Of a stretch of 64,000 bases of DNA, positions 1 to 64,000 are shown piece by piece. The DNA is from Fimbriiglobus ruber. GTDB lineage: Bacteria > Planctomycetota > Planctomycetia > Gemmatales > Gemmataceae. Location: NCBI RefSeq assembly GCF_002197845.1, contig NZ_NIDE01000019.1, positions 434,001 to 498,000 on the forward strand, read 5' to 3'. The notes beneath the pieces were generated by a model. It was not told the origin of the DNA and did not search any database. It saw only the letters and a program-made list of their open reading frames with translations. Numbering within the stretch: position 1 is the first letter of the stretch; the number at the start of each line of letters is the position of its first letter. A program made the position numbers and the translations under genes.

Positions 1-170
1 GTGACTTTGGGCTAGCGATTGCTGGCACGCCCGAACACGACCATGCGGATGAACGGACAACTTCTCAAGAAAGGACGGAGGGTAAATTACAGGCGCCCGC
101 GACCTTCGCCCACAACCCGATTTCCGCGGTTGCATACCTCGTGCCAAAGGCTTTGATGTGCATGTTCGTC

Positions 171-290
171 CAGGTCAGGTGCGCCGGGCGGCGCACCTGA
201 CCTGGACCGATCAGCATCGACTTTCCGGTCCCAACACTCTGCGCGTTCACGCAAATCAACTGCGTACCCCTGCGCAGTTGACCTGGACCG
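171..290. repeat. Two related 39-bp hairpins with paired stem changes
   Basis: Two 39-bp copies lie at 171-209 and 252-290, 81 bp apart. Both end in TGACCTGGACCG. In the first, arms 169-185 and 190-206 form a perfect 17-bp stem. In the second, arms 256-264 and 273-281 form a 9-bp stem. The two stem positions that differ inside the shared 9-bp core change from G-C, G-C to A-T, C-G, so pairing is preserved. Confidence 0.65.
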
Positions 291-860
291 CGCTGCGTCG
301 GCCAACATGCTCCAGCAGACACGTCTCACCCGCGCCGGGGTTAGCCTGTCGGCGTGCGAACGCTACGGAGGTTTCAGTAAGCCGGCGAGTTCGCGGCGGG
401 CCATCGCGCCGCGACGGGTTGCGAGTTCAGGCGGACGACATCCCGGGGCCGCGGGGCCCGAAAAACGGAAGCCTGCCCACCCCGGTGGGACCGACCCCGA
501 TTCGATCCTCTCGGGGGCGTCGGACGCGGCACCGCGAAAACAGGTTCCCCGGCCTTAACGTGGCCGGTTTCCCAGGCAACGGGCAGGTAGTCGATCCTGC
601 GCTGCGAGATACGTCCTGGTCCATCACCTCTCACGGCCGCGAACGTCCGGCCGGAAAAACCTGTGCAGTACCCGGTGCGGGCGGACGACTGAAACACGGA
701 TTCAACGCCGGCCGAAACACGGTGCGCGAGACCGCTCCCTCTCTGACTTGGTAGAGAGAGAGCGGGAATCTCGCCGCGCGCCGAACTGGTCAACGAGTCC
801 GTCGGCGGTGTCGCATCGAACCGGATTGATCTCCGGGAAGAGTGCCCCCCGCCTACCGAA

Positions 861-1024
861 ATTGGTTCGTTTCGTAAAAACCGATCCCGCGACGCCGCGG
901 AGACCAACCTCTGGCCATCGCCAGATGACGTGGAATGGGTTCGTTTTGTAAAAACTGGTGGCGGGGCAGGCGGGAACCGCAACCGGGGACGAATTCCGCC
1001 GGGAATGGGTTCGTTTTGTAAAAG
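861..1024. repeat. Three copies of a TTCGTTTTGTAAAA motif at 70-bp spacing
   Basis: The motif TGGGTTCGTTTTGTAAAA occurs at 936-953 and 1006-1023, and a diverged copy lies at 863-880. The steps are therefore about 70 bp. Read on the minus strand it encodes short peptides such as KTNPF and QNEPI, which I recall as chance translations of a planctomycete intergenic repeat. The sequence between copies is not conserved. Confidence 0.6.
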
Positions 1025-1080
1025 CCGGTTCCAGCGGCCCGAAAGGGATAGGTTGGCGGGAACAGACTGCCCATCCGCCC

Positions 1081-1164
1081 GGAGTTCGCGAAGCGTACCC
1101 CGGAGTTCGCGAAGCGTACCCCGGAGTTCGCGAAGCGTACCCCGGAGTTCGCGAAGCGTATCCC
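1081..1164. repeat. 21-bp tandem repeat, four units
   Basis: Four head-to-tail copies of GGAGTTCGCGAAGCGTACCC(C); the first three are identical and the fourth has one change near its end (TATCCC for TACCCC). Each unit contains the 8-bp palindrome TTCGCGAA. There are no spacers, so this is not a CRISPR. It lies just past the 3' end of the SNF2 helicase gene. Confidence 0.9.
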
Positions 1165-1172
1165 GGGCAAAC

Positions 1173-3053
1173 CTACCGCTTCGGCCGCGCCCGAATGTCG
1201 AAGAGGCCGAAGATTTCGTCCTCGTTGAGGCCGATGCTGGACGGCTTGTCGGCCTGGGCGATGAGGTCGTTGAACACCTTGCGCTTGGCTTCTAGCACGT
1301 CCGCGATGCGCTTCTCGATGGTGTTTTCGGTCAGGAACCGGGTCACGGTGACCGGGTACTTTTGGCCGATGCGGTGCGCGCGGTTGATCGCTTGGTCCTC
1401 GATCGCCGGGTTCCACCACCGGTCGAAGAGGAAGACGTAGTTCGTGAACTGCAAGTTCAACCCGACGCTGCCGCTGCCGTAACTCATCAGAAGTACGTGC
1501 TTGGTCGGGTCCGCCTTGAACCGGTCGAGGATCGGCGTCCGCTGCTGGGTGGGGATGCGGCCGTGGTACTGGAGCGGCCCGTAAGCCGCGAGGGCCTTTT
1601 CGATCACCAGCAGCGGCTCGACCCACTGGGAGAAGATGATCGCCTTTCGCCCGTTCGCGACGACCTCTTCCATGTCTTGAACGAGCTGTACGAGCTTGGC
1701 GCTCTCGCCCGTCAGCGGGTCGAAGTTGCAAATCTGCTTGAGACGCATGACGAGTTGGAACACGTGCTGGACGTTGATCGTGTCCCCGAGTTCGTTCAGG
1801 CGGATCACGCCGTCCTTTTCGGCCAGGTCGTACGCACTTCGCTGAGCGGGCAGCAGTTCCACTTCCAGGTCTTTGATCATCTTCGGCGGCATGTCGGACT
1901 GAACGTCGTCCTTGGTCCGCCGGAGGATGCTGTCGTTCGTGAGTGCCGCCAGCTGTTTCGGCGGCGTGTCGGCCGGGACGCGGCCCGGATCGACGAACGC
2001 GAAAATATTGATGAGGTCGTCCGGGTGGTTTTCGATCGGCGTACCGGACAGCGCCCAGCTCCGCGTCCGGCGGACGGACCGGACCACTTGCGCGGTCCGC
2101 GAGCCGTAGTTTTTGATCCGCTGCGCCTCGTCGAGCAGGACGACATCGAAGTGTACGCGCGGGTCGTTGATGACGTCCGAGTCGCGGGTGAGCGCTTCGT
2201 AGTTAATGAGCTTGAGCGGGCAGTTGGACACGAACCACGCCGTCTTCCGCAGTTCCGGGTCGCTCGGGAAGACCTCGAACGGCAGGTCGGGTGCCCAGAG
2301 TTTGAGTTCGCGGGACCAGTTGTGGATGAGCGGCTTGGGGGCGATCAGGAGTCCGCTTTTGATGATGCCCTGGTGGAAGAGCAGCCGGAGTGCCAGAATC
2401 GATTGCGCGGTCTTGCCGAGCCCCATCTCGTCGGCGAGGAGCGCGCCGTGCCGGGGCATCAGGAACGCGATGCCTTCGAGTTGATACGGAAACGGCTCGA
2501 ACGGAACCTCAAGCTGGCGGCCGTCGAACAGGCCGTCGAGTGGGGGTTGAAGTAAGTACAGGAGCCGGTCCTTGAACAGGACCGTGTCCGAGGTCGGCCG
2601 GGTGCGCACCCGCTCTTTCTTCTTGGCTTCGGGGTCGTTCGGGTCCGGCAGCGTCGGCAGATCGACCACCTGCCGGCCCTCGACCACGGGCTTCTCGGGC
2701 CGTGCCGGCGGCTTGTCGAATTCCGGCGGCGGCGAAGGGAACTTCCACCCCTCCGTCGTGACGGTCATTTCCACGCGCCCGAGCGTCCGCACCCACGGGG
2801 CCTGGGAGAGGAGCCGGGAGTCCTTGAGCGAGACCGTCAGCGGGTCGTCGAACCGCCGGAGGGGAATGGCGTCGGGGCTCGCGATCAGGTCGACGAGTTC
2901 CGACGCCGCATCGCTATCCTCGGCCGCGCCCCAGGCCGCGCGCCGACCCGCCGGTGCCCCCGTCGCAGAAAACAGGGACAACGCGACCGGCGACGGGTCG
3001 ACCGGGGTGAGCAGGACGGGCGGTTCGTCGGGGTTGGTCGGGTTAAGCCGCAC
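1173..3053 (-). CDS. SNF2-family DEAD/DEAH helicase-like ATPase
   Basis: A 626-residue SWI2/SNF2 ATPase, expected to translocate on double-stranded DNA and remodel or strip DNA-bound proteins in the cytoplasm. After a non-conserved, proline-rich N-terminus of about 180 residues the ATPase core is complete: motif I DEMGLGKTAQ at about 208-217, motif II DEAQ at 308-311 (a variant of DEAH), motif III SGTPIEN near 336, then a C-terminal helicase half with GSGSVGLNLQ, RWWNPAIEDQA and RAHRIGQ. The start is GTG at 3053, which overlaps the stop of the upstream gene by 11 bp and implies translational coupling. No SWIM zinc finger or other added domain was seen. Family assignment is firm; the cellular task is unknown. 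Confidence 0.93.
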   Translation of the reverse strand: MRLNPTNPDEPPVLLTPVDPSPVALSLFSATGAPAGRRAAWGAAEDSDAASELVDLIASPDAIPLRRFDDPLTVSLKDSRLLSQAPWVRTLGRVEMTVTTEGWKFPSPPPEFDKPPARPEKPVVEGRQVVDLPTLPDPNDPEAKKKERVRTRPTSDTVLFKDRLLYLLQPPLDGLFDGRQLEVPFEPFPYQLEGIAFLMPRHGALLADEMGLGKTAQSILALRLLFHQGIIKSGLLIAPKPLIHNWSRELKLWAPDLPFEVFPSDPELRKTAWFVSNCPLKLINYEALTRDSDVINDPRVHFDVVLLDEAQRIKNYGSRTAQVVRSVRRTRSWALSGTPIENHPDDLINIFAFVDPGRVPADTPPKQLAALTNDSILRRTKDDVQSDMPPKMIKDLEVELLPAQRSAYDLAEKDGVIRLNELGDTINVQHVFQLVMRLKQICNFDPLTGESAKLVQLVQDMEEVVANGRKAIIFSQWVEPLLVIEKALAAYGPLQYHGRIPTQQRTPILDRFKADPTKHVLLMSYGSGSVGLNLQFTNYVFLFDRWWNPAIEDQAINRAHRIGQKYPVTVTRFLTENTIEKRIADVLEAKRKVFNDLIAQADKPSSIGLNEDEIFGLFDIRARPKR

Positions 3054-3636
3054 GGCTCGTCACTCCCATTTTGCGCGCTTCGGCGATGGCGTCTTTGATC
3101 CGCGAAAACGGCTCGGCGAGGTCGACCGCGGGGTCGATCTTGTCGAGTCGGGCCTCGATCGCGGCGCGGTCGTCCGGGAACGCGGACGAGAAGTAGAGCG
3201 AAACGGATGCCCGGGGGTGCTTGAGCGCGATCGCTTCTTCCGGCCCCGGTGGCGCGACGAGCGACACGACCGGGATGTTCACCCGGGACCGCAGATCGAG
3301 GACGGCGGGATTGTCCGTCACGATCAGCGTCGGCTGCGTGGCCGTCTTCTCGACGAGGGTTTTGCCGATCAGGTCGGCGTGGACGTACTCCGCCAACGTC
3401 GGGCCGTACAGGATCTGCTGCACCTTGTTCGGCTGGACGGCGGTGGTTAGCCGGAATTCGAGCGGGCGGCCCCAGGCGTTCGTCACCAAATAACCGCCGA
3501 GCACGCCCGAAGATTCGTGCGCGACGGTCAGGAAGCCGAGAGTGACGGACGACGCTGCCGGGGGCGGACCAGGGACGGAAACGGGCGGGGGCGGCGTTTC
3601 GTTCACAGCGCGGGGTCTCTCATGTTGGGAAGTCAT
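3043..3636 (-). CDS. Hypothetical protein coupled to SNF2 helicase
   Basis: 197 residues. I do not recognise the family. The first 30 residues are Pro-rich and probably disordered. Residues 30-80 look like a compact beta-rich segment (motifs GFLTVAHES, GGYLVTNAWG, PLEFRLTT). The middle holds LIVTDNPAVLDLR, followed by alternating strand and helix, and the C-terminus is helical and charged. There is no signal peptide or membrane segment. It starts at ATG 3636, lies immediately upstream of the SNF2 gene and overlaps it by 11 bp, so the two proteins are probably made in fixed proportion and may act together. That partnership is inference from gene order only. Confidence 0.75.
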   Translation of the reverse strand: MTSQHERPRAVNETPPPPVSVPGPPPAASSVTLGFLTVAHESSGVLGGYLVTNAWGRPLEFRLTTAVQPNKVQQILYGPTLAEYVHADLIGKTLVEKTATQPTLIVTDNPAVLDLRSRVNIPVVSLVAPPGPEEAIALKHPRASVSLYFSSAFPDDRAAIEARLDKIDPAVDLAEPFSRIKDAIAEARKMGVTSRAA

Positions 3637-4169
3637 CGGGCCCGTGCGGGCACCGGGTTCGATACCTACACCATCGGACCCCCGCGAACGGCGGCATCAC
3701 GCCGGTCGGGCCTTCAAAAGACAAGGTTCGGTTGTGCGGGCGCGGCAGTTGTTAGTTGTTACCTATCTTAACAGGCTTACCCAGATACTCGTTCGATTGC
3801 CTACCTTCGAGCGGCTTCAAGACGTGACACTGGCAACGGGTAGCCGGTTTGATTCTTTTGAGCGGGTGGTAGCGGTCGCACCGCGGATTTCCTACTCCAT
3901 CTGCTAATTACAACTCAAGAAAAGCCAAAAGTCGTGCCTTTCGGTGTCGACGTGGGAGCCGAGGGGAACGTCGCCGGAAGTGATTCGGATGCGGGTGGCG
4001 GTCGGGGGCCGCGGGTGTGAATCCGGGGACCCCGACCGGACCCCGACCCGCAGCCCGTCTTCGCTGGCCGGTCACCCGCCGCAATATCCTCTCAATCATG
4101 GTCCGGAGTTTCGTACAATCGACCTGAGTTTGGGAAGATCTGCTCGGTGCTGCGGGGTTAGAGAAGACG
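3637..4169. other. Intergenic region, no gene seen
   Basis: 533 bp between divergent genes. The sequence around 3735-3910 is noticeably more AT-rich (TTGTTAGTTGTTACC, TTTGATTCTTTTGAG), as expected for promoter DNA serving the minus-strand gene and the plus-strand DUF2007 gene. I see no repeat, RNA gene or convincing small coding region. Confidence 0.5.
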
Positions 4170-4646
4170 ATGAGCGAGACTTGGGTGACCGTAGCCCGCC
4201 ACGAAGACTTTCTCGAAGCCGAGTGGGAAACCGCTCGCCTCATTGAAGCCGACATTCCCGCCAAATGGGTTGAATCAGTAGATGACGGAATGATCGAAGT
4301 CCGGGTGGGAGCCGGGTACGAGTCGCGTGCGCGGGCACTCCTGGAAGCGACGAACGAAGAGATCGTGGCGGGCCCGCCATCTTTCGCCGAGGAACGACAC
4401 GCCGAAACACCGAGCCCCATGCTCGCGGCCGTGTCGTACGACCGGCGGAGACTACTGATTCGGGCGTTCGTTTTCGGTGGAATCGGTTGCTGCTTCCCGC
4501 CGGTCACTCTTTACGCCTGTTATCTCATTGTTCAAGCCGTTCGCCGGCCCGAACCGATGGCCTACGTCGACTATTTTGAATTGTGCCGTACGCTCACAAT
4601 CATTGGAATAGGGACGGCGATCTGGATCGCATACCTTCTGGGATAA
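4170..4646 (+). CDS. DUF2007-type membrane protein
   Basis: 158 residues. Residues 4-65 fit the DUF2007 pattern (putative signal-transducing domain): TWVTVARHEDFLEAEWETARL, a short beta-hairpin (IEVRVGAGYE) and a helix with ARALLEA. Two hydrophobic segments follow, at about 94-122 and 140-157, so the protein should sit in the inner membrane with the DUF2007 domain on one face. It starts at ATG 4170. It lies 27 bp upstream of the metalloprotease gene on the same strand, so the two may share a transcript. Function is unknown. Confidence 0.8.
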   Translation: MSETWVTVARHEDFLEAEWETARLIEADIPAKWVESVDDGMIEVRVGAGYESRARALLEATNEEIVAGPPSFAEERHAETPSPMLAAVSYDRRRLLIRAFVFGGIGCCFPPVTLYACYLIVQAVRRPEPMAYVDYFELCRTLTIIGIGTAIWIAYLLG

Positions 4647-4673
4647 CCTATTGTCGGGCGGGTAGCATCAGAG

Positions 4674-5651
4674 ATGCAGCGTATCGAGACCACTGACATC
4701 CTCGACCGTTCCGGTGAGTGGCCGATCCCCAGGTGGCCGGAGGTCGATCAGAAAATCAATCTTTTGCCCGAGAGCGACCGGGCGGTGGCGTGGGCCGACG
4801 TTACGAGAACGTGGCTCAACGCGGTGCAGTCGGTGCTGGGTGACCAATTCGCTGTTTACGAGACAGAAGGTACCCAACTCCTGGCTGTGAAAGACGAGGT
4901 GTACGCGGGCGCGCTGCTCGCCAACGTCCGCCATTGCCGCACGGTCCTGGTCGAACTGTTGACGGACATCGGGAAGTTTCATCGCCCCGGCAAAGAACTC
5001 GTCATCTGTTTGCCGATCGCAGAGCTTTACTATTCTTATTTGACTCTGTATTTCCCCGACGGCCAGGATTACGGCGGGTCGTCCGGCGTTTACGTCAAAG
5101 ACGGCTACCCCCACATCGTTTGCTCTGGCACCCGAACCGACGCACTTCTCGGCGTGTTCGCCCACGAACTCACGCACGCCTCGCTCAGCGATTTGAGGTG
5201 CCCGTTGTGGCTGGAGGAAGGAATTACGCAACTGGTCGAAACCAAAGTAACGGGGGCGCACGTCGTTCAAATGGACACCGAGGACATACGCGCGATGACC
5301 CGCTACTGGTCCCGAAACGGGTTGGGGATGTTTTGGTGGGGGCACGGTTACGCCGCGCCCGGTAGCGTCCAAAAGTATTGCTATTTGTTTTCGGTTATGC
5401 TGATGACAGTGCTCGTCGAGGAACACCGGGTGGGGTTGTTGGGGTTCGGGAAGCGGAGGCGGGAACGGTTGCTGGCTTTCGTGAGGAACGCCGGGAGCGA
5501 GAACGACGCCGGACGGGCGGCTGCCCGGCAATACCTCGGGTATTCGTTGGGGACGTTGGCCGCGAAATGTCTCGGACCCGGAGACTGGGAGCCGCGGCCG
5601 GCCGACCAAACGACAGGCCCGACGACACCCCAGGCGTCATCGGGCCTGTGA
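4674..5651 (+). CDS. Putative zinc metallopeptidase (HExxH, gluzincin type)
   Basis: 325 residues. The zinc-binding motif HELTH lies at about 164-168 and a second acidic motif, LEEGITQLVE, follows 13 residues later, the spacing seen in peptidase MA-like gluzincins. The HExxH histidines and the downstream Glu would bind zinc, with the HExxH Glu as general base. Upstream there are strands and helices but no clear signal peptide (MQRIETTDILDRSGEW), so a cytoplasmic location is likeliest. It follows the DUF2007 gene closely. A 10-bp inverted repeat at its 3' end separates it from the convergent oxidoreductase gene. Substrate is unknown. Confidence 0.75.
   Translation: MQRIETTDILDRSGEWPIPRWPEVDQKINLLPESDRAVAWADVTRTWLNAVQSVLGDQFAVYETEGTQLLAVKDEVYAGALLANVRHCRTVLVELLTDIGKFHRPGKELVICLPIAELYYSYLTLYFPDGQDYGGSSGVYVKDGYPHIVCSGTRTDALLGVFAHELTHASLSDLRCPLWLEEGITQLVETKVTGAHVVQMDTEDIRAMTRYWSRNGLGMFWWGHGYAAPGSVQKYCYLFSVMLMTVLVEEHRVGLLGFGKRRRERLLAFVRNAGSENDAGRAAARQYLGYSLGTLAAKCLGPGDWEPRPADQTTGPTTPQASSGL
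5613..5649. terminator. Possible bidirectional terminator, 10-bp inverted repeat
   Basis: Arms ACAGGCCCGA (5613-5622) and TCGGGCCTGT (5640-5649) pair perfectly with a 17-base loop. The structure overlaps the last codons of the metallopeptidase gene and lies between convergent genes. No strong T-run follows, so the call is tentative. Confidence 0.4.
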
Positions 5652-5673
5652 TTGTGCATACGCAGGCTGTCGG

Positions 5674-6990
5674 TTAGAACCCTTCCTCTTCCCACCCCTT
5701 GCGGTACGTCCGGCGGACGTACTGGTTCGCTTCTTCGTGGTTGGTCACTTTCATCTTCGCCGTGTCCCATTCGAGGGCGGTCTTCGGGAACCGCGTCGAG
5801 AGGCAGCCGAGCAGGACCATCTCGGTCAGCGGGCCGGCGTATTCGAACGGGGCGGTCGCCTTGCCGGCCCCGCGGGCCGCGTCGACCCACTGGTGGTAGT
5901 GGTTGTCGCCCTGGACGGTTTCGACTTTTTTCCCCGTCGCGGCGCCCATTAACTCCGGCATCCCGATGTACGGGGAAAACATCACGCCGTCGGTCCCGAT
6001 GTAGATCGAGCCCTGGCCCGGTACGCTGTGGGGCTTGATCAGGGCGGCCACGTCGGCAGGCGGGCGGCGGTTGCCGTTGTACCACGTCAGCGCGACCGTG
6101 TCGGTCGTGTACTGCGTCCCGGGGAACACGAACTCGACCTCACAGTGGAGGCCCCAGTTGTACGCGTTCGGGGCGTCGCCGACCGACTTGATCGACTTCG
6201 GGTTGCCCACGCCGAGCGAGCCGAACACCGGGTCGAGGATGTGGCAGCCCATGTCGCCGAAGGTGCCGGTGCCGAAATCGAGTCGCTTCCGCCAGTTGCC
6301 GGGGTGATAGTACCCGCCGCCGATGAACGGCCGGTCGGCCGCGACGCCGAGCCACAAGTCCCAGTTCAGGTTCGGCGGCACCGGGTCTTTGCGGTCCGGC
6401 TTCGGGGAGGCGTCGCCCCAGTCCTTGCCGCTCCACGAGTGGACCGCCTTGACCTTGCCGATCGCGCCGGAGTGGATCGTCGCGACGACGCTCCGGTGTT
6501 CGGTGGACGAGTGGATCTGGATGCCCATCTGGGAGACGGTCTTCTTATCCTTCGCGGCCTCGGTCAGTTTCCGGGCCTCGTAGATCGTCTGCGTGAGCGG
6601 CTTCTGCGTGTAAACCTGCTTGCCCGAACGGATGGCCCGCATCGTCGGGACGGCGTGCATGTGGTCGGGCGTCGACACGTTCACCGAATCGAACTTTTCC
6701 TTGTCGAACATCTCCCGCCAGTCGGAATAGACCTTGATGTCGGGATGCTTCTTCTTCATCTCGGCGGCCCTGATCGCGTCCACGTCCGCGACGGCGACGA
6801 GCTTCAAGTGCTTGCTGCTGGTGAGCGACCCGATATCGGACGCGGCCATCCCGCCGGCGCCGACGCTGACGTGCAGAATCGTTTCGCTCGGGGCGGCGGT
6901 CGCGGCGTGGGCGCGGTAGACGAATGGGGCGGCGAGCCCGGCGGCCCCGAGCTTCAGCGCGGACCGGCGGGTAATGTGTTTGGTGGTCAT
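5674..6990 (-). CDS. Gfo/Idh/MocA-family oxidoreductase with Tat signal
   Basis: 438 residues from ATG 6990; longer frames exist through a TTG start but add no Shine-Dalgarno sequence. The N-terminus ITRRSALKLGAAGLAAPFVYRAHA is a twin-arginine signal, so the folded, cofactor-loaded enzyme is exported. The Rossmann start VSVGAGGMA is a variant of GxGxxG. VAVADVD, VNVSTPDHMHA and QKPLTQ (the EKP-type lysine motif) are typical of the family, which oxidises or epimerises sugars and inositols using NAD(P). A C-terminal alpha/beta domain follows (DMGCHILDPVFG). It lies downstream of the DUF1080 gene on the same strand, separated by 168 bp, and probably handles a related sugar. The substrate cannot be read from the sequence. 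Confidence 0.9.
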   Translation of the reverse strand: MTTKHITRRSALKLGAAGLAAPFVYRAHAATAAPSETILHVSVGAGGMAASDIGSLTSSKHLKLVAVADVDAIRAAEMKKKHPDIKVYSDWREMFDKEKFDSVNVSTPDHMHAVPTMRAIRSGKQVYTQKPLTQTIYEARKLTEAAKDKKTVSQMGIQIHSSTEHRSVVATIHSGAIGKVKAVHSWSGKDWGDASPKPDRKDPVPPNLNWDLWLGVAADRPFIGGGYYHPGNWRKRLDFGTGTFGDMGCHILDPVFGSLGVGNPKSIKSVGDAPNAYNWGLHCEVEFVFPGTQYTTDTVALTWYNGNRRPPADVAALIKPHSVPGQGSIYIGTDGVMFSPYIGMPELMGAATGKKVETVQGDNHYHQWVDAARGAGKATAPFEYAGPLTEMVLLGCLSTRFPKTALEWDTAKMKVTNHEEANQYVRRTYRKGWEEEGF

Positions 6991-7096
6991 GGGAGACCCG
7001 TGGGTTAAGGGGTTGATCGTAAGCAACTCTGTTATCGAGAACCGAAAGCGATCTGTGGGAAAGGCGGGAATGACGGTCGATTCGACGGGGAGAGCA

Positions 7097-7130
7097 GGGC
7101 GGTGAAATGACAGATATCACGTCACCGCCC
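7097..7130. terminator. Weak hairpin between DUF1080 and oxidoreductase genes
   Basis: GGGCGGTGA (7097-7105) pairs with TCACCGCCC (7122-7130), loop 16 bases. It lies 29 bp past the DUF1080 stop on the minus strand. No T-run is visible, so it may be an attenuating or processing structure rather than a full terminator. Confidence 0.3.
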
Positions 7131-7158
7131 GATGTCGAAGACACTTGACCGCAGGCAA

Positions 7159-8511
7159 TTACTGGGCGGACGTCTCCAGCTTCTTGATCTTCACGTTGCG
7201 GAATTCGACCGGATCGTTGTGGCCCAGGAACCCGAAGAAGCCGCTCTTGCGGTCCTTGCCGGGGTGCGGGCTGTTGGCCATGAACTTGTCGACTTTCGAG
7301 AGGTCGCAATCGAGGATGAGGAAGCCGTTGAGTTCGACCTTGATGGTCGGCCCCTTCACGGTCACGAGCTGGTAGTTCCACTCGCCGATCGGCCGCTGGA
7401 ACCCGCGCTTGGCGGCGACCATCCCGTAAGCCGACCCGTGGGCCTGCCGGGGGTCGATGCCGGCGTAGGCGTCGTCCAGCACCTGGAGTTCGCACATGCC
7501 GATGTAGGCCCCGTCGCCGGTGCCGCCCGGGTAGCGGATGCCGAGGCCGTTGTTGCCGTTCTTGGGCAGCTTGATTTCCAGGGCGACCTGGAAGTCCGCG
7601 TATTCTTCCTTGGTGTACAGCACACCACCTTTGTGCGGCTTGCAGCGGACAGCCCCGTCGACGATCTCGTAGTTCGCGGTCGCGCCCTGCCAGCCGTCGA
7701 AGGTCTTGCCGTCGAAGATCGAGGTGAAGCCTTCGCTTTCGTGCTTGGCCAGCATCTCGTTCGCCTCGGCCGCCGGGATTTCGCGGGCGTAAATGTTCCG
7801 CCAGCGGATTTCCCCGCCGTGCGTCTGGAGCAGGATCGGGGCCTTTTTCAGAAGGGGTTGGCCGCGGTCCCAGTAGTTTTCCATCCGCGCGAAATTGACG
7901 ACGAGTTTGTCGTTCAGGTAAACCGTCGTTCGCGCCCCGACCTGGATGATGCGGAAGTGGTTCCACTCGCCGAACGCCTTGTCCGCCAGCACGAGCGGGT
8001 CTTTCCCCGGGGCGCCGGCGCTGTTGTTCCACAGGCCGCCGCTGCCTTTGTCAGATCCGATGTTGAATTTGGCCTTGTCCGTGTAGTCCCAGATTTGGAC
8101 TTGCGGCGTGGCCCGCATGTAAATGCCGCTGTCGGCTTTCGGCACGGTCTTGTAGTCGATCAGGAGTTCGATGTCGCCGTAGTCTTTGTCGGTGGCCAAG
8201 TAGGCGCCGTGGCCGTCGTTGACCAACTCGCCGTTCTCGACCGTCCAGTGCTTTTTGGCGTCCGCGGTCCAGGCTTCGATCTTCTTGGCGCGGGCTTCGT
8301 CGTCCAGCTTGGCCATGTCGTAAGGGTTAGCGGCCTTGTCGTGGATCGCCCAGCCGTGCCAACCGTCGAGGTCTTTGCCGTTGAAAACGGGTGTGAAGCC
8401 CTTCGGCGGCGCGGTCGGCTCGTCGGCCGCCGGGGTGGTGCCGGCGGTGGCGAGAGCGATGCCGATGGCGGCTGCGGCCACGGGCCCGGACAAAAGAAAT
8501 CGTCGCATCAT
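7159..8511 (-). CDS. Secreted protein with two DUF1080 (3-keto-disaccharide hydrolase-like) domains
   Basis: 450 residues from ATG 8511. A signal peptide (RRFLLSGPVAAAAIGIALATAG) ends near residue 29. Two copies of the DUF1080 concanavalin-like fold follow. The first begins GFTPVFNGKDLDGWHGW near 37; the second begins GFTSIFDGKTFDGWQG near 255 and contains NNGLGIRYPG and CELQVLDD. DUF1080 includes 3-keto-disaccharide hydrolases and many uncharacterised planctomycete exoenzymes. The domains are clearly diverged, so the duplication is old. The gene is divergent from a DUF1501 gene and upstream of a Gfo/Idh/MocA enzyme, consistent with oxidative sugar breakdown outside the cytoplasm. The reaction itself is inferred. 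Confidence 0.88.
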   Translation of the reverse strand: MMRRFLLSGPVAAAAIGIALATAGTTPAADEPTAPPKGFTPVFNGKDLDGWHGWAIHDKAANPYDMAKLDDEARAKKIEAWTADAKKHWTVENGELVNDGHGAYLATDKDYGDIELLIDYKTVPKADSGIYMRATPQVQIWDYTDKAKFNIGSDKGSGGLWNNSAGAPGKDPLVLADKAFGEWNHFRIIQVGARTTVYLNDKLVVNFARMENYWDRGQPLLKKAPILLQTHGGEIRWRNIYAREIPAAEANEMLAKHESEGFTSIFDGKTFDGWQGATANYEIVDGAVRCKPHKGGVLYTKEEYADFQVALEIKLPKNGNNGLGIRYPGGTGDGAYIGMCELQVLDDAYAGIDPRQAHGSAYGMVAAKRGFQRPIGEWNYQLVTVKGPTIKVELNGFLILDCDLSKVDKFMANSPHPGKDRKSGFFGFLGHNDPVEFRNVKIKKLETSAQ

Positions 8512-8699
8512 GTGCGCGTCCCCAGAAGGAAGCGAGTGAGAAACGGTGACGGGCGGCGGGTGAGAGGAAAACCGAACCGCCCAACAGGCAGGATTTCACT
8601 GTTCACAGTAGTGGCCGGAGGTGATAATGGCGAAAAGTTTACCCCGCCGAAGCCGACTTCCCGCCTTCCGACTCATCCTTTCCTGCCGGAGCGCATCCC

Positions 8700-10097
8700 A
8701 TGCCCTCGCTCCCGTCCCGCCCCTTCTACGCCTGCGATGGCGTGTCTCGCCGCGAGGCCATTCGCGTCGGCGGTCTCGGTGCCTTCGGTCTGACCTTGCC
8801 GGGCTTGCTCCGCGCCCGGGCCGCTGCCGGAGAAGTGCCCACGACTTCCGCGAGGCGGCCGAAATCGTGCATCCTGCTTTTCCTTCTGGGAGCCCCGCCC
8901 CAGCAAGAGACGTGGGACCCGAAGCCGGACGCCCCGGCCGAAGTGCGTGGCGACCTGGGCGTGATCCGGTCGGCCACGCCCGGCCTCATCCTCGGCGAGC
9001 TGATGCCAAAAACAGCCCGCCTGACGGAGAAAATTGCCGTCCTTCGTGCGGTCCAAACGAACGACAACGCGCACTCCTCCAGCGGCTACTACATGACCAC
9101 CGGCTTACCGCACGCGCCGCAGGGCGTGGAGAATGCCAAGCCCGGGGCGCCGAACGACTGGCCGGCCGTGGGCGCGGTGGTGCGAAAATTCTTGCGTGGA
9201 AGCGGGACACTCCCGACAGCCATTTCCCTGCCGGAACAAGCCGAAAACGACGGCAATTTAACCTGGCCCGGCCAGGACGCGGGCTTCCTCGGCCGCGCGT
9301 TCGACCCCTGGCTGTTGAAGTGTGCGCCCGAGTCCGCCAGGTTTGAACTACCGGGGCTGGACCTTCCACCCGACGTTCCGCCGGTTCGGTTCGACGCCCG
9401 GCGGTCGCTCCTCGAACAAGTCGGCTCGCACTTCGATCACATCGACCGGACGGGCGGCCCGTCGAGTTTGCACCAGTCGCACGCCCGACAGGCTTACGAC
9501 CTGATCGCGTCCCGCGCCGCCCGGCAGGCGTTCGACCTCAACGCCGAAGACCCGCGGCTCCGCGATCGCTACGGGCGGTATCGCTTCGGGCAGAGCGTTT
9601 TGCTCGCCCGGCGGTTGGTCGAAGCGGGCGTGCCGTTGGTGCGCGTCAACTGGACGCGGGTGCCCGGCGCGCTGAACAACGGACACTGGGACACGCACTC
9701 GAAAAACACCGCCGCTCTCAAACAGCTGATGCCTTTGCTCGACCAGACCTATTCCACGCTGCTCGAAGATCTCGGCGACCGCGGTCTACTCGACGACACG
9801 CTGGTCATCTGGGCGGCCGAGTTCGGCCGCACGCCGAAGATCAACGGGGCGGCCGGGCGGGACCACTGGGGGCACGTGTTTTCGGTCGCGCTGGCCGGGG
9901 GCGGAGTCCGCGGCGGAACGGTGTACGGGGCGTCGGACAAAATCGCCGCGTTTCCGAAAGACGGAATCGTGCGTCCCCAGGATTTGACGGCGACCATCTT
10001 CCACACTGTCGGCGTTCCGCTCGATAGCGAAATCACGGACACGCTCGGCCGCCCCCTCGCGGTCACAAGAGGCGAAGTGATCCGCCAGATCATGTAA
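8700..10097 (+). CDS. DUF1501 domain protein (sulfatase-like), Tat-exported
   Basis: 465 residues, ATG 8700. The N-terminus has SRREAIRVGGLGAFGLTLPGLL, a twin-arginine-like signal. The body follows the DUF1501 pattern, a family related in fold to alkaline phosphatases and sulfatases: LFLLGAPPQQETWDPKP near 60, LRAVQTNDNAHSSSGYYMTTG near 118, and near the C-terminus WAAEFGRTPKINGAAGRDHWGHVF with GGGVRGGTVYGASD. The usual planctomycete partner, a DUF1549/DUF1553 protein, is not beside it; it is divergent from the DUF1080 gene. Role unknown; the family is strongly expanded in planctomycetes. Confidence 0.9.
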   Translation: MPSLPSRPFYACDGVSRREAIRVGGLGAFGLTLPGLLRARAAAGEVPTTSARRPKSCILLFLLGAPPQQETWDPKPDAPAEVRGDLGVIRSATPGLILGELMPKTARLTEKIAVLRAVQTNDNAHSSSGYYMTTGLPHAPQGVENAKPGAPNDWPAVGAVVRKFLRGSGTLPTAISLPEQAENDGNLTWPGQDAGFLGRAFDPWLLKCAPESARFELPGLDLPPDVPPVRFDARRSLLEQVGSHFDHIDRTGGPSSLHQSHARQAYDLIASRAARQAFDLNAEDPRLRDRYGRYRFGQSVLLARRLVEAGVPLVRVNWTRVPGALNNGHWDTHSKNTAALKQLMPLLDQTYSTLLEDLGDRGLLDDTLVIWAAEFGRTPKINGAAGRDHWGHVFSVALAGGGVRGGTVYGASDKIAAFPKDGIVRPQDLTATIFHTVGVPLDSEITDTLGRPLAVTRGEVIRQIM

Positions 10098-10189
10098 AAC
10101 GGATTCTTAATGATCTATGAGTGCCGAAAAACTTGTGGGGCGTGGGTCGAGCATCGGATATAAGAGGGTGGATTTCAAACCGTCTTGAT

Positions 10190-10205
10190 TGGCACTCGAA
10201 CTGCA
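10190..10205 (+). promoter_or_regulatory. Candidate sigma-54 promoter (-24/-12) for symporter
   Basis: TGGCACTCGAACTGCA matches the sigma-54 consensus TGGCACG-N4-TTGCA at 10 of 12 informative positions and keeps the key GG and GC pairs at the right spacing. The predicted RNA start is about 10216, only 12 bases before the ATG at 10228, which is short and lowers confidence. Confidence 0.4.
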
Positions 10206-10227
10206 TGGCGAAGCGGTTTTTTCTTCC

Positions 10228-11730
10228 ATGCACCAACTCAGCCCGCTCGACCTCACCATCGTCGCCGTTTACATCCTGGGGATGACGGCACTCGGGGCGT
10301 GGTTTACCCGCTCGCAAAAGGATTTGCGGACGTATTTCGTCGGCGGGCGGAACGTCGGATGGTTCCTGGTGTTCGTTTCGATTGTGGCGACCGAGACGAG
10401 CGCGGTCACGTATCTCAGCGTCCCCGGCGTCGGCTTTAACCGCAACGGCGGCAACCTGACCTTTCTCCAGCTTTCTTTCGGCTACATCATCGGTCGTTGC
10501 CTGATCGCATGGTTCCTTTTGCCGCAGTTCATGCGGGGCGACTTGTTCAGCGGCTATCAGGTTCTTCAGGAGCGATTCGGCCCCGCCGTTCAGCGTGTTG
10601 CGAGCGGGCTCTTCCTCGTCACTCGTACCGTCGCCGACGGGTTGCGGATTTTCCTCACCGCGCTGTTGCTCCAATATGTCGGCTGGGGTGTCGAAGTGTC
10701 GATTTTAGCGGTGGGCTTCGTCACTATCGTCTACACCTACCTTGGCGGGATGAAAGCCGTAATCTGGACTGACTTGATCCAGTTTGTCATCAAGATCGCC
10801 GGGGCATTACTCGCCGGTGTGTTCGTGTTGAAGTTGTTACCCGGCGGTTGGGGTCAGTTCCTGGCCGATGGGGAAGCCGCCGGGAAGTTCAAACTTTTGG
10901 AGACGACCTTCGATCCTGTCGTGCCTTACAACTTGTGGGCCGGTTTGGTCGGTGGGGCTGTCTTTTCCATGGCCAGCCACGGTGCCGACCAACTGATGGT
11001 GCAGCGTTACCTGTGTGCCCGATCACTCGGCCACGCCCGGTTCGCGCTGGTCCTCAGTGGGTTCACCGTCCTGGCCCAGTTCCTGTTGTTTCTGGCCGTC
11101 GGGATCGGGATGTATTTACTGAACGAAGCCGGCGAATTTCCCCTCCCGGACGGCGTCCGGAATGACGAAGTCTTCGGGCTCTTCATCGTGACCAAACTGC
11201 CGACGGGGGTCGTGGGCCTATTGGTGGCGGCCGTCCTGGCTGCCGCTATGTCGACACTCTCGTCGTCACTCAACAGCTCCGCGAACGCCATCGTCACGGA
11301 TTTTTACCGTCCGCTACGACCCCTGCATTCGGAATTGTGGTATGTTCGGCTTTCCCGGATCATGACTGTCGTCTGCGGGATCATTCAGATGGCTGTGGCA
11401 TTTACCGCGTATCGATCCGGCGGTAGTAAAAGTGTCGTGGAGCAGGTTCTGGCTGTCGCCGGATTTACGACGGGCTTACTGTTAGGGCTGTTTATCCTGG
11501 GAAGTCTGCGTCGGCCGGTGCAGTCTTCCGCCGCTCTCGTCGGAATGCTTTGCGGCTTCACGGCCGTACTGGTCGTCTGGCTGTTCTCGGTGTTCGGCAG
11601 CCAGCTGTTAGCCTGGCCCTGGTACGCGCCGCTCGGTTGCGGAACAACTGTTCTGGTTGCCTTCGTCACTCAGTCATTGATGACGATAACGAGTGACGGG
11701 AAATCAACGGATGCTCATTTGAGTAGCTGA
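10228..11730 (+). CDS. Sodium:solute symporter (SSS family)
   Basis: 500 residues from ATG 10228, chosen over an upstream TTG because the family N-terminus (LDLTIVAVYILGMTALG) then begins near residue 6. About 13 hydrophobic segments are visible. Family features include YFVGGRNVGWF, ATETSAVTYLSVPGVGF, YLGGMKAVIWTDLIQ and AAMSTLSSSLNSSANAIVTDFYRP, the last being the sodium-site region. SSS carriers bring sugars, sialic acids or amino acids into the cell with sodium. It is followed after 100 bp by the MurQ-kinase fusion, so N-acetylmuramic acid or a related amino sugar is the most likely substrate; that is inference from context. No PTS-type MurP is present. Confidence 0.92.
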   Translation: MHQLSPLDLTIVAVYILGMTALGAWFTRSQKDLRTYFVGGRNVGWFLVFVSIVATETSAVTYLSVPGVGFNRNGGNLTFLQLSFGYIIGRCLIAWFLLPQFMRGDLFSGYQVLQERFGPAVQRVASGLFLVTRTVADGLRIFLTALLLQYVGWGVEVSILAVGFVTIVYTYLGGMKAVIWTDLIQFVIKIAGALLAGVFVLKLLPGGWGQFLADGEAAGKFKLLETTFDPVVPYNLWAGLVGGAVFSMASHGADQLMVQRYLCARSLGHARFALVLSGFTVLAQFLLFLAVGIGMYLLNEAGEFPLPDGVRNDEVFGLFIVTKLPTGVVGLLVAAVLAAAMSTLSSSLNSSANAIVTDFYRPLRPLHSELWYVRLSRIMTVVCGIIQMAVAFTAYRSGGSKSVVEQVLAVAGFTTGLLLGLFILGSLRRPVQSSAALVGMLCGFTAVLVVWLFSVFGSQLLAWPWYAPLGCGTTVLVAFVTQSLMTITSDGKSTDAHLSS

Positions 11731-11736
11731 TGAGAC

Positions 11737-11782
11737 TGCTTGTGCCCGGCATGCCGCTTGCATAACAGGTTTGGCACAAGCA
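11737..11782. promoter_or_regulatory. Inverted repeat enclosing a sigma-54-like site
   Basis: Arms TGCTTGTGCC (11737-11746) and GGCACAAGCA (11773-11782) are perfect 10-bp complements with a 26-base spacer. The spacer contains CGGCATGCCGCTTGCA (11747-11762), which matches the sigma-54 consensus at 10 of 12 informative positions with the GG and GC pairs intact. A start about 11773 would give a 58-base leader before the ATG at 11831. The repeat could be an operator or an RNA hairpin. Confidence 0.4.
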
Positions 11783-11830
11783 TGATATTACTAATTTTCC
11801 ATTGTGCCGCTCCCTGGTCGGTTTTTACAC

Positions 11831-13693
11831 ATGGACGAACTTTTAACGGAAGCCCGCAACCCGGCGTCGACTCACCTGGACGAATTATCCGCGCTTCAAT
11901 TCGTCCGGTTGATGAACGCCGAGGACGCGAAGGTCATATCGGCCGTGGCTTCCCAGGCCGGCGTGATCGCCCGGGCGATTGATTTGATTGCCGATCGCCT
12001 CCGCGCCGGCGGTCGTCTCGTTTACGCCGGGGCGGGCACGTCCGGGCGACTGGGGATACTCGATGCGACCGAATGCCCGCCCACGTTCAATGCCCCGGCC
12101 GGGTTGGTGATCGGGGTCATCGCGGGTGGCCCGACCGCAGTTACGGCTGCCGTCGAGGGAGCTGAGGATCACCCCGAATTCGCCTCCAAAGACTTGGCCA
12201 ACATTTCGTTATCCGCGGCCGACGTTCTCGTCGGCATCGCCTCGAGCGGCCGAACGCCTTACGTTCTCGGGGCGGTGGAATACGCCCGCCGCGTCGGCGC
12301 GCGCACGATCGGGCTGTCGTGTAACGCCGATTCCCAAATCGTTCCCCGGGTCGATCTTGCGATTACGCCAGTGGTCGGGCCCGAAGTCCTGAGTGGGTCG
12401 ACGCGGCTCAAAGCCGGGACCGCGACGAAGCTCGTTCTGAACATGCTCAGCACCGGCGCCATGGTCCGGCTCGGGAAAACCTTCGGCAACCTGATGGTCG
12501 ACCTCCGGGCCACGAACGAGAAACTACGGCACCGCACGAACCGGATCGTTCGCGAGGCGACCGGCCTCGGTCGAGTGGAAGCCGACGCGCTGCTCGAACG
12601 GTGTCGCCGCGAGCTGAAAACAGCCCTTGTGGTTCAACTGGCCGGTGTGTCAGCGGAAGAAGCTCGCGACCGACTGCGACAGGCTGGCGGCTGGGTGCGT
12701 GCTGCCGTCGGCCGGAACGGGCACGCGACCCTGAAACACGATTCGGACGACCTCGTTCTCGGGTTCGACGGGGGCGGAACTCGCACCGTGGCACTGCTCG
12801 CAGCTCCCGACCCCACGGGCCACTGGCGATTACTCGGGCGGGGCGAAGCGGGCCCGAGCAACCGCCAGGCGATCGGAACGGCCGCCGCCCTAGCCGCGCT
12901 CGATGAGGCGGCCGAGCGGGCGTTCGCGGCGGCGGCCATCGTCCGCCGGCCCGTTCGGGCGGCTTGTCTCGGTCTGGCGGGGGCCGGCCGTCAGGAAGAC
13001 CAGGACGTGATTCGTGAGTGGGCCAGTAAGGTCGCCCTGGCGGAGACGGTCGACGTGATCGAAGACGCGGCGCTTTTGCCGGCCGCCGGCACGCCGGACG
13101 GGTGGGGCGTGGCGGTGGTGGCGGGCACCGGGTCGATGGCGTTCGCCTGCGGGCCGGACGGCCAGACGGCCCGCGCGGGCGGTTGGGGCCACCTTCTGGG
13201 CGACGAGGGGAGCGGGTACGCGATTGCCACCGCCGGGCTCCGGGCTGTCGCCAGGGCGGCCGACCGCCGCGGGCCTTCCACTTCGCTCACGGACCGCCTC
13301 CTCGCCGCCAACGGGCTCAAGCGGCCGGAAGAAATGGTCGGCGTCGTTTACCGCGACTACGACCGGACGGCCGTGGCCGCCCTCGCGCCGGTGGTCCTGG
13401 AGACCGCCGCGAACGGTGACTGGGTCGCTCTGGAAATCGTCCGCGCGGCGGCCGGCGAACTGGCAGCCGCGGTAGTCGCCGCCGCCCGCCCGCTCGGGCT
13501 CGGCCCCACGTTCCCGGTCGCCCTCGCGGGCGGCTTGCTCGCCTCGTCCCCCGCGTACCGCGAACTGTTCCTGGCGGCCCTCGTCGCCCGTGGAATCACG
13601 GCCACCCCCGTCACCGTCGTCGTCGAACCAGCCGAGGGCGCGGTCCGACTCGCCCTCGGCCTCGGTCAACCTGCCGTGGCCGCGTCAGCTTAA
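11831..13693 (+). CDS. murQ: Fused MurNAc-6-phosphate etherase and BadF-type amino-sugar kinase
   Basis: 620 residues from ATG 11831. Residues 1 to about 300 are a MurQ etherase: TEARNPASTHLDELS at the start, the SIS sugar-phosphate site GAGTSGRLGILDATECPPTF with the catalytic Glu, EGAEDHPE, SSGRTPYV and STRLKAGTATKLVLNMLST. MurQ splits MurNAc-6-P into GlcNAc-6-P and lactate. From about 310 a BadF/BadG/BcrA-type ATPase domain begins (LGFDGGGTRT), with LGLAGAGR, VVAGTGSMAF and GWGHLLGDEGSGYAIA; this family includes GlcNAc and MurNAc kinases. One polypeptide could thus phosphorylate MurNAc and then cleave it. It is 14 bp upstream of a glycoside hydrolase and follows a symporter: a peptidoglycan-sugar salvage operon. 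The kinase substrate is inferred. Confidence 0.92.
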   Translation: MDELLTEARNPASTHLDELSALQFVRLMNAEDAKVISAVASQAGVIARAIDLIADRLRAGGRLVYAGAGTSGRLGILDATECPPTFNAPAGLVIGVIAGGPTAVTAAVEGAEDHPEFASKDLANISLSAADVLVGIASSGRTPYVLGAVEYARRVGARTIGLSCNADSQIVPRVDLAITPVVGPEVLSGSTRLKAGTATKLVLNMLSTGAMVRLGKTFGNLMVDLRATNEKLRHRTNRIVREATGLGRVEADALLERCRRELKTALVVQLAGVSAEEARDRLRQAGGWVRAAVGRNGHATLKHDSDDLVLGFDGGGTRTVALLAAPDPTGHWRLLGRGEAGPSNRQAIGTAAALAALDEAAERAFAAAAIVRRPVRAACLGLAGAGRQEDQDVIREWASKVALAETVDVIEDAALLPAAGTPDGWGVAVVAGTGSMAFACGPDGQTARAGGWGHLLGDEGSGYAIATAGLRAVARAADRRGPSTSLTDRLLAANGLKRPEEMVGVVYRDYDRTAVAALAPVVLETAANGDWVALEIVRAAAGELAAAVVAAARPLGLGPTFPVALAGGLLASSPAYRELFLAALVARGITATPVTVVVEPAEGAVRLALGLGQPAVAASA

Positions 13694-13707
13694 AACTAAA
13701 GGCTATT

Positions 13708-15165
13708 ATGACCCGCCTGTTCTTTGGGATCCTCGCGTCCCTGGGGTTCTTCGTTGCCACTGCCCCCGCCGCGGACGGCCCGCCTCCGCTCGCCCGCGAG
13801 TTTCGCGGCGTCTGGGTCGCGACGGTCGGGAACATCGACTGGCCGTCGCGACCGGGATTGCCGGCCGAGAAACAGAAAGCGGAGCTTCTCGCGATTCTCG
13901 ACAAGGCGGTGGAACTGCACCTGAATGCCGTCATCTTCCAGGTCCGGCCGATGGCCGACGCCCTGTACGAGTCGAAGCTGGAGCCGTGGTCGGAATACCT
14001 GACCGGGACGATGGGGAAGGGGCCGGGGTACGACCCGCTCGCGTTCGCCGTGGCCGAAGCCCACGCCCGCGGGCTGGAACTCCACGCCTGGTTCAACCCG
14101 TACCGGGCTCGCCACCCGTCGGCCAAGTCCGTGGCCCCAGACGATCACATCACGAAGCGCCGCCCGGACCTCGCCAAGCCTTACGGCACCCATTACTGGA
14201 TGAATCCGACGCACCCGGACGTGCAAGAGCATTCCCTCGCGGTCGTCCTTGACGTGGTCAAGAGATACGACGTCGACGGCGTTCACATCGACGATTACTT
14301 CTACCCCTACAAGGAAAAAAATGCGGCCGGGGCGGTGATCCCGTTCCCCGACAACGACACGTGGGAGAAGTATCAGGCGGCGGGCGGGAAAGCCGGCCGC
14401 GACGATTGGCGGCGGGCAGCCGTGAACCAGTTCGTCGAGCGAATGTACAAGGAAGTGAAGGCGGCGAAGCCGTGGGTGAAAGTCGGCATCAGTCCGTTCG
14501 GCGTCTGGCGGCCGGGCAACCCGCCGGGCATCGCCGGCCTCGACCAGTACGCGGAACTGTACGCCGACGCGAAGCTGTGGCTCAACGAGGGCTGGGTGGA
14601 CTACTTTGCCCCGCAACTTTACTGGCGGATCGCCCAGGAGAAGCAGAGCTTCCCGAAACTCCTGGCGTGGTGGGCCGGCGAGAACGCCAAGAAGCGGCAT
14701 CTCTGGCCGGGGCTCTACACCGGCCGCGTGACCGGCACGGCCAAAGGGTGGCCGGCCAAGGAAATCGTCGACCAAATCGAGATCACACGGACTCGCCCGG
14801 ACGCGACCGGAGCCATTCACTTCAGCGCGAAAACCCTGGTTCGGAACGCGGGAGGCGTGGCCGACGAGTTGAGGAAGGTGTACGCCTCGCCGGCCCTGGT
14901 TCCGGCAAGCCCCTGGCTCGCCACCGGCTTACCACCCAAAAAGCCCAAACTGGTGCGGGAAATCGTGGGCGATCAAGCACTCCTTCGCATCGAGACCTCT
15001 TCCGAAACGCGGTTCGTCATGGTGCGAACGCTCTCGGATGAAAAATGGACGACCACCATCACCTCCGCGGTGGGCGAAAAGACCGCGATTCCTGTTTCCG
15101 GAGCCAAGCGTGTCGTCGTGAGTGTTCTGGATCGGACCGGCCGCGAGAGTGAAGCTGCCGAGTGA
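13708..15165 (+). CDS. Secreted GHL10-family (DUF187) glycoside hydrolase-like protein
   Basis: 485 residues, ATG 13708, 14 bp after the MurQ fusion. A signal peptide (TRLFFGILASLGFFVATAPAA) ends near residue 22. The TIM-barrel begins EFRGVWVATVGNIDWPS and contains FQVRPMADALY, LELHAWFNPYRA, YDVDGVHIDDYFYPY and VGISPFGVWRPG, the usual marks of GHL10/YngK-like proteins. After about residue 410 there is a small beta-sandwich-like tail (LLRIETSSETRFVMVRTLS). Given its operon it probably attacks peptidoglycan glycan chains or related cell-wall sugars outside the cytoplasm, feeding the symporter; the activity itself is unproven. Confidence 0.88.
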   Translation: MTRLFFGILASLGFFVATAPAADGPPPLAREFRGVWVATVGNIDWPSRPGLPAEKQKAELLAILDKAVELHLNAVIFQVRPMADALYESKLEPWSEYLTGTMGKGPGYDPLAFAVAEAHARGLELHAWFNPYRARHPSAKSVAPDDHITKRRPDLAKPYGTHYWMNPTHPDVQEHSLAVVLDVVKRYDVDGVHIDDYFYPYKEKNAAGAVIPFPDNDTWEKYQAAGGKAGRDDWRRAAVNQFVERMYKEVKAAKPWVKVGISPFGVWRPGNPPGIAGLDQYAELYADAKLWLNEGWVDYFAPQLYWRIAQEKQSFPKLLAWWAGENAKKRHLWPGLYTGRVTGTAKGWPAKEIVDQIEITRTRPDATGAIHFSAKTLVRNAGGVADELRKVYASPALVPASPWLATGLPPKKPKLVREIVGDQALLRIETSSETRFVMVRTLSDEKWTTTITSAVGEKTAIPVSGAKRVVVSVLDRTGRESEAAE

Positions 15166-15180
15166 CGGCTCAAACTCAAA

Positions 15181-15232
15181 ACAGAACAGGAGCGAGCCCG
15201 GGACCCATGTCCCGGGCTCGCTCCTGTTCTGT
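15181..15232. terminator. Perfect 24-bp stem-loop, bidirectional terminator
   Basis: Arms 15181-15204 and 15209-15232 pair without a mismatch around the 4-base loop CCAT. It lies between the convergent ends of the GHL10 gene (stop 15165) and the lipoprotein gene (stop 15258). The stem is unusually long and GC-rich. There is no long T-run, so release may depend on the stem alone. Confidence 0.75.
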
Positions 15233-15257
15233 GAGTCAAAGCCGTTTTCCGCGGGCG

Positions 15258-15722
15258 CTATTTCAATTCGATGTTCAAGCTGTTCGATCCGGGCTTGATC
15301 GGATAACTCAGGCCGGACTTGCTCGGGTCGTTGTATTTTGTGGGAATCGGAAACCAGAGTTTCGGGTCGGGTCCGGGCGGTGGCGGCGCCTTACCGGTCA
15401 CGCCCGCACGGTCGGCATTTTTCGCGCGAACACTATCGGCTTCGTCTTTCGGATTGGGACTATGAACAGTCACCGTCACGGTACCGGACGGGACTTTCCT
15501 GGCCGAGTAGTGCCCGTCCGCCTCGATCGGGACAACGACCGGCGCGACTTTGTCGGAGCCGATGAACACGACGCTTCCCGTCGACAAGGATTTGCCGTTC
15601 AGGGACACGACGCCGGACACTTCCGCCAAACCATCCGAACCGCCGCACCCGATCAGCAGGGCTGACGAGAAAAAGACGATCGGTGTAGCAACGTGGCGGA
15701 TCTTCAACCAGTCAACACTCAT
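15258..15722 (-). CDS. Lipoprotein with transthyretin/carboxypeptidase-regulatory-like fold
   Basis: 154 residues, ATG 15722. The N-terminus ends in a lipobox-like SALLIGC near residue 26, so it should be lipid-anchored. The body begins EVSGVVSLNGKSLSTGSVVFIG, then DGHYSARKVPSGTVTVTV, the repeating pattern of small planctomycete lipoproteins related to carboxypeptidase-regulatory domains. A Pro-rich loop (GKAPPPPGPDP) precedes a conserved C-terminal strand (NSLNIELK). It follows a DUF1559 gene by 37 bp on the same strand, an arrangement repeated at 47821-49153. Function is unknown; an envelope or pseudopilin-associated role is inferred. Confidence 0.8.
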   Translation of the reverse strand: MSVDWLKIRHVATPIVFFSSALLIGCGGSDGLAEVSGVVSLNGKSLSTGSVVFIGSDKVAPVVVPIEADGHYSARKVPSGTVTVTVHSPNPKDEADSVRAKNADRAGVTGKAPPPPGPDPKLWFPIPTKYNDPSKSGLSYPIKPGSNSLNIELK

Positions 15723-15759
15723 GGCTCATCTCCTGCACCAATAAGCGGTGTACGTGAGA

Positions 15760-16668
15760 TCAATACTGGCTCGCGTCCACGACTTCACCACCCGCGTAAG
15801 TCGCCAGTGCCGGTAGGAGTGATGCCGCGCTGTACGCGATAAACTTGATCGATCCGTCGCCGAAGAGCCAGTTCGAGCCACCGGTGTGGTAGCTGTAGAA
15901 GTGGTTGAAATTGCACGGGTTGGCCGGTCCGCCCGCGAGCGGCGGGGCAAAGTAGGTCGGCGTCGGCGGGCACGCGTTGCCGTTCTGATCGGAAGAGTAG
16001 ATGTTGTGCGTGTTCGCTACGCCCCACCAGGTGTCCACGTTGCCGGAACTGAACCAACCCCACGTCAGATCCGACGAGATCGGCCGCTCACCGGCCATGA
16101 GGGTATTGCTCAACCCGTCCGTCACACTGATCAGCGTTTTACGCGGGTGGTAGGCGTTCAAAATCCCTTCGTGGGGCGAACTCGCCGTCGTGCTGCCGTC
16201 GTCGTAATCGTACCCGGCCACGGCGACGTAATCCGTACCCGGCCATTGATGTCCGGAGGAAGAACTCGTGTAAGTCTGGGAGGCCATCGACCGCGGCTCG
16301 GACGGGCAGATGTAAGTCGTCACCCCGACTCCCCCTGGAGTCGCCGGGTTGGTGGAACTCGGGCCGTAAGTCGAATACATCGAGTTGTAAATGTTCTGCT
16401 GCTCGATGTACGGAAGTAGTACGACGAGCCAGCTACCGAAGTAAGGAGAGAAATCGTGTGCCGCCGGGGTGTACCCGTAGACGCCCGCGTAGTTGTGGAC
16501 CGCGAGGCCGATTTGCTTGAGGTTGTTGGCGCACTTGGCCCGGGCGGCGGCTTCCCGCACTTTTTGGACGGCCGGAAGGAGGAGCCCGATCAGAATCGCA
16601 ATGATCGCGATCACCACGAGTAATTCGATGAGCGTAAACCCCGCCCGCCGGCGGTTAGCAAAAGGCAT
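15760..16668 (-). CDS. DUF1559 pseudopilin-like secreted protein
   Basis: 302 residues from ATG 16668, chosen because it places the prepilin motif [19 protein letters not shown] at residues 7-25 as in type IV pilins and type II secretion pseudopilins; GGGGA precedes the start. A prepilin peptidase would cut before the Phe. The N-terminal helix continues [24 protein letters not shown], then comes the DUF1559 body (YICPSEPRS, DGLSNTLMAGE) and the C-terminal HTGGSNWLFGDGSIKF signature. Planctomycetes carry many such paralogues and their role is not established. A sigma-54-like sequence lies 58 bp upstream, and a lipoprotein gene follows. Confidence 0.92.
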   Translation of the reverse strand: MPFANRRRAGFTLIELLVVIAIIAILIGLLLPAVQKVREAAARAKCANNLKQIGLAVHNYAGVYGYTPAAHDFSPYFGSWLVVLLPYIEQQNIYNSMYSTYGPSSTNPATPGGVGVTTYICPSEPRSMASQTYTSSSSGHQWPGTDYVAVAGYDYDDGSTTASSPHEGILNAYHPRKTLISVTDGLSNTLMAGERPISSDLTWGWFSSGNVDTWWGVANTHNIYSSDQNGNACPPTPTYFAPPLAGGPANPCNFNHFYSYHTGGSNWLFGDGSIKFIAYSAASLLPALATYAGGEVVDASQY

Positions 16669-16724
16669 GGTTATTCCCCGGAAATCAGATGAAGCAACGT
16701 GGAGAGGTGTTGAAACTGTTGATA

Positions 16725-16740
16725 TGCACGTGCCGTACCC
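16725..16740 (-). promoter_or_regulatory. Weak sigma-54-like site upstream of DUF1559 gene
   Basis: On the minus strand the sequence reads GGGTACGGCACGTGCA: 9 of 12 informative positions of the sigma-54 consensus, with GG and GC pairs in place. It shares GGTACG-N4-TGCA-type spacing with the site at 18133-18148, and its distance to the start codon (about 58 bp) is close to that site's (about 54 bp). Confidence 0.3.
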
Positions 16741-16993
16741 GTCTCGTGCCGTGTCTTCGTTTTTCCCAACGATCCTCAAAAATCGAAGAAAAAAACTGAA
16801 AACAGGATGATGGGCGAAACCAGGACACAGCAGCCAGATTGATCACGGGGTGTCGGTTTTTCGACGCGGTGACGATGACATGTCATTATCTCAACGGAAA
16901 TCCATTGGCTTGAGCCCGGCAGACAGCCTTGATGGGCCGGCTCCGCCGGTTACCTCGGAAGGACGCGATCGGTTTCAGAATACGAAAACGCTA

Positions 16994-17025
16994 GGACGGC
17001 AACGGTTTTCGCCCCGTTGCCGTCC
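16994..17025 (-). terminator. Terminator hairpin after second DUF1559 gene
   Basis: GGACGGCAACGG (16994-17005) pairs with CCGTTGCCGTCC (17014-17025), a 12-bp perfect stem with an 8-base loop. On the minus strand it lies 29 bp past the stop at 17055 and is followed by TAGCGTTTTCG, a short T-run. Confidence 0.65.
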
Positions 17026-17054
17026 GAAATGTGATGATACTCAATGGCTCGACG

Positions 17055-18080
17055 TTAGAAATCGCCCAGAATGCCGCCGCTGGCCCGGGTTCCGAACTCA
17101 CTCCACGTGGCGGGGCTGACCGAATTGCTGACGAACCGCACTGACCCGTCGCAGGCCACGACGTTAACCCCACCGGTGTGATAACTTCTGGCGGGAACGT
17201 GACCGTTTGTGAGGGTAGTATCGACACAATTTCCGCGAACCGCACTGTTCGGCGGAAGGGTATGATTGTAAAGCGAGGTCCACATGACGGCTCCCCGCCA
17301 GTACTCGTTTCCGAGGTAGCTAAATATCGTCCCCGAGGCGAGCCCGGTACACGCGGGCATGGTCGTTGGGTCGATGTTAAAGGTTCCCGTTACGTATTGC
17401 ACAATCAGGATGTTGGTAGCGCCGGTGGTGGTTGACGCGGTCCGCTTGATTTCCGACATCATAGCCGTGTTGCTGGTGCCGTCGGTGATGTCGGCGATCC
17501 GAGCTTTCCATCCTTCAATGACCGGGACTGGGCCAGACGACGGTGCGGTAAATGGAACGGGTAGGTACATCGAAAAAGCGCCGCCGACAGTACCATTCGA
17601 GGCGTTCGTTTGTAGCCCGCCGTTGAGAAAGTAGTTCGACGTACCACTATTCGCGCCAGTACTCAGCGCCTGCTGCAGCGTCGATATTTCTGATGGACAT
17701 TGGAAAGTTGGCACGATTTGGCTTTTGCAAGCGATGCCGTTGGCCGAATTGTCGCCGTTTAAGTTGTTGTTCGTGCCGGGGTTCAGTAGGGCCAATCCCT
17801 GGAGAGCCGACTGTTCGATGTAAGGAAGGAGGATGAGTTGGGCGGTGACCAGCCGCGGAAAAAGTTCGGCGGGCGGGAACGATCCGTTCGCGTTTTCGTA
17901 GTTGTGGACGGCCAAACCCAGTTGTTTGAGATTGTTGGAACATTTCGCGCGGGCGGCGGCTTCGCGCACTTTCTGAACGGCGGGAAGCAATAAACCAATC
18001 AGAATCGCAATAATCGCGATAACAACAAGTAACTCGATCAGGGTAAAACCCCGTGCGCGGCTGCGGACGGAAAGAACCAC
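17055..18080 (-). CDS. DUF1559 pseudopilin-like secreted protein
   Basis: 341 residues from GTG 18080, chosen because GAGG lies 6-7 bases upstream and because it places [16 protein letters not shown] at residues 11-26; the longer frame adds a Ser/Leu-rich stretch with no homology to pilins. The prepilin helix, [26 protein letters not shown], the [14 protein letters not shown] region and the C-terminal [18 protein letters not shown] segment identify DUF1559. It lies directly downstream of the sigma-54 activator gene on the same strand, with a sigma-54-like promoter between them, so regulation by that activator is plausible. A terminator follows. Confidence 0.9.
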
Positions 18081-18132
18081 AAGGCACCTCGGCAAATGTC
18101 GTGGTGGGGAGAGTGAGCTGAGAAGAGATGAA

Positions 18133-18148
18133 TGCAGGCGGCGTACCA
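18133..18148 (-). promoter_or_regulatory. Candidate sigma-54 promoter of DUF1559 gene
   Basis: Minus-strand sequence TGGTACGCCGCCTGCA agrees with the sigma-54 consensus at 10 of 12 informative positions, including GG and GC at the correct spacing. The predicted RNA start is near 18122, giving a leader of about 42 bases before the GTG at 18080. The adjacent upstream gene encodes a sigma-54 activator. Confidence 0.45.
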
Positions 18149-18298
18149 ACCCGAGGTGATCCCGAAAAACACACGATTCCCACTTCATATTTGTGAAACG
18201 GTGTGTTTGTCGTGTGACTTACGTGATTGTCGTGCAGTCGAGAGAAGTCGTGGTCTGAAAGCGGATGTCGAATGGACTGTCGATAAGTCGAAATGTCG

Positions 18299-19945
18299 TC
18301 AGGATTGTGTCGAAAAATCGGCGCCGTGGCTATCTCGTCGTATGACCCCTAATTTTTTCATCCGCGATAGCAGGGTCGTTCGCTTGAGCCCCAGTCGGGC
18401 CGCCGCCCCGTTCGAGCCGCCGACTACCCAGCGGCATTCTTCCAGAGTGCGCTCGATAATCGCTTTTTCTCTCTCCTTCAACGTCGGATGTTGAGGTGAT
18501 AACGGTGGCGGTACGGTCGGCGTCGGCGCCGGGTGCGGTGCCAGGTGAACCGGCGGGAGGCGGAGTTCCCGACCCGTACTCAGGATGACGGCCCGTTCGA
18601 TGAGGTGTTCCAATTCGCGGATGTTACCCGGCCACGAGTATTGCTCCAGCGCGGCCATCGACGCCGCGGGGATCAAATCGATGGTCTTGCCGAGGCGACG
18701 GGCGAACAGGCTGACGAAGTGACGGACCAGAGTGGGAATGTCCTCGCGGCGCTCCCGGAGCGGCGGGATGTGAATGGGAAAAACGTGTAGCCGGTAGTAG
18801 AGATCGGAGCGAAATTTTCCGTCGGCGACCATGGCCGCCAGGTTTTGGTGCGTGGCCGTCACCAGACGCACGTCAACCTTGATGGTCTTTCCGCTACCCA
18901 ACCGCTCAAATTCCTGCTCCTGGAGTACGCGGAGCAGTTTCGGCTGAAGTTCCTGGGGGATGTCGCCGACTTCGTCCAGAAACAACGTTCCCTTGTCTGC
19001 CAACTCGAACCGGCCGACCCGCCGCTCGACGGCCCCGGTGAACGCCCCCTTCTCGTGCCCGAACAGTTCGCTCTCCAGGAGCCCGGTCGGGATGGCGGCA
19101 CAGTTCAGTTTCACGAACGTGCGGTCTTTCCGGCGGCTGCGATTGTGGACCGCCCGGGCGATTAATTCCTTGCCCGTTCCCGTCTCGCCGGTAATGAGGA
19201 CGGCCGAATCGGTCGGGGCGACGACGTCGACCTGCCGGAGGACGTCGCGCACGACCGCTCCGTCGCCCACGACCTCGTGCATTCGTCGGTCGGTCCGAAT
19301 TTCCTCTTCCAGGTATAGCTTTTCGGCCGCGAGCCGGGCGTTCGCCTGCTCCAGTTCCCGCCGGGTCAACGCGCCTTCGACGGCGAGCGCCACGAGCCGG
19401 CCGATCAGTGAAACGAAGTCCAAGTCCTCCGGGGTCGGCGCGACGGCCGAATAACTCGTAAAGCCCATCGCCCCGAGTTTCCTGCGCGGGGTCGTGAGCG
19501 GGACAAAGCAAGCAGCCCGGACGCCTTGCCGCGCGAACGCTTTGCGAAGTGTCGGGAAACGTTTGTCGAGGTCTCCCGAGTTAACATCCAACCACAGCGG
19601 CGCCTGGGCCTCCCACACGAACGCGGTCGGGGATTCGGTCGACGGCAGTTCGGTCGGCGTGTCGGCCGGATTCGGCCGCGCTCCCCCCCCGATAGGCTCG
19701 AGAAACTGGAGTTTGGCCGATTGGGAGTTCGAGTCGATGAGCGCGAAACTCAGGTAGCCGACGGGCAAATGGCCGTGGAGAGTCTTGGCCAGATCCCGGA
19801 GCAAAACTGCGAGATCGGTGTGGGCCGCGATCGCCTGGGCGACCAAGAGGAGAATACCCGGCCGCTCAACGACCGGCGACGTGAGGAGTCCGGGCAGTTG
19901 TTCGTTCGACGCGAGATCAGCCCGAGAGACGGAACGCGAGTTCAT
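18299..19945 (-). CDS. Sigma-54-dependent transcriptional activator with GAF domain
   Basis: 548 residues, ATG 19945. Residues of about 28-185 form a GAF-type sensory domain (LLLVAQAIAAHTDLAVLL ... ACFVPLTTPRRKLGAMGF). A central AAA+ domain follows: Walker A GETGTGKELIARAVH near 245, the sigma-54-contacting loop GAFTGA near 295, Walker B GTLFLDEVGD, and RFRSDLYYRLHVFPIHIPPLRERREDI in variant form. The C-terminus carries a Fis-type helix-turn-helix (GAAARLGLKRTTLLSRMKKLG). There is no receiver domain, so it senses a small ligand or redox state through GAF rather than a histidine kinase. It opens sigma-54 promoters; candidate sites lie just downstream and in the muropeptide operon. Confidence 0.93.
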   Translation of the reverse strand: MNSRSVSRADLASNEQLPGLLTSPVVERPGILLLVAQAIAAHTDLAVLLRDLAKTLHGHLPVGYLSFALIDSNSQSAKLQFLEPIGGGARPNPADTPTELPSTESPTAFVWEAQAPLWLDVNSGDLDKRFPTLRKAFARQGVRAACFVPLTTPRRKLGAMGFTSYSAVAPTPEDLDFVSLIGRLVALAVEGALTRRELEQANARLAAEKLYLEEEIRTDRRMHEVVGDGAVVRDVLRQVDVVAPTDSAVLITGETGTGKELIARAVHNRSRRKDRTFVKLNCAAIPTGLLESELFGHEKGAFTGAVERRVGRFELADKGTLFLDEVGDIPQELQPKLLRVLQEQEFERLGSGKTIKVDVRLVTATHQNLAAMVADGKFRSDLYYRLHVFPIHIPPLRERREDIPTLVRHFVSLFARRLGKTIDLIPAASMAALEQYSWPGNIRELEHLIERAVILSTGRELRLPPVHLAPHPAPTPTVPPPLSPQHPTLKEREKAIIERTLEECRWVVGGSNGAAARLGLKRTTLLSRMKKLGVIRRDSHGADFSTQS

Positions 19946-20134
19946 AACCGATCTTCAGCGAACAAAAGGCGAACCGCATGTCCGACACGCGAGGCGGCTC
20001 CATTATTGGCCGTGGATGTCGGAATTGTACAGCATGACTGATCCGAATGATCACAATCCGTCCGTAGAATTCGGACGGCGTGAGCTGCTTTGAAAACGCG
20101 GCCCTCGTGCTTTCCGCAGCTTCCCGTCGCGGAA

Positions 20135-21751
20135 TCATTCCGTCAGGGCTTCCCGCCTGGGGCTACTCAAATGCCTTGCCCAGTGATCGTCGTCCCGCTT
20201 CGGGAAGTCGCTCCGGAAGTGGGTGCCGCGGGATTCCTCGCGGCGGGCGGCCGCGTCCAGCATTAGCCGCGCGACGGTGAGGAGGTTCTGCAGTTCCCAG
20301 CCCGCACGGGTGTCGAATTCGCGAGCGAGAACGTACCGGCACCAAAACTTCACGTCCTGCGTGGCCTCGTCGAGGCGGCCCTTTTCCCGGACGATCCCCA
20401 TCTTGCGGACCATGAGTCCCCGGAGCGCGTTCGTCACGTCGGCCACGTCGAGGTGCCCGCCCGGGTCGTCGGTCACAGTCGCGGACCGCAGTAGCGGGGC
20501 GCGAAATGAGTCGGGCATCCGCCGGGATGCTTCAGCCGCCCCGCGACCGCAGACCGCGCCGAACACCAGCCCTTCGAGCAGGCTGTTGGACGCAAGGCGG
20601 TTGGCCCCGTGCAACCCGCTCGACGTCACTTCACCAGCGGCCCATAGGTTCGGCAAGGTCGTCCGCCCGTGGGAATCGACGGTGACGCCGCCGACCATGT
20701 AGTGGGCGCCGGGGCGGACGGGGACTTTGTCCTTTGTGATGTCCAGTCCGAACTGCCGGCAGACCCGACTGATTCCGGGAAATCGGGTCGAGACGAGAGC
20801 CGGGTCGAGGTGCGAAAGGTCGAGGTAGACGTTGGGGTGCTGGGTCCGTTCCATCGTGCGAAAGATCGCGCGGGAGACGACGTCCCGGGGAGCCAGCTCC
20901 GCGCGGGGGTCGTCTTTGAGCATGAAGCGCTCGCCGTGAACGTCCCGTAAGTAAGCTCCTTCGCCGCGGACCGCTTCGGAAATCAGATACCGAGCCGAGC
21001 CTGCCACGTAGAGTACGGTCGGGTGAAACTGCATGAACTCCATGTCTCGCAGTTCCGCCCCGGCCCGGTACGCGGCGGCCATCCCGTCGCCGGTCGCGAC
21101 CGGGGGGTTGGTCGTCTCCCGGTAAACCATTCCGCACCCGCCGGACGCCAGGATGACCTGTTTCGCCCAGACCAGAATTTTGCCGACCCCCGGCCGCCAA
21201 ACCACGGCACCCACGCAGGCGCCGTTGTCCGTGAGTAAGTCGATAGTAAAAGTATCGTCCCAGAGAACGACGTTTGGGGCCGTTTGGGCGCGGGCGATGA
21301 CCGCCCGCATCACTTCGTGACCGGTGGCGTCGCCGAGCGCGTGTACGATCCGCCGGTGGCTGTGTCCGCCCTCGCGGGTCAAGGCGAGCGTGCCGTTTTC
21401 CAGATCGAAGTGGGTGTCCCAGTTCACCAGAAGGTCGATCTGCGTCGGGCCTTCGCGGACGACCAACTCGACGACCTCCCGGTCGCACAACCCGTCGCCG
21501 GCAACCATTGTGTCTTCGACGTGGTTCTCGAACCGGTCTTCCGGCGACCGGACGCCCGCGATCCCGCCCTGGGCGTACGCGCTATTACTTTCGGTGATCC
21601 GGTCTTTGGTGGCGACGAGTACCGACAGATCCTGGGGAATTTCGAGCGCGGCACGGAGGCCGGCAATTCCCGCCCCGATGACCAAAACGTCGGTAAACTG
21701 ATGGAGGGAACGCCTGGCGTCGAATCGAACGAGATAGCGGTTGAACGGCAT
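20135..21751 (-). CDS. nadB: L-aspartate oxidase
   Basis: 538 residues, ATG 21751, the usual length for NadB. It oxidises L-aspartate to iminoaspartate with FAD in the cytoplasm, the first step of de novo NAD synthesis, before NadA. Visible features are the FAD-binding start DVLVIGAGIAGLRAALE, the SNSAYAQGGIAG loop, EGGHSHRRIVHALGDATGHEVMRAV, SGGCGMVYRETTNPPVATGDG, the substrate-site histidine region MQFHPTVLY, and the second FAD motif LWAAGEVTSSGLHGANRLASNSLLEGLVFG. A C-terminal helical domain is complete. No nadA or nadC is adjacent. It is divergent from the 1150-residue protein gene. Confidence 0.95.
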   Translation of the reverse strand: MPFNRYLVRFDARRSLHQFTDVLVIGAGIAGLRAALEIPQDLSVLVATKDRITESNSAYAQGGIAGVRSPEDRFENHVEDTMVAGDGLCDREVVELVVREGPTQIDLLVNWDTHFDLENGTLALTREGGHSHRRIVHALGDATGHEVMRAVIARAQTAPNVVLWDDTFTIDLLTDNGACVGAVVWRPGVGKILVWAKQVILASGGCGMVYRETTNPPVATGDGMAAAYRAGAELRDMEFMQFHPTVLYVAGSARYLISEAVRGEGAYLRDVHGERFMLKDDPRAELAPRDVVSRAIFRTMERTQHPNVYLDLSHLDPALVSTRFPGISRVCRQFGLDITKDKVPVRPGAHYMVGGVTVDSHGRTTLPNLWAAGEVTSSGLHGANRLASNSLLEGLVFGAVCGRGAAEASRRMPDSFRAPLLRSATVTDDPGGHLDVADVTNALRGLMVRKMGIVREKGRLDEATQDVKFWCRYVLAREFDTRAGWELQNLLTVARLMLDAAARREESRGTHFRSDFPKRDDDHWARHLSSPRREALTE

Positions 21752-21997
21752 GGCGGAAACCGATTGGTCGACAGAACTACTTCAAGAACTCATAATTAGT
21801 GTAGGCGCGAGTAGAGGTGCGGAAGGAAAACCGGGCTCGGGAGCAGTCGAATAATTCCGGTGTGCCGGAACAGGCGGTCAGGCTTCCGCCATTGGATTGA
21901 AAAGAATTCGACGCGTCGTGCCGGGTTCACGATGAGAAGTTGCGTGCTATTCTCGTTTAGATAAAAAAGTTCCGAACCATGACGCCAACGGGCCTTC

Positions 21998-24900
21998 ATG
22001 CCCGCACTTTGCTTTCCCAATTCCGACGCCTTGCGGCTCGCTCTCGCGTCCGGGATCATCCCTCCGGAAGTGGCCCGGGAAGCGGTTCGCGCCGCGGTCG
22101 ACGAGAACGGCCGCGTCTGGGTCGAGATGCCGGACGATTTTCCGAGAGACTCGTCTTCCGCGCTCACCCGGATCGGCGTGACCCTGCACGGCCCCGGGAC
22201 TGGCCCGGCCGCCCGGGACTACACCCACTGGGCCGAACTCCTCCCGCTCCGGTCCCACCCCGCGATCGACTTTCGGGGTGAGGTACTCGTCGACGTACCA
22301 GATTCGGCACTCGCGCGTCTGGTCGGCGAGATCCGGCGGGTCCGCCCCCAACCGATCGCCGTTCGCATGCTCCCGGAGACCGGCCGCGGGTGGATCCTCG
22401 TCCGCGATCCACCGCTGTACACGGTCCTCGGACTTTCGCCCGAGCCGACTGACTCGGGGTCCGAGGGGCGGGCGGAAGTCTTTTTCGAGCAGGCTCCGCG
22501 GGTCTGGGTTCTCGCCGGGTGGCATCACCCGCTCGATAGTCACCTCTCGGCCCCGGGCGGGACCGTGGCCCTCGTTCGCCCCGGCCAAGAGTGGGAGTAC
22601 GTACCCGACGAACCGTTTAACCTGGCACGCGACGGCTTCGCACTTTCCGCCGGGACACAGATCGGGCGAACCGATCCCGCCGCTACGGTGGTGTTGACTA
22701 CCAAACTTTCTCTGACGCGCACACAACAGACGTCGTCGGCTACGGAGTCCCTGTGGGTACTCCCGGGCGAGCCGGCCGAAACGCTGGCCGAACTCGCGCG
22801 CGATACCGACGAGCAGTTGCTCCGGCGGTTCCGGGCTTGCGTGTTAACGAGCCCGCAAGGAAAAGTCACCGTCGTCCGGGCGGCCGCCACCGGGAAGGGA
22901 TCGCCCCCCGTTCTCTCGGCCGCCACGCGCGGGTACGTTCCGCACACGGCGCTTTCCAATTTGTACCTTCAACCCGGCACGTGTTTGTCCCCGGCAGTTC
23001 GCCCCCAGGGGCTCGCCAAATTGTTGGGCCTCACGCCGGACCTGATCGCGTGGGCGACTCCCGAAGACGGCGGGCGGTTTGCCGTCCACCGCGCGCCGGT
23101 GGCGTCGTTCCGAGCGGTCGCCGACTGGGTCTCCTATCGCGTGCCGACGAACGTCTCACTGGCGGTCGCCTACCAGTCGGCGAATTACTGGCAGGCCCCG
23201 GCGTACGTTCTCGCCGCCGACAAGGCTCCTGCCGTTCCTTCGCCCGTGCCGGCAGTCCCCCCCGCGGGCGACGCCTTGAAAAAGGACGCCGCGTCGGGCG
23301 ACCGCGAGGGGTGGATCTCGCGGTCGCTCGGAAAACTCGCGGGGCGCCTGATGCCGGGGGCGTCGCCGGGACGGATCAAGAATTCAAAACGGCGGTCGAC
23401 TCCGGCGGTTTCGGACGCCGAGCCGTCGGGTCGGGTCGGGGAAAAGCTCGCGTCGACGCAAGCGCTGTTGCTCGGCAACGAGTGGTCCGCCCGGCGGACG
23501 GCCCTGGAGCAACGGGTGCTCACAGACCTCCCGCGGTTGCCGCCCGCCGAGCGGACGCGCGTGTGGGTCGAACTCGCGGAAGTCTACTCGGCCGTCGGAT
23601 ACCCGGCCGACGCCGCGGTTTGCTGGCTGAACGCGGTGTGGGACAGCGACCCGCCGCCCGTGCCCTGGGTCGACAACTGGCTCCGAGCGGAAGCCAAGAC
23701 GGCGCGCGTCGCGAAGGGCGGGCGCGAGCCGGAAGTCGTGTTCCGGGCGGCGCCGGTCGCGGCCGCCCGCGTCGCGGCGGCCCACCTCGTCTGGGCCGCG
23801 GGTCAACCGACGCAGCCCGCGGAGACGGTCGCCCACCTGCCTCGTTTCCTCGCGCTGCTCGGGGAATACGGGGCGGAGATCCCGGCCCGCGCGCTCTGGC
23901 TGGCCCGGATCGCGGCCGCCCGCCTCAGCGACGGGGACGCCCTCGGGTTGGCCCGCTGTCGCGACCAGGTATTTCGGCGGCTCGTGGAGAAGGGGCCGGG
24001 GCTCGACCTCGACGCCCCGTCGTTCTTACGCTTCCGCGGGGGCATCGGGGGTGACCGATTCGTGACCGCCCGCGACTGGCTCGCCCGTGCCCGCGAGCCG
24101 GTCCACCGGTGGATCGCGCGGTTCGCCCACACGGGTCGCTTGCAGTGGGCGGGCATCGACGCGGAGACCGAGTGTACCACCGCCTACGCCGACCTTCTAT
24201 TTGCGTGGGGCCTGAGTAAGCTCGGGGATCGCTCGCGGTCGCGCGAGATGGAGGCGTCCGCGGGAGCCGTTCTCTCGCGGGTCGGCGGGCCGTCCGCCGA
24301 CCCGATGGTTCACCGCGTTCTCCGCGCCGCGTTCGCCGACCGGATCGCCGCCGCTCAGGACGGACGACCGGATCGCCCCGGACTGCCGCTCGACGCCGCG
24401 GCCGATTTACTCCGGCTCGACGACCTCGGGCGGTATGCCGTCGAGAAGCTCCGCGCCCACTGCCGGATTCTCGAACCCGTCGACCTGATTAACCCGTACC
24501 GCAACCGCGACCTCGGCGGGTTCCTGGGCTCCGACGCACTCGGCGAACGACTCGCCCGGGTACTCGCCCGACCCGACCTGGCACCCGACCCGGGCGAGAT
24601 CCGCGGCTTGCTCGCGGACGCCGCGGCCGACCCGACGGCCTCCACCCTTCCGCGCGTGGTGTTCGTACTCGTCGAAACCGCTCCACGGCTCGACCCGCAA
24701 GTGTCGGCGGACGTACTCCCGCTCGTGCCCCGGGCGATCGAACTGACGCCCGAATGGGTCCGCGTCGCGGTGCAGACGACCGACCCCGCGGCCGTCACGA
24801 AACGGTTCGGGGCACGAATGATGACGGCCGCATGTCACGTCGCGGTCCTCGCCCACCTGCCCGACTCCTTCCGGCGGGCGGCCGACGCGGTCCTGATCGC

Positions 24901-25450
24901 GTGCGACACGCCCGGGTCGTCGTCCGTCCGGGCGGTCGAGCAGGTCGCGGGTCCATTCTTCCGCTGCCTCCGGCGGCTCGGCCTGCATTCGCACGCCAGC
25001 GAACTCCTCGGCCGACTGGACGAGGGGAACTCCCCCGGGCCGCGCGAACTCGGGCTCGCCGTCGGCTGGTTCGCCGCCGGGAACGAGGACGCCGGGAACC
25101 GAACGCTCAACGCGGCCCGCGACCGCCTGTTCGTGTCCGGCGTGCCGGACGACCGCGAGCGGACCGCCCTCGCACTGGCGTACGCCGTCGCGACCGGGCA
25201 CGCGCCGCCGCGGATCGCCCTCGGCCGTCTCGAAGAACTTTTCCTGCGGCTCGACATCATTTCGGCCCACGGGGCCACTAACCGCTACTTCACCCTCAAG
25301 CCGCTCGAACTCATCGACACGGTCATCCGCGCGGTCGTGAGCGACGACTTCTGTCTCGGCCCCGGCGTGCGCGGGTGGCTGGACGACGACGAATTCCTTA
25401 TCCGCCGCCGGGTCACGCGCGACTTGGCGGCCGTTCTCGGGGAACAGTGA
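21998..25450 (+). CDS. Large two-part protein, candidate component of a MoxR ternary system
   Basis: 1150 residues, ATG 21998. Residues 1-400 are beta-rich and contain RVWVLAGWHHPLDSHL and VALVRPGQEWEYVPDEPF, a pattern I associate with the bpX-type domains of MoxR-vWA-beta-propeller systems described by comparative genomics; this recall is not verified. Residues of about 405-480 are a Pro/Ala/Ser-rich, charged linker. Residues 480-1150 are almost wholly helical with Arg/Ala/Leu repeats (ARALWLARIAAARLSDGDALGLAR; LDAPSFLRFRG), resembling an alpha-solenoid. No enzyme motif, signal peptide or membrane segment was seen. A MoxR ATPase gene follows on the same strand after 546 bp. Likely a cytoplasmic scaffold or client-recognition protein for that ATPase; otherwise unknown. 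Confidence 0.6.
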   Translation: MPALCFPNSDALRLALASGIIPPEVAREAVRAAVDENGRVWVEMPDDFPRDSSSALTRIGVTLHGPGTGPAARDYTHWAELLPLRSHPAIDFRGEVLVDVPDSALARLVGEIRRVRPQPIAVRMLPETGRGWILVRDPPLYTVLGLSPEPTDSGSEGRAEVFFEQAPRVWVLAGWHHPLDSHLSAPGGTVALVRPGQEWEYVPDEPFNLARDGFALSAGTQIGRTDPAATVVLTTKLSLTRTQQTSSATESLWVLPGEPAETLAELARDTDEQLLRRFRACVLTSPQGKVTVVRAAATGKGSPPVLSAATRGYVPHTALSNLYLQPGTCLSPAVRPQGLAKLLGLTPDLIAWATPEDGGRFAVHRAPVASFRAVADWVSYRVPTNVSLAVAYQSANYWQAPAYVLAADKAPAVPSPVPAVPPAGDALKKDAASGDREGWISRSLGKLAGRLMPGASPGRIKNSKRRSTPAVSDAEPSGRVGEKLASTQALLLGNEWSARRTALEQRVLTDLPRLPPAERTRVWVELAEVYSAVGYPADAAVCWLNAVWDSDPPPVPWVDNWLRAEAKTARVAKGGREPEVVFRAAPVAAARVAAAHLVWAAGQPTQPAETVAHLPRFLALLGEYGAEIPARALWLARIAAARLSDGDALGLARCRDQVFRRLVEKGPGLDLDAPSFLRFRGGIGGDRFVTARDWLARAREPVHRWIARFAHTGRLQWAGIDAETECTTAYADLLFAWGLSKLGDRSRSREMEASAGAVLSRVGGPSADPMVHRVLRAAFADRIAAAQDGRPDRPGLPLDAAADLLRLDDLGRYAVEKLRAHCRILEPVDLINPYRNRDLGGFLGSDALGERLARVLARPDLAPDPGEIRGLLADAAADPTASTLPRVVFVLVETAPRLDPQVSADVLPLVPRAIELTPEWVRVAVQTTDPAAVTKRFGARMMTAACHVAVLAHLPDSFRRAADAVLIACDTPGSSSVRAVEQVAGPFFRCLRRLGLHSHASELLGRLDEGNSPGPRELGLAVGWFAAGNEDAGNRTLNAARDRLFVSGVPDDRERTALALAYAVATGHAPPRIALGRLEELFLRLDIISAHGATNRYFTLKPLELIDTVIRAVVSDDFCLGPGVRGWLDDDEFLIRRRVTRDLAAVLGEQ

Positions 25451-25522
25451 GGGACTTGCCCTCTGTCCTGCGATCGCGGCTGTCGTCGGCTGTCGGGTGG
25501 CTCGGGATTCCAGGGAGGGCGG

Positions 25523-25841
25523 CTTGGGGCTCGGCCCCAAACCCCGCCGGAGGGGTCGGACCCCTCCGGACCTCCTCACTTGCTCCCGACCCGCGGACGA
25601 ATCCCAGAGCGGATTCGTCCGCGGGTCGGGAGCAGGGGCCGGGGTTGATTGCGGCGGGAAGACATCGACGGTTCGCGAGGTGAGAAGACATCGACGGTTC
25701 GCTCGCTTCAAGTTTGGGCAACAAACGTCTCCGCGAGCGATCCGTGGGCCGATCCGCTTTGGGATCGGCCCACGGATCGGGAGCAGTGGGAGGTCCGGAG
25801 GGGTCCGACCCCTCCGGCGGGGTTTGGGGCCGAGCCCCAAG
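25523..25841. repeat. Composite inverted repeat with covarying hairpins
   Basis: Arms 25523-25575 and 25789-25841 are 53-bp exact reverse complements. Each arm contains two palindromes, TTGGGGC-TCG-GCCCCAA and CCGGAGGGGTC-G-GACCCCTCCGG. Just inside each arm is a long hairpin: 25582-25604 with 25611-25633 (23-bp perfect stem, loop CAGAGC) and 25738-25755 with 25762-25779 (18-bp perfect stem; loop CAAAGC when read in the same direction). Five stem pairs differ between the two hairpins and all five are compensated. No coding potential; it lies between the 1150-residue protein and MoxR genes. Confidence 0.85.
25658..25702. repeat. 19-bp direct repeat, two copies
   Basis: GAAGACATCGACGGTTCGC occurs at 25658-25676 and again at 25684-25702, a 26-bp step. 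It sits in the centre of the composite inverted repeat, between its two long hairpins. Confidence 0.85.
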
Positions 25842-25996
25842 ACATCACCCCACAAAAACCATCCACTTGACCAGACACCCAGGCATTCCTCCCCCGATCC
25901 CCCGAAGGAACAGTAGTCCCAGATTCCTTTCGCCGCGACGACTCCTTACAATTCCCACTCCTGATAACGTTCGGCCGCGCCGAGGTGTTCGTAAAC

Positions 25997-27022
25997 ATGG
26001 TGGCAAAGACTCATTCCGTCGAAGACATGTCCCTGGCCGACTTGCAGGTCGAAGCCGAAGACGTCCGCAAGCGGATTAACCGTTTCCGCCAGTCGCTGAG
26101 CCGGTTTTTCGTGAACAAGCAGGAGATCATCGACCTGATGTGCCTGGCGGCCGTCGCCCAGGAACCGCTCCTCCTCGTCGGGCCGCCGGGGACGGCCAAG
26201 TCCGACCTGGTGTTGAAGTTCAAGGACGCGATCGGGGTGGAGCAGGGGGACTACTTTGAATACATGCTCACGCGGTTCACCGAGCCGAGCGAGATCATCG
26301 GCGCCATCGACATCAAGGAACTGCGGGACGGCCGCTACCTCCGCCGCAAGGAAGGCAAGCTGCCGACCGCGAAGCTCGTGTTCCTGGACGAAATCTTCAA
26401 GTCGAACTCGGCGATCCTGAACATCCTGCTCACCATCATCAACGAGCGGAAGTTTTACCAGGAAGGTAAGCCGGAACCCGTACCCCTGCGAATCCTGTTC
26501 GCGGCGACGAACGAGATCCCCGAACAGGGCGAACTCGCGGCCCTCAAGGACCGCTTCGTACTCAAAGTGCAGAGCCGGCCGGTGCAAGACGATCACTTCC
26601 AGGAATTGATCGACTACGGTCTCCAGTCCGAGACGTATAAGGGTCTGAACCAAAAGCCGTGGGCCGAAGGCCACTGCTCGCTCGACGACTTTTTGAAGGC
26701 GAACCGGTATCTCACTTTCGTATTCGCTCGCAAACACACCGACACCAACGGGGACGAGCAAAACGACCGCGAGACCTTCTTCCCCGCCGACGTGTTCCGG
26801 GAGTTCCAGCGGCTCGTGAAAACCCTCGTCCGCGAGGACAAAATTTTCATCAGCGACCGGAAGTTGGTCAAACTCTACAAGCTTTTCCGCGTCCGCGCCT
26901 GGCTATTCTCCGGCGGCACGGTGAGCCGCGACGATCTTCGGTTACTTGCTTATCTGGGTGAGACGCACCAGGAGATCGAACACCTTCGCGAGAAGGTGCC
27001 GAACCTGCTGGGCGACGTGTGA
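25997..27022 (+). CDS. MoxR/RavA-type AAA+ ATPase
   Basis: 341 residues from ATG 25997, preferred to an upstream GTG because GAGG lies at a usable distance. Features: a helical start (LQVEAEDVRKRINRFRQSLSRFFVNKQEIIDLM), Walker A GPPGTAKS near 61, FTEPSEIIGAIDIKEL, Walker B LVFLDEIFK, the NxxLL helix SAILNILLTIINERKFY, sensor 1 FAATNE, and the arginine-finger region LKDRFVLKVQ. The C-terminal lid is extended and helical. MoxR proteins act as chaperones or remodelers, normally with a vWA protein. Here no vWA gene follows: the next gene is convergent and begins 7 bp away. The upstream 1150-residue protein is the likely partner. Confidence 0.92.
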   Translation: MVAKTHSVEDMSLADLQVEAEDVRKRINRFRQSLSRFFVNKQEIIDLMCLAAVAQEPLLLVGPPGTAKSDLVLKFKDAIGVEQGDYFEYMLTRFTEPSEIIGAIDIKELRDGRYLRRKEGKLPTAKLVFLDEIFKSNSAILNILLTIINERKFYQEGKPEPVPLRILFAATNEIPEQGELAALKDRFVLKVQSRPVQDDHFQELIDYGLQSETYKGLNQKPWAEGHCSLDDFLKANRYLTFVFARKHTDTNGDEQNDRETFFPADVFREFQRLVKTLVREDKIFISDRKLVKLYKLFRVRAWLFSGGTVSRDDLRLLAYLGETHQEIEHLREKVPNLLGDV

Positions 27023-27029
27023 GATTCGG

Positions 27030-28532
27030 TCACCGGGCGGGCGGTTCCTTGAGTCGGACAAGGGCTTCGTCGCAGCGCGCGAGTAGTTGTCGTTTCCATT
27101 TTTCGTCTGCGAACCGCCCGTGCTGCTCGATCCACTCCCTGGTTCGCTCGACCGCGCGGGTCAGGGGGTTCACCGCGTCCTGGCGGCGCGGCAGCGGGTT
27201 CCCGGCCACGCGAACTGTGACCGGCGACGTGTGAGCGAATGCGGGCAAACTTGGGAACAGCGCCGCCCCCGCGCTGCCCGAACAGCGGGCCGCCAGCCAG
27301 CCCGATTCCTCGACTTTGTGGTCGCAATCGAGTGTCGCCGACCATCCGGTGCCTTCCTGGGTCGCCATCGCGGTGGCGATGACCTTCCCGTCGGCGATCA
27401 AGTCTAATTTCTCGAACGCGGTGCCGCTGGTCGCGGTCGCCTTCACGGACACAACGCTTTCGGACGCGGGGACATCGACCGTTTCGCCCGGCCCGTGTCC
27501 GTTTACTTCAAACGTCAGCAAAGGGCCGTTGGTGGCGAAGCAGTGGCCTGACCGGACGGCTTCGATCCAGGCTCCGTAGCTCGGCGGCACATCCAACGGG
27601 AGTCGGGCATAAGTGCGGACCGCCCCGACCGGAATCATGTTGGAGTCTTTGCCGCTGCCGCCGACGAGTGGGGTGACGATCCCCGCGTTCAGGAGGTGGT
27701 AGTACCACGGGAGGAGCGGTCGCTTGCGCGGGTGGGCGTCGTATTCGATCGCGTCGATATTGCCAAGAATCAGAGCGATCAGCGCCTCGCTACAGTCCGT
27801 TCCGAACGGGCTCACCCACACGGCGAGCCCTTTTTTCCGGTGGCACTGCTGGCACCAGTCCGTGACCGACCAGTCGTCCGTGTCCTCCGAACCGCCGAAC
27901 GAGAGCGGGTAAACGGTGCGGTGACAGTTCAGCAAGCCGACCTGACCGAGAACGGGGTGGGTATTGAGTGTGTTGACCACGACGGACGCGGTATCGGTCT
28001 GGAGGGCGGGTCGCTGACCGCTGAACGCGGTGATGTTCGGGACGCTCGGGAATGCGTGGCCGTCCAGCCAGGAAACGGTTTGAACGGTCGCCAGCAGGTT
28101 CACGACCGCCACGTCCTCGGCCGCCGCTTCGAGCGCGGCCGCATGGGGCGAGAGGAAATGGACGCGGGTGTCGCCCGGATGCCACCCGGTTGCCCGGACG
28201 TCCGAGATCCGCGCGACGGCGAACCGCAACGCCATCTGGCCCGGCCCCAGAACGACCGTCTCATCCAACGCGGCGTATTCCGGGCCTTTCGAGGCCCGGA
28301 CACGCAGTGGTACGCCGGTGGGCAAACGGATTTCGCAGGCACCGTCGATGTAAGCGTACTGGTCCCGGCCGACGCACAGGTTCCCGCCCACGTCCTCGTT
28401 CCGTCCGGTGGCGAACTCGGTCAGACGGCCGAAGGGAGCGAAATAGGTGTCGTTGGGGCCGGTGATTCGCAACCGAACCGGGGTCGGTTTCCCGGTCGCG
28501 GCGTCGTTGATTCGGAGGTGAACAGTGATCAT
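27030..28532 (-). CDS. CehA/McbA-family metallohydrolase-like protein
   Basis: 500 residues from ATG 28532, rather than an upstream TTG. It fits CehA/McbA-type proteins of the PHP superfamily, which bind metal and cleave esters or phosphoesters. The metal-site region is GDTRVHFLSPHAAALEAAAEDVAVVNLL; further conserved pieces are NTLNTHPVLGQVGLLNCHR, WVSPFGTDCSEALIALILGNIDAIEYD and SGHCFATNGPLLTFEVNG. Residues 1-130 form a beta-rich N-terminal domain. There is no signal peptide. It lies downstream of the sugar isomerase-like gene, separated by a repeat, and converges with the MoxR gene. Substrate unknown. Confidence 0.75.
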   Translation of the reverse strand: MITVHLRINDAATGKPTPVRLRITGPNDTYFAPFGRLTEFATGRNEDVGGNLCVGRDQYAYIDGACEIRLPTGVPLRVRASKGPEYAALDETVVLGPGQMALRFAVARISDVRATGWHPGDTRVHFLSPHAAALEAAAEDVAVVNLLATVQTVSWLDGHAFPSVPNITAFSGQRPALQTDTASVVVNTLNTHPVLGQVGLLNCHRTVYPLSFGGSEDTDDWSVTDWCQQCHRKKGLAVWVSPFGTDCSEALIALILGNIDAIEYDAHPRKRPLLPWYYHLLNAGIVTPLVGGSGKDSNMIPVGAVRTYARLPLDVPPSYGAWIEAVRSGHCFATNGPLLTFEVNGHGPGETVDVPASESVVSVKATATSGTAFEKLDLIADGKVIATAMATQEGTGWSATLDCDHKVEESGWLAARCSGSAGAALFPSLPAFAHTSPVTVRVAGNPLPRRQDAVNPLTRAVERTREWIEQHGRFADEKWKRQLLARCDEALVRLKEPPAR

Positions 28533-28549
28533 AAAATCCAATTTTTAGT

Positions 28550-28636
28550 CACGGATCAACACGGATGGACGCGGATCAGAAAAGATCAAACCTCTCTGAC
28601 TTTTCTCTGATCTGTGTTCATCCGTGTTGATCCGTG
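28550..28636. repeat. Inverted 10-bp-phased CACGGAT repeat
   Basis: Left arm 28550-28579 has three 10-base units (ACGGATCAAC, ACGGATGGAC, GCGGATCAG). Right arm 28607-28636 is its reverse complement except three positions, each of which would be a G-U pair in RNA. The loop is 27 bases. The structure could end transcription of the isomerase gene. Related copies lie at 40912, 59217, 61428 and 63701. Confidence 0.75.
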
Positions 28637-28642
28637 GCAACT

Positions 28643-29479
28643 TTATCCTTCTTGGCCGCCGCAGTCGATGAGGATTTTGCGGAACGCTTCCACGGCGAGC
28701 GGGAAGAGGTCCGGGCCGGTGTGGCCGCCGGTCGGGCCGCCGCCGCGGAGGTGGGGTTCCATCGTGGCGAACCCCTTGTAGCCGCGCTTCACCGCGTCGG
28801 CGATGCTGTACGACATCCGCCCGTCGCCGGTGCCGGGGATGACGCCGTGGTCGCCGCCGGTCTTCCAGTCCTTGATGTGCAGGTGTTCGGTGTAGTCCTT
28901 GGTGAGTTCCCAGCCCTTGACAGGATCATACCCGGAAAACACCCAGTTCGCGGCGTCGTAGGCCGCCCGAAGAGCCGGATTGTTCACCGACTTCATGATG
29001 TCGGCGACCCGGCCCGGTTCGTCGCCGTAGATCTTGTGTTCGTTCTCGTGGAACAGTTTGACGCCGGCCGCCGCGGCCATCTCGGCTTTGACCCGCATGC
29101 GGCGGATAACTTCTTCGCGCCAGGGAGCCCAGTCGTTGTTCCACGCCGTTTGTGCGGGCGGGTAGTAGCTGAAGATGCGGATGTTCGGGGTGCCGAACAC
29201 GCTGCAGAGTTCGATGGCCCGCTTGAATTTGTCGAGGTGCGGCTCGAACGGCGAGTCGATGGGCACCTTCCCAATGGGCGAGCCGATCGCGGAGAGCTTG
29301 AACCCTTCGTCGTCGAGGAACTTCTTGAACTCCTTGATCTGGTCGTCGGAAAGGGCGAGTACGTTGGTCTGGTAGATCGACCGGAACTCGATGTGCCGCA
29401 CGCCACACTTGATCAGTACGGCGATTTGCACCTTGGGGTCCGGAGAGATCTCGTCGGCGAAGGCACTGATCGTGAACAT
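28643..29479 (-). CDS. Sugar phosphate isomerase/epimerase-like TIM barrel
   Basis: 278 residues, ATG at the right-hand end. The AP endonuclease 2 / xylose isomerase-like fold is indicated by ISAFADEISPDPKVQIAVLIKCGVRHIEFRSI, FKLSAIGSPIGKVPID, FHENEHKIYGDEPGRVADIMK, ANWVFSGYDPVKGW and HIKDWKTGGDHGVIPGTGDG. Acidic residues and histidines in these segments are the usual divalent-metal ligands. No signal peptide, so it is cytoplasmic. Family members interconvert keto- and aldo-sugars or inositols; the substrate cannot be told. It begins 3 bp after the stop of an upstream hypothetical gene, implying one transcript. Confidence 0.88.
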   Translation of the reverse strand: MFTISAFADEISPDPKVQIAVLIKCGVRHIEFRSIYQTNVLALSDDQIKEFKKFLDDEGFKLSAIGSPIGKVPIDSPFEPHLDKFKRAIELCSVFGTPNIRIFSYYPPAQTAWNNDWAPWREEVIRRMRVKAEMAAAAGVKLFHENEHKIYGDEPGRVADIMKSVNNPALRAAYDAANWVFSGYDPVKGWELTKDYTEHLHIKDWKTGGDHGVIPGTGDGRMSYSIADAVKRGYKGFATMEPHLRGGGPTGGHTGPDLFPLAVEAFRKILIDCGGQEG

Positions 29480-29482
29480 GGA

Positions 29483-30061
29483 CTACGGGTCCGGGTGGGT
29501 GGGTGGGGCAGACTGTGGGAACTTCCTGGGATCGGTGTAAGCGAGTCCGCCTGCAATGGCCATCCGAGGCGTGGCCCATCGCAGTCGCATCTGCTCATAT
29601 TCTTCCATAAGGGCTGCTCGCAATTCAGCATTTTCTTCGGAGGTGAGGATGTCGAAAAAATCAATCTTCCAGGTACAGCTCCATTCGGTGGCAGCTTTCA
29701 CGCGCCCGTCGAGTACTGTCAGCTGATAGCCCTCAAATGACAGTGTTCCTGGTGGACGGAGTGCGGTGAGCAGTTGGTATCGGCCCACAGTCTCAACACG
29801 AAACGGACCGTACAAAGCCGTGATTTCCTCGGCACTTTGTCCTGCGTAAATATCTCGACGAACGAGCGATTTCTCCAGTGGTGTACCGTGATTGGCCAGC
29901 CACCATCGAATTACGGATGCCTCATACTTTGTCCCTCGTACTTGACGAAATGCGAGACTGATCGCGTATTCTGTGGTGGAAACGCAATAAAGCACCACCA
30001 AGAGCAGAACGATGCCGAATCCGATCAGCGATAAGCGGATCGTTCGCTTTGTGAGCAGCAT
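29483..30061 (-). CDS. Hypothetical protein with N-terminal membrane anchor
   Basis: 192 residues, ATG 30061. A single hydrophobic segment at about 10-28 (LSLIGFGIVLLLVVLYCVS) should anchor it in the membrane. The rest is soluble and matches no family I know; the segment QSAEEITALYGPFRVETVGRYQLL may form a small alpha/beta unit. A Pro-rich end follows (SAPPTHPDP). Its DNA looks clearly less GC-rich than neighbouring genes, which may mean transfer or weak selection. The stop is 3 bp from the start of the isomerase gene. Confidence 0.65.
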   Translation of the reverse strand: MLLTKRTIRLSLIGFGIVLLLVVLYCVSTTEYAISLAFRQVRGTKYEASVIRWWLANHGTPLEKSLVRRDIYAGQSAEEITALYGPFRVETVGRYQLLTALRPPGTLSFEGYQLTVLDGRVKAATEWSCTWKIDFFDILTSEENAELRAALMEEYEQMRLRWATPRMAIAGGLAYTDPRKFPQSAPPTHPDP

Positions 30062-30110
30062 CGCATGTTCTCACGACTCGATTAGCCGAGGATAACGCCG
30101 ACACATCACA

Positions 30111-32360
30111 TCACTTCCGCTGCACTACCTTCAGTTTCACCTTATCGGCTACGAACGTCTTCTCCCCCGCGCCCGCGAACCGGATCTTGAGCTTGCGCAG
30201 CGCCCCGAACCCGCTCACGTCGGTGATCTGTCCGATGCCGTATTCCTCGTGCTGTACCACCTGGCCGGCCGCGTAAGAGCCATCCGCGGGGTTCGCCACG
30301 CTCGGGGTGATGGGTTTCACGGGTGGAGTTCGGGACGAGTATCCGGCGGTTTGGGCCGTCTGATTGACGCGGGTCCGCCACTCCTCGATCGCGCCGCGGG
30401 CCGTGTTCCTCGCCGCGGAGGAATCGAGGTGTTCGACCTCGGGGGGAAGTTCCTCCAGGAACATGCTCGGCACCGCGTACAGCGCCTGACCGCGGAACTC
30501 GCGGAGGCGGCTGTGGCACATGTAGAGTTCCTTCATCGCCCGCGTCATGCCGACGAAGCAGAGCCGCCGCTCCTCTTCCACGTCCTCATCCTTCGCCAGG
30601 CTTCGCTCGTGCGGCAAGAGTCCTTGTTCGACCGCGAGCATGTACACGACCGGGAATTCGAGCCCCTTCGCCGCGTGGAGCGTCATCACGGAGACGCAGT
30701 CGGTCTTCTCGTCCCAGTTGTCCACATCGGAGGCAAGGGCGATCTGCTCCAGGAAGTCGCCGAGCGTACGGGTGTTGTCCTCGTCGTGGAATTGCTTCGC
30801 GGCGGTGATGAGTTCTTCGATGTTCGCCAGCCGGTCGGCGTCGTCTTCCTCGGACGAGTCGGCGAGCATCTTGCGATACCCGGATTTGTCCAGCACCAGG
30901 CGGATCAACTCGTGCGGCGGGAGTTCGAGCTGCGTGCGCAGGTCGGTCAGGAGGCGGAAGAAGTCGCGCAGGCCGGTCGCCGCTTTGCCCTTGATTTCGG
31001 GGATCTTTTGTACCTGCCCGGCGGCCGTGAGGAGGCTGATTTCGTTCTGCCCGGAATACTGCTGCAGCCGTTCGACGGAGACTTTTCCGATCCCGCGGGG
31101 CGGCTCGTTCACGACGCGCAGGAAGCTGACGGTGTCCTGCGGGTTAACGAGCAGTCGGAGGTACGCGAGAACGTCGCGGTTTTCCTTCCGCTCGAAGAAC
31201 GCGAGCCCTTTCACGATCTGGAACGGCACCCCGTGTTTGACGAAGGCCGATTCGAGCGACCGCGTGAGGGCGTTGATCCGCAGGAAAATCGCGTGGTCGC
31301 GGTAGCGGAACCGGCCGGCCTTGACCGTTTCCTTGATCCGCAACACCGCGCCTTCGGCCTCGTCCAACCCGTTGTCGAAGGTCAGCACGCGGACCGGTTC
31401 GCCGTCCGGGTTGTCGGTGACGAGTTCTTTCTTCTTCCGCTGCTTGTTCTGGTCGATCACGCGGCCGGCGGCCCGGAGGATCGCCTTCGTGCTGCGGTAG
31501 TTCTGGGTCAGCGTGATGACGCGGGCGGCCGGGAAGTCGCGCTCGAAATCGAGGATGTTCTTGATGTCCGACCCGCGCCACTTGTAAATGGACTGGTCCG
31601 GGTCGCCGACCACGCAGAGGTTCGGGTGGTGGATCGAGAGCCGGCGGGCGATCTCGTACTGGGCCTGGTTCGTGTCCTGGTACTCGTCGATCAGGACGTA
31701 CTTGAACCGGCTGTCGAGGTCCGCCCGGAGTTCTTCGTTGTGCCGCAAGGCGAGCGCGGGCAGATAGAGCAGGTCGTCGAAGTCCATCCCGTTCGCCGCG
31801 CGGAGCCGCTTCTCGTAGCCCACGTAGACCTTCGCGACCGTTTGGCTGAAGAAATCGTGCGCCTGCTGTTCGTAAGCCTTGGGGTGGAGGAGTTGGTTTT
31901 TCGCCTTGCTAATCGCGCCGGCGATCCGCTCGGGCGTGAACTTGATATCGTCGATGCCGAGGGCCGAGAGCGCGTCCTTGACCAGCTTGTTACGGTCGTC
32001 GGTGTCGTAGATGGTGAAGTTTTTGTCCAGGTTGAGCCGGTCGGCGTACTGGCGGAGGAGCCGCGCACCGAGGCTGTGGAACGTACTCACCCAGACGCGG
32101 TTGCCCGGCACGAGCTGCTCGACCCGTTGCCGCATCTCGCCGGCCGCCTTGTTCGTGAACGTGATCGCCAACACGTTTCCGGCGCGGACGCCCTGCTGGA
32201 GCAGGTAGGCCACCCGCCGGGTGATGACGCGCGTCTTCCCCGACCCGGCGCCGGCCAGGATGAGCAACGGGCCTTCGCCGTGCGTGACCGCGGCGCGCTG
32301 GGCCTCGGTCAGGTCTGCGAGCAAATCACCGGGTTTGCCAGTCGAGCCGGGGGACGACAT
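30111..32360 (-). CDS. UvrD/PcrA-type superfamily 1 DNA helicase
   Basis: 749 residues from ATG 32360, preceded by AGGAG; a longer frame is antisense to acpS and was rejected. It should unwind DNA 3' to 5' in repair and replication restart. Motifs: Q-motif LTEAQRAAV near 18-25, Walker A LAGAGSGKTRV at 35-45, AITFTNKAAGEMRQRV, VSTFHSLGARLLR, Walker B LIDEYQDTN, VVGDPDQSIYKWRGSD, TQNYRST, VSVMTLHAAKGLEFPVVYM and VGMTRAMKELYM. The C-terminus (VVQHEEYGIGQITDVSGFG) fits the Tudor-like RNA-polymerase-binding tail of PcrA. Divergent from acpS; 49 bp upstream of a hypothetical gene. Confidence 0.94.
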   Translation of the reverse strand: MSSPGSTGKPGDLLADLTEAQRAAVTHGEGPLLILAGAGSGKTRVITRRVAYLLQQGVRAGNVLAITFTNKAAGEMRQRVEQLVPGNRVWVSTFHSLGARLLRQYADRLNLDKNFTIYDTDDRNKLVKDALSALGIDDIKFTPERIAGAISKAKNQLLHPKAYEQQAHDFFSQTVAKVYVGYEKRLRAANGMDFDDLLYLPALALRHNEELRADLDSRFKYVLIDEYQDTNQAQYEIARRLSIHHPNLCVVGDPDQSIYKWRGSDIKNILDFERDFPAARVITLTQNYRSTKAILRAAGRVIDQNKQRKKKELVTDNPDGEPVRVLTFDNGLDEAEGAVLRIKETVKAGRFRYRDHAIFLRINALTRSLESAFVKHGVPFQIVKGLAFFERKENRDVLAYLRLLVNPQDTVSFLRVVNEPPRGIGKVSVERLQQYSGQNEISLLTAAGQVQKIPEIKGKAATGLRDFFRLLTDLRTQLELPPHELIRLVLDKSGYRKMLADSSEEDDADRLANIEELITAAKQFHDEDNTRTLGDFLEQIALASDVDNWDEKTDCVSVMTLHAAKGLEFPVVYMLAVEQGLLPHERSLAKDEDVEEERRLCFVGMTRAMKELYMCHSRLREFRGQALYAVPSMFLEELPPEVEHLDSSAARNTARGAIEEWRTRVNQTAQTAGYSSRTPPVKPITPSVANPADGSYAAGQVVQHEEYGIGQITDVSGFGALRKLKIRFAGAGEKTFVADKVKLKVVQRK

Positions 32361-32477
32361 TTTCCGAGGACTCCTACCGCCGCATAAATCAGAGTGTGAG
32401 AAGATTCTATCGGGTCGCGGACACGGGCGGAGATGTTTCGCCTCGGACTCCCGGCCCCGAAATCGGGAAGCGGGCAC

Positions 32478-32861
32478 ATGGAGATCGCGGGCATCGGGAC
32501 GCAGGTGATCGACTGCCTGCGGGTGCGCAAACTCATCGACCGGCACGAGGACGCGTTCCTCGCCCAGGTGTACACGTCTCGCGAGCAGGTGTTCTGTCGC
32601 GACCGCCGGCACGCGACCGAACACTACGCCGCACTCTGGGCCGCGAAAGAGGCAGTGTTTCGCAGCCTGGGAACGACGTGGAAGAAAGGAACCGCGTGGA
32701 CGGACGTGGAAATCCTGTGCGAAAACCCCGTCGACCCGGCCGTCGTCGTGACCGGACCCACCCGCGCGTTGTTGGACGCGCGGGGCGTCAAGAACGTGTT
32801 AGTCACGATGGCCCACTGCCGGACGTTCGCCACGGCGACGGCGATGGCCGTCCGCGGTTAG
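32478..32861 (+). CDS. acpS: Holo-[acyl-carrier-protein] synthase
   Basis: 127 residues from ATG 32478, the usual AcpS size. It transfers 4'-phosphopantetheine from CoA to acyl carrier proteins. The start EIAGIGTQVIDCLRVRKLIDRH matches the family's GIGTDIVEI block, but the metal-binding Asp is Gln here; the second block AALWAAKEAVFRSLGT is intact, with the Glu and Lys expected at the metal/CoA site. The C-terminal strand is VLVTMAHCRTFATATAMAV. It is divergent from the helicase gene and its stop overlaps the stop of the opposite small gene by 4 bp. It might also modify the NRPS carrier domain at 37951; that is inference. Confidence 0.88.
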   Translation: MEIAGIGTQVIDCLRVRKLIDRHEDAFLAQVYTSREQVFCRDRRHATEHYAALWAAKEAVFRSLGTTWKKGTAWTDVEILCENPVDPAVVVTGPTRALLDARGVKNVLVTMAHCRTFATATAMAVRG

Positions 32862-33070
32862 ACGCCGTTGTCGCCGATGTCGCGGACCATTTGCCGGGCG
32901 ACCCGGTAAGCCATGCGGACGGTGGTGACGCGGGCTTCGAGCTGGTCGTTGGTGAATAGCCGGTCCGGGTGGCACTTGGGTAGGCCGGCGAGTTCGAGCG
33001 TGAACGGGAGCAGGCTCACGAATTCCTTCATACGCTGCTGCTTGACTTCGGGGCTGGCTTCTTGGCTCAC
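32858..33070 (-). CDS. Small hypothetical protein
   Basis: 70 residues from GTG 33070, with GGAG about 8 bases upstream. It is helical and charged (SPEVKQQRMKEFVSLLPFTLELAGLPKCHP; LEARVTTVRMAYRVARQMVRDIG). No signal peptide or membrane segment. I do not recognise the family. Clean codon usage and a sensible Shine-Dalgarno sequence make it more likely real than chance. It ends tail-to-tail with acpS. Confidence 0.6.
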   Translation of the reverse strand: MSQEASPEVKQQRMKEFVSLLPFTLELAGLPKCHPDRLFTNDQLEARVTTVRMAYRVARQMVRDIGDNGV

Positions 33071-33190
33071 GGGAGTTCTCCGATCCGGGGCACGGAAGAA
33101 ACTTGTCGCACATCAGAAAGGCTATAGCGGCCCCCGACTTTTCTCAAGCACGTCGGTCATCGGGCGAGGATTTCCTCGGCACCCACTGCC

Positions 33191-33901
33191 TCACGGCAGG
33201 TAAGCGTCGGCCGCGGCGCGAGAGTAGGTCTCTTCGAGGTCGACCGAAATCGAGAAATGAACCGTCAGTGGCAAGGGAAGAAAGGGGAGGGCGGAATCGG
33301 CGTGCAAGGGCCGCCGCCAGACGGCCAGGAAGCGACCGCCGTCCGGTGCGGGTTCGCCGACGCGGTACGCGACCGCGAACGGAGCGGGTAGAGGAGAGTG
33401 CCGGAGGTGAAGTTCAGCTGCCAGACTGTCCGCGAACGAATAATCCCGCGGATTGGGGTGAACGTCCACGAGCAGAAGATGGACACCTTCCATCAAGTAG
33501 CCGAGGTAGCGGGAAACATAAGTCGCGCGGGCGCTCGCCCGATCCTTATTCCGTGGGGACACTAACTCGACGGCCGCAACAAGCCTTCCCTGACGTGTGA
33601 CGAACAGGGCTTTGTGGGGATCGAGGGTGAGTGTCGCGACTTCCTCGTCAGGTTCGAGGGCATCGACCGCCAGCGGTGCAGGATCGGGCGCGGTTGCCGG
33701 GACGGAATCGTTGGGCGTCCACCGGCGCACGGAGACGTCCGGCTTTTCGCCGACGGACCCGACCGAAAGAATCGGACTCGACCCGATGTGCGCGCGATAG
33801 TCGGCGGGTAACTGCGGTTTGACCCACCGGAGAAGTTCGACGATCCAGATGTGGTGAAATCCGTCCCAGCCTATCCGTTCGGACCAATCGTGGAGTGGCA
33901 T
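33191..33901 (-). CDS. DUF4058 family protein
   Basis: 236 residues, ATG 33901. The start PLHDWSERIGWDGFHHIWIVELLRWVKPQLPADYRA and the central VAAVELVSPRNKDRASARATYVSRYLGYLMEGVHLLLVDVHP match the pattern of DUF4058, a family common in planctomycetes and cyanobacteria. The E-LVSPRNK segment resembles the D/E-ExK core of restriction-like folds, so a nuclease-type domain is possible but unproven. No signal peptide. It stands alone between a small gene and a membrane protein gene. Confidence 0.78.
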   Translation of the reverse strand: MPLHDWSERIGWDGFHHIWIVELLRWVKPQLPADYRAHIGSSPILSVGSVGEKPDVSVRRWTPNDSVPATAPDPAPLAVDALEPDEEVATLTLDPHKALFVTRQGRLVAAVELVSPRNKDRASARATYVSRYLGYLMEGVHLLLVDVHPNPRDYSFADSLAAELHLRHSPLPAPFAVAYRVGEPAPDGGRFLAVWRRPLHADSALPFLPLPLTVHFSISVDLEETYSRAAADAYLP

Positions 33902-33980
33902 CGATCACTCCGACTCGAAGCACGAATCCTTCCAACAATTGTAGCTACCGCGTCGTGCTTTTCGGTCGTTACTTACCTGC

Positions 33981-34187
33981 CTATTCTTTCACTTTCGGCT
34001 TCTGAAGCAGCCAGAGGCCGACGATGAAAACCAGGAGCGGTACGATAAACCGTCCGACCGCCGCACTAACGCCCAGCCCGGACGGGTCCGTGAGCGCCGG
34101 TCCCTCGGACTTGGCGCTCGACCCGGCCACCAGCATCAATGCCGCGAAGGCAATGCACACGACCCCGCCGATCCGCCGGCCACTCAT
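33981..34187 (-). CDS. Small membrane protein
   Basis: 68 residues from ATG 34187, chosen because GGAGG stands 6 bases upstream (the longer frame lacks one). Two hydrophobic segments, about 7-23 and 44-62, flank a short Ser/Gly loop (SSAKSEGPALTDPSG); the end is basic (QKPKVKE). Likely an inner-membrane hairpin. No family recognised. Confidence 0.6.
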   Translation of the reverse strand: MSGRRIGGVVCIAFAALMLVAGSSAKSEGPALTDPSGLGVSAAVGRFIVPLLVFIVGLWLLQKPKVKE

Positions 34188-34332
34188 CGTCGCCTCCGTT
34201 GCTTCGCGACGCACCGCGGACCTGCTGGTTTCCGGTCCCGTGCCCTGCTTTCGCCCTGGTCTGTGAGCTAACCGTCACAGATTGTTCTTCGATATTTTTG
34301 AGCTTCTTGTGCTTTATTGCGGCCAACTGTCT

Positions 34333-34701
34333 TTACCGGTTCGCGCTGCCCTTCACCACGGACACTTCGGTGTAGGTCGGCATCGAATCCGTACTCACGC
34401 GGTCTTCTTCCAGTTCACTGATCATCCGTTTCACGGCGTCCTGCGGGTTGTCCTGAACCTCGGCCGGTGTCACTTTAAAGGACGGCAGCGGCGGTGCCGG
34501 CGCCGCGACGACCACCGGGGCCGGGGCGTCGCGCACCGGGCCGACCTTGGCCCCGGGCGGCGGGGCGTCGTCCGACGTGTCCTTGTCTTTCTTCGGCGGT
34601 GGGGCGAAGTTGCCCGCGAACGGGCCGATCGGTTGATAGTGCATGCACCCGGCGCCCGTCATGCCGGCGAGCATGGTCGAAACCAGTGCGAACTTTTTCA
34701 T
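34333..34701 (-). CDS. Small proline-rich lipoprotein
   Basis: 122 residues, ATG 34701. The signal peptide KKFALVSTMLAGMTGAGC ends in a lipobox with Cys at residue 19, so it should be lipid-anchored. The mature part is disordered and Pro/Ala-rich (APPPKKDKD; APAPVVVAAPAPPLP) with a short helical stretch (DNPQDAVKRMISELEED). It overlaps the upstream secreted-protein gene by 4 bp (ATGA), so the two are translationally coupled. Function unknown. Confidence 0.72.
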   Translation of the reverse strand: MKKFALVSTMLAGMTGAGCMHYQPIGPFAGNFAPPPKKDKDTSDDAPPPGAKVGPVRDAPAPVVVAAPAPPLPSFKVTPAEVQDNPQDAVKRMISELEEDRVSTDSMPTYTEVSVVKGSANR

Positions 34702-35297
34702 TGGCTCACCTCCTTGAACTGGCGGGCTTGGGCAGTCGCGGGTGTGTCCGCGGTCGGGGTTTTGGCCGGTTTCGCCGCGTCGACCGCGAGCGGGTCGACG
34801 GCCGCCCCGGTGCCGAGGCGCCGGTCGAGCGCGTCGACCGGAGAGCGCAGGGCGGACTTGACCCCGAGTCGTGCCGTCCGCTGGTGGTAAACCGCGGTGG
34901 CTCGCTTTTCGAGGGCGTCGGCCTGTTCGAGCAGTTTGTCGTCGTTGGCTTTAACCGCGACTTCGCGAAGTTTGAGGCACACTTCCATCCGCCGTTGGAG
35001 GGCGTCCTGCTCAGCCTTCAGTGCCTCGGCTAACGTCACGGGATCGAGCCGCCCGACGATGACCGGCGGGCGAGCCGGGACGTCCCCGAACGTCTTCGGG
35101 CCGTTGGGTTTTTTGGGTGTGCTGCTTCCGGAAGTTCCGTCGCCGGTCAGGCGGGCGTACCACGGCCTGGTGTCGGGCGGATCGGATGTGGCGGTTCTCG
35201 GACCGGGTCCGACGTCGGAATCGGCGGCCCGGGCGGTCCGCGCGGTGGCGCCAATGACCAGGGCGGCGGAGAGCCCCCAGGCGGCGTAGCGGTTCAT
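34698..35297 (-). CDS. Secreted hypothetical protein with coiled-coil segment
   Basis: 199 residues from ATG 35297. Signal peptide NRYAAWGLSAALVIGATARTARAAD, cleavage after ARA near residue 24. Residues of about 85-145 are a long charged helix likely to form a coiled coil (LAEALKAEQDALQRRMEVCLKLREVAVKANDDKLLEQADALEKRATAVY). The ends are low-complexity. It overlaps the lipoprotein gene by 4 bp, suggesting that the two envelope proteins work together. I do not recognise either family. Confidence 0.72.
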   Translation of the reverse strand: MNRYAAWGLSAALVIGATARTARAADSDVGPGPRTATSDPPDTRPWYARLTGDGTSGSSTPKKPNGPKTFGDVPARPPVIVGRLDPVTLAEALKAEQDALQRRMEVCLKLREVAVKANDDKLLEQADALEKRATAVYHQRTARLGVKSALRSPVDALDRRLGTGAAVDPLAVDAAKPAKTPTADTPATAQARQFKEVSQ

Positions 35298-36253
35298 GTG
35301 TCTTCCCCCCATCGCGGACCGTGTGGGCTGGTGGAACCCGCTTCCCCGGCGAGTTCCTGGTCCGATGAATAGTTGGCGAGTCGGGGGGTTATGCCGCCGT
35401 TTGTGTGACGCGCCAAGGGCAAATTTTGTGGCGAACCACGTAATCGCGGCGTTGGATACCGGTCGTCCTCGATCATGTGGACTGGCTTGCTGTCCCGACC
35501 ATTTCCCAGCCTACCGAGTTGACCCCGGCGCAATGAATCACCAAGTCCCATCGCTCCGCTTCAGATATAGGATCGACCGAAAAGATCAGTACCCGGGAAT
35601 CGAGGCCGTAGAATGTTCGCGACCGTTCTTCCGCTTCCAGACTCGGAACGGCATCCGCCGAGCGGTCTGACAATCTGATCCCCGAGCGGATCGGGCCTTC
35701 CTCTTCGACCACAGACTAACCTCCGCACCCTGGGTGGGTGGCAGCCGTGTCCGACCGTCAGTCGTGATGCGGAGGCGACCGCCGGGGCCACGAAACATAG
35801 GCCCCGAGGGAATTTCTGCGCTTTTTGCGCCTTGCAGCGTGTTTTCTGACTGTGGACGGACCAGGACACCCATGCATGAAAAATTGTCGGCTCAGTGGAC
35901 CGCGTTTCGTCGTCAGGCATTGACATGCACACGCGGGCCGGGACGGGTTTTTGCGCGGTTGCGACTGAGTTCGGATCGATCGAGCGAGATGGTCCCAAGA
36001 ATCGAGGCCGAAGAACGTTCCCGACACTTCATCAACGACCTGACTCGAATGGTATCCGTCTAGCGATCCATAGGTAACATAGATGAGTTGGCGCCGAGCG
36101 TTCGCGGGTCCGGTAACTCACTAACTTCTCACGTACCATCTGCGAAACTAAATAGTTGACTGTGTGTTAATCTTACGGATGGGCGTTTCTCTCCCGCCTG
36201 GTCCGAATCCGCGTCGGCGGGGCAGGGGAGGGTGTTCGCCGAATGAGTCCCGG
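35298..36253. other. Long intergenic region with a decayed duplication
   Basis: About 950 bp without a credible gene. Short open frames on both strands do not resemble known proteins. A diverged direct repeat of about 97 bp is visible (35570-35667 and 35973-36068). The segment just before the NRPS gene (36070-36175) is AT-richer and may contain its promoter. Confidence 0.6.
35570..36068. repeat. Diverged direct repeat of about 97 bp, two copies
   Basis: Copies 35570-35667 and 35973-36068 share GGATCGA(C/T)CGA, GAATCGAGGCCG(T/A)AGAA(T/C)GTTC and ACTCG(G)AA(C/T)GG(C/T)ATCCG(C/T)C in the same order, with changes in between. They are 403 bp apart and look like remnants of one ancestral sequence. 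Confidence 0.6.
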
Positions 36254-39200
36254 ATGAAAGCCCAGCCCGACAGTTTGGTGAATGCGTTGTCGCCCACGAC
36301 CGCCGCAGGCAGGCCCACGATTCTCCACAGCTATTTCGAGCATTCGGCCGACCGATTCCCCGACCGCCCGGCCGTCATCTGCGGCCGGCAAACCCTCAGT
36401 TACGCCGACGTCGAAGCGGCCGCGAACCGGCTCGCGCACCACCTGCGCACCCTCGGCGTCGGGCGCGGGGCTCTCGTCGGGTTGCTGTTGGAACGGTCGG
36501 CGGACGTGTACGTCGCCCTGCTCGGGATTCTCAAAGCCGGTGCCGCTTACGTCCCCCTCGATCCGGACTATCCCGCCGACCGCATCGCCGACATCCTCAC
36601 GGACAGTGCGGCCGCGGTCGTCGTGACCACGTCGGCCTTTCGCGATCGTCTGACGTCTGCGGCCAGTCCCTTTACCGGCAAGCTCTGTGAACTCGACACC
36701 GATGCTGCGGCGCTCGACCGGCTACCGGCGGACCGCGTGCCACCGGGCGAGACGGGGGTGATACCGACCGACCTGGCCTACGTCATTTACACGTCGGGGT
36801 CGACCGGGCGGCCGAAGGGCGTGATGATCGAACACCGCAGTGCCGCCCATCTCGTCGCCGCCGAGATCGACTTGTACGCCGTCACGCCGGCCGATCGAGT
36901 CTTCCAGGGGTTCTCGATCGCGTTCGACGCCTCGGTGGAGGAAGTGTGGTCCGCCTTCGCCGGCGGGGCGGCCCTTGTCGTCGGGACGCGCGCCCTAATG
37001 CGGACCGGCCCGGAGCTGGGCCGCGCGCTGACTGAACTCGGCGTGACCATTTTCTCGACCGTGCCGACGCTTCTCTCGATGCTCGTGGGCGATCTGCCCA
37101 CAGTGCGGATTCTGATTCTGGGCGGCGAGGCGTGCCCCCAGGAACTGGTCCACCGGTGGGCCGCGCCCGCGCGGACGCTTTTCAACACTTACGGGCCGAC
37201 TGAAGCGACGGTGATTGCCACGGCGGCGGTCTGCGAGCCCGGCAAGCCGATCACGATCGGTCGGGCGATTCCCGGTTACGTGGTCTATTTGCTGGACGAG
37301 GCCGGCCAGCCCGTGCCCCCGGGGACGCCCGGCGAGATTTTCATCGGCGGCGTCGGCGTCGCCCGCGGGTACGTCGGCCGGGACGATCTCACGCGCGAGC
37401 GGTTCGTGGCGAACCCGTTCGCCGAGCCGGGCAGTTCCGCGGACCGCTTGTACCGCAGTGGCGACCTCGCCCGCCTGACCGTGGACGGCGAACTGGAATT
37501 CCTCGGCCGCTGCGATTCGCAGGTCAAGTTGCGCGGCTACCGGATCGAACTGGCCGAGGTGGAAGCCGCGATCCTCGCTGTCCCGGGCGTCCGCGCGGCC
37601 GCGGCGACCGTTCACACGGCCGAGAAGCGACTGCCCACACTCGTGGGCTACGTCGTCACGACCGGTGGGGCGATTCCGGAAGACGTCATCCGGGCGCACC
37701 TCCGGGAGCGCCTCCCGGCGTACATGATCCCGGCCCTGTTCGAGCCGATCGCCGAACTGCCGACCATGCCGAGCGGCAAGGTCGACCGCAACCGGTTACC
37801 GGCCCCGTCACCCCGCGAACTCGCGCGGACGGGGGCGGCCGTCGAGCCGCGAACGCCGCTCGAAGCGCGCATCGCGAAGATCTGGGCCAGGGTTCTCGGA
37901 TCTTCTTCCGTTTCCGTGGAAGACGATTTCTTCCTCGATCTCGGCGGCCATTCGCTTCTCGCGGCACGGGTCACGTCCGAACTTCGCGCGGAAGCGGATC
38001 TGGAACACGCCTCCGTCGTGGACGTCTACCACCACCCGACGGTCGAAGCGCTGGCGAAGCATCTGGCTGCCACGCAGCCCGCGGCGGTCAATGAGACCGA
38101 AGCCGCCGGGATGCCCGAGATGCTGACTGATCCCGGCCGTTCGATCCCACCGCTGCGGCATTTTCTCTGCGGGCTCGGCCAGTTCTTCGGCTTGTACTTC
38201 GTCCTGGGCTTCTTTTCGCTCCAGTGGGTCGGGCCGTACCTGGTGTACGCCGCGTTAATCGCGGAAGAGTGGACGGTGGCGGAGGCGGTCGTGACCGCGC
38301 TGGCGAGCCTGACCGCCGTTTATCCGGCGATGCTGGTCATCGGCGTGCTGGCGAAGTGGGCGGTACTCGGACAAGTGCGGCCGGGCCGGTATCCCCTCTG
38401 GGGGTGGTACTACTACCGCTGGTGGTTGGTCCGCGCGATCCTGTCCGCCACCCCGACGGGATACCTGATCGGAACGCCACTCCTGGGCCTCTACTACCGC
38501 TTGCTCGGGGCGAAGATCGGGCGGAACGTCCACTTCGGCACCGACGAAGTCGGCGCGTTCGATCTGCTGACCGTCGGCGACGACACGTGCATCGGCACCG
38601 ACGTCGCCATGCACGGGGCGACCGTGGAGCGGGGGTTCCTGCACATCGGGCGGACGACAATCGGGGCCGGGTGCTACGTCGGGAGCCGGTGCTACCTCCA
38701 GCCGGATTCTGAAATTGGCGCGGGCGCGACACTAGAAGACCTGTCCCTTCTCCGCAGCGGCGACGTGATCCCGGCGGCCGAACGATGGGTCGGCTCGCCG
38801 CCGCGGTTGGCGGAAGGGGGGAGCCCGCGCCCCTCACCCGGCCACAGCCTGGGCCACAGTCCGGGGCTGGGTCACCGAATCCTGTTCGGAGTGTTTTACG
38901 CGATCGGCTCGTTCCTGCTCCCGCTGTTCGCGATCGCGGCCTTTCTGCCGGGCGTGATCTGGATGAACGACCTGGCCGCGGACGCCCGCGGCTACACCTA
39001 CCTCCTCGTCGCCCCGCTGGTGGCCGTGTCGTTCGTGATCGTGTTCGCGCTGGAAGTGGCCGCGGTCAAGTGGCTGTTCCTGGGTCGGCTCAAGGCCGGG
39101 CGGTATTCGCGGCACGGCTTCTTCCAGCTTCGCAAGTGGTTCGTTGACCAACTCATGGAATTGAGCCTCGACGCGACGGGGACGCTGTACGCGACCATCT

Positions 39201-40279
39201 TCCTGAACCCGTGGTATCGGCTCCTCGGTGTGAAAGTCGGGCGGATGGCGGAGGTTTCGACCGCCTGTTCGATTCCACACGACCTACTCACTCTGGGCGA
39301 CGAAAGCTTCCTGGCGGACGCGGTAACGGTCGGCGGCGCGCGCGTGGAAGGGGATACCGTCACGATCGCCCCGGTCCGCGTCGGAAAGAAGGCGTTCGCC
39401 GGCAACGGGGCCCACATCCCGCCCGGCGGCGAACTCGGGGACGACTGTTTGCTCGGCTGCCAGTCCGCGCTCCCGCCCGAAGCCGCGCGGCCGGGGACGG
39501 CGTGGGTCGGCTCGCCCGCGTTTTACTTGCCGCAACGACAAGAAAGCGCCTCATTCCCGGAAGAGATGATCTCGAAGCCGACGCCCAAACTCTGGGCGAT
39601 CCGGGCGGCGATCGAGTTCGTCCGCGTGACGCTACCGGCGACCGCCCTCGTGATCCTCACCAGCCTGCTCATCACGGCGGTGATCCGCCTCCACTCGCAG
39701 TATTCGATCGGCCAATTGCTGCTCCTTTTCCCCCTGCTTTACGCAGTGGCCGGCGGGGCTTCGGCGCTGTTTGTGGTTCTGCTCAAGTGGGCCGTCATCG
39801 GCGAGTACAAGGCGACGGAGCGGCCGCTCTGGAGTACGTTCGTTTGGCGGGCGGAATTCGTATCTGGGGTTCGAGAATTCCTCGCAGACCTCTTCCTCGT
39901 CGGCCTGCTCAAGGGCACGCCGTTCGTTTGCTGGTACTTTCGGCTCATGGGCGCGAGGGTCGGTCGCCGGGTGTATATGAACACGACAGACCTCTGCGAG
40001 TTCGACTTGACGACGGTCGGAGACGAGGCGGAACTCAACGACGACTGCACGCTCCAGACGCACCTCTTTGAAGACCGGGTGATGAAGGTCTCGAAGATTC
40101 ACGTCGGCGCGGGGGCGACCGTAGGGGCCTGGACGCTGGTGCTGTACGACACCGAAATCGGGCCTGGGGCCGTGATCGAAGACATGTCCCTTCTGATGAA
40201 GGGTGAGGTGCTGCCGGCCGGCACCCGGTGGGCTGGCATCCCGGCAGCCCGCGCGGGCGTGCCACCCGCAGCCGAGTAA
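36254..40279 (+). CDS. Pls/PosA-type single-module non-ribosomal peptide synthetase
   Basis: 1341 residues from ATG 36254. An adenylation domain spans about 15-520 (LLERSADVYVALLGILKAGAAYVPLDPDYP; core A3 YTSGSTGRPKGVM near 177-189; NTYGPTEATV; YRSGDLARL; GRCDSQVKLRGYRIEL). A carrier domain follows with LGGHSLLAARV, phosphopantetheine Ser near 566. The rest, about 620-1341, alternates membrane helices with hexapeptide beta-helix segments (LGAKIGRNVHFG; IGAGCYVGSRCYL; VGRMAEVSTACSI; VGRRVYMNTTDLC), as in the terminal region of epsilon-poly-lysine synthetase-like enzymes. There is no condensation or thioesterase domain. Predicted to activate one amino acid and polymerise or transfer it at the membrane. 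Product unknown. Confidence 0.9.
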   Translation: MKAQPDSLVNALSPTTAAGRPTILHSYFEHSADRFPDRPAVICGRQTLSYADVEAAANRLAHHLRTLGVGRGALVGLLLERSADVYVALLGILKAGAAYVPLDPDYPADRIADILTDSAAAVVVTTSAFRDRLTSAASPFTGKLCELDTDAAALDRLPADRVPPGETGVIPTDLAYVIYTSGSTGRPKGVMIEHRSAAHLVAAEIDLYAVTPADRVFQGFSIAFDASVEEVWSAFAGGAALVVGTRALMRTGPELGRALTELGVTIFSTVPTLLSMLVGDLPTVRILILGGEACPQELVHRWAAPARTLFNTYGPTEATVIATAAVCEPGKPITIGRAIPGYVVYLLDEAGQPVPPGTPGEIFIGGVGVARGYVGRDDLTRERFVANPFAEPGSSADRLYRSGDLARLTVDGELEFLGRCDSQVKLRGYRIELAEVEAAILAVPGVRAAAATVHTAEKRLPTLVGYVVTTGGAIPEDVIRAHLRERLPAYMIPALFEPIAELPTMPSGKVDRNRLPAPSPRELARTGAAVEPRTPLEARIAKIWARVLGSSSVSVEDDFFLDLGGHSLLAARVTSELRAEADLEHASVVDVYHHPTVEALAKHLAATQPAAVNETEAAGMPEMLTDPGRSIPPLRHFLCGLGQFFGLYFVLGFFSLQWVGPYLVYAALIAEEWTVAEAVVTALASLTAVYPAMLVIGVLAKWAVLGQVRPGRYPLWGWYYYRWWLVRAILSATPTGYLIGTPLLGLYYRLLGAKIGRNVHFGTDEVGAFDLLTVGDDTCIGTDVAMHGATVERGFLHIGRTTIGAGCYVGSRCYLQPDSEIGAGATLEDLSLLRSGDVIPAAERWVGSPPRLAEGGSPRPSPGHSLGHSPGLGHRILFGVFYAIGSFLLPLFAIAAFLPGVIWMNDLAADARGYTYLLVAPLVAVSFVIVFALEVAAVKWLFLGRLKAGRYSRHGFFQLRKWFVDQLMELSLDATGTLYATIFLNPWYRLLGVKVGRMAEVSTACSIPHDLLTLGDESFLADAVTVGGARVEGDTVTIAPVRVGKKAFAGNGAHIPPGGELGDDCLLGCQSALPPEAARPGTAWVGSPAFYLPQRQESASFPEEMISKPTPKLWAIRAAIEFVRVTLPATALVILTSLLITAVIRLHSQYSIGQLLLLFPLLYAVAGGASALFVVLLKWAVIGEYKATERPLWSTFVWRAEFVSGVREFLADLFLVGLLKGTPFVCWYFRLMGARVGRRVYMNTTDLCEFDLTTVGDEAELNDDCTLQTHLFEDRVMKVSKIHVGAGATVGAWTLVLYDTEIGPGAVIEDMSLLMKGEVLPAGTRWAGIPAARAGVPPAAE

Positions 40280-40323
40280 GCTGTTCATTTGCCCCGGAAC
40301 CGACCTCTTCCCAGAGTTCCGTT

Positions 40324-40902
40324 ATGCGCCAGATGCTTGCCATCCTGACTCTCGTCGGCCTTGCTGTTTTGTTCGGGTATTTCGTCTGGCCGCTTCCGTC
40401 TCCCCAGGAAGACGGCGAGTTCGTGGATCGACCCAGGTTTACGCCCAAAGCGAGCAAGTCGGTTGATACGGGCAAGGGCGATGAGAAAGCCGAAGCGGTC
40501 GTGATCAACCTCGCACTCAAGCAGGTGCCCGGGAACGTGATGAGTATCGTGCGGAACGAGTTCCCGGGCGGCAAACCGTCGGCCGCATACCGCGTGACCG
40601 AGGCCGACGGGACGGTTCACTACACGGTCACATTGACCGTCAAAAAAACGGACTATGAAATCACCGTTTCCCCCGACGGGGTTGTTCTTGAGATGGCCAA
40701 GGAAATCGAATTCAAGAATCTTCCAGCGGCCGCGAAGCGGCTGTTCGCCGAGAAGTACCCCAAATCCAAGGTCAAGGAAGTCGCGGAACTGACGGAGCCG
40801 GGCGTGTCTGGAAAGAAGTACCACATCGAATTCGAAATGAACGACGGCACGCCGATGGAAGTCGTCTTCGACGCGGACGGCAAACTGATTTCGGAAGAGT
40901 AG
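40324..40902 (+). CDS. PepSY-like membrane-anchored protein
   Basis: 192 residues from ATG 40324; a longer frame reads back into the NRPS gene and was rejected. An N-terminal hydrophobic segment (RQMLAILTLVGLAVLFGYFVW) acts as anchor or signal. Two repeats with the PepSY-like pattern follow (EADGTVHYTVTLTVKKTDYEITVSPDGVVLEMAKEI; ELTEPGVSGKKYHIEFEMNDGTPMEVVFDADGKLI). The family is usually extracytoplasmic and may inhibit or bind peptidases. It begins 44 bp after the NRPS gene and could be co-transcribed. Confidence 0.8.
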   Translation: MRQMLAILTLVGLAVLFGYFVWPLPSPQEDGEFVDRPRFTPKASKSVDTGKGDEKAEAVVINLALKQVPGNVMSIVRNEFPGGKPSAAYRVTEADGTVHYTVTLTVKKTDYEITVSPDGVVLEMAKEIEFKNLPAAAKRLFAEKYPKSKVKEVAELTEPGVSGKKYHIEFEMNDGTPMEVVFDADGKLISEE

Positions 40903-40911
40903 AAGAATTTT

Positions 40912-40960
40912 GCCGCAGATAAACGCAGATGAACACTGATCAGAAAAGATCAGTCCCTTT
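40912..40960. repeat. 10-bp-phased repeat with small hairpin
   Basis: GCCGCAGATAAACGCAGATGAACACTGATC shows the 10-base phasing seen at 28550, 59217, 61428 and 63701. ACTGATC (40935-40941) pairs with GATCAGT (40948-40954) around AGAAAA. It lies directly after the PepSY gene and may end its transcription. Confidence 0.6.
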
Positions 40961-41205
40961 GCCCGGGGTACGGAGGATGATGACAGCTGACGCGGGGAAA
41001 CTGACCGCTTTCTTTCGCTTCGCCATTCAACCGCTTCCGATAAAAACGAGCAAATCCGTTCTCTGACAAGTCAAAGCGGTAAGACGTGTTGAGTATTTTA
41101 AGCATATTATTGTCGGCAGTGCTTGTGGGCCGATCAGTGTACTGGTAAGATCGCCTCGCTTCGCTAAACGTTCGATCCGTTCCTTTCTCCGGAGTCTCTC
41201 GCCCA

Positions 41206-42288
41206 ATGGGTACATTTACCCCCGAACAGACGGTGTTTACGCTCTCGATGATGGCCAACCTCGGCACCGGTCAAATCGGCACGCAGGACCAGATTGAAAA
41301 CTATCTCGACACCGCGCTCAAAGCAGGTCTGGCACAGTTACAGACCGAATTGGGAACGTGGGAAGTGGTTTGGGGTCCGGCCGTTTACGAATCGCTGTCT
41401 TCGGTCCGAGCCGACAACGCGATGTACGTGGCACGGGATACGTCCAATCCCGGCCGATACGTGGTGGCGATTGCCGCAACCAACGCGTACTCGGCATACG
41501 ACTGGATCATCGAGGACGCGTTCGTAGCCCGGCAAGTAGCCTGGGAATACGGAACAGCGCCCGGGTTGACGCCTAAAGTGTCGGACGGGACGCACATCGG
41601 GTTGTCCAAACTCCAGCAACTACGTCCGGCCCCGGTGTTCCCTGGGGCCACAACGACCCTGGACGAATTCTTCAAAAGCCTGCCCACGGGCCCTCTCGAC
41701 ATCACGACCGCCGGGCACAGTTTGGGCGGGGCGTTGGCACCGGTCACGGCCCTCTGGCTGTCAGACACTCGATCTCAGTGGGACCCGGACGGCAGAGCCA
41801 CGATCTCGTGTCTCGCGTCTGCCGGCCCGACCCCAGGTAATCAAGATCTTGTGACGTACTACGAAGCCTCGCCTCTCGGCACCAAGACCAACTGCATCCG
41901 TAATGCCATAGACGTTGTCCCGCACGCATGGGCCGCCGCCGATCTCCAAATGATCCCAAACTTCTACTTACCCTTAATCCAACCAGACCTGACAATCAAA
42001 GGACTGGTAGAAGCAGCCCGACTTTCTTCGCTCAAGGGAAACTACACGCAGATCCCGGCATCCAAAGTGCTTCCAGGAGTCCCCGATTCCAGTCAATTCG
42101 ATGCTGGTGCCAGTGTGCTTCATAATTTCGCAAAGCAGATGGCATTCCAGCACGTAGACGTGTATTTCCCGTTATTGGGAATCGGGCAATTGTCCAATTT
42201 ACTGGCCGATGCTCGTGCGAACGCCCAGACTGGGTTAGAGGCCAAATTGACCGCCCTCAAGCAGAAGTTGCTCCGACGCATACTTTAA
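41206..42288 (+). CDS. Class 3 lipase-like alpha/beta hydrolase
   Basis: 360 residues, ATG 41206 with GGAG upstream. The nucleophile elbow TAGHSLGGALAP places Ser near 172, typical of fungal-type (class 3) lipases, with YVVAIAATNAYSAYDWIIED earlier as the strand and oxyanion region. LASAGPTPGNQDLVTYYEA probably carries an active-site Asp nearby, and a His near the end (HNFAKQMAFQHVDVYFPLLG) could complete the triad. No signal peptide is visible, so export is uncertain. The DNA seems somewhat lower in GC than its neighbours. A T-tailed terminator follows. Confidence 0.82.
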   Translation: MGTFTPEQTVFTLSMMANLGTGQIGTQDQIENYLDTALKAGLAQLQTELGTWEVVWGPAVYESLSSVRADNAMYVARDTSNPGRYVVAIAATNAYSAYDWIIEDAFVARQVAWEYGTAPGLTPKVSDGTHIGLSKLQQLRPAPVFPGATTTLDEFFKSLPTGPLDITTAGHSLGGALAPVTALWLSDTRSQWDPDGRATISCLASAGPTPGNQDLVTYYEASPLGTKTNCIRNAIDVVPHAWAAADLQMIPNFYLPLIQPDLTIKGLVEAARLSSLKGNYTQIPASKVLPGVPDSSQFDAGASVLHNFAKQMAFQHVDVYFPLLGIGQLSNLLADARANAQTGLEAKLTALKQKLLRRIL

Positions 42289-42340
42289 TCCGTCTCACGC
42301 CCACCGGCAGATTGTGTGATGAATCTTGATCGCCGAATAG

Positions 42341-42364
42341 AGCCGTCCTTTTTGGGCGGCTTTT
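42341..42364 (+). terminator. Rho-independent terminator after lipase gene
   Basis: AGCCGTCC (42341-42348) pairs with GGGCGGCT (42354-42361) with one wobble, loop TTTTT, followed by TTT. It lies 53 bp past the lipase stop. Confidence 0.7.
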
Positions 42365-42478
42365 GCCGTCCAGGAATGCCTATTGCTTCATTCGCCACTG
42401 GTTAACAGGAAGAAGGAAAACCCGCTGATGCAAGCGAGGGATCAGTGAACCTCGTAATGGGAGCGTTGGGCCTTGTTT

Positions 42479-42584
42479 TGTAGGGTCCGCTGTGCGGACC
42501 GGTTATTCAAACGCCCCGCGATGCGATGCCGGATTCGGGGCCCACGACCGACCGCAATAACCGGTCCGCACAGCGGACCCTACA
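42479..42584. repeat. REPIN-like element, copy 1
   Basis: 106 bp with perfect 29-bp terminal inverted repeats (42479-42507 and 42556-42584). Each terminus contains the small palindrome GGTCCGC-TGT-GCGGACC followed by GGTTATT, so it resembles two REP sequences in opposite orientation. No coding capacity. A second copy lies at 61497-61610 with a different centre. Confidence 0.85.
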
Positions 42585-42706
42585 GTCGACCCGCGGGTGC
42601 CCCGGCCTGCTGCGTCACAGCCCGTGACAACTCATTCGGTCCCGGCGGCCACGTCTTTTCCGACTCGTCCTCAACCTCGACCTCGAATCTCAGAGGCGTT
42701 CGCCAG

Positions 42707-44620
42707 TTACTTTCCTTCGCGTTCAAATGTCCGGACCGCGCTCACCCAAAGTACCCACGCCATGCCCGCCAATACGACTCCGGCAGCCGTACACGTGAGT
42801 ATGGAGATCCAACACGTCTCGTACTCGTAATCATTGTTGAACTGACTCCACCCGAACAACCCGTACCACAGTGTAACGGGAGGGCTGAAACGGGCGGTCA
42901 CGTTGTCGAAACCGAACATCTCGCCGAATGGGGTCAGAACGACCGGCAAAAATACCAGGCTGAGCGACCAGACAATGAAATAGACCGTCGCTCGCGTCGC
43001 CGACCGGCATCGGACCGAGAGCCAGAGCCCCAGTGTCACGAAGAAGGCCAACAGCCCGACCACGTAAACGACGGTGGCGATGTAACCGAGCGGGTGGACG
43101 CCACCGAGCAGGAGGGCAACAGTTGCGCACCCCAAGAGCCCTAGCAGTGGGTAGCGGACCCAGAAGAACGGTGCGAGCCACTTGGCCAGCAAGATCTCCT
43201 GCCTGTTGACCGGGAGTACGAGTAGCGCGTCAATGGTTTGCCCCTGCCGTTCCCGGGCCACCGCCCCCGCGGCTCGAACACCCGTCACCAACGCGACCAC
43301 CAACACGACGGCCACCACCAACACCTTCAACACGTTGTTCAGCGCGTCGCCGATCCACCGCCCTTGCTTGAGTTCTTCCACGGCCCAGAAAAACAGCACC
43401 AACCCGACCAGGAACAAGAACAGTGAGGTGACGGCAATGCCACACCCGCTAAACATCCCGCCCTCCATGAACGACAATCGGCCGGTGAAGTAACGCTCTT
43501 TCCACAAAAGCGGATCGGCGTCGCGGAGCGCGGGCACCAGGAACGAGCGTCGGCCGACCGGCAGCGGCACGTATTCGCGGTTGTCATACCACTCCTCGGT
43601 TTTCGAGACGGCGGCGGACTCAGGCGGCGCAGCCGTCGGCGCGGGGGCGGGCTTCAACGGCCCTTCCGCCGGCACTCTGGTCGCCCGGCCGACGTACCTC
43701 ATTCGGGGCGCTTTGCGGTGTATCGGCGGGGCGGCCCGGACCTTGAAAACCGAAATCACCGCACACACAAGTGCCGCGCTTCCGTGCAGGAAGGTGAACA
43801 AACCCAAGTTGATCCAGAATTGAACCTTCTGCGGGTTCGTCGCGTCGTCGCGGGGATCAAAAAACATGTACATCAGTGCGGACGGCGGAGAAACAGACGC
43901 GAAGCCGGGGATACACCCGCAACAGAGTCCGAAAATGCTGATGACGGTCGTAACCGCGTAGACCCAGACGAGAACGTCGCGAAGGGTGTCGCGCAAGACG
44001 CCCATCAGGAAACTGAACGCGCCGAGACTCAACATCGTGACGCCGGTAATCGTGTACCCGGCGAACAGGATATAGACGTCGACCCCACCGAACAGCATTG
44101 TCAGGGCCAGGACCGGCGCCCCGGCCAACACGACCCCCGCGACGAACACGAGCCGCGCGGCCAATTTGCCGAAGCCGATCTCCCAATTCGTCAGGAGCGA
44201 CGACCGCAAGAAGTCGAACGTCCCCCGCTCTTTTTCCTCCGTGACCGCGCTGCCGACCATCGCCGGCGTGATCAGGATGACGGCGAGGAGCTGAGCCGAA
44301 AGAAACGCGATCAGGAACGTCTCGGCGAAGTGGGCGAGTTTGTCCGTCGGGAGGTCGGGACCGCCGCCGAGAAAAAGGGTGTTTCGCTCGTACCCGTTGA
44401 ATTCGTGCAAGTACGTGAGGAACAACCCGATCAGCAACAGCACAACGAGTAGTACGCGCAGCCGCGGTTGAATACCCCGCCGCGCGAGCTTGACGAGTTC
44501 GTACCAGAACATTGGCCCGAGCAGGCTGATCCTGCGACGGCGGATGAGGTACGCCGCCGCGAGCAAGAGCCCCAGGACCACCACGCCGCCCGCGACCCCG
44601 CCCCACTGCCACGCGTTCAT
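42707..44620 (-). CDS. ABC-2 type transporter permease (double)
   Basis: 637 residues from ATG 44620. It contains two ABC-2-like membrane halves. The first has VLLVVLLLIGLFL and the signature TPAMVGSAVTEEKERGTFDFLRSSLLTNWEIGFGKL. The second, after a Pro-rich cytoplasmic loop of about residues 305-380 (PAEGPLKPAPAPTAAPPES), has GVRAAGAVARERQGQTIDALLVLPVNRQEILLAKW. About 12-14 membrane segments are visible. Such permeases work with a separate ATPase, which is not next to it here; the gene is flanked by a REPIN-containing region and a glycoside hydrolase gene. Substrate unknown, lipid or polysaccharide export being common for the family. Confidence 0.87.
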   Translation of the reverse strand: MNAWQWGGVAGGVVVLGLLLAAAYLIRRRRISLLGPMFWYELVKLARRGIQPRLRVLLVVLLLIGLFLTYLHEFNGYERNTLFLGGGPDLPTDKLAHFAETFLIAFLSAQLLAVILITPAMVGSAVTEEKERGTFDFLRSSLLTNWEIGFGKLAARLVFVAGVVLAGAPVLALTMLFGGVDVYILFAGYTITGVTMLSLGAFSFLMGVLRDTLRDVLVWVYAVTTVISIFGLCCGCIPGFASVSPPSALMYMFFDPRDDATNPQKVQFWINLGLFTFLHGSAALVCAVISVFKVRAAPPIHRKAPRMRYVGRATRVPAEGPLKPAPAPTAAPPESAAVSKTEEWYDNREYVPLPVGRRSFLVPALRDADPLLWKERYFTGRLSFMEGGMFSGCGIAVTSLFLFLVGLVLFFWAVEELKQGRWIGDALNNVLKVLVVAVVLVVALVTGVRAAGAVARERQGQTIDALLVLPVNRQEILLAKWLAPFFWVRYPLLGLLGCATVALLLGGVHPLGYIATVVYVVGLLAFFVTLGLWLSVRCRSATRATVYFIVWSLSLVFLPVVLTPFGEMFGFDNVTARFSPPVTLWYGLFGWSQFNNDYEYETCWISILTCTAAGVVLAGMAWVLWVSAVRTFEREGK

Positions 44621-44719
44621 CAATCGAGTCTCGCGTCAGGGTGTCGGGTCGATCGTTCGGTTCCGAGTGGGTCGCGCAAGACTCTAGCGATTCTGGCCAT
44701 GAGTATACGCGGTTTCCGT

Positions 44720-44740
44720 GCACTATTTTCGGAATAGTGC
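44720..44740. other. Small perfect hairpin between genes
   Basis: GCACTATT (44720-44727) pairs with AATAGTGC (44733-44740), loop TTCGG. It lies upstream of the ABC permease and downstream of the glycoside hydrolase stop (44843), both minus strand. It could be an operator or a weak terminator. Confidence 0.35.
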
Positions 44741-44842
44741 CTACTGATAGGAAACCGGAAACATCTCGTTTGACTTAACCTCGGCCACTGAACGCCGGTT
44801 GTTGTAGGACACGCTATTGCGCGCCGCCTTCACTGCTGGAAG

Positions 44843-46270
44843 TCAGTCCGTTTTCTCGCGTCGCATCCGCAGTGCGATATCAGGGTCGTATTTCGGCGAT
44901 TTCAGGTCGGTGGTCGGCCCGGTCGCGCTGACGGCATCGGTCTTCAGTACGCGGCCGGTCAGCGGGTCGACCCACTCGGCTTGATACCGGCCTGGCGGCA
45001 GGTCCAAAACGAGGGTGACTTCCGGCCCGCCGTGAAGATAAACGGCGTACTGCTTGCCCGATTCCGCCAGCACACGGGCGTGCCCCTTGGGCGGCAGCGC
45101 GCTCAGGATCACCTTGTTGTTCGGGGACATCTTCACGAAATCGAAGCCCGTCAGGAAGTCTTTGAGAACGGCCATTTGGCCGCGGAAGGCTCGGTTGCCG
45201 CCGCCCGGCGTCTTCGGCGGGTACTGGAACGAGCCGTCTTCGTGACCCGCGACGAACGAATAATCGAGGTTGTTGTACACCCCACCTCCCGCGAGCAAGA
45301 ATTCCCAGCCCTCCATGCGATAGTGGGCGTCGCCGGTGCCCTTGAAGCCGGTCTCGTCGTCCCCGAACGCCTTCTTGAGTTCGGCGTTCATCCCGATGGT
45401 GTTGGGCGGCGTGGCGTAGTGGAAGTTGAAGATCGAAACGGCCGGGTGCGGGTTCGCGATCTTTTGGCTCCCGTTCGCGATGTTCTGCGAGACGAGGTGC
45501 TTCCTCGCGAGTGGCTTCTCGGCCTCGACGATCACGTCGGCGACGCGCCGCTGCCAGTCTTCGGTCACGCCGCCGAAATAGGGCTCGTTGCAGATCTCGA
45601 AGTAGAGGTTGTCGAAGTCTCGAAGTTCGGTCACGAGCTTGCGGACGAGGGCTTCGTGAGGGGCTTGCAACCCGCCGTTCTTCTCCCGGTCATAAACAGC
45701 CTCCCGGTGGACCGCCCCGACGCCGTTCACGTTGTTGGCCGCGTTCATCGGGCTGAGTCGCCACATCGAGTCGTCGTAAAAGGGGCAAAAGAGCGTCAAC
45801 TCAACGACGATGCCCCGTTCGCCGGCCTTGGCGAGAAAATCTTTGAGCCGGGCGAAGTAAGCCAGATCCCATTTCGTCAGATCGAATTTCTTCCCACCGC
45901 CCGCGTACCCGGTCGTGTCCGACCGGGCCCACGGGCAGGCGTACTTCCCTTCGAGAGGGGCGAGTGTGTTTCGGGTGATGCCGAACGATTTGGAGTCCTC
46001 GACGTAAACGCCGCTGAAGATCCGGGTCATGTTGAGCCGGTGGACGTGCAGTTCGTCGAGGTATTTCGTGTAGTTGAAATCGGTATTGAGGACCGAGCCG
46101 TAATGCTCGGCCGACGTGACGAGGACGGTCGGCTGCCCGCGGAAGAGAAAATACCGCGGGTTGTCCGGGTGGAGAGAAATCGGCGCGGGCGGATCGACCG
46201 CGAATGCAGTCGGGTCACAGGCCGTCACAAGTGCGATCAGGCCGAGGCCGATCCTGGTCAATGTGCGCAT
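44843..46270 (-). CDS. Secreted glycoside hydrolase-like TIM-barrel protein
   Basis: 475 residues, ATG 46270. Signal peptide RTLTRIGLGLIALVTACDPTAFA. The start PISLHPDNPRYFLFRGQPTVLVTSAEHYG and the barrel segments LNMTRIFSGVYVED, FLAKAGERGIVVELTLFCPFYD, DNLYFEICNEPYFGGVTEDWQRR and VSIFNFHYATPPN fit clan GH-A hydrolases, with the Glu in ICNEPY as the likely acid/base. A small beta domain ends the protein (VTLVLDLPPGRYQAEWVDPLTG). Likely cuts a plant or microbial polysaccharide outside the cytoplasm; the family number and substrate cannot be fixed by eye. Confidence 0.8.
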   Translation of the reverse strand: MRTLTRIGLGLIALVTACDPTAFAVDPPAPISLHPDNPRYFLFRGQPTVLVTSAEHYGSVLNTDFNYTKYLDELHVHRLNMTRIFSGVYVEDSKSFGITRNTLAPLEGKYACPWARSDTTGYAGGGKKFDLTKWDLAYFARLKDFLAKAGERGIVVELTLFCPFYDDSMWRLSPMNAANNVNGVGAVHREAVYDREKNGGLQAPHEALVRKLVTELRDFDNLYFEICNEPYFGGVTEDWQRRVADVIVEAEKPLARKHLVSQNIANGSQKIANPHPAVSIFNFHYATPPNTIGMNAELKKAFGDDETGFKGTGDAHYRMEGWEFLLAGGGVYNNLDYSFVAGHEDGSFQYPPKTPGGGNRAFRGQMAVLKDFLTGFDFVKMSPNNKVILSALPPKGHARVLAESGKQYAVYLHGGPEVTLVLDLPPGRYQAEWVDPLTGRVLKTDAVSATGPTTDLKSPKYDPDIALRMRREKTD

Positions 46271-46319
46271 GGCGGGGTTTCGGGTTCGGGAGAGAGAAAG
46301 CGGCCACGGCCCGGAAAAC

Positions 46320-46367
46320 AGACGGACCCGGCCGGGGCGGTATCAACCACCCCGGCCGGGTCCGTCT
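46320..46367 (-). terminator. Strong terminator after infC
   Basis: Arms 46320-46337 and 46350-46367 form a perfect 18-bp GC-rich stem with a 12-base loop. On the minus strand it lies 43 bp beyond the infC stop and is followed by TGTTTTCC. It separates infC from the glycoside hydrolase gene. Confidence 0.75.
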
Positions 46368-46409
46368 CACAATACGGTACGAATTGAAGGAGTGCGAGCG
46401 GGCCGCGAG

Positions 46410-46949
46410 TTATTTGTTGCCCTTCGGGGCGAGCAGTGCGGTCATTTGCTTGCCTTCCATCGACGGCGACTTCTCGACCTTGCAGCAGTCGGCGAGCTTC
46501 ACGAGCATCGCTTCGATGATCCGCCGGCCTTCTTCGATGTGCTGCATCTCGCGGCCCCGGAACTGGACCTTGATGAGTACCTTGTCCCCTTCTTCGAGGA
46601 ACCCGCGGGCCTGGTTCAGGCGGGTGTCGATGTCGTGGGTGCCGGTCTTCGGGCGGACCCGGAGTTCCTTGAGCTTCTGCTGGTGTGTTTTGTGGGCCTG
46701 CTTCTTGGACTGGGCGTATTTAAACTTGCCGTAGTCCATGATCTTGCAGACGGGCGGGCGCTCGGACGCCGCGACTTCGACGAGATCCAGGCCGGCCTCG
46801 CGGGCCATTTCCATGGCCTGGCTGGTGGGTACGATGCCGTGCTGTTCACCTTCTGCGCCGATCAGGCGGATGGGACTGATCCGGATTTGGTCGTTCATCC
46901 GGGGGCCCGCCGGCCCACGCGGCGGGCCGTTTCGATCGAACGGGGGGAT
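46410..46949 (-). CDS. infC: Translation initiation factor IF-3
   Basis: 179 residues. IF-3 binds the 30S subunit and checks initiator tRNA and start codon. The N-domain has MNDQIRISPIRLIGAEGEQHGIVPTSQAMEMAREAGLDLVEVA and PPVCKIMDYGKFKYAQSKK; the C-domain has ELRVRPKTGTHDIDTRLNQARGFLEEGDKVLIKVQFRGREMQH and a complete end. The start is probably ATC at 46949: AGGAG (46957-46961) stands exactly 7 bases upstream. The next in-frame ATG, 46898, lies later at the MNDQIR block. Rare ATT/ATC-type starts are known for infC and let IF-3 repress its own translation. rpmI and rplT, the usual neighbours, are absent. Confidence 0.93.
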   Translation of the reverse strand: MPPFDRNGPPRGPAGPRMNDQIRISPIRLIGAEGEQHGIVPTSQAMEMAREAGLDLVEVAASERPPVCKIMDYGKFKYAQSKKQAHKTHQQKLKELRVRPKTGTHDIDTRLNQARGFLEEGDKVLIKVQFRGREMQHIEEGRRIIEAMLVKLADCCKVEKSPSMEGKQMTALLAPKGNK

Positions 46950-46956
46950 ACGAAAT

Positions 46957-46961
46957 CTCCT
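46957..46961 (-). promoter_or_regulatory. Shine-Dalgarno that fixes a non-canonical infC start
   Basis: AGGAG on the minus strand with 7 bases (ATTTCGT) before ATC at 46949. A GTG at 46964 overlaps this sequence from its 5' side, so it cannot be served by it. Confidence 0.65.
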
Positions 46962-47187
46962 CACGGGGTAAGTGGAAAACGTGACTCCGCGGCAAAGTCG
47001 GGCACGTCGTTAACTCTTTATGCATAACTTGCCGCGGCGCCGCCGTCAACGCTGGTCGGCCGAAAAAATTGAAGTGTTCACTTGCCGCTTCGGGGCAGCA
47101 GTCCAACAATGCCGACGCGAGACCCGCCCGGGGTTCGCGAAATCCGCCCGCCCGGTTCCCCATCCCACCGTATTCGGAGAAGTGTTC

Positions 47188-47742
47188 ATGGTCCGCGCGT
47201 CCCGCTGGGTCGTTGCCGTTGCAGCTGGCCTGTTCGCCGCCACGGCCGCCGTCGCCGACGACAGCACGCTGAAAGTCAAGGAAGGGGACGCGTTCCCCGA
47301 CGTGACCCTGCACGCCGCCCAGGTCGAGAAGATCCCGGGCAAGAAGGCGGGCGACACGGTCAGCATCGCCGACCTGAAGGGCAAGACCGTCGTCGTGTTC
47401 TTTTACCCGAAGGCCCTCACCAAGGGCTGCACCATCGAGTCGTGCGGGTTCCGCGACCTGGCCGCCAAATTCCCGAAGGACGCGGTCCTCGTCGGGGCGA
47501 GCGCGGACGACGAGGCGCTCCAGAAGAAGTTCATTGATACCAACATGCTGCCCTACGCGCTGCTCTGCGATACCGACCTGAAGCTGATCCAGTCGCTCGG
47601 CATCCAGTCGCCCAAGGGCAAGGTGCCGCAACGGGTCACATTCGTGGTCGGCAAGGACGGCAAGATCGCGAAGATTTACAGCAAGGTGACGCCGGCCGAC
47701 CACCCGACGGAAGTGCTCAAGTTCGTCGAAGAGCTGAAGTAA
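47188..47742 (+). CDS. Exported BCP-type peroxiredoxin
   Basis: 184 residues from ATG 47188, preceded by GGAG. Signal peptide VRASRWVVAVAAGLFAATAAVADD, so the enzyme probably works outside the cytoplasm. The AhpC/TSA fold contains FYPKALTKGCTIESCGFRD: peroxidatic Cys near 81 and resolving Cys near 86, the five-residue spacing of BCP/PrxQ enzymes, which reduce peroxides with thioredoxin-type donors. VGASADDEALQKKF and RVTFVVGKDGKIAKIY complete the family pattern. An exported PrxQ is less usual than the cytoplasmic form. It is divergent from infC, and a hairpin terminator follows. Confidence 0.9.
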   Translation: MVRASRWVVAVAAGLFAATAAVADDSTLKVKEGDAFPDVTLHAAQVEKIPGKKAGDTVSIADLKGKTVVVFFYPKALTKGCTIESCGFRDLAAKFPKDAVLVGASADDEALQKKFIDTNMLPYALLCDTDLKLIQSLGIQSPKGKVPQRVTFVVGKDGKIAKIYSKVTPADHPTEVLKFVEELK

Positions 47743-47761
47743 TTGCTGCGGTATAAAAAGC

Positions 47762-47794
47762 CCAACGCCCGCAGGGGTTACCTGCGGGCGTTGG
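47762..47794. terminator. Bidirectional terminator
   Basis: CCAACGCCCGCAGG (47762-47775) pairs perfectly with CCTGCGGGCGTTGG (47781-47794), 14 bp with a 5-base loop, between the convergent peroxiredoxin and lipoprotein genes. It is preceded by AAAAAG. Confidence 0.75.
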
Positions 47795-47820
47795 CGTTTG
47801 GAGTTCGATGACATCAGGGG

Positions 47821-48240
47821 TCACTTCTTCGTCAGGTCAATTGTGAGGTCGTTATTCCCGGACTGGATCGTGATCGATCCCGGGACGTTAACCGGCCCCG
47901 ATACAGTAGCGCCGGCCTTCTGCTCGCCGAGCAAAGGGGTGTAGGTGACTTTGTAGGCACCCGCCGGAGCCCCCGTTTTCCGCTCACCGCGAGAGTCGGT
48001 GGACCTCACTGTCGTCAGGGTGAACGTCCCGTCCTGCCCCACTTCCGCGTTGACGATGAATTCTCCCTTGTCCGGTTCGGGGAGAAACCGCACAACTCCG
48101 CCGGAGACCGCGCCGCTGCCCCTCTTAACCACCCCTTTGACGGGATGGAGGGCGGGAAAAGTAGGCTGGTTCGAGTCCGCGCACCCGGTCACGAGAGCGA
48201 CGGACAAAGCCACGATTCCCGTAAAAATTCGGATCGTCAT
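47821..48240 (-). CDS. Lipoprotein paired with DUF1559 gene
   Basis: 139 residues, ATG 48240. Lipobox ALVTGC with Cys at residue 20. The mature domain is a small beta-sandwich-like unit (LHPVKGVVKRGSGAVSGGVVRFLPEPDKGEFIVNAEVGQDGTFTLTTV; GAYKVTYTPLL), similar in plan to the lipoprotein at 15258-15722. It begins 4 bp after the DUF1559 stop, so the two are surely co-expressed. Role unknown; a surface or periplasmic carbohydrate- or protein-binding domain is plausible. Confidence 0.8.
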   Translation of the reverse strand: MTIRIFTGIVALSVALVTGCADSNQPTFPALHPVKGVVKRGSGAVSGGVVRFLPEPDKGEFIVNAEVGQDGTFTLTTVRSTDSRGERKTGAPAGAYKVTYTPLLGEQKAGATVSGPVNVPGSITIQSGNNDLTIDLTKK

Positions 48241-48244
48241 GATG

Positions 48245-49153
48245 TTACCAGTCGCTCCCCAAAACGATTCCGTCGCGGGGGTCGACGGCCGCCTGCCACG
48301 TTGTCAGACTCAGGCTGCCGGTCAGGAAACGAACACTCCCGTCGCCGACGCCGACCATGATCCCGTTGGTGTGTGCCGATTGGGGGACGTTGATGTCGCA
48401 GTTGTTGACGTAGTTCGGGTTCACCTGGAACAGCTTGGCGGCAGGCGTGTAGTTGCCAACGGTCCCCTTTGAACTGCCGTAGGTGAAGTTGAATCCGGGC
48501 CGCCAGACGGAATTCGAGTCCGCCCAGAGTGTGCCGTAGGCCGAGGACAGGCTGCCCGTGTTCCCGCACGTCCCGAACGCTTCGGCGAGGAATACCGTGT
48601 TGGACAGGCCGTCCGGCACGCTCGGATACATCGGCTTCGACCCCTTGGGATAAGGGTTGCCGTTGGGCGGGTCGCCGAAGACGTACACGTTTCCGGTGTA
48701 GCAAGCCGCCCCCCAAGTGTTCGCCCCGCCGTCGGTGGTCGTACACAAACCTCCCGAAACGGAGAAGTCGGACGGGCAGGTGTAGGTCTTGATTGGCAAC
48801 GTGCCTTGGCCGCCGGCGTAGCCGCTGGGCGACAGGTTTTTGTAGATGTTATTCTGCTCGATGTACGGCAGCAGATAGGCGTGCATGGTGTAGTTTTGTC
48901 CGGCAAACGGTCCCGACGGGATCAACGTCACGGCGTCCGGCGCACAGAGCGGGGGCAACGTGTTCAAGGCGTCGTTGTGCCCGTGGACCGCGAGGACGAT
49001 TTGCTTCAGGTTGTTGCTGCAGGTGCTCCGGGCTGCGGCTTCGCGGACTTTCTGGACGGCGGGCAGAAGTAACCCGATCAGGATCGCGATGATGGCGATC
49101 ACCACCAACAGCTCAATGAGGGTAAAGGCGGACCTTCGGCGCAAGGAAAACAT
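48245..49153 (-). CDS. DUF1559 pseudopilin-like secreted protein
   Basis: 302 residues from ATG 49153, placing [16 protein letters not shown] at residues 8-23; a GGAAG lies upstream, and longer frames overlap the divergent ABC gene. It has the helix [27 protein letters not shown], the [12 protein letters not shown] region, and a C-terminal [21 protein letters not shown] segment. An Ala replaces the more common Gly before the Phe at the prepilin cleavage site. Same length as the paralogue at 15760-16668 and likewise followed by a lipoprotein gene, but no sigma-54-like site was seen upstream. Confidence 0.9.
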
Positions 49154-49443
49154 AAACGCTTCCAAGAAGGGAAAAAGGAATGTCACCCAAGGCGAATCAG
49201 AGAGGATCGAGAGAGGTGTAGGAAGAAGTTTAGCCGGCCGACAACGGGTATCAAGCGGAAAAAGAGCGAACCCCGTATTGTGCAATTTTCGACGGGGAAT
49301 GTGATTCATTTCGGTCGGTAAAGGCGTAGCTGGGATCGAGTTGCTACGAAGGCAAATGTGGTTACTCCGTGAAGTCGACCACGGTTCGCCCGCGACTTGG
49401 CCCCTATCATCAGGTGGTCGCCCTTTCCGCCACGGAACCCACA

Positions 49444-51246
49444 ATGGCCCGCCACCGACCGAACGCCGACGAGACCGCGGCTCCCGCCCGCGTGACCCGG
49501 GAGGGCCTTCGCGAAGCGGCCCGCATGTTCGCGTACCTCCTCCGGTACCGCGGGCGGTTCGTTGCCTCCATGCTGGCGCTGGTTGCGGCCAGCCTGCTCG
49601 GGCTCGCGTTCCCCTATCTCGCGGGCCGGCTGATCGACGCCGCGTCTCCGACGCCGGCCGCCGGTGGGCTCGACATCGATCAGGCCGCCGGGATGCTCGC
49701 GGTTCTCCTCGCGGTCCGGGCGGTTTGTTCGTTCGGCCAGACGTACTGGCTGGCGCAGGTGGGCGAACGGAGTCTCGCCGACCTGCGGCAAGACACCTAC
49801 GCCCGGCTGCTCAGTCTGCCGGTCGGGTTCTTCGCCCAGCGGCGGGTCGGGGAACTCTCCAGTCGGGTGGCGACCGATTTGTCCCAGATTCAGGACTCGT
49901 TGACGAACGCGATTCCGCAGTTCCTTCGACAGGTAGTGATGCTGGCCGGGGGCGTCGTCCTCATCGCGCTCACGTCCGGCCGCTTAACACTGGTCATGCT
50001 GGCGTCCGTGCCGCCGTTGATGGCCGCGGCCGCCGTGTTCGGGCGGGCGGTCCGCCGGTTGTCCGGGCACGCTCAGGACAAACTGGCTGCGGCGAACGTG
50101 ATTGTGGAGGAAACCCTGCAAGGCATCGCCGGGGTGAAGGCGTTTACGAACGAGGGTTACGAGGAAGCCCGCTACCGGGCGGGGATCAGCGACGTCGTCG
50201 CGGCCGTTCTCCGCGGAGCGTTGTATCGTGGCGCGTTCACGGCGTTCGTGATTTTCGCCCTCTTCGGCGCGATCGTGATGGTGCTTTGGTACGGGGCCCG
50301 GTTGGTCAAGGCCGGCGATCTCAGTCTCGGCGACCTGACCCAGTTTCTCCTTTACACGATGTTCGTGGCCGGGGCGGTCGGGCAGTTCGCCGAACTGTAC
50401 GCCCAACTCCAGCGGACGATCGGAGCCACCCAGCGGGTGCGCGAGTTACTCCGCGAGACGCCGGAAGACGCCGGTCCGAGTGCCGATACGATCCCCCGCC
50501 CGACCGGGGCGATCGCGTTCGACGACGTCACGTTTTCGTACCCGTCGCGAAAGGAAGTCGTGGTCCTCCGCGGGCTGTCGCTAGAAGCGAAAGCCGGGGA
50601 ACGGATTGCCCTCGTCGGCCCGAGCGGGGCCGGTAAGTCGACCATCGTTTCGCTCCTGTTGCGGTTCTACGACCCGGACAGTGGCCGTATCCTGGTCGAC
50701 TCGCGGGACGCCCGGGAGTACCCGTTACACGGCCTCCGGGCGGCCACCGCCATCGTGCCGCAAGACGTCTTCCTGTTTGGCGGAACGATTCGGGAAAACA
50801 TCGCTTACGGTCGGCCGGGGGCGAGCGGAGAGGAAATCGAAGCCGCCGCCAGGAAGGCGAACGCCCACGACTTCATCGCCGGCTTTCCAGAGGGGTATGA
50901 AACGGTCGTCGGCGAGCGCGGGGTGAAACTCTCCGGCGGTCAGCGGCAGCGCGTGGCGATCGCGCGGGCGATCCTCCGCGACCCCGCGATTCTTATCCTC
51001 GACGAGGCGACCAGTTCACTCGATTCGGAAAGTGAACACCTCGTCCAGCAGGCGCTCGATCGGCTGATGCAAGGGCGGACGTCGGTCATCATCGCGCACC
51101 GGCTCTCGACCGTCCGGCGCGCCGACCGGATCTACGTCATCGACGAGGGCCGCGTGATCGAAACCGGAACGCACGCCGAATTGTTGGCCCGGGACGGCGG
51201 AAAGTATCGCACTCTGGTGGAGTTGCAATTCGCCCACGCTTCCTGA
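49444..51246 (+). CDS. MsbA-type ABC exporter (membrane plus ATPase domain)
   Basis: 600 residues from ATG 49444. Six membrane helices occupy about 35-320 ([50 protein letters not shown]). The ATPase domain follows: Walker [11 protein letters not shown] near 391-400, Q-loop [20 protein letters not shown], signature [16 protein letters not shown] near 495, Walker [14 protein letters not shown] near 516, and switch His IAHRLST near 549. Complete half-transporter, acting as homodimer to export lipids, lipid-linked sugars or drugs. It is divergent from the DUF1559 gene and has no partner nearby, so the substrate is unknown. Confidence 0.94.
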
Positions 51247-51635
51247 ACCTGGACCGTCAGCTTGCCGGGAGCCCCCTCAATCGCCCGCGCCCGCCGGCGC
51301 AAATGATACATTTGTCAAACAGCGTAATAACGGTATTTTGGGTGGTCTGTTGAGAGAGGGTAAACAGAACATTCTGCAACGTCTTCCGCGTGAGGTTCGT
51401 TGCCGGACGTCAAAAAATGAGGTAGTCGTTTGAAGTGACTTCTGCGTAGTATTCGACGGCGGTTCTGTCCGCCCAGGACAAACCGGTCTTTCATGGGTCT
51501 CTCATGTTCGTGTGCATGGCTTACTTTCGCACGAGTCCCGCGCAAGTCCCCCCGCCGGGTCCGTTTCACTAACGCGAGCGGGATCAAAAACGGGACCTGA
51601 CGAAACGAAAGTCCTCACACCTTGGAGTCTGTGTC
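51247..51635. other. Intergenic region, no gene seen
   Basis: 389 bp between two plus-strand genes. It is AT-richer than the coding parts (GTAATAACGGTATTTTGG near 51325). No repeat, hairpin or small gene stands out. The promoter of the Tyr/Gly-rich protein gene should lie here. Confidence 0.45.
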
Positions 51636-51995
51636 ATGAACGTTAAACTCGCTTTCCTCGGTCTGACCTCTGCGGCTGCCCTGGCCCTCGGAACCGGCAC
51701 GGCGTCCGCCCAATATCCGACCTATGGGCCGGGTTATTACGCCCCGCCGGTTTACGCCCCGCCGGTTTACGCCCCGCCGGTCGTGGCCGCTCCCCCGGTC
51801 GTGTCCGCCGGCATCTCCGTGCCGGGCGTGTCGGTTGGCGTCGGGCTCGGTGCGCCCGGTGTGGTCGTGGGCGGCGGGGTTTATGCCCCCGGCCCGGTGA
51901 TCGGTGTCGGTCTCGGCGGCTACTACCGCCCCGGTTACGGCTACTACCGCCCCGGTTACGGTTACTACCACGGCGGCCGCTACTACCACCGCTAA
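51636..51995 (+). CDS. Small secreted Tyr/Gly/Pro-rich repeat protein
   Basis: 119 residues, ATG 51636 with GGAG upstream. Signal peptide NVKLAFLGLTSAAALALGTGTASAQ, cleaved near residue 26. The mature part is low-complexity: three tandem YAPPV units, a Val/Gly-rich middle (GVSVGVGLGAPGVVVGGG), two YYRPGYG units and a His/Tyr end (GGRYYHR). Such composition suggests a structural or surface-coating protein rather than an enzyme. A strong T-tailed terminator follows, so it is transcribed alone. Similar short proteins are common in planctomycetes but uncharacterised. Confidence 0.75.
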   Translation: MNVKLAFLGLTSAAALALGTGTASAQYPTYGPGYYAPPVYAPPVYAPPVVAAPPVVSAGISVPGVSVGVGLGAPGVVVGGGVYAPGPVIGVGLGGYYRPGYGYYRPGYGYYHGGRYYHR

Positions 51996-52038
51996 AAGCG
52001 TGTATGGTAGACCGATCAATGATGTCACTCAGTATTTG

Positions 52039-52070
52039 AAAGGTTCCGGCCGGCCGCCGGAACCTTTTTT
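52039..52070 (+). terminator. Rho-independent terminator
   Basis: AAAGGTTCCGGC (52039-52050) pairs perfectly with GCCGGAACCTTT (52056-52067), loop CGGCC, and runs into a T-tract ending at 52070. It ends transcription of the Tyr/Gly-rich protein gene and adjoins the stop of the convergent membrane protein. Confidence 0.9.
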
Positions 52071-52073
52071 CGT

Positions 52074-53459
52074 TCACAGGCCGAAGAACGGCACCGGAAC
52101 CAGAAAAGCGTGCTGCTCGTACAGGCTCCAGACGCCGTTCCAACTCGTGTACTGCGTAAAGAAGACGATCAACACGTAGAAAGCCGCGGCCGGCAACAGT
52201 GGGAGGCGGGCGGTCCACCGGAAAAACCAGTGCCGCGGCGCGGGGCGCCGGGCGGCCCGACTCATGGCCCACCCGGTCCAGAGGCGGGCCGGGAAAATGA
52301 ACGCGATGAACACCAGACTCGGCAGCCAGGCGGCTTCGCGCGGCACGATCTGAATCTTGAGCAGGTAGAGCGGCAGGGCGAACAACAGCGTGGCGACGAA
52401 CGCGAACGCGAAGGCGTAAGGTGCCCGACGGAATTCGCGGCGGACTTCCAGCACGTTCCAGACGGCACTCAGTCGATTCGTCACCGCGATCCGCGTTTGC
52501 AGGAACGGCAGGTACAGCAGAACCAGCGCCAGCAGGCACGCGCCGAAGAACGCGACAGTCCCCGCGATCGGCACGTGGGCCTGGGCGCGGCCCGCGGCGA
52601 TCATGGAAATGGGAATCAGTAGCCACGACACTGCGCCGATGAACCCGCGGAAGCCGAGCCAAAAGTAATACGGCAATCGGAGCGAGGTCACGAAGTCCCA
52701 GACGGCGTCCCGCGACTCGGCGTAAAAGCCGCCGCGGGCGACTCGCAGGACGACCCACACACTGTTGAACGGCCAGAGGAAATACCGGAGTTTCCCACCC
52801 CGCGCGCAAACGGTCGCGATGTGGACGGCCGTGATCCCGATCAGGACGAGTAACCCGGTCCGCCAACCATCGGCAGCCCGGCCTGTTGGGTCGATGATGC
52901 GCGCCGTGTGCGCGACGTCAGCGACGTAGCGGACCGGCAACAGCAATAGCCAGCTTCCGAGGACGATCCCGCCCAGCCGGGCGGCCGTCCTCATGCCGAA
53001 GAACCCGTCGCGAAGCCGCCCGGAGCGAGCCACCCGTGCCGCCGACTCCAACAGGTATCCCAGGCTCAGGAACTGCAACACGGGCAGAGCCGCGAGGACG
53101 GCGAGCGCGACGAGGAGCGCTGCCGCCCCGAACACCCACTCGATCAGCAGATAGATGCTGTGAAAGAATCCCGGCGAAGCAACGGCACGAACTCGCCGTG
53201 CGAGAGCCAGCCGATGCCTTTTCAGCACCGGAACAGCGCGAACCGGCTCCAGTTCTTCGACAGCAGGAAGAGCAATCAGGGGCGCGACGACCGGCTCTAC
53301 GACGGTTGGTTCGATGACCCGCGCGAGGGTCGGGGCACGCCTCGCGAGCGAGACTTCCACAGGCACGACGGGCGTCCGTGTCGGGGAGACCGCGTCTTCC
53401 AAAACGGGAATCGCGGGGACGACAGGCGTGGCGCGTCGCGGCTCGCTGGACGTATTCAT
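52074..53459 (-). CDS. Multi-pass membrane protein of unknown function
   Basis: 461 residues, ATG 53459. The first 100 residues are cytoplasmic and rich in Pro, Val and Arg. About eight hydrophobic segments follow, for example WVFGAAALLVALAVLAALPVLQFLSLGYLLESAARVARSGRLRDG, GGIVLGSWLLLLPV, WLLIPISMIAAG and VAFFGACLLALVLLYLPFLQ. The LSLGYLLESAARVARSGRLRDGF stretch looks like a conserved loop. No transporter or enzyme motif is evident. It stands alone, convergent with the Tyr/Gly-rich gene and divergent from the DUF1549 gene. Confidence 0.75.
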   Translation of the reverse strand: MNTSSEPRRATPVVPAIPVLEDAVSPTRTPVVPVEVSLARRAPTLARVIEPTVVEPVVAPLIALPAVEELEPVRAVPVLKRHRLALARRVRAVASPGFFHSIYLLIEWVFGAAALLVALAVLAALPVLQFLSLGYLLESAARVARSGRLRDGFFGMRTAARLGGIVLGSWLLLLPVRYVADVAHTARIIDPTGRAADGWRTGLLVLIGITAVHIATVCARGGKLRYFLWPFNSVWVVLRVARGGFYAESRDAVWDFVTSLRLPYYFWLGFRGFIGAVSWLLIPISMIAAGRAQAHVPIAGTVAFFGACLLALVLLYLPFLQTRIAVTNRLSAVWNVLEVRREFRRAPYAFAFAFVATLLFALPLYLLKIQIVPREAAWLPSLVFIAFIFPARLWTGWAMSRAARRPAPRHWFFRWTARLPLLPAAAFYVLIVFFTQYTSWNGVWSLYEQHAFLVPVPFFGL

Positions 53460-53589
53460 GTCAACTGATACCCCCGCGCCCGATTCCGGTTTCGGAGTTA
53501 TGCTAGCTTTTGAAACAATCGCCGGGTGAAACTTTTCCGATCAGCCTTTGGTAGTTCCGGTAGCTCATCGGGAACCGGGCGGTACTTCT

Positions 53590-55197
53590 ATGTGGCTTCG
53601 CAATCTGCTCTTTCTGAGTCTCGTCGGCGGCGGGGGGATCGCGCTCGGCGTGAACCTCATGCCCCCGCGCGAGATTCAACCGCTCACGACTTACGACACC
53701 GAACTGTACCGGAGCGACGATTTCCGCGCGACCGTCGATCGGGTCAACACATCGTTCCAAAATGAGTGGCAAACCGCAAACGTTCGGCCGGCTGACCCGG
53801 CGTCGGATCTGCTCGTTGCCCGGCGGCTCGCGTTCGGACTGATGGGCACCGTCCCGTCGCTGGAAGAGATTCGCCAGTTCGAGTCGCTACCGCCGGAAGA
53901 GCGCATTCCGTGGTGGATCGACCACATCCTCGCCGACCGCCGGTACGACGACTACTTTGCGGAACGCCTCGCCCGGTCGTTCGTGGGAACGGAAGACGGG
54001 CCGTTCATTTTCTTCCGCCGCCGGCGGATGGTGTCGTGGTTGAGCGACGAGTTGGCCAAGAATCGCCCCTACGACGACCTCGTTCGCGAATTGATCGCGG
54101 GCGAGGGGCTTTGGACGGACAAGCCGGCGACGAACTTCGTCAGCGTGACTGCCCAACCGGACAAGGGCAACGCCCCCGACCCCGTCCGCCTCGCCGGTCG
54201 CGTCACCCGCGCCTTCCTCGGCCTCCGGCTCGATTGCGCCCAGTGCCACAACCACCCGTTCGCCGCTTGGAAACAATCAGACTTCGAGGGTTTTTCCGCG
54301 TTCTTCGGGCAGACCCACGTCGGGTTTACCGGCATTTACGACGGCACGGGCGAATACGAGCCGGAAGACCGCAAGACACAGGCGAAGAAGCTGGTCCTCC
54401 CCAAGGTGCCGTTCAACGCCGAACTCCTGCCCGAACACGGCTCGCGCCGGCAGCAACTGGCCCAATGGGTGACGCACCCGAAGAATCCCTATTTCGCCCG
54501 CGCGACGGTGAATCGGGTGTGGGCGTTGCTCGTCGGCCGCCCGTTAGTCGATCCGGTGGACAACCTGGAAACGGACGGTCCCATGCCGCCGGCTCTCCAG
54601 ATCCTGGCCGACGATTTCACCGCGCACGGTTTCGATCTGCGGCGGCTGATCCGGGTGATCGCGAACACGCGGGTGTACGGCCTCGACAGCGCGGCGGACC
54701 ACGACACGAGCGAAGCCGAAGAGAAGGCGTGGGCGATATTCCCACTATCGCGGCTACGTCCGGAACAGGTGGCCGGCGGCGTGGCCCAGGCGGCGTCCGT
54801 GACCACGCTCAACGCCGAGACGCACATCCTCCGGCGGCTCGTCCATCAGGGCGCGCAAAACGAATTCGTCACCCGCTACGGCGACACCGGCGAAGACGAA
54901 TTCGACGGGCGCGGCGGCACGATTCCTCAACGCCTGTTGATGATGAACGGCAAACTGGTCCGCGAGCGGATCGAGGCGGGACCGTTCACGGCGACCCAGC
55001 GCATCAACTGGCTGGCTCCGAACGACGCCCGCGCGGTCGAAATCGCGTATTTGGCCGCGTTGTCCCGTCGGCCGACGCCCGAGGAAGCCGCCCACTTCGA
55101 GGCCGCGTTAACCGACAAAGAAATCAAGCGAGTGCAGCGCATCGAAGATCTCTTCTGGGCGCTCCTCAACTCCACGGAGTTCTCATGGAACCATTAA
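53590..55197 (+). CDS. DUF1549/DUF1553 domain protein
   Basis: 535 residues from ATG 53590. An N-terminal hydrophobic segment (WLRNLLFLSLVGGGGIALG) serves as signal or anchor. The DUF1549 part has DLLVARRLAFGLMGTVPSLEEIRQFESLPPEERIPWWIDHILADRRYDDYFAERLARSF and, near 216-224, LDCAQCHNHPFAAW, a CxxCH motif. The DUF1553 part has YFARATVNRVWALLVGRPLVDPVDNLETDGPMPPALQILADDF and RLRPEQVAGGVAQA, ending in EDLFWALLNSTEFSWNH. It overlaps a DUF1501 gene by 13 bp, the standard planctomycete pair. It lacks the N-terminal cytochrome-like PSCYT1 domain that many relatives carry. Function is not established. Confidence 0.92.
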   Translation: MWLRNLLFLSLVGGGGIALGVNLMPPREIQPLTTYDTELYRSDDFRATVDRVNTSFQNEWQTANVRPADPASDLLVARRLAFGLMGTVPSLEEIRQFESLPPEERIPWWIDHILADRRYDDYFAERLARSFVGTEDGPFIFFRRRRMVSWLSDELAKNRPYDDLVRELIAGEGLWTDKPATNFVSVTAQPDKGNAPDPVRLAGRVTRAFLGLRLDCAQCHNHPFAAWKQSDFEGFSAFFGQTHVGFTGIYDGTGEYEPEDRKTQAKKLVLPKVPFNAELLPEHGSRRQQLAQWVTHPKNPYFARATVNRVWALLVGRPLVDPVDNLETDGPMPPALQILADDFTAHGFDLRRLIRVIANTRVYGLDSAADHDTSEAEEKAWAIFPLSRLRPEQVAGGVAQAASVTTLNAETHILRRLVHQGAQNEFVTRYGDTGEDEFDGRGGTIPQRLLMMNGKLVRERIEAGPFTATQRINWLAPNDARAVEIAYLAALSRRPTPEEAAHFEAALTDKEIKRVQRIEDLFWALLNSTEFSWNH

Positions 55198-56507
55198 GCC
55201 ACCGGGATTTGTTCCATGCAATCCGTGGGGGGCAAGCTGCTACCCCCACACGACGCACCTTCCTGCGCGCCGCGGGTCTGGCCGGGGCGACGTGGCTCAC
55301 GCCGGTCGGCCACCTGCTGGCCCGGGCGTCCGAGCAGGCGGGGGAGGGGAGTGGCCCGGCGCAATCGGTCATCATGCTCTGGCTTCAGGGCGGGCCGAGC
55401 CAGCTGGAAACCTTCGATCCGCACCCGGGGACGCGCATTGCCGCGGGGACCGGGGCGGTCGACACGGCGCTCAAGGGCGTGCAACTCGCCACCGGCCTCG
55501 AGCATCTGGCGGCCGAGATGCAGTCCGTTTCGCTGATCCGGTCGATGGTCAGCAAGGAAGGGGATCACGAGCGCGGCACGTACACGATGAAGACGGGCTT
55601 CCGGCCCGACCCGACGGTCGTTCACCCGTCGATCGGCGCAATCTGCTGCCACGAACTGGCCGCGGCCGGGACCGACATCCCGCGGCACGTCAGCATCCTG
55701 CCCGGCCAGTGGCCCGCCCGCGGAGGATACCTCGGCGACAAGTTCGACGCCTTCCGCACCGACGACCCGGCCGGTCCGGTGCCTGATACGTCGTCTTTGC
55801 TGTCGGCAAAACGAGACGATCAGCGACTCAAGAATCTGGACGTGGTCGAATCCGCGTTCGCTAAAGGGCGTCAGAAGCGGGTCGACGCCACGTTGCACCG
55901 GGACACGGTTGCCGGCGCGCGGAAGATGATGAGTTCGGAGCAACTCAAGGCGTTCGACGTGTCGAACGAACCGCTGGCCCTCCGCCGGGCTTACGGCGAG
56001 ACGGCGTTCGGCCGCGGCTGCCTCGCCGCCCGGCGGTTGATTGAGGTCGGCGTCCGCTGCGTGGAAGTGACGCTGTCCGGGTGGGACACGCACGCGAACA
56101 ACCACGCGGCCCACACCAATCAACTCAAGATCCTCGATCCCGCGTTCGCCGCGCTCCTCCGCGACCTCCGAGAGCGCGGGTTGTTGGACCGCACGCTCGT
56201 CCTCTGCGCCGGCGAGTTCGGCCGCACGCCGACCGTGAACGCGGTCGGCGGCCGCGACCACTGGCCCACCGGCTTCAGCCTCGCTCTGGCAGGCGGCGGA
56301 GTTCGCGGCGGCCAGGTGATCGGCGCGACCGACCCGGAAGGTCAGAAGACTGAGCCCACAAATCCGGTGACCGTCGGCGACCTGCACGCGACCGTGCTGA
56401 CCGCGCTCGGCATCGAACACGACAAGGTGAACCAGACGCCGATCGGCCGCACGGTCAAATTCAGCGAAGGGAAGCCGATCGCGGCGCTGGTGAAGGGCAA
56501 CACGTAA
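55185..56507 (+). CDS. DUF1501 domain protein, partner of DUF1549 protein
   Basis: 440 residues from ATG 55185, which overlaps the DUF1549 stop by 13 bp and has GGAG upstream; a much longer open frame upstream is antisense-like noise in another frame. Tat-type signal TRRTFLRAAGLAGATWLTPVGHLLA near 22-46. Family features: SVIMLWLQGGPSQLETFDPHPG, LIRSMVSKEGDHERGTYTMKTGF, VTLSGWDTHANNH, VLCAGEFGRTPTVNAVGGRDHWPTGFSLALAGGGVRGGQVIGATD. The metal-site motifs of the phosphatase/sulfatase fold (Asp/His in GWDTHANN and GRDHW) appear intact. Exported folded; substrate unknown. Confidence 0.93.
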   Translation: MEPLSHRDLFHAIRGGQAATPTRRTFLRAAGLAGATWLTPVGHLLARASEQAGEGSGPAQSVIMLWLQGGPSQLETFDPHPGTRIAAGTGAVDTALKGVQLATGLEHLAAEMQSVSLIRSMVSKEGDHERGTYTMKTGFRPDPTVVHPSIGAICCHELAAAGTDIPRHVSILPGQWPARGGYLGDKFDAFRTDDPAGPVPDTSSLLSAKRDDQRLKNLDVVESAFAKGRQKRVDATLHRDTVAGARKMMSSEQLKAFDVSNEPLALRRAYGETAFGRGCLAARRLIEVGVRCVEVTLSGWDTHANNHAAHTNQLKILDPAFAALLRDLRERGLLDRTLVLCAGEFGRTPTVNAVGGRDHWPTGFSLALAGGGVRGGQVIGATDPEGQKTEPTNPVTVGDLHATVLTALGIEHDKVNQTPIGRTVKFSEGKPIAALVKGNT

Positions 56508-56509
56508 AG

Positions 56510-56552
56510 AGAGGGCGTTGCCGGTTACAAAGAGCGACCGGCAACGCCCTCT
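56510..56552. terminator. 16-bp stem-loop terminator
   Basis: AGAGGGCGTTGCCGGT (56510-56525) pairs perfectly with ACCGGCAACGCCCTCT (56537-56552), loop 11 bases, directly after the DUF1501 stop and before the convergent zinc-ribbon gene. Confidence 0.75.
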
Positions 56553-56601
56553 TCAGTGTTTGTGTCTTATACACGTCGGGAAGCCCGGCGTACTCCGCCG
56601 G

Positions 56602-57156
56602 TCAGGTGCAGCGCCGGCGGGATAACGTGAGGCCGATCAACTCCAACCGCACTGGCCCTTCGACCTCGCCCCGCCCATAGGCATCCAGCAGCGCTACCTC
56701 AGTACGGTATTGCGACCAGAACCTATCCCACGCCACGGCGTATCTGGGCGACGGGACACGGATGCCTGCGGTCGGCCGTTCGCACTCGCCGCCGCACACC
56801 GCACACGTCACCGGCCGACCGGACTGCGGTTGGCGATGCCGTCGGCGGCACGGTACGCAGTGCCACGTCTGCATGATCGTGGCTTGCCGCAATCGGCGGC
56901 GGGCGTCCGGACCGAGATCCAGTGGCCGTCGTTCCTCGGGTACGTCTAGCACGGCGGCTGATAGCGTTCGGCCCGGCCCCTGGAAGAAGGCCCGCAGCAT
57001 TCCCCCCGCGCCGATCCACGCGAAATACTCGCGCCCATCGTGCAGGTTTGGGCGGTGGAACCGGCCAACGATCGCCTCCACCTGATTCGTCGTCATGCCG
57101 GCGACGAGGCGCCCCAGGGCAGCTGGGCTGAGGTCGGGCAGGCCATCGTCCGCCAT
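56602..57156 (-). CDS. Hypothetical protein with zinc-ribbon segment
   Basis: 184 residues, ATG 57156. Residues 8-75 (AALGRLVAGMTTNQVEAIVGRFHRPNLHDGREYFAWIGAGGMLRAFFQG) recall the small alpha/beta SmpA/BamE-like unit, where a short helix is followed by a GxP-type turn. Residues of about 98-128 hold WHCVPC and TCAVCGGEC, four cysteines in a CxxC-x18-CxxC arrangement (with an extra Cys) that should bind zinc. The C-terminus is helical. No signal peptide despite the BamE resemblance. It is separated by 27 bp from the upstream copper protein's stop; that gene is on the same strand but upstream is unrelated. Family not recognised. Confidence 0.65.
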   Translation of the reverse strand: MADDGLPDLSPAALGRLVAGMTTNQVEAIVGRFHRPNLHDGREYFAWIGAGGMLRAFFQGPGRTLSAAVLDVPEERRPLDLGPDARRRLRQATIMQTWHCVPCRRRHRQPQSGRPVTCAVCGGECERPTAGIRVPSPRYAVAWDRFWSQYRTEVALLDAYGRGEVEGPVRLELIGLTLSRRRCT

Positions 57157-57183
57157 TCGTGCGCCTCTCTCGCCTAACGCGGA

Positions 57184-59121
57184 CTACTTTCGCCCGCCGG
57201 TTGGCAGATCCGGGATTGCACATCCGACGGCCTCGGTCTTCGACACCTTGACCAGCTCACCAGCCAGCACAGCCGTTAACGCGTCGCGTAAGTCTCTCTT
57301 ATCGGGCGCTTGCCGCTTCTTACCGAGGTCGGCGTGGCGGTCGTCAATCCGCCCGCGGTAAACGATTTGATTCGTGTGGTCGATGACCACGACTTCCGGC
57401 GTCGTGGTGACACCCGTGGCCGTCACGAGTTGGTGTTTCGTGTCCAGAACAATCGGCAGTGTGAGTCCGTATTCCGAAGCATGTTTACGGGCCGCGTCGG
57501 GCGTTAAATCCGGATCGACGTGGGCCGCGAAGAACCGGACCGGCTTGTCGGCGTACTCCTTCACCAATGCGTTAATCTCCGGGGCGTACCCGTTCGAGAT
57601 CGGGCAATCGTTCGTGATGAAAACGATCACGTGGGCTTTCGCGTTTTCCACGACCAGCGGTTTCTGTTCGCGACCATTGAGGTCGTTGAAGGTGAGCTTC
57701 GGGCTCGTTTTCGCCGGGCCGTCTTTCCAAAACGCGGGCGGTTCTAGGCCGAGCCGTTGCCACTCGATCTTGTCCCCGCGGACCCGCGAACGGACCGCCG
57801 TTTGAAGGGTGTGCGCCCGGATCGCTTCGCGCAACGCGGTCGCATCTTTCTCCTCGGCCGCCACCATCATCAAGCGGGCGGAGCCCATCTCGTCCGTCGA
57901 GCCTTCGCCCCAGTGGACGCGAACCGGCGGGCTACTCGGATTGCGGGGGTTCTCGGCCGAGTTATCCCAGGTGACTTCGCCCCGGATCACGGTCCCCTTC
58001 GGCAACCGCACCGCCTCCTTGTACAGGTACTGGCCCTGCCAGTTGAAATCCCAGTCGCGTATTGAGAAGAGGTTCTTCTGTTCCCCGTCCGGCAGTTTCG
58101 CCGTCATTTTCATCGTCTTGCCAAGATAGTGGGCGTGCGCCCCGGCCCCGATCAGGTCGACGGCCACCGGCAGGATAAACGAGTCGGTCACTTTGAAATC
58201 CGCTTTCCCGGCCGGGATATCGATGTTTGAAAACAGCCCGAACGCGGGCGGAAGTTGTAGGCTCGCCAGCGATCGCTTCGGCGCTTTCTCAGCGAAGTAA
58301 ATGCCGACCGTAAGCAGTTCCGACTCGGGCTTGCCCGACGGGTGAAAGTGGGTCTGGAGGACGAGGTCGGACCCTTTACGGAGCGGGTACGCGAGGCCGT
58401 CCGGCAGGCGCACGGGGATGGCGCCCACGGCCCACCCGCCGAGGCTGCCGGTCGGCCGGAAGCCCATGCCGGGGAAGCCGGGTTGTCCCATCTTGGCGGC
58501 CCGTTCCCGGCCGCGGCCGCTGTTATCAAGGAAATAGAGGACGTGGTGAACGACGGCCGGGGACGTACTGCGGAACTCGACTGCCGTCACCCATTTGTCT
58601 TCCGTCACGCCGAGCGGGATGACGAAGTTCTGGTAGATATCCGCTCCGTCAGCCGGCACGGCGAACGGGCGATCCATTTTCACGATCAGATCCGGCTTAC
58701 CGAGTTGCCACCCTTCGGGAAATTTGGGCACGGGCGGTAATTTCTTCGGGTCGCCCTCCGGCATACCGGCTTTCACCCAGCGGTCAAAGAGGGCAATCTG
58801 GGCGTCGGTCAGGCGGCGTTCGTTTTGGAATTCGCCGTGCCCCGGCTCGGGGTGCCACGGCGGCATGTAGCGGTCGTTCATCACCCGGAGCATCGTCTTG
58901 GCGTGCTTGCGGGCGTCCTGGTACGTCAACAAGGGAAACGGGGCCACTTCGCCCGGCCGGTGGCAGCCCGTGCAGTTCGCGAAGAGGAGAGGGGCTACGT
59001 GTTCCGAGAAGGTAACGTCTTTGACCGAATCAGCCGCGGGAGTTTCGGCGGACCGGGCCACGCCGGTGAAATAGCCAGCTCCAAGTACGATAGCGAAGAC
59101 AGAGAACAGACGCATTTTCAT
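57184..59121 (-). CDS. Cytochrome c-like / copper type II monooxygenase / redoxin fusion
   Basis: 645 residues from ATG 59121. Signal peptide KMRLFSVFAIVLGAGYFTGVARSAE. A cytochrome c-like segment follows (FANCTGCHRPGEVAPF, heme motif CxxCH near 50). From about 150 to 420 a PHM-like copper monooxygenase region has VVHHVLYFLD, VLQTHFHPSGKPE and GAHAHYLGKTMKM, the expected His ligands for two coppers. From about 490 a thioredoxin-like redoxin domain has HVIVFITNDCPISNGYAPEINALVKEYADKPVRFFAAH with a single catalytic Cys, and TPEVVVIDHTNQIVYRGRIDDR. All lie outside the cytoplasm. The fusion suggests electron delivery within one chain; substrate unknown. A copper amine oxidase gene lies upstream. 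Confidence 0.9.
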   Translation of the reverse strand: MKMRLFSVFAIVLGAGYFTGVARSAETPAADSVKDVTFSEHVAPLLFANCTGCHRPGEVAPFPLLTYQDARKHAKTMLRVMNDRYMPPWHPEPGHGEFQNERRLTDAQIALFDRWVKAGMPEGDPKKLPPVPKFPEGWQLGKPDLIVKMDRPFAVPADGADIYQNFVIPLGVTEDKWVTAVEFRSTSPAVVHHVLYFLDNSGRGRERAAKMGQPGFPGMGFRPTGSLGGWAVGAIPVRLPDGLAYPLRKGSDLVLQTHFHPSGKPESELLTVGIYFAEKAPKRSLASLQLPPAFGLFSNIDIPAGKADFKVTDSFILPVAVDLIGAGAHAHYLGKTMKMTAKLPDGEQKNLFSIRDWDFNWQGQYLYKEAVRLPKGTVIRGEVTWDNSAENPRNPSSPPVRVHWGEGSTDEMGSARLMMVAAEEKDATALREAIRAHTLQTAVRSRVRGDKIEWQRLGLEPPAFWKDGPAKTSPKLTFNDLNGREQKPLVVENAKAHVIVFITNDCPISNGYAPEINALVKEYADKPVRFFAAHVDPDLTPDAARKHASEYGLTLPIVLDTKHQLVTATGVTTTPEVVVIDHTNQIVYRGRIDDRHADLGKKRQAPDKRDLRDALTAVLAGELVKVSKTEAVGCAIPDLPTGGRK

Positions 59122-59216
59122 GAACAATCTCGCGGCACGGCTGGGCGGAATGGGCCACCGGACATTGTACCCGGCGGCCCATTGGGAGTTTCAAGTTCCA
59201 AGAATTTAGCCACGGA

Positions 59217-59399
59217 TGAACACGGATGAACACAGATCAGAAAAGAATATTCACCGCAGAGGGCACGAGAGGGCGCGGAGGTAAAACAGGAAAGCTCTCA
59301 AACGGCAAAAAAAAGTGATCGTCTTAGTATTTCCTCTGCGCCCTCTCGTGCCCTCTGCGGTGAATATTCTTTTCTGATCTGCGTTCATCCGCTGCCAAG
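59217..59399. repeat. 58-bp inverted repeat built from two phased repeat families
   Basis: Arms 59224-59281 and 59333-59390 are 58-base reverse complements with two mismatches. Each arm joins the CACGGATGAA family to a CCGCAGAGGGCACGAGAGGG family. The 51-base loop contains an A-run (AAAAAAAA). It lies between the amine oxidase gene and the fusion protein gene, both on the minus strand. Confidence 0.85.
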
Positions 59400-59404
59400 A
59401 TTTG

Positions 59405-61336
59405 TCAGTGGCAACAGCCGCCCTTGGCTTTCGCTTCCACGGCTTTCTTCGACGGCGGCACGTTGTTCGCCGGGTTTTGCTTGAAGAAGCCGTTCGGCTT
59501 GAGGAGGAAGCCGATGTAAGCCATCGGCATGACGGGGTAGTCTTCCGGCCGCGGGATGTGGGTGTGGCCGAAGGTGTACCACAAGACGACATCGGTGTTC
59601 TCGATCGGCCGATCCTGCTCGGTCCACTTCATGAGCCCTTCGCCGCCGCCCCGGCTCTGGTTCGGGTAGTCGCCGGCGGCGTACTGTTCATCCGGGGCGA
59701 AGGGCGTGACCCAGACGTGGTAGTTGACGAACTCGGCCCGCTTCCGCCACCAAGCGTCCGGCCCGGCCATGGGGAAAGAGTTGTCCATCGGGAAGAGCTT
59801 GTAGCCGACCGGCTCGCCGACGGCGTTCAGGACGTTCGGGTTGGCGATCCGCCAGGTCCGGGCGGTTTCGAGATTCAGGTGGGCGCGGGCCTGTTTCTCG
59901 GTCTTGAGTAACGTCGGCCGGGCGGCGAAGGCGTTGGCGTGCGGGTTATTGGGGCCGGGTTCGTCGGGTTTGACGTCCACCTGGTAAACCGAGTTGGCCT
60001 GGCCGTCGAGGTCGAAGTCGAGGCGGGCGTTGAAGAAGTGTTGGTGGGCCGGCGCATAAAGTTGCGGCGCGATCAGCGGGCCGTAGGGCGATTTCTCGAA
60101 CGGCTGGAGCGTACCGAGCGACAGGATGCCGGTCAGCTTGATCTCGAATTGGATGTTGCCGTCCTGGTAGAGATACCAGAAGAAGCCGTACTCGTAGTTT
60201 TCGACCGTCGAGATCGATGACACCACGAGCCGCCGGGACCGCCGCACTTCGGGGCGGTCGGGCAGGCGGCGGTCGGTGTGTTTCCAGAGGATGCCGTAGT
60301 CTTCCTCGTGCATGCAGATGGCGTTTTTGATCGTTAGCGGCTCGCCGCGGCTTGTGCAGAGGTGGGCGTCGAAATAGCGGATCAGGCCAAGGCAGTCGCA
60401 CCCGAGTTCCAGGCTGTTCGCGCACATGCCCATGCCGTACTCGCCCACGTCGAACGCGTTCTTGCGGTACTGCGTCGGCGTCGGGTCGCCGTAGGGGACG
60501 ACCATTTCCGTCAGGGACGCGCGGTAGAGGACGGAGCGGTCTTCGCAGCCGTCGGTGTACCGCAGGTGGTGCAGCGTCAACCCCTCGCGGGCGTTGAAGC
60601 CGATCACGAACTTCCAGTTCTGCCAGGTCACGTTGTAACCTTCGACCTGGAAACTCGGGCCTTCGGGCTGGGTGATTTCGAGCGGCTTGATGTCGGTGCG
60701 CTGGTGCGGTACGCGGTCGGCCGCGTAGTTGCCGGCGTCGGGCGGCAGCGGCCAGTGGCCGTACTCCTCGACGCGAATGACCTTCATCGCGTTCAGGTCG
60801 ACGACGGGGCGGACGCCCTCGATCGGCCGGGCGTACCCGTTTTCGGTCGGGTCGGCGCGGAGGAAGCAAAGCGGCCGGGCGAGGCGCAGGCCGGCCTCTT
60901 CCGCGTTCCCGTAGTAGCCCGCGCTCCAGATGTCGGCCATGACGAGGGACGTGTCTTCGATCCCGTACTGCTTCTTCAACGCGGCCTTGAACTCGGGACT
61001 CGTGAGAACGGCCTGCTCGCATTCCGCCTGCTCGTCCGCCGTCATCGTCGGTTGAACGCCGGGGACGTGCTTCCAGCCGACGACCTTTTCCTCAGCCAGC
61101 GAAACGACCACCTCGAAACAAGAGTTGGTGGCGTTGTCGAACAGCACGGCGAATACGGTGCGGGAAATCGGCCCGCCAGTGTAGCCGTGGACACTCGCCT
61201 TCGGCGGTTCTTTCAGGCTGACGGACACGAACCGGGTTGTCCGCGTGACCTTGCCGGAGTCCTTGAGAATAGAGACCGCGCGGCGCACTTCGTCGGCGGT
61301 GAGGGGTTCGAGCGGGTGCGTAATGGGAGTTGGCAT
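59405..61336 (-). CDS. Copper-containing primary-amine oxidase
   Basis: 643 residues from ATG 61336, close to the length of bacterial enzymes such as that of Arthrobacter. It oxidises primary amines to aldehydes with release of ammonia and hydrogen peroxide. The topaquinone precursor Tyr is in VENYEYGFFWYL near 381; the catalytic base Asp is in AFDVGEYGMGMCANSLELGCDCLG near 296, 85 residues before it as expected. Copper ligands are HQH near 431-433 and the His of FGHTHIPRPEDYPVMP near 591-593. No signal peptide is evident, so it is probably cytoplasmic. Upstream and downstream DNA is full of repeats. It neighbours a copper monooxygenase fusion gene. Confidence 0.95.
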   Translation of the reverse strand: MPTPITHPLEPLTADEVRRAVSILKDSGKVTRTTRFVSVSLKEPPKASVHGYTGGPISRTVFAVLFDNATNSCFEVVVSLAEEKVVGWKHVPGVQPTMTADEQAECEQAVLTSPEFKAALKKQYGIEDTSLVMADIWSAGYYGNAEEAGLRLARPLCFLRADPTENGYARPIEGVRPVVDLNAMKVIRVEEYGHWPLPPDAGNYAADRVPHQRTDIKPLEITQPEGPSFQVEGYNVTWQNWKFVIGFNAREGLTLHHLRYTDGCEDRSVLYRASLTEMVVPYGDPTPTQYRKNAFDVGEYGMGMCANSLELGCDCLGLIRYFDAHLCTSRGEPLTIKNAICMHEEDYGILWKHTDRRLPDRPEVRRSRRLVVSSISTVENYEYGFFWYLYQDGNIQFEIKLTGILSLGTLQPFEKSPYGPLIAPQLYAPAHQHFFNARLDFDLDGQANSVYQVDVKPDEPGPNNPHANAFAARPTLLKTEKQARAHLNLETARTWRIANPNVLNAVGEPVGYKLFPMDNSFPMAGPDAWWRKRAEFVNYHVWVTPFAPDEQYAAGDYPNQSRGGGEGLMKWTEQDRPIENTDVVLWYTFGHTHIPRPEDYPVMPMAYIGFLLKPNGFFKQNPANNVPPSKKAVEAKAKGGCCH

Positions 61337-61427
61337 AATATCCGCGCAGGAGGGTAGGGCGGAGAGGTGAAAATAGTCTATCGCGCTGGCCAACGGAGAG
61401 GCAAAGACGAACCCTTTTCGCCGCAGA

Positions 61428-61495
61428 TTAACACGGATGAACGCGGATCAGGAAGAGATCATGAGCCACGGATCAACACGGATGCACACGGATCA
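61428..61495. repeat. 10-bp-phased CACGGAT repeat, tandem form
   Basis: CCGCAGATTAACACGGATGAACGCGGATCAGG and, after a short gap, GCCACGGATCAACACGGATGCACACGGATCAG: two direct copies of the phased repeat without the inverted arm. It abuts the REPIN-like element at 61497. Confidence 0.7.
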
Positions 61496-61496
61496 G

Positions 61497-61610
61497 TTTT
61501 GTAGGGTCCGCTGTGCGGACCAGTTATTCCGAGCGTTGATCCTGCCTTCAATCCGTTGTCCCACCGCGGCGTGTTCAGAATAACCGGTCCGCACAGCGGA
61601 CCCTACAAAA
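61497..61610. repeat. REPIN-like element, copy 2
   Basis: 114 bp with 32-bp terminal inverted repeats (61497-61528 and 61579-61610) that differ at one position. The ends match the element at 42479-42584, including the inner palindrome GGTCCGC-TGT-GCGGACC, while the central 50 bp is unrelated. No coding capacity. Confidence 0.85.
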
Positions 61611-61631
61611 CTGCGGCTAATGTTCCTTGGT

Positions 61632-62918
61632 TTAGGCCGGCCGACGGACCAACGTGAGGAGGGCCACGAGTGCGATCAGGGGCGCGAGGCCGGCGATGAA
61701 CAGGCCGGCGTTGTAGTTCTTCATCTCTTGAATGTGGGCACCGATTTCGATTTGGAAGATACTTGAGGCGATCCACCCGGTCGCGGCCAGTGTGCCGGAA
61801 AGCAACCCCATGCGGGCCGCCGACAGTTCTTGCACGAAAGCATAATAGTACGGGTGAAGACCCAAGATCCCTCCCCCGGCAATCATCAGCAGGGCGACCA
61901 TGAGCAGCTTGCTGTCAACGAATGGTACGACGGCCGCCAGGGCCACCAGACCGGTGAAGCCGGTGAACCCGATGCGCCGGGCTACGTAGACCGGTGTGCC
62001 ATAGGCAGCGAGCAACTTCACCAACAACCCGGCGGCGATGCAGCCCACGTCGGTGGCGATGAAATACGCGAACACGCAAAGGCGAGTGACCGTGGGCGAA
62101 AGCCCATGATAGTCCTGCAGGAACAACGGCAGCCACGCTCGGAGGAACTGCCAGCTCACATTCAGGCAACTAATCACGATCGCGAGCCCCACGAACTGAC
62201 GTACAACGACAGCCCAACTCGCGGTCGAGGTATCAACGGCGGCCGGCGGAAGCGCGCCCTCAAGGTCGCCGCGACGGATGAGAGAAGCCCAGAGAGGCAC
62301 CCACATCAGCCCAGCAATTCCGACGGACCAGAACGCAAACTCCCACCCGGCATTCGCGCGGTCCGCGATTTCGATGTACACGGGAACCGCGATCGCGCCG
62401 AGCGACGCACCGCTTTGTAATAACGCATTTCCAAACGGGCGGTCTTTCGCGGTCAATATTTGGCGCACAGTCAACAGCGCACAGGGCCAGTGCCCCGCTT
62501 CAAAAAATCCGAGCGCCGTCCGGCAAGTGAGTACCCATCGGAACGGTCCCGCGCCCGGGTCGTCCCCCGCCCGGACCAGCCAGTCGGTGAAGCCATCTTG
62601 GCCCGCGAACGCGGTCGCGATTCCGGCCGCCGACCACCCGGCCAGCACCACCGGGTACAACCGCCGCGGACCGACCCGGTCGGCCACCGCGCCGAACACG
62701 ATGGACCCGGCCGCGAACGCGAACCCGAAACATCCCTCTAATATCCCGATGCGGCGCTCCGCGATCTGATACTTCGCCTTCAGTACCGGCATCGAGACCG
62801 AGGAGACCTGGCGGTCCGCGTAGTTCAGAAACGTGGCCAGCAGGAGAACGGCACAGACCCACCACTTCCACGACGGCGGGCGGGCGGGGAGAGGTTCGGA
62901 CGCGGCGGGCGTACTCAT
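61632..62918 (-). CDS. MFS transporter
   Basis: 428 residues from ATG 62918, which overlaps the creatininase-family stop by 4 bp (ATGA). About 12 membrane segments. Family features: LLATFLNYADRQVSSVSMPVLKAKY in helix 1, GAVADRVGPRRLYPVVLAGWSAAG after helix 2, and ALGFFEAGHWPCALLTVRQILTAKDRPFGNALLQSGASLG, all typical of the anion:cation symporter group (hexuronates, phosphorylated or acidic sugars). The tight coupling to a creatininase-family amidohydrolase suggests that the carrier imports that enzyme's substrate. The specific compound is unknown. Confidence 0.9.
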   Translation of the reverse strand: MSTPAASEPLPARPPSWKWWVCAVLLLATFLNYADRQVSSVSMPVLKAKYQIAERRIGILEGCFGFAFAAGSIVFGAVADRVGPRRLYPVVLAGWSAAGIATAFAGQDGFTDWLVRAGDDPGAGPFRWVLTCRTALGFFEAGHWPCALLTVRQILTAKDRPFGNALLQSGASLGAIAVPVYIEIADRANAGWEFAFWSVGIAGLMWVPLWASLIRRGDLEGALPPAAVDTSTASWAVVVRQFVGLAIVISCLNVSWQFLRAWLPLFLQDYHGLSPTVTRLCVFAYFIATDVGCIAAGLLVKLLAAYGTPVYVARRIGFTGFTGLVALAAVVPFVDSKLLMVALLMIAGGGILGLHPYYYAFVQELSAARMGLLSGTLAATGWIASSIFQIEIGAHIQEMKNYNAGLFIAGLAPLIALVALLTLVRRPA

Positions 62919-63673
62919 CCGTTCCAACTCCGTCCGTCCCATTTCAGGACTCGTTCGAGTAAAGCGACCACGTCCGCGGCGAACAGTTGGAACAGCATCT
63001 CGCCCTTCTCGGCGGTGGCGGCGGCAGGGTCGCCGATGTGGCCGGGGACGGTGCGCTCCTTGGTGATCCACCCGCGGCTGGCGGGGAGGAACGGGTCACC
63101 GAACTCCACGGCTTCGAGGTCGATGACGTTACCCACGAGGTGCGGGGCGAGTCGCAGCATCATGGACGTCTCCCACTCGCAGGCGTGGCCCATCTGCGTC
63201 TGCCGGGTCGCCGGGCTCGCCTTGTTCGGTTCGGCCCCGAGGCTCCAATACGTGGCGAAGAGAAACAGTAGGTCGTCGCGGTGGCGATACCGCTGCCGGG
63301 CTTCAAACACCGCTTGTTTGCCGGGAACGTCGTTACCGCCGTGGCCGTTCACGAACACGAGCCGCTTGAAGCCGTGGGCCACGAAGTTGTCGAGCAAGCC
63401 GTTGAGCAAGTCGAGGTACACCCGCGGCGGTGCGGACAAGGTGCCCGGGAAATCGAGGTGGTGGTCCGAGTTCCCGAGCCACTGGAGTGGCGCGAAGAGT
63501 ACCCGGTCGCCGAGCTTTTCCGCCGCGCGGCGAACGACTTCGCCCGCGAGCAAGCTGTCCGTAAACAGCGGCATGTGCCGCCCGTGCTGTTCCAGTGCGG
63601 CGACCGGAAAGACGACCGGCGTGTTCTTGTCCAGCGCCGCGATCGCGGGCCACGTAAGATCGGTGAGTTGCAT
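62915..63673 (-). CDS. Creatininase-family amidohydrolase
   Basis: 252 residues from ATG 63673; an upstream GTG adds 11 residues outside the family pattern. The family hydrolyses cyclic or linear amides with two metal ions. Metal ligands: LEQHGRHMPLFTDS (Glu28, His30, Asp39), FVNGHGGNDVPGKQ and GHACEWETSMMLRLAP. The NSDHHLDFPGTLSAPPRVYLDLLNGLLDNFVAHGFKRLVFVNGHGGN run is diagnostic. Cytoplasmic, no signal peptide. Members degrade creatinine or 3-dehydro-guanidino intermediates or act in cofactor synthesis (MftE). Coupled to an MFS carrier by a 4-bp overlap, so catabolism of an imported amide is likely here. Confidence 0.9.
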   Translation of the reverse strand: MQLTDLTWPAIAALDKNTPVVFPVAALEQHGRHMPLFTDSLLAGEVVRRAAEKLGDRVLFAPLQWLGNSDHHLDFPGTLSAPPRVYLDLLNGLLDNFVAHGFKRLVFVNGHGGNDVPGKQAVFEARQRYRHRDDLLFLFATYWSLGAEPNKASPATRQTQMGHACEWETSMMLRLAPHLVGNVIDLEAVEFGDPFLPASRGWITKERTVPGHIGDPAAATAEKGEMLFQLFAADVVALLERVLKWDGRSWNG

Positions 63674-63700
63674 AAGGGCAGGAGATCTCCAAAAATCATT

Positions 63701-63797
63701 GGCCACAGATCAACGTAGATAAACACAGATCAGAAAATAACAACAACCTTATCTGCATGTCTGATCCGTGTTCATCTGCGTTGATCTGCGGCGAAAA
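63701..63797. repeat. Inverted phased CAGATCAAC-type repeat
   Basis: GGCCACAGATCAACGTAGATAAACACAGATCAG is followed, after about 28 bases, by CTGATCCGTGTTCATCTGCGTTGATCTGCGGC, its imperfect reverse complement. The 10-base phasing matches the copies at 28550, 40912, 59217 and 61428. It lies between the amidohydrolase stop and the creatininase start. Confidence 0.75.
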
Positions 63798-64000
63798 TTA
63801 CTCTTTTGCTTCGTACACGACTTTGCCGCCGACCACGGTGTACAGCACTTTTGTTTCACGAATGTCGTCTACGGGACAGGAGAGGATGTCGCGGTCGACG
63901 ACGATCAGGTCGCCGAGTTTGCCGGCTTCCAGGGTGCCTTTTTCGCTCTCTTCGTGGTGGAGGTAGGCGTTGTTGGTCGTGTACAGGCGGAGGGCCTGTT
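63798..64000 (-). CDS. Amidohydrolase, C-terminal part (runs off window)
   Basis: Only the last 66 codons and the stop lie in the window; the 5' end is beyond 64000. The translated end contains TNNAYLHHEESEKGTLEAGKLGDLIVVDRDIL and TKVLYTVVGGKVVYEAKE, the usual C-terminal strand of the amidohydrolase superfamily (YtcJ-like/amidohydrolase 3), where AGKLGDLIVVDRD is highly characteristic. The metal-binding residues lie outside. It precedes the creatininase gene on the same strand, with a repeat between, so the three genes may form an amide-degrading cluster. Confidence 0.8.
   Translation of the reverse strand, partial: QALRLYTTNNAYLHHEESEKGTLEAGKLGDLIVVDRDILSCPVDDIRETKVLYTVVGGKVVYEAKE

Follow-up and report, generated by a model that had tools for sequence, protein, structure and literature searches.

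The window, which is the whole 64,000-nucleotide stretch of Fimbriiglobus ruber DNA analysed here (contig NZ_NIDE01000019.1, positions 434,001 to 498,000), carries an inverted element between two genes on the forward strand. The initial annotation held that these genes probably work together. The domain assignments support this: fvmX7 and bpMoxR are related 'ternary system' families, and the two genes are adjacent in two congeners. The element itself had been described as 53-bp inverted arms that each lead into a long hairpin, every half being a chain of three hairpins, and this layout was confirmed as follows (strand is given where one was assigned).

21998–25450, + strand: upstream gene, 1,150 amino acids, Pfam fvmX7 (FtsH ternary system domain X7)
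25451–25522: outer flank 'Q' of the putative mobile unit, starting from the upstream-gene stop codon (25448–25450); conserved among copies and missing at the congeners' empty site
25523–25575, + strand: left terminal inverted arm, 53 bp, 100% complementary to 25789–25841
25524–25540: left hairpin 1, TTGGGGC-TCG-GCCCCAA, then the linker ACCCCG
25547–25569: left hairpin 2, CCGGAGGGGTCGGACCCCTCCGG
25581–25634, including an inward extension: left long hairpin 3, class B, loop CAGAGC at 25605–25610
25635–25737: variable interior, with a 24-bp direct repeat at 25653–25676 and 25679–25702
25738–25779: right long hairpin 3, class A, 18-bp stem, loop CAAAGC read inward
25789–25841, − strand: right terminal inverted arm, 53 bp
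25795–25817: right hairpin 2
25824–25840: right hairpin 1 (TTGGGGC-TCG-GCCCCAA)
25842–25915: outer flank 'P' of the putative mobile unit, about 45 bp of it conserved among copies; the outer limit is uncertain (about 25890–25931 by empty-site comparison)
25946–25953, + strand: TTACAATT, promoter-like by eye, at the same gap in both congeners and spared by the insertion
25985–27022, + strand: downstream gene, 345 amino acids, Pfam bpMoxR (MoxR ATPase)

Hairpin 2 is an 11-bp palindrome inside each arm, and it is followed inward by the long hairpin, whose 18-bp stem and 6-nt loop occupy 25587–25628 on the left. There a copy of the outer arm, GGGAGC in place of GCTCGC, extends the palindrome further inward. 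All five differences between the two halves within the shared 18 bp are paired, around the loops CAGAGC and CAAAGC, as had been claimed from the letters. The second-palindrome motif matched the window four times (two palindromes on both strands) against 0.16 matches expected, and none of 100 shuffles reached four. The folding z-score of the element was −17.5 as RNA and −16.6 as DNA. The interval 25523–25841 covers the inverted core only; conserved outer flanks lengthen the unit on both sides.

Other inverted repeats occur in the window. Two copies of one with TGTAGGGTCCGCTGTGCGGACC-type arms, unrelated to the element, lie at 42479–42584 and 61494–61613. Those at 59223–59391 and 28550–28636 have a CACGGAT-type sequence at or beside them, and the arms of the one at 59223 are 65 nt long and 94% complementary.

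The element is dispersed in the genome

The initial annotation had proposed a covariance-model search of the parent genome. This search gave 114 matches in 12.36 Mb (20 contigs), among them 71 strong halves (scores of at least 94.7 bits) that make up 34 two-armed elements and three lone halves. The remaining matches scored about 52 bits or less, many being the opposite strand of the same elements. Scoring covered 150 of the 10,684 first-look candidates, so that weak copies may be absent from this tally. The model was built on an alignment, A1, of 69 halves drawn from a DNA search of the same genome. Excluded from it were L023, which duplicates L022, L069, which represents the L010 locus, and L068, which is degenerate. 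The L022/L023 locus is present twice, either through duplication or as an assembly effect.

The inverted cores measure 281–375 bp in 30 two-armed elements and 412, 446, 921 and 922 bp in the other four, whose interior open reading frames are short (L062 and L064 included); the interior varies in length and sequence from copy to copy. Reading frames of the two longest cores, L065 and L061, had no Pfam match up to an E value of 0.1. A 162-residue frame in L065 (1415–1903) and an AT-rich stretch with reading frames in L061 (1270–2046) lie between or run into the arms, and are possibly cargo or the remains of an autonomous element. Outside the core, about 72 bp on side Q and about 45 bp on side P are conserved in many copies, and past these flanks the neighbouring sequence is unlike among copies, except at the duplicated L022/L023 locus. 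On the left of L028 (about 1340–1500), a unit of about 45 bp made up of outer flank and hairpin 1 is repeated in tandem, beside an intact element.

The long stems fall into two classes, A and B, and 27 of 33 two-armed elements pair one of each, which upholds the earlier statement that the two halves are not merely a recent duplication. Where core orientation was checked relative to flank P (21 elements), the A stem lay beside P in 12 and the B stem in nine; both orientations would be expected if the core sometimes inverts through recombination between its arms.

Long stems vary in sequence but stay paired

Long stems were perfect in 59 of the 69 halves, counted per hairpin, with seven carrying one mismatch and three carrying more; among the perfect ones, that of L061 is a shortened, rearranged hairpin. 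Twelve of the 17 aligned pairs in the long stem were doubly changed (236 cells), and only 14 cells were unpaired; there were no one-sided changes that left a standard pair and no G-U cells. Over the three helices together, 98.8% of 2,257 cells were standard pairs and one was a wobble, and 272 cells were doubly changed against 69 in shuffles. For the pairing, the doubly changed pairs or cells and the score alike, none of 500 shuffles came up to the real alignment, and pairing fell to at most 57% when the partner was shifted by one base. The number of further pair types in this test did not exceed that in shuffles (30 versus 34). Thus, covariation seen between two halves in the window was no two-copy accident, and the many copies did not show the random, unpaired stem changes that the initial annotation had named as evidence against it. 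Among the rare mismatches in all three stems of A1, A-C or C-A exceeded G-T or T-G by 11 to 1 with halves read inward, a strand asymmetry.

Mean column diversity was high in the stem centre (0.39), the inner tail (0.43) and the outer flank (0.40), and low in the hairpin-1 arm (0.03), the linker (0.014), the GCTCCC foot (0.01) and the stem tip (0.007). It was 0.10 in the hairpin-2 arm, 0.14 in the long-stem loop and 0.45 in the hairpin-2 loop, which is free. The long-stem centre is therefore constrained in pairing, not in sequence. The parts conserved in sequence are hairpin 1, the hairpin-2 stem, the linkers (ACCCCG in 64 of 69 halves), the GCTCCC foot, the long-stem tip and most of the loop. 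The loop, reported as conserved between the two window hairpins, was largely kept across the 69 halves (CAAAGC in 35, CAGAGC in 23, others in 11). This conservation of loop and stem tip shows that selection or recognition is also at work.

One explanation dispenses with independent covariation and supposes that copies exchanged a small number of old hairpin versions. The two stem classes, one of each in most elements, would fit it. The 69 halves carry 51 distinct stems, however. When the 32 of these that are perfect and free of gaps are joined in a minimum spanning tree, at least 41 compensated pair changes are required, and 24 of the 31 steps are single pair changes. These results largely refute the shuffling of old versions, which we consider extremely improbable. 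Symmetric one-pair deletions also occur in the long stems.

Covariation far above shuffles, together with the extreme folding energy, could also indicate that the element is transcribed and acts as RNA. Several observations speak against selection for RNA structure. Only the one cell in 2,257 was a wobble, and the compensated changes comprised 24 transversions and 17 transitions; a route through G-U intermediates would yield transitions, and so the lack of G-U pairs in the long stem and the majority of transversions argue against it. Any transcript through the element would contain the two halves in opposite senses, and its two 53-nt arms are predicted to pair with each other. Among known structured RNAs, Rfam 15 gave no match in 10 loci at the gathering threshold. 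On balance, an RNA function seems very unlikely to us.

Halves with inverted motifs look like arm-to-arm copies

The motif just inside the long stem is GCTCGC in 62 of 69 halves. In five others (L001, L022, L024, L061 and L064) it is GGGAGC, the exact reverse complement of the outer GCTCCC, so that three bases immediately beyond the stem are changed. One- or two-step intermediates were not found, and the other inner variants, GCTCAC and GTTCGC, are no steps towards GGGAGC. The five halves carry different stems and tails, and it is by these differing backgrounds, rather than by a tree, that we judged the five copying events to be independent. L022 has, in addition, an inverted loop. One of the five events lies in the left half of the window copy, L001. 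Copying in the reverse direction was seen in none of the 69 halves, whose outer motif is GCTCCC in 67, ACTCCC in one and GCTCTC in one.

The GGGAGC halves resemble the traces expected of strand switching on a hairpin template. Passages in PMC8794818 attribute multi-base compensatory changes, and rarely an inversion of the loop, to template switching, and rate the evidence that this process maintains short stems as circumstantial. Taken together, the arm copying and the inverted loop suggest that pairing is probably maintained in part by a mutational process at the DNA level and not by selection on RNA alone. The initial annotation had taken the paired changes to point to selection for structure. 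The covariation is real, but taken alone it does not prove selection.

A competing explanation invokes selection alone: a transposase or host protein would bind the DNA hairpin, extruded or as a single strand, in its perfect Watson-Crick form, compensating point mutations would be selected, and copying between arms would play no part. The long stem free of G-U cells and the 98.8% pairing over three helices would follow from it, and conservation of the loop, the stem tip and the GCTCCC foot is suggestive of recognition features. It leaves unexplained the joint copying of three bases in five of 69 halves and the inverted loop, and the three lone halves, a small sample, keep perfect stems. We regard this explanation as possible although improbable. 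Against arm copying, in turn, single-pair changes predominate in the tree, and these could also be obtained by selection acting on point mutations.

The window element occupies a site that is empty in congeners

At the window locus, the two other genomes of the genus have the gene pair but not the element. At the DNA level, identity to the congeners is 81–83% in the downstream gene and 68% in the upstream gene. The aligned blocks are 123–129 bp apart in the two congeners and 590–593 bp apart in the window genome. The extra DNA measures about 463–478 bp and runs from about 25426–25465 to 25892–25931 in the empty-site alignment, the exact breakpoints differing among near-equal alignments. These comparisons suggest a mobile unit of roughly 465 bp, larger than the inverted core, and we place its left end at the stop codon at 25448–25450. 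Because the extra DNA adjoins the stop codon and ends before the shared TTACAATT, the insertion spared the neighbouring genes and the presumed promoter.

Nearly all of the approximately 34 sites are intergenic according to a basic gene caller that had the window as its training set. Among 33 two-armed elements examined (L023 was left out), the neighbouring genes were in tandem at 21, divergent at nine and convergent at one, with one neighbour uncalled at two. The flanks of nine elements were too divergent to orient. In tandem elements with clear flanks, the P flank faced a gene start in 14 of 15 (p = 0.001), although for L010, one of these 14, the neighbour lies at a distance of 652 bp, and two further neighbours are more than 700 bp away.

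It is conceivable that the element is a regulatory cassette useful to the host, for example a terminator or insulator between genes, that spread and was kept for its effect on neighbours; the prevalence of co-directional gene pairs and the orientation of P towards gene starts would fit such a role. The same bias may, however, stem from insertion itself or from the removal of harmful insertions, and both congeners keep the window gene pair without a cassette. By eye, the hairpins lack an adjoining T-run, and the interiors are unlike among copies. We consider a regulatory role decidedly unlikely.

The element resembles MITEs and REPs, and no transposase linked to it was found in the genome

We call the element MITE/REP-like. 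Like a MITE, it is short, dispersed, non-coding and intergenic, without a transposase gene of its own, and has long terminal inverted repeats and, at the window locus, an empty site in both congeners. It differs from MITEs in that its arms are chains of three hairpins, one stem of which varies freely yet remains paired, and in that no parent transposon was identified: the 71 strong halves in this genome pair within about 0.9 kb or stand alone. In the flanks, whose outer ends are not sharp, no target-site duplication was evident by eye.

REPINs and BIMEs are extragenic palindromes, often paired inversely, and the element shares with REP, BIME and REPIN sequences its extragenic palindromes, frequent inverted pairing and presence in several phyla. 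By contrast with REPs, each half contains three hairpins with conserved linkers. The CGTC tag is present in 28 of 69 halves (AGTC in 14, TGTC in six, GGTC in five, others in 16); in matches from other genomes, the tag is AACC or GACC in 36 of 85. Passages in PMC3733652 distinguish GTAG and CGTC super-families of REPs, and note that CGTC repeats also occur without a dedicated transposase; the CGTC families described there have stems of 8–9 bp and loops of mostly 4–5 nt, whereas hairpin 1 has a 7-bp stem and a 3-nt loop. The element also resembles quasi-palindromes altered by template switching, in its multi-base compensatory changes and the loop inversion by arm copying; the cases in the relevant passages of PMC8794818 are rRNA and microRNA genes, whereas here a dispersed non-coding repeat is involved, with dozens of diverged copies.

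An associated transposase, whose presence the initial annotation had suggested checking, did not turn up in this genome, either in reading frames of the element or at Y1 transposase loci. Mobilization by a RAYT (Y1 transposase) was considered and rejected: the genome has three Y1_Tnp genes, and the only match to the repeat in their loci scored 11.6 bits (E = 0.21). Two of these loci, L222 and L223, have long inverted repeats of their own nearby, with arms of 77–78 nt that are unlike the element. A text search of the open-access literature for GGGGCTCTGCCCC, a scope outside which most subscription journals fall, returned no paper, and the open-access papers listed as containing short strings of the element were, by title and abstract, seemingly unrelated.

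Repeats of similar build occur in distant bacteria

The loop of hairpin 1 is TCT in 34 halves and TCG in 34, the window copy being of the TCG form. The 24-mer that starts the arm in its TCT form, TTGGGGCTCTGCCCCAAACCCCGC, from which the window copy is one base off, occurs exactly in at least 118 contig stretches; hosts among the matches listed include Clostridia, Synergistaceae, Acetobacteraceae, Desulfovibrio, Chloroflexi and Lentisphaerae. A second hairpin directly followed TTGGGGCTCTGCCCCAAACCCCGC in 42 of 84 usable matches, compared with a mean of 0.95 in 200 shuffles. We examined 80 of these loci, 20 of them from one Clostridiales MAG, and our own scan found inward-facing hairpin pairs at 15. 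Many TTGGGGCTCTGCCCCAAACCCCGC sites are thus single arms or were missed by the scan, and the full inverted plan is demonstrated for a minority. The covariance model fitted all nine loci tried (27.6 to 65.1 bits), partly by construction. At two loci, L154 and L171, no transposase was recognized by eye in the reading frames. In L154, which comes from a MAG with the title Turicibacter, reading frames resembling successive ATP-synthase genes or subunits have similarly styled hairpin chains between them.

Among relatives the distribution is patchy: only the window genome was positive for TTGGGGCTCTGCCCCAAACCCCGC among 294 sampled genomes of its phylum, and a DNA search of 58 other related genomes, with at most 12 first-look candidates scored in each, found none with the element. 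In 94 other genomes of the family (34 candidates scored per genome), the covariance model gave one weak match of 28.9 bits, L102, which by eye has two similar hairpins and a linker. Distant blastn searches of plasmid and phage collections gave no match.

A second family is a 228-bp repeat in a MAG titled Nitrosovibrio sp. Nv4 isolate HRS-HS12-bin-48 (G117, L224–L253). Forty of 198 candidate places were scored, and 27 copies were aligned from 30 loci, three having been dropped. The repeat shares the kind of outermost hairpin, the ACCCCGC linker, an inverted hairpin chain and a covarying long stem. In this 24-bp stem, 12 of 24 pairs were doubly changed and 96.7% of cells were paired, values that none of 500 shuffles reached. 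It has one central palindrome of 24 bp with a 26-nt loop, whereas the window family has two long hairpins. Seven of its 646 cells were G-U, and the strict exclusion of wobble therefore belongs to the window family and not to both. From their sequences, repeats of similar build occur in distant bacteria.

Discussion

We think it probable, by a modest margin over an even chance, that the element is a MITE/REP-like chain of hairpins that is moved in trans and whose long stem is kept paired in good part by copying between its arms. The element would be a non-autonomous, dispersed piece of DNA in which two chains of three hairpins stand in inverted orientation. A trans-acting factor, perhaps now lost, may recognize the conserved outer hairpins, linkers and loop and move the unit. 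Replication or repair within the hairpin would switch template, copying one arm onto the other, such that a mutation in one arm would soon be matched or erased and the stem would stay complementary at the DNA level. Selection for the Watson-Crick DNA hairpin may add to this effect.

A bolder interpretation is that these repeats represent a mobile class that crosses phyla, defined by an outer hairpin with the ACCCCGC linker at both ends and by nested hairpins. Such a class would move or be maintained through an obligatory hairpin intermediate, depend on an undescribed trans-acting enzyme and have its long stem rewritten in both arms at once each time it became a single-stranded hairpin. We put this forward as a speculation that is more likely wrong than right by a wide margin.

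Covariation is usually read as proof of a selected structure, whereas here pairing would be kept, at least in part, at the DNA level. Dozens of copies in one genome, with visible copying between arms, make mutational maintenance separable from selection within a single data set. The matching outer hairpin and linker across distant phyla, together with the second family, point to a wider class of elements.
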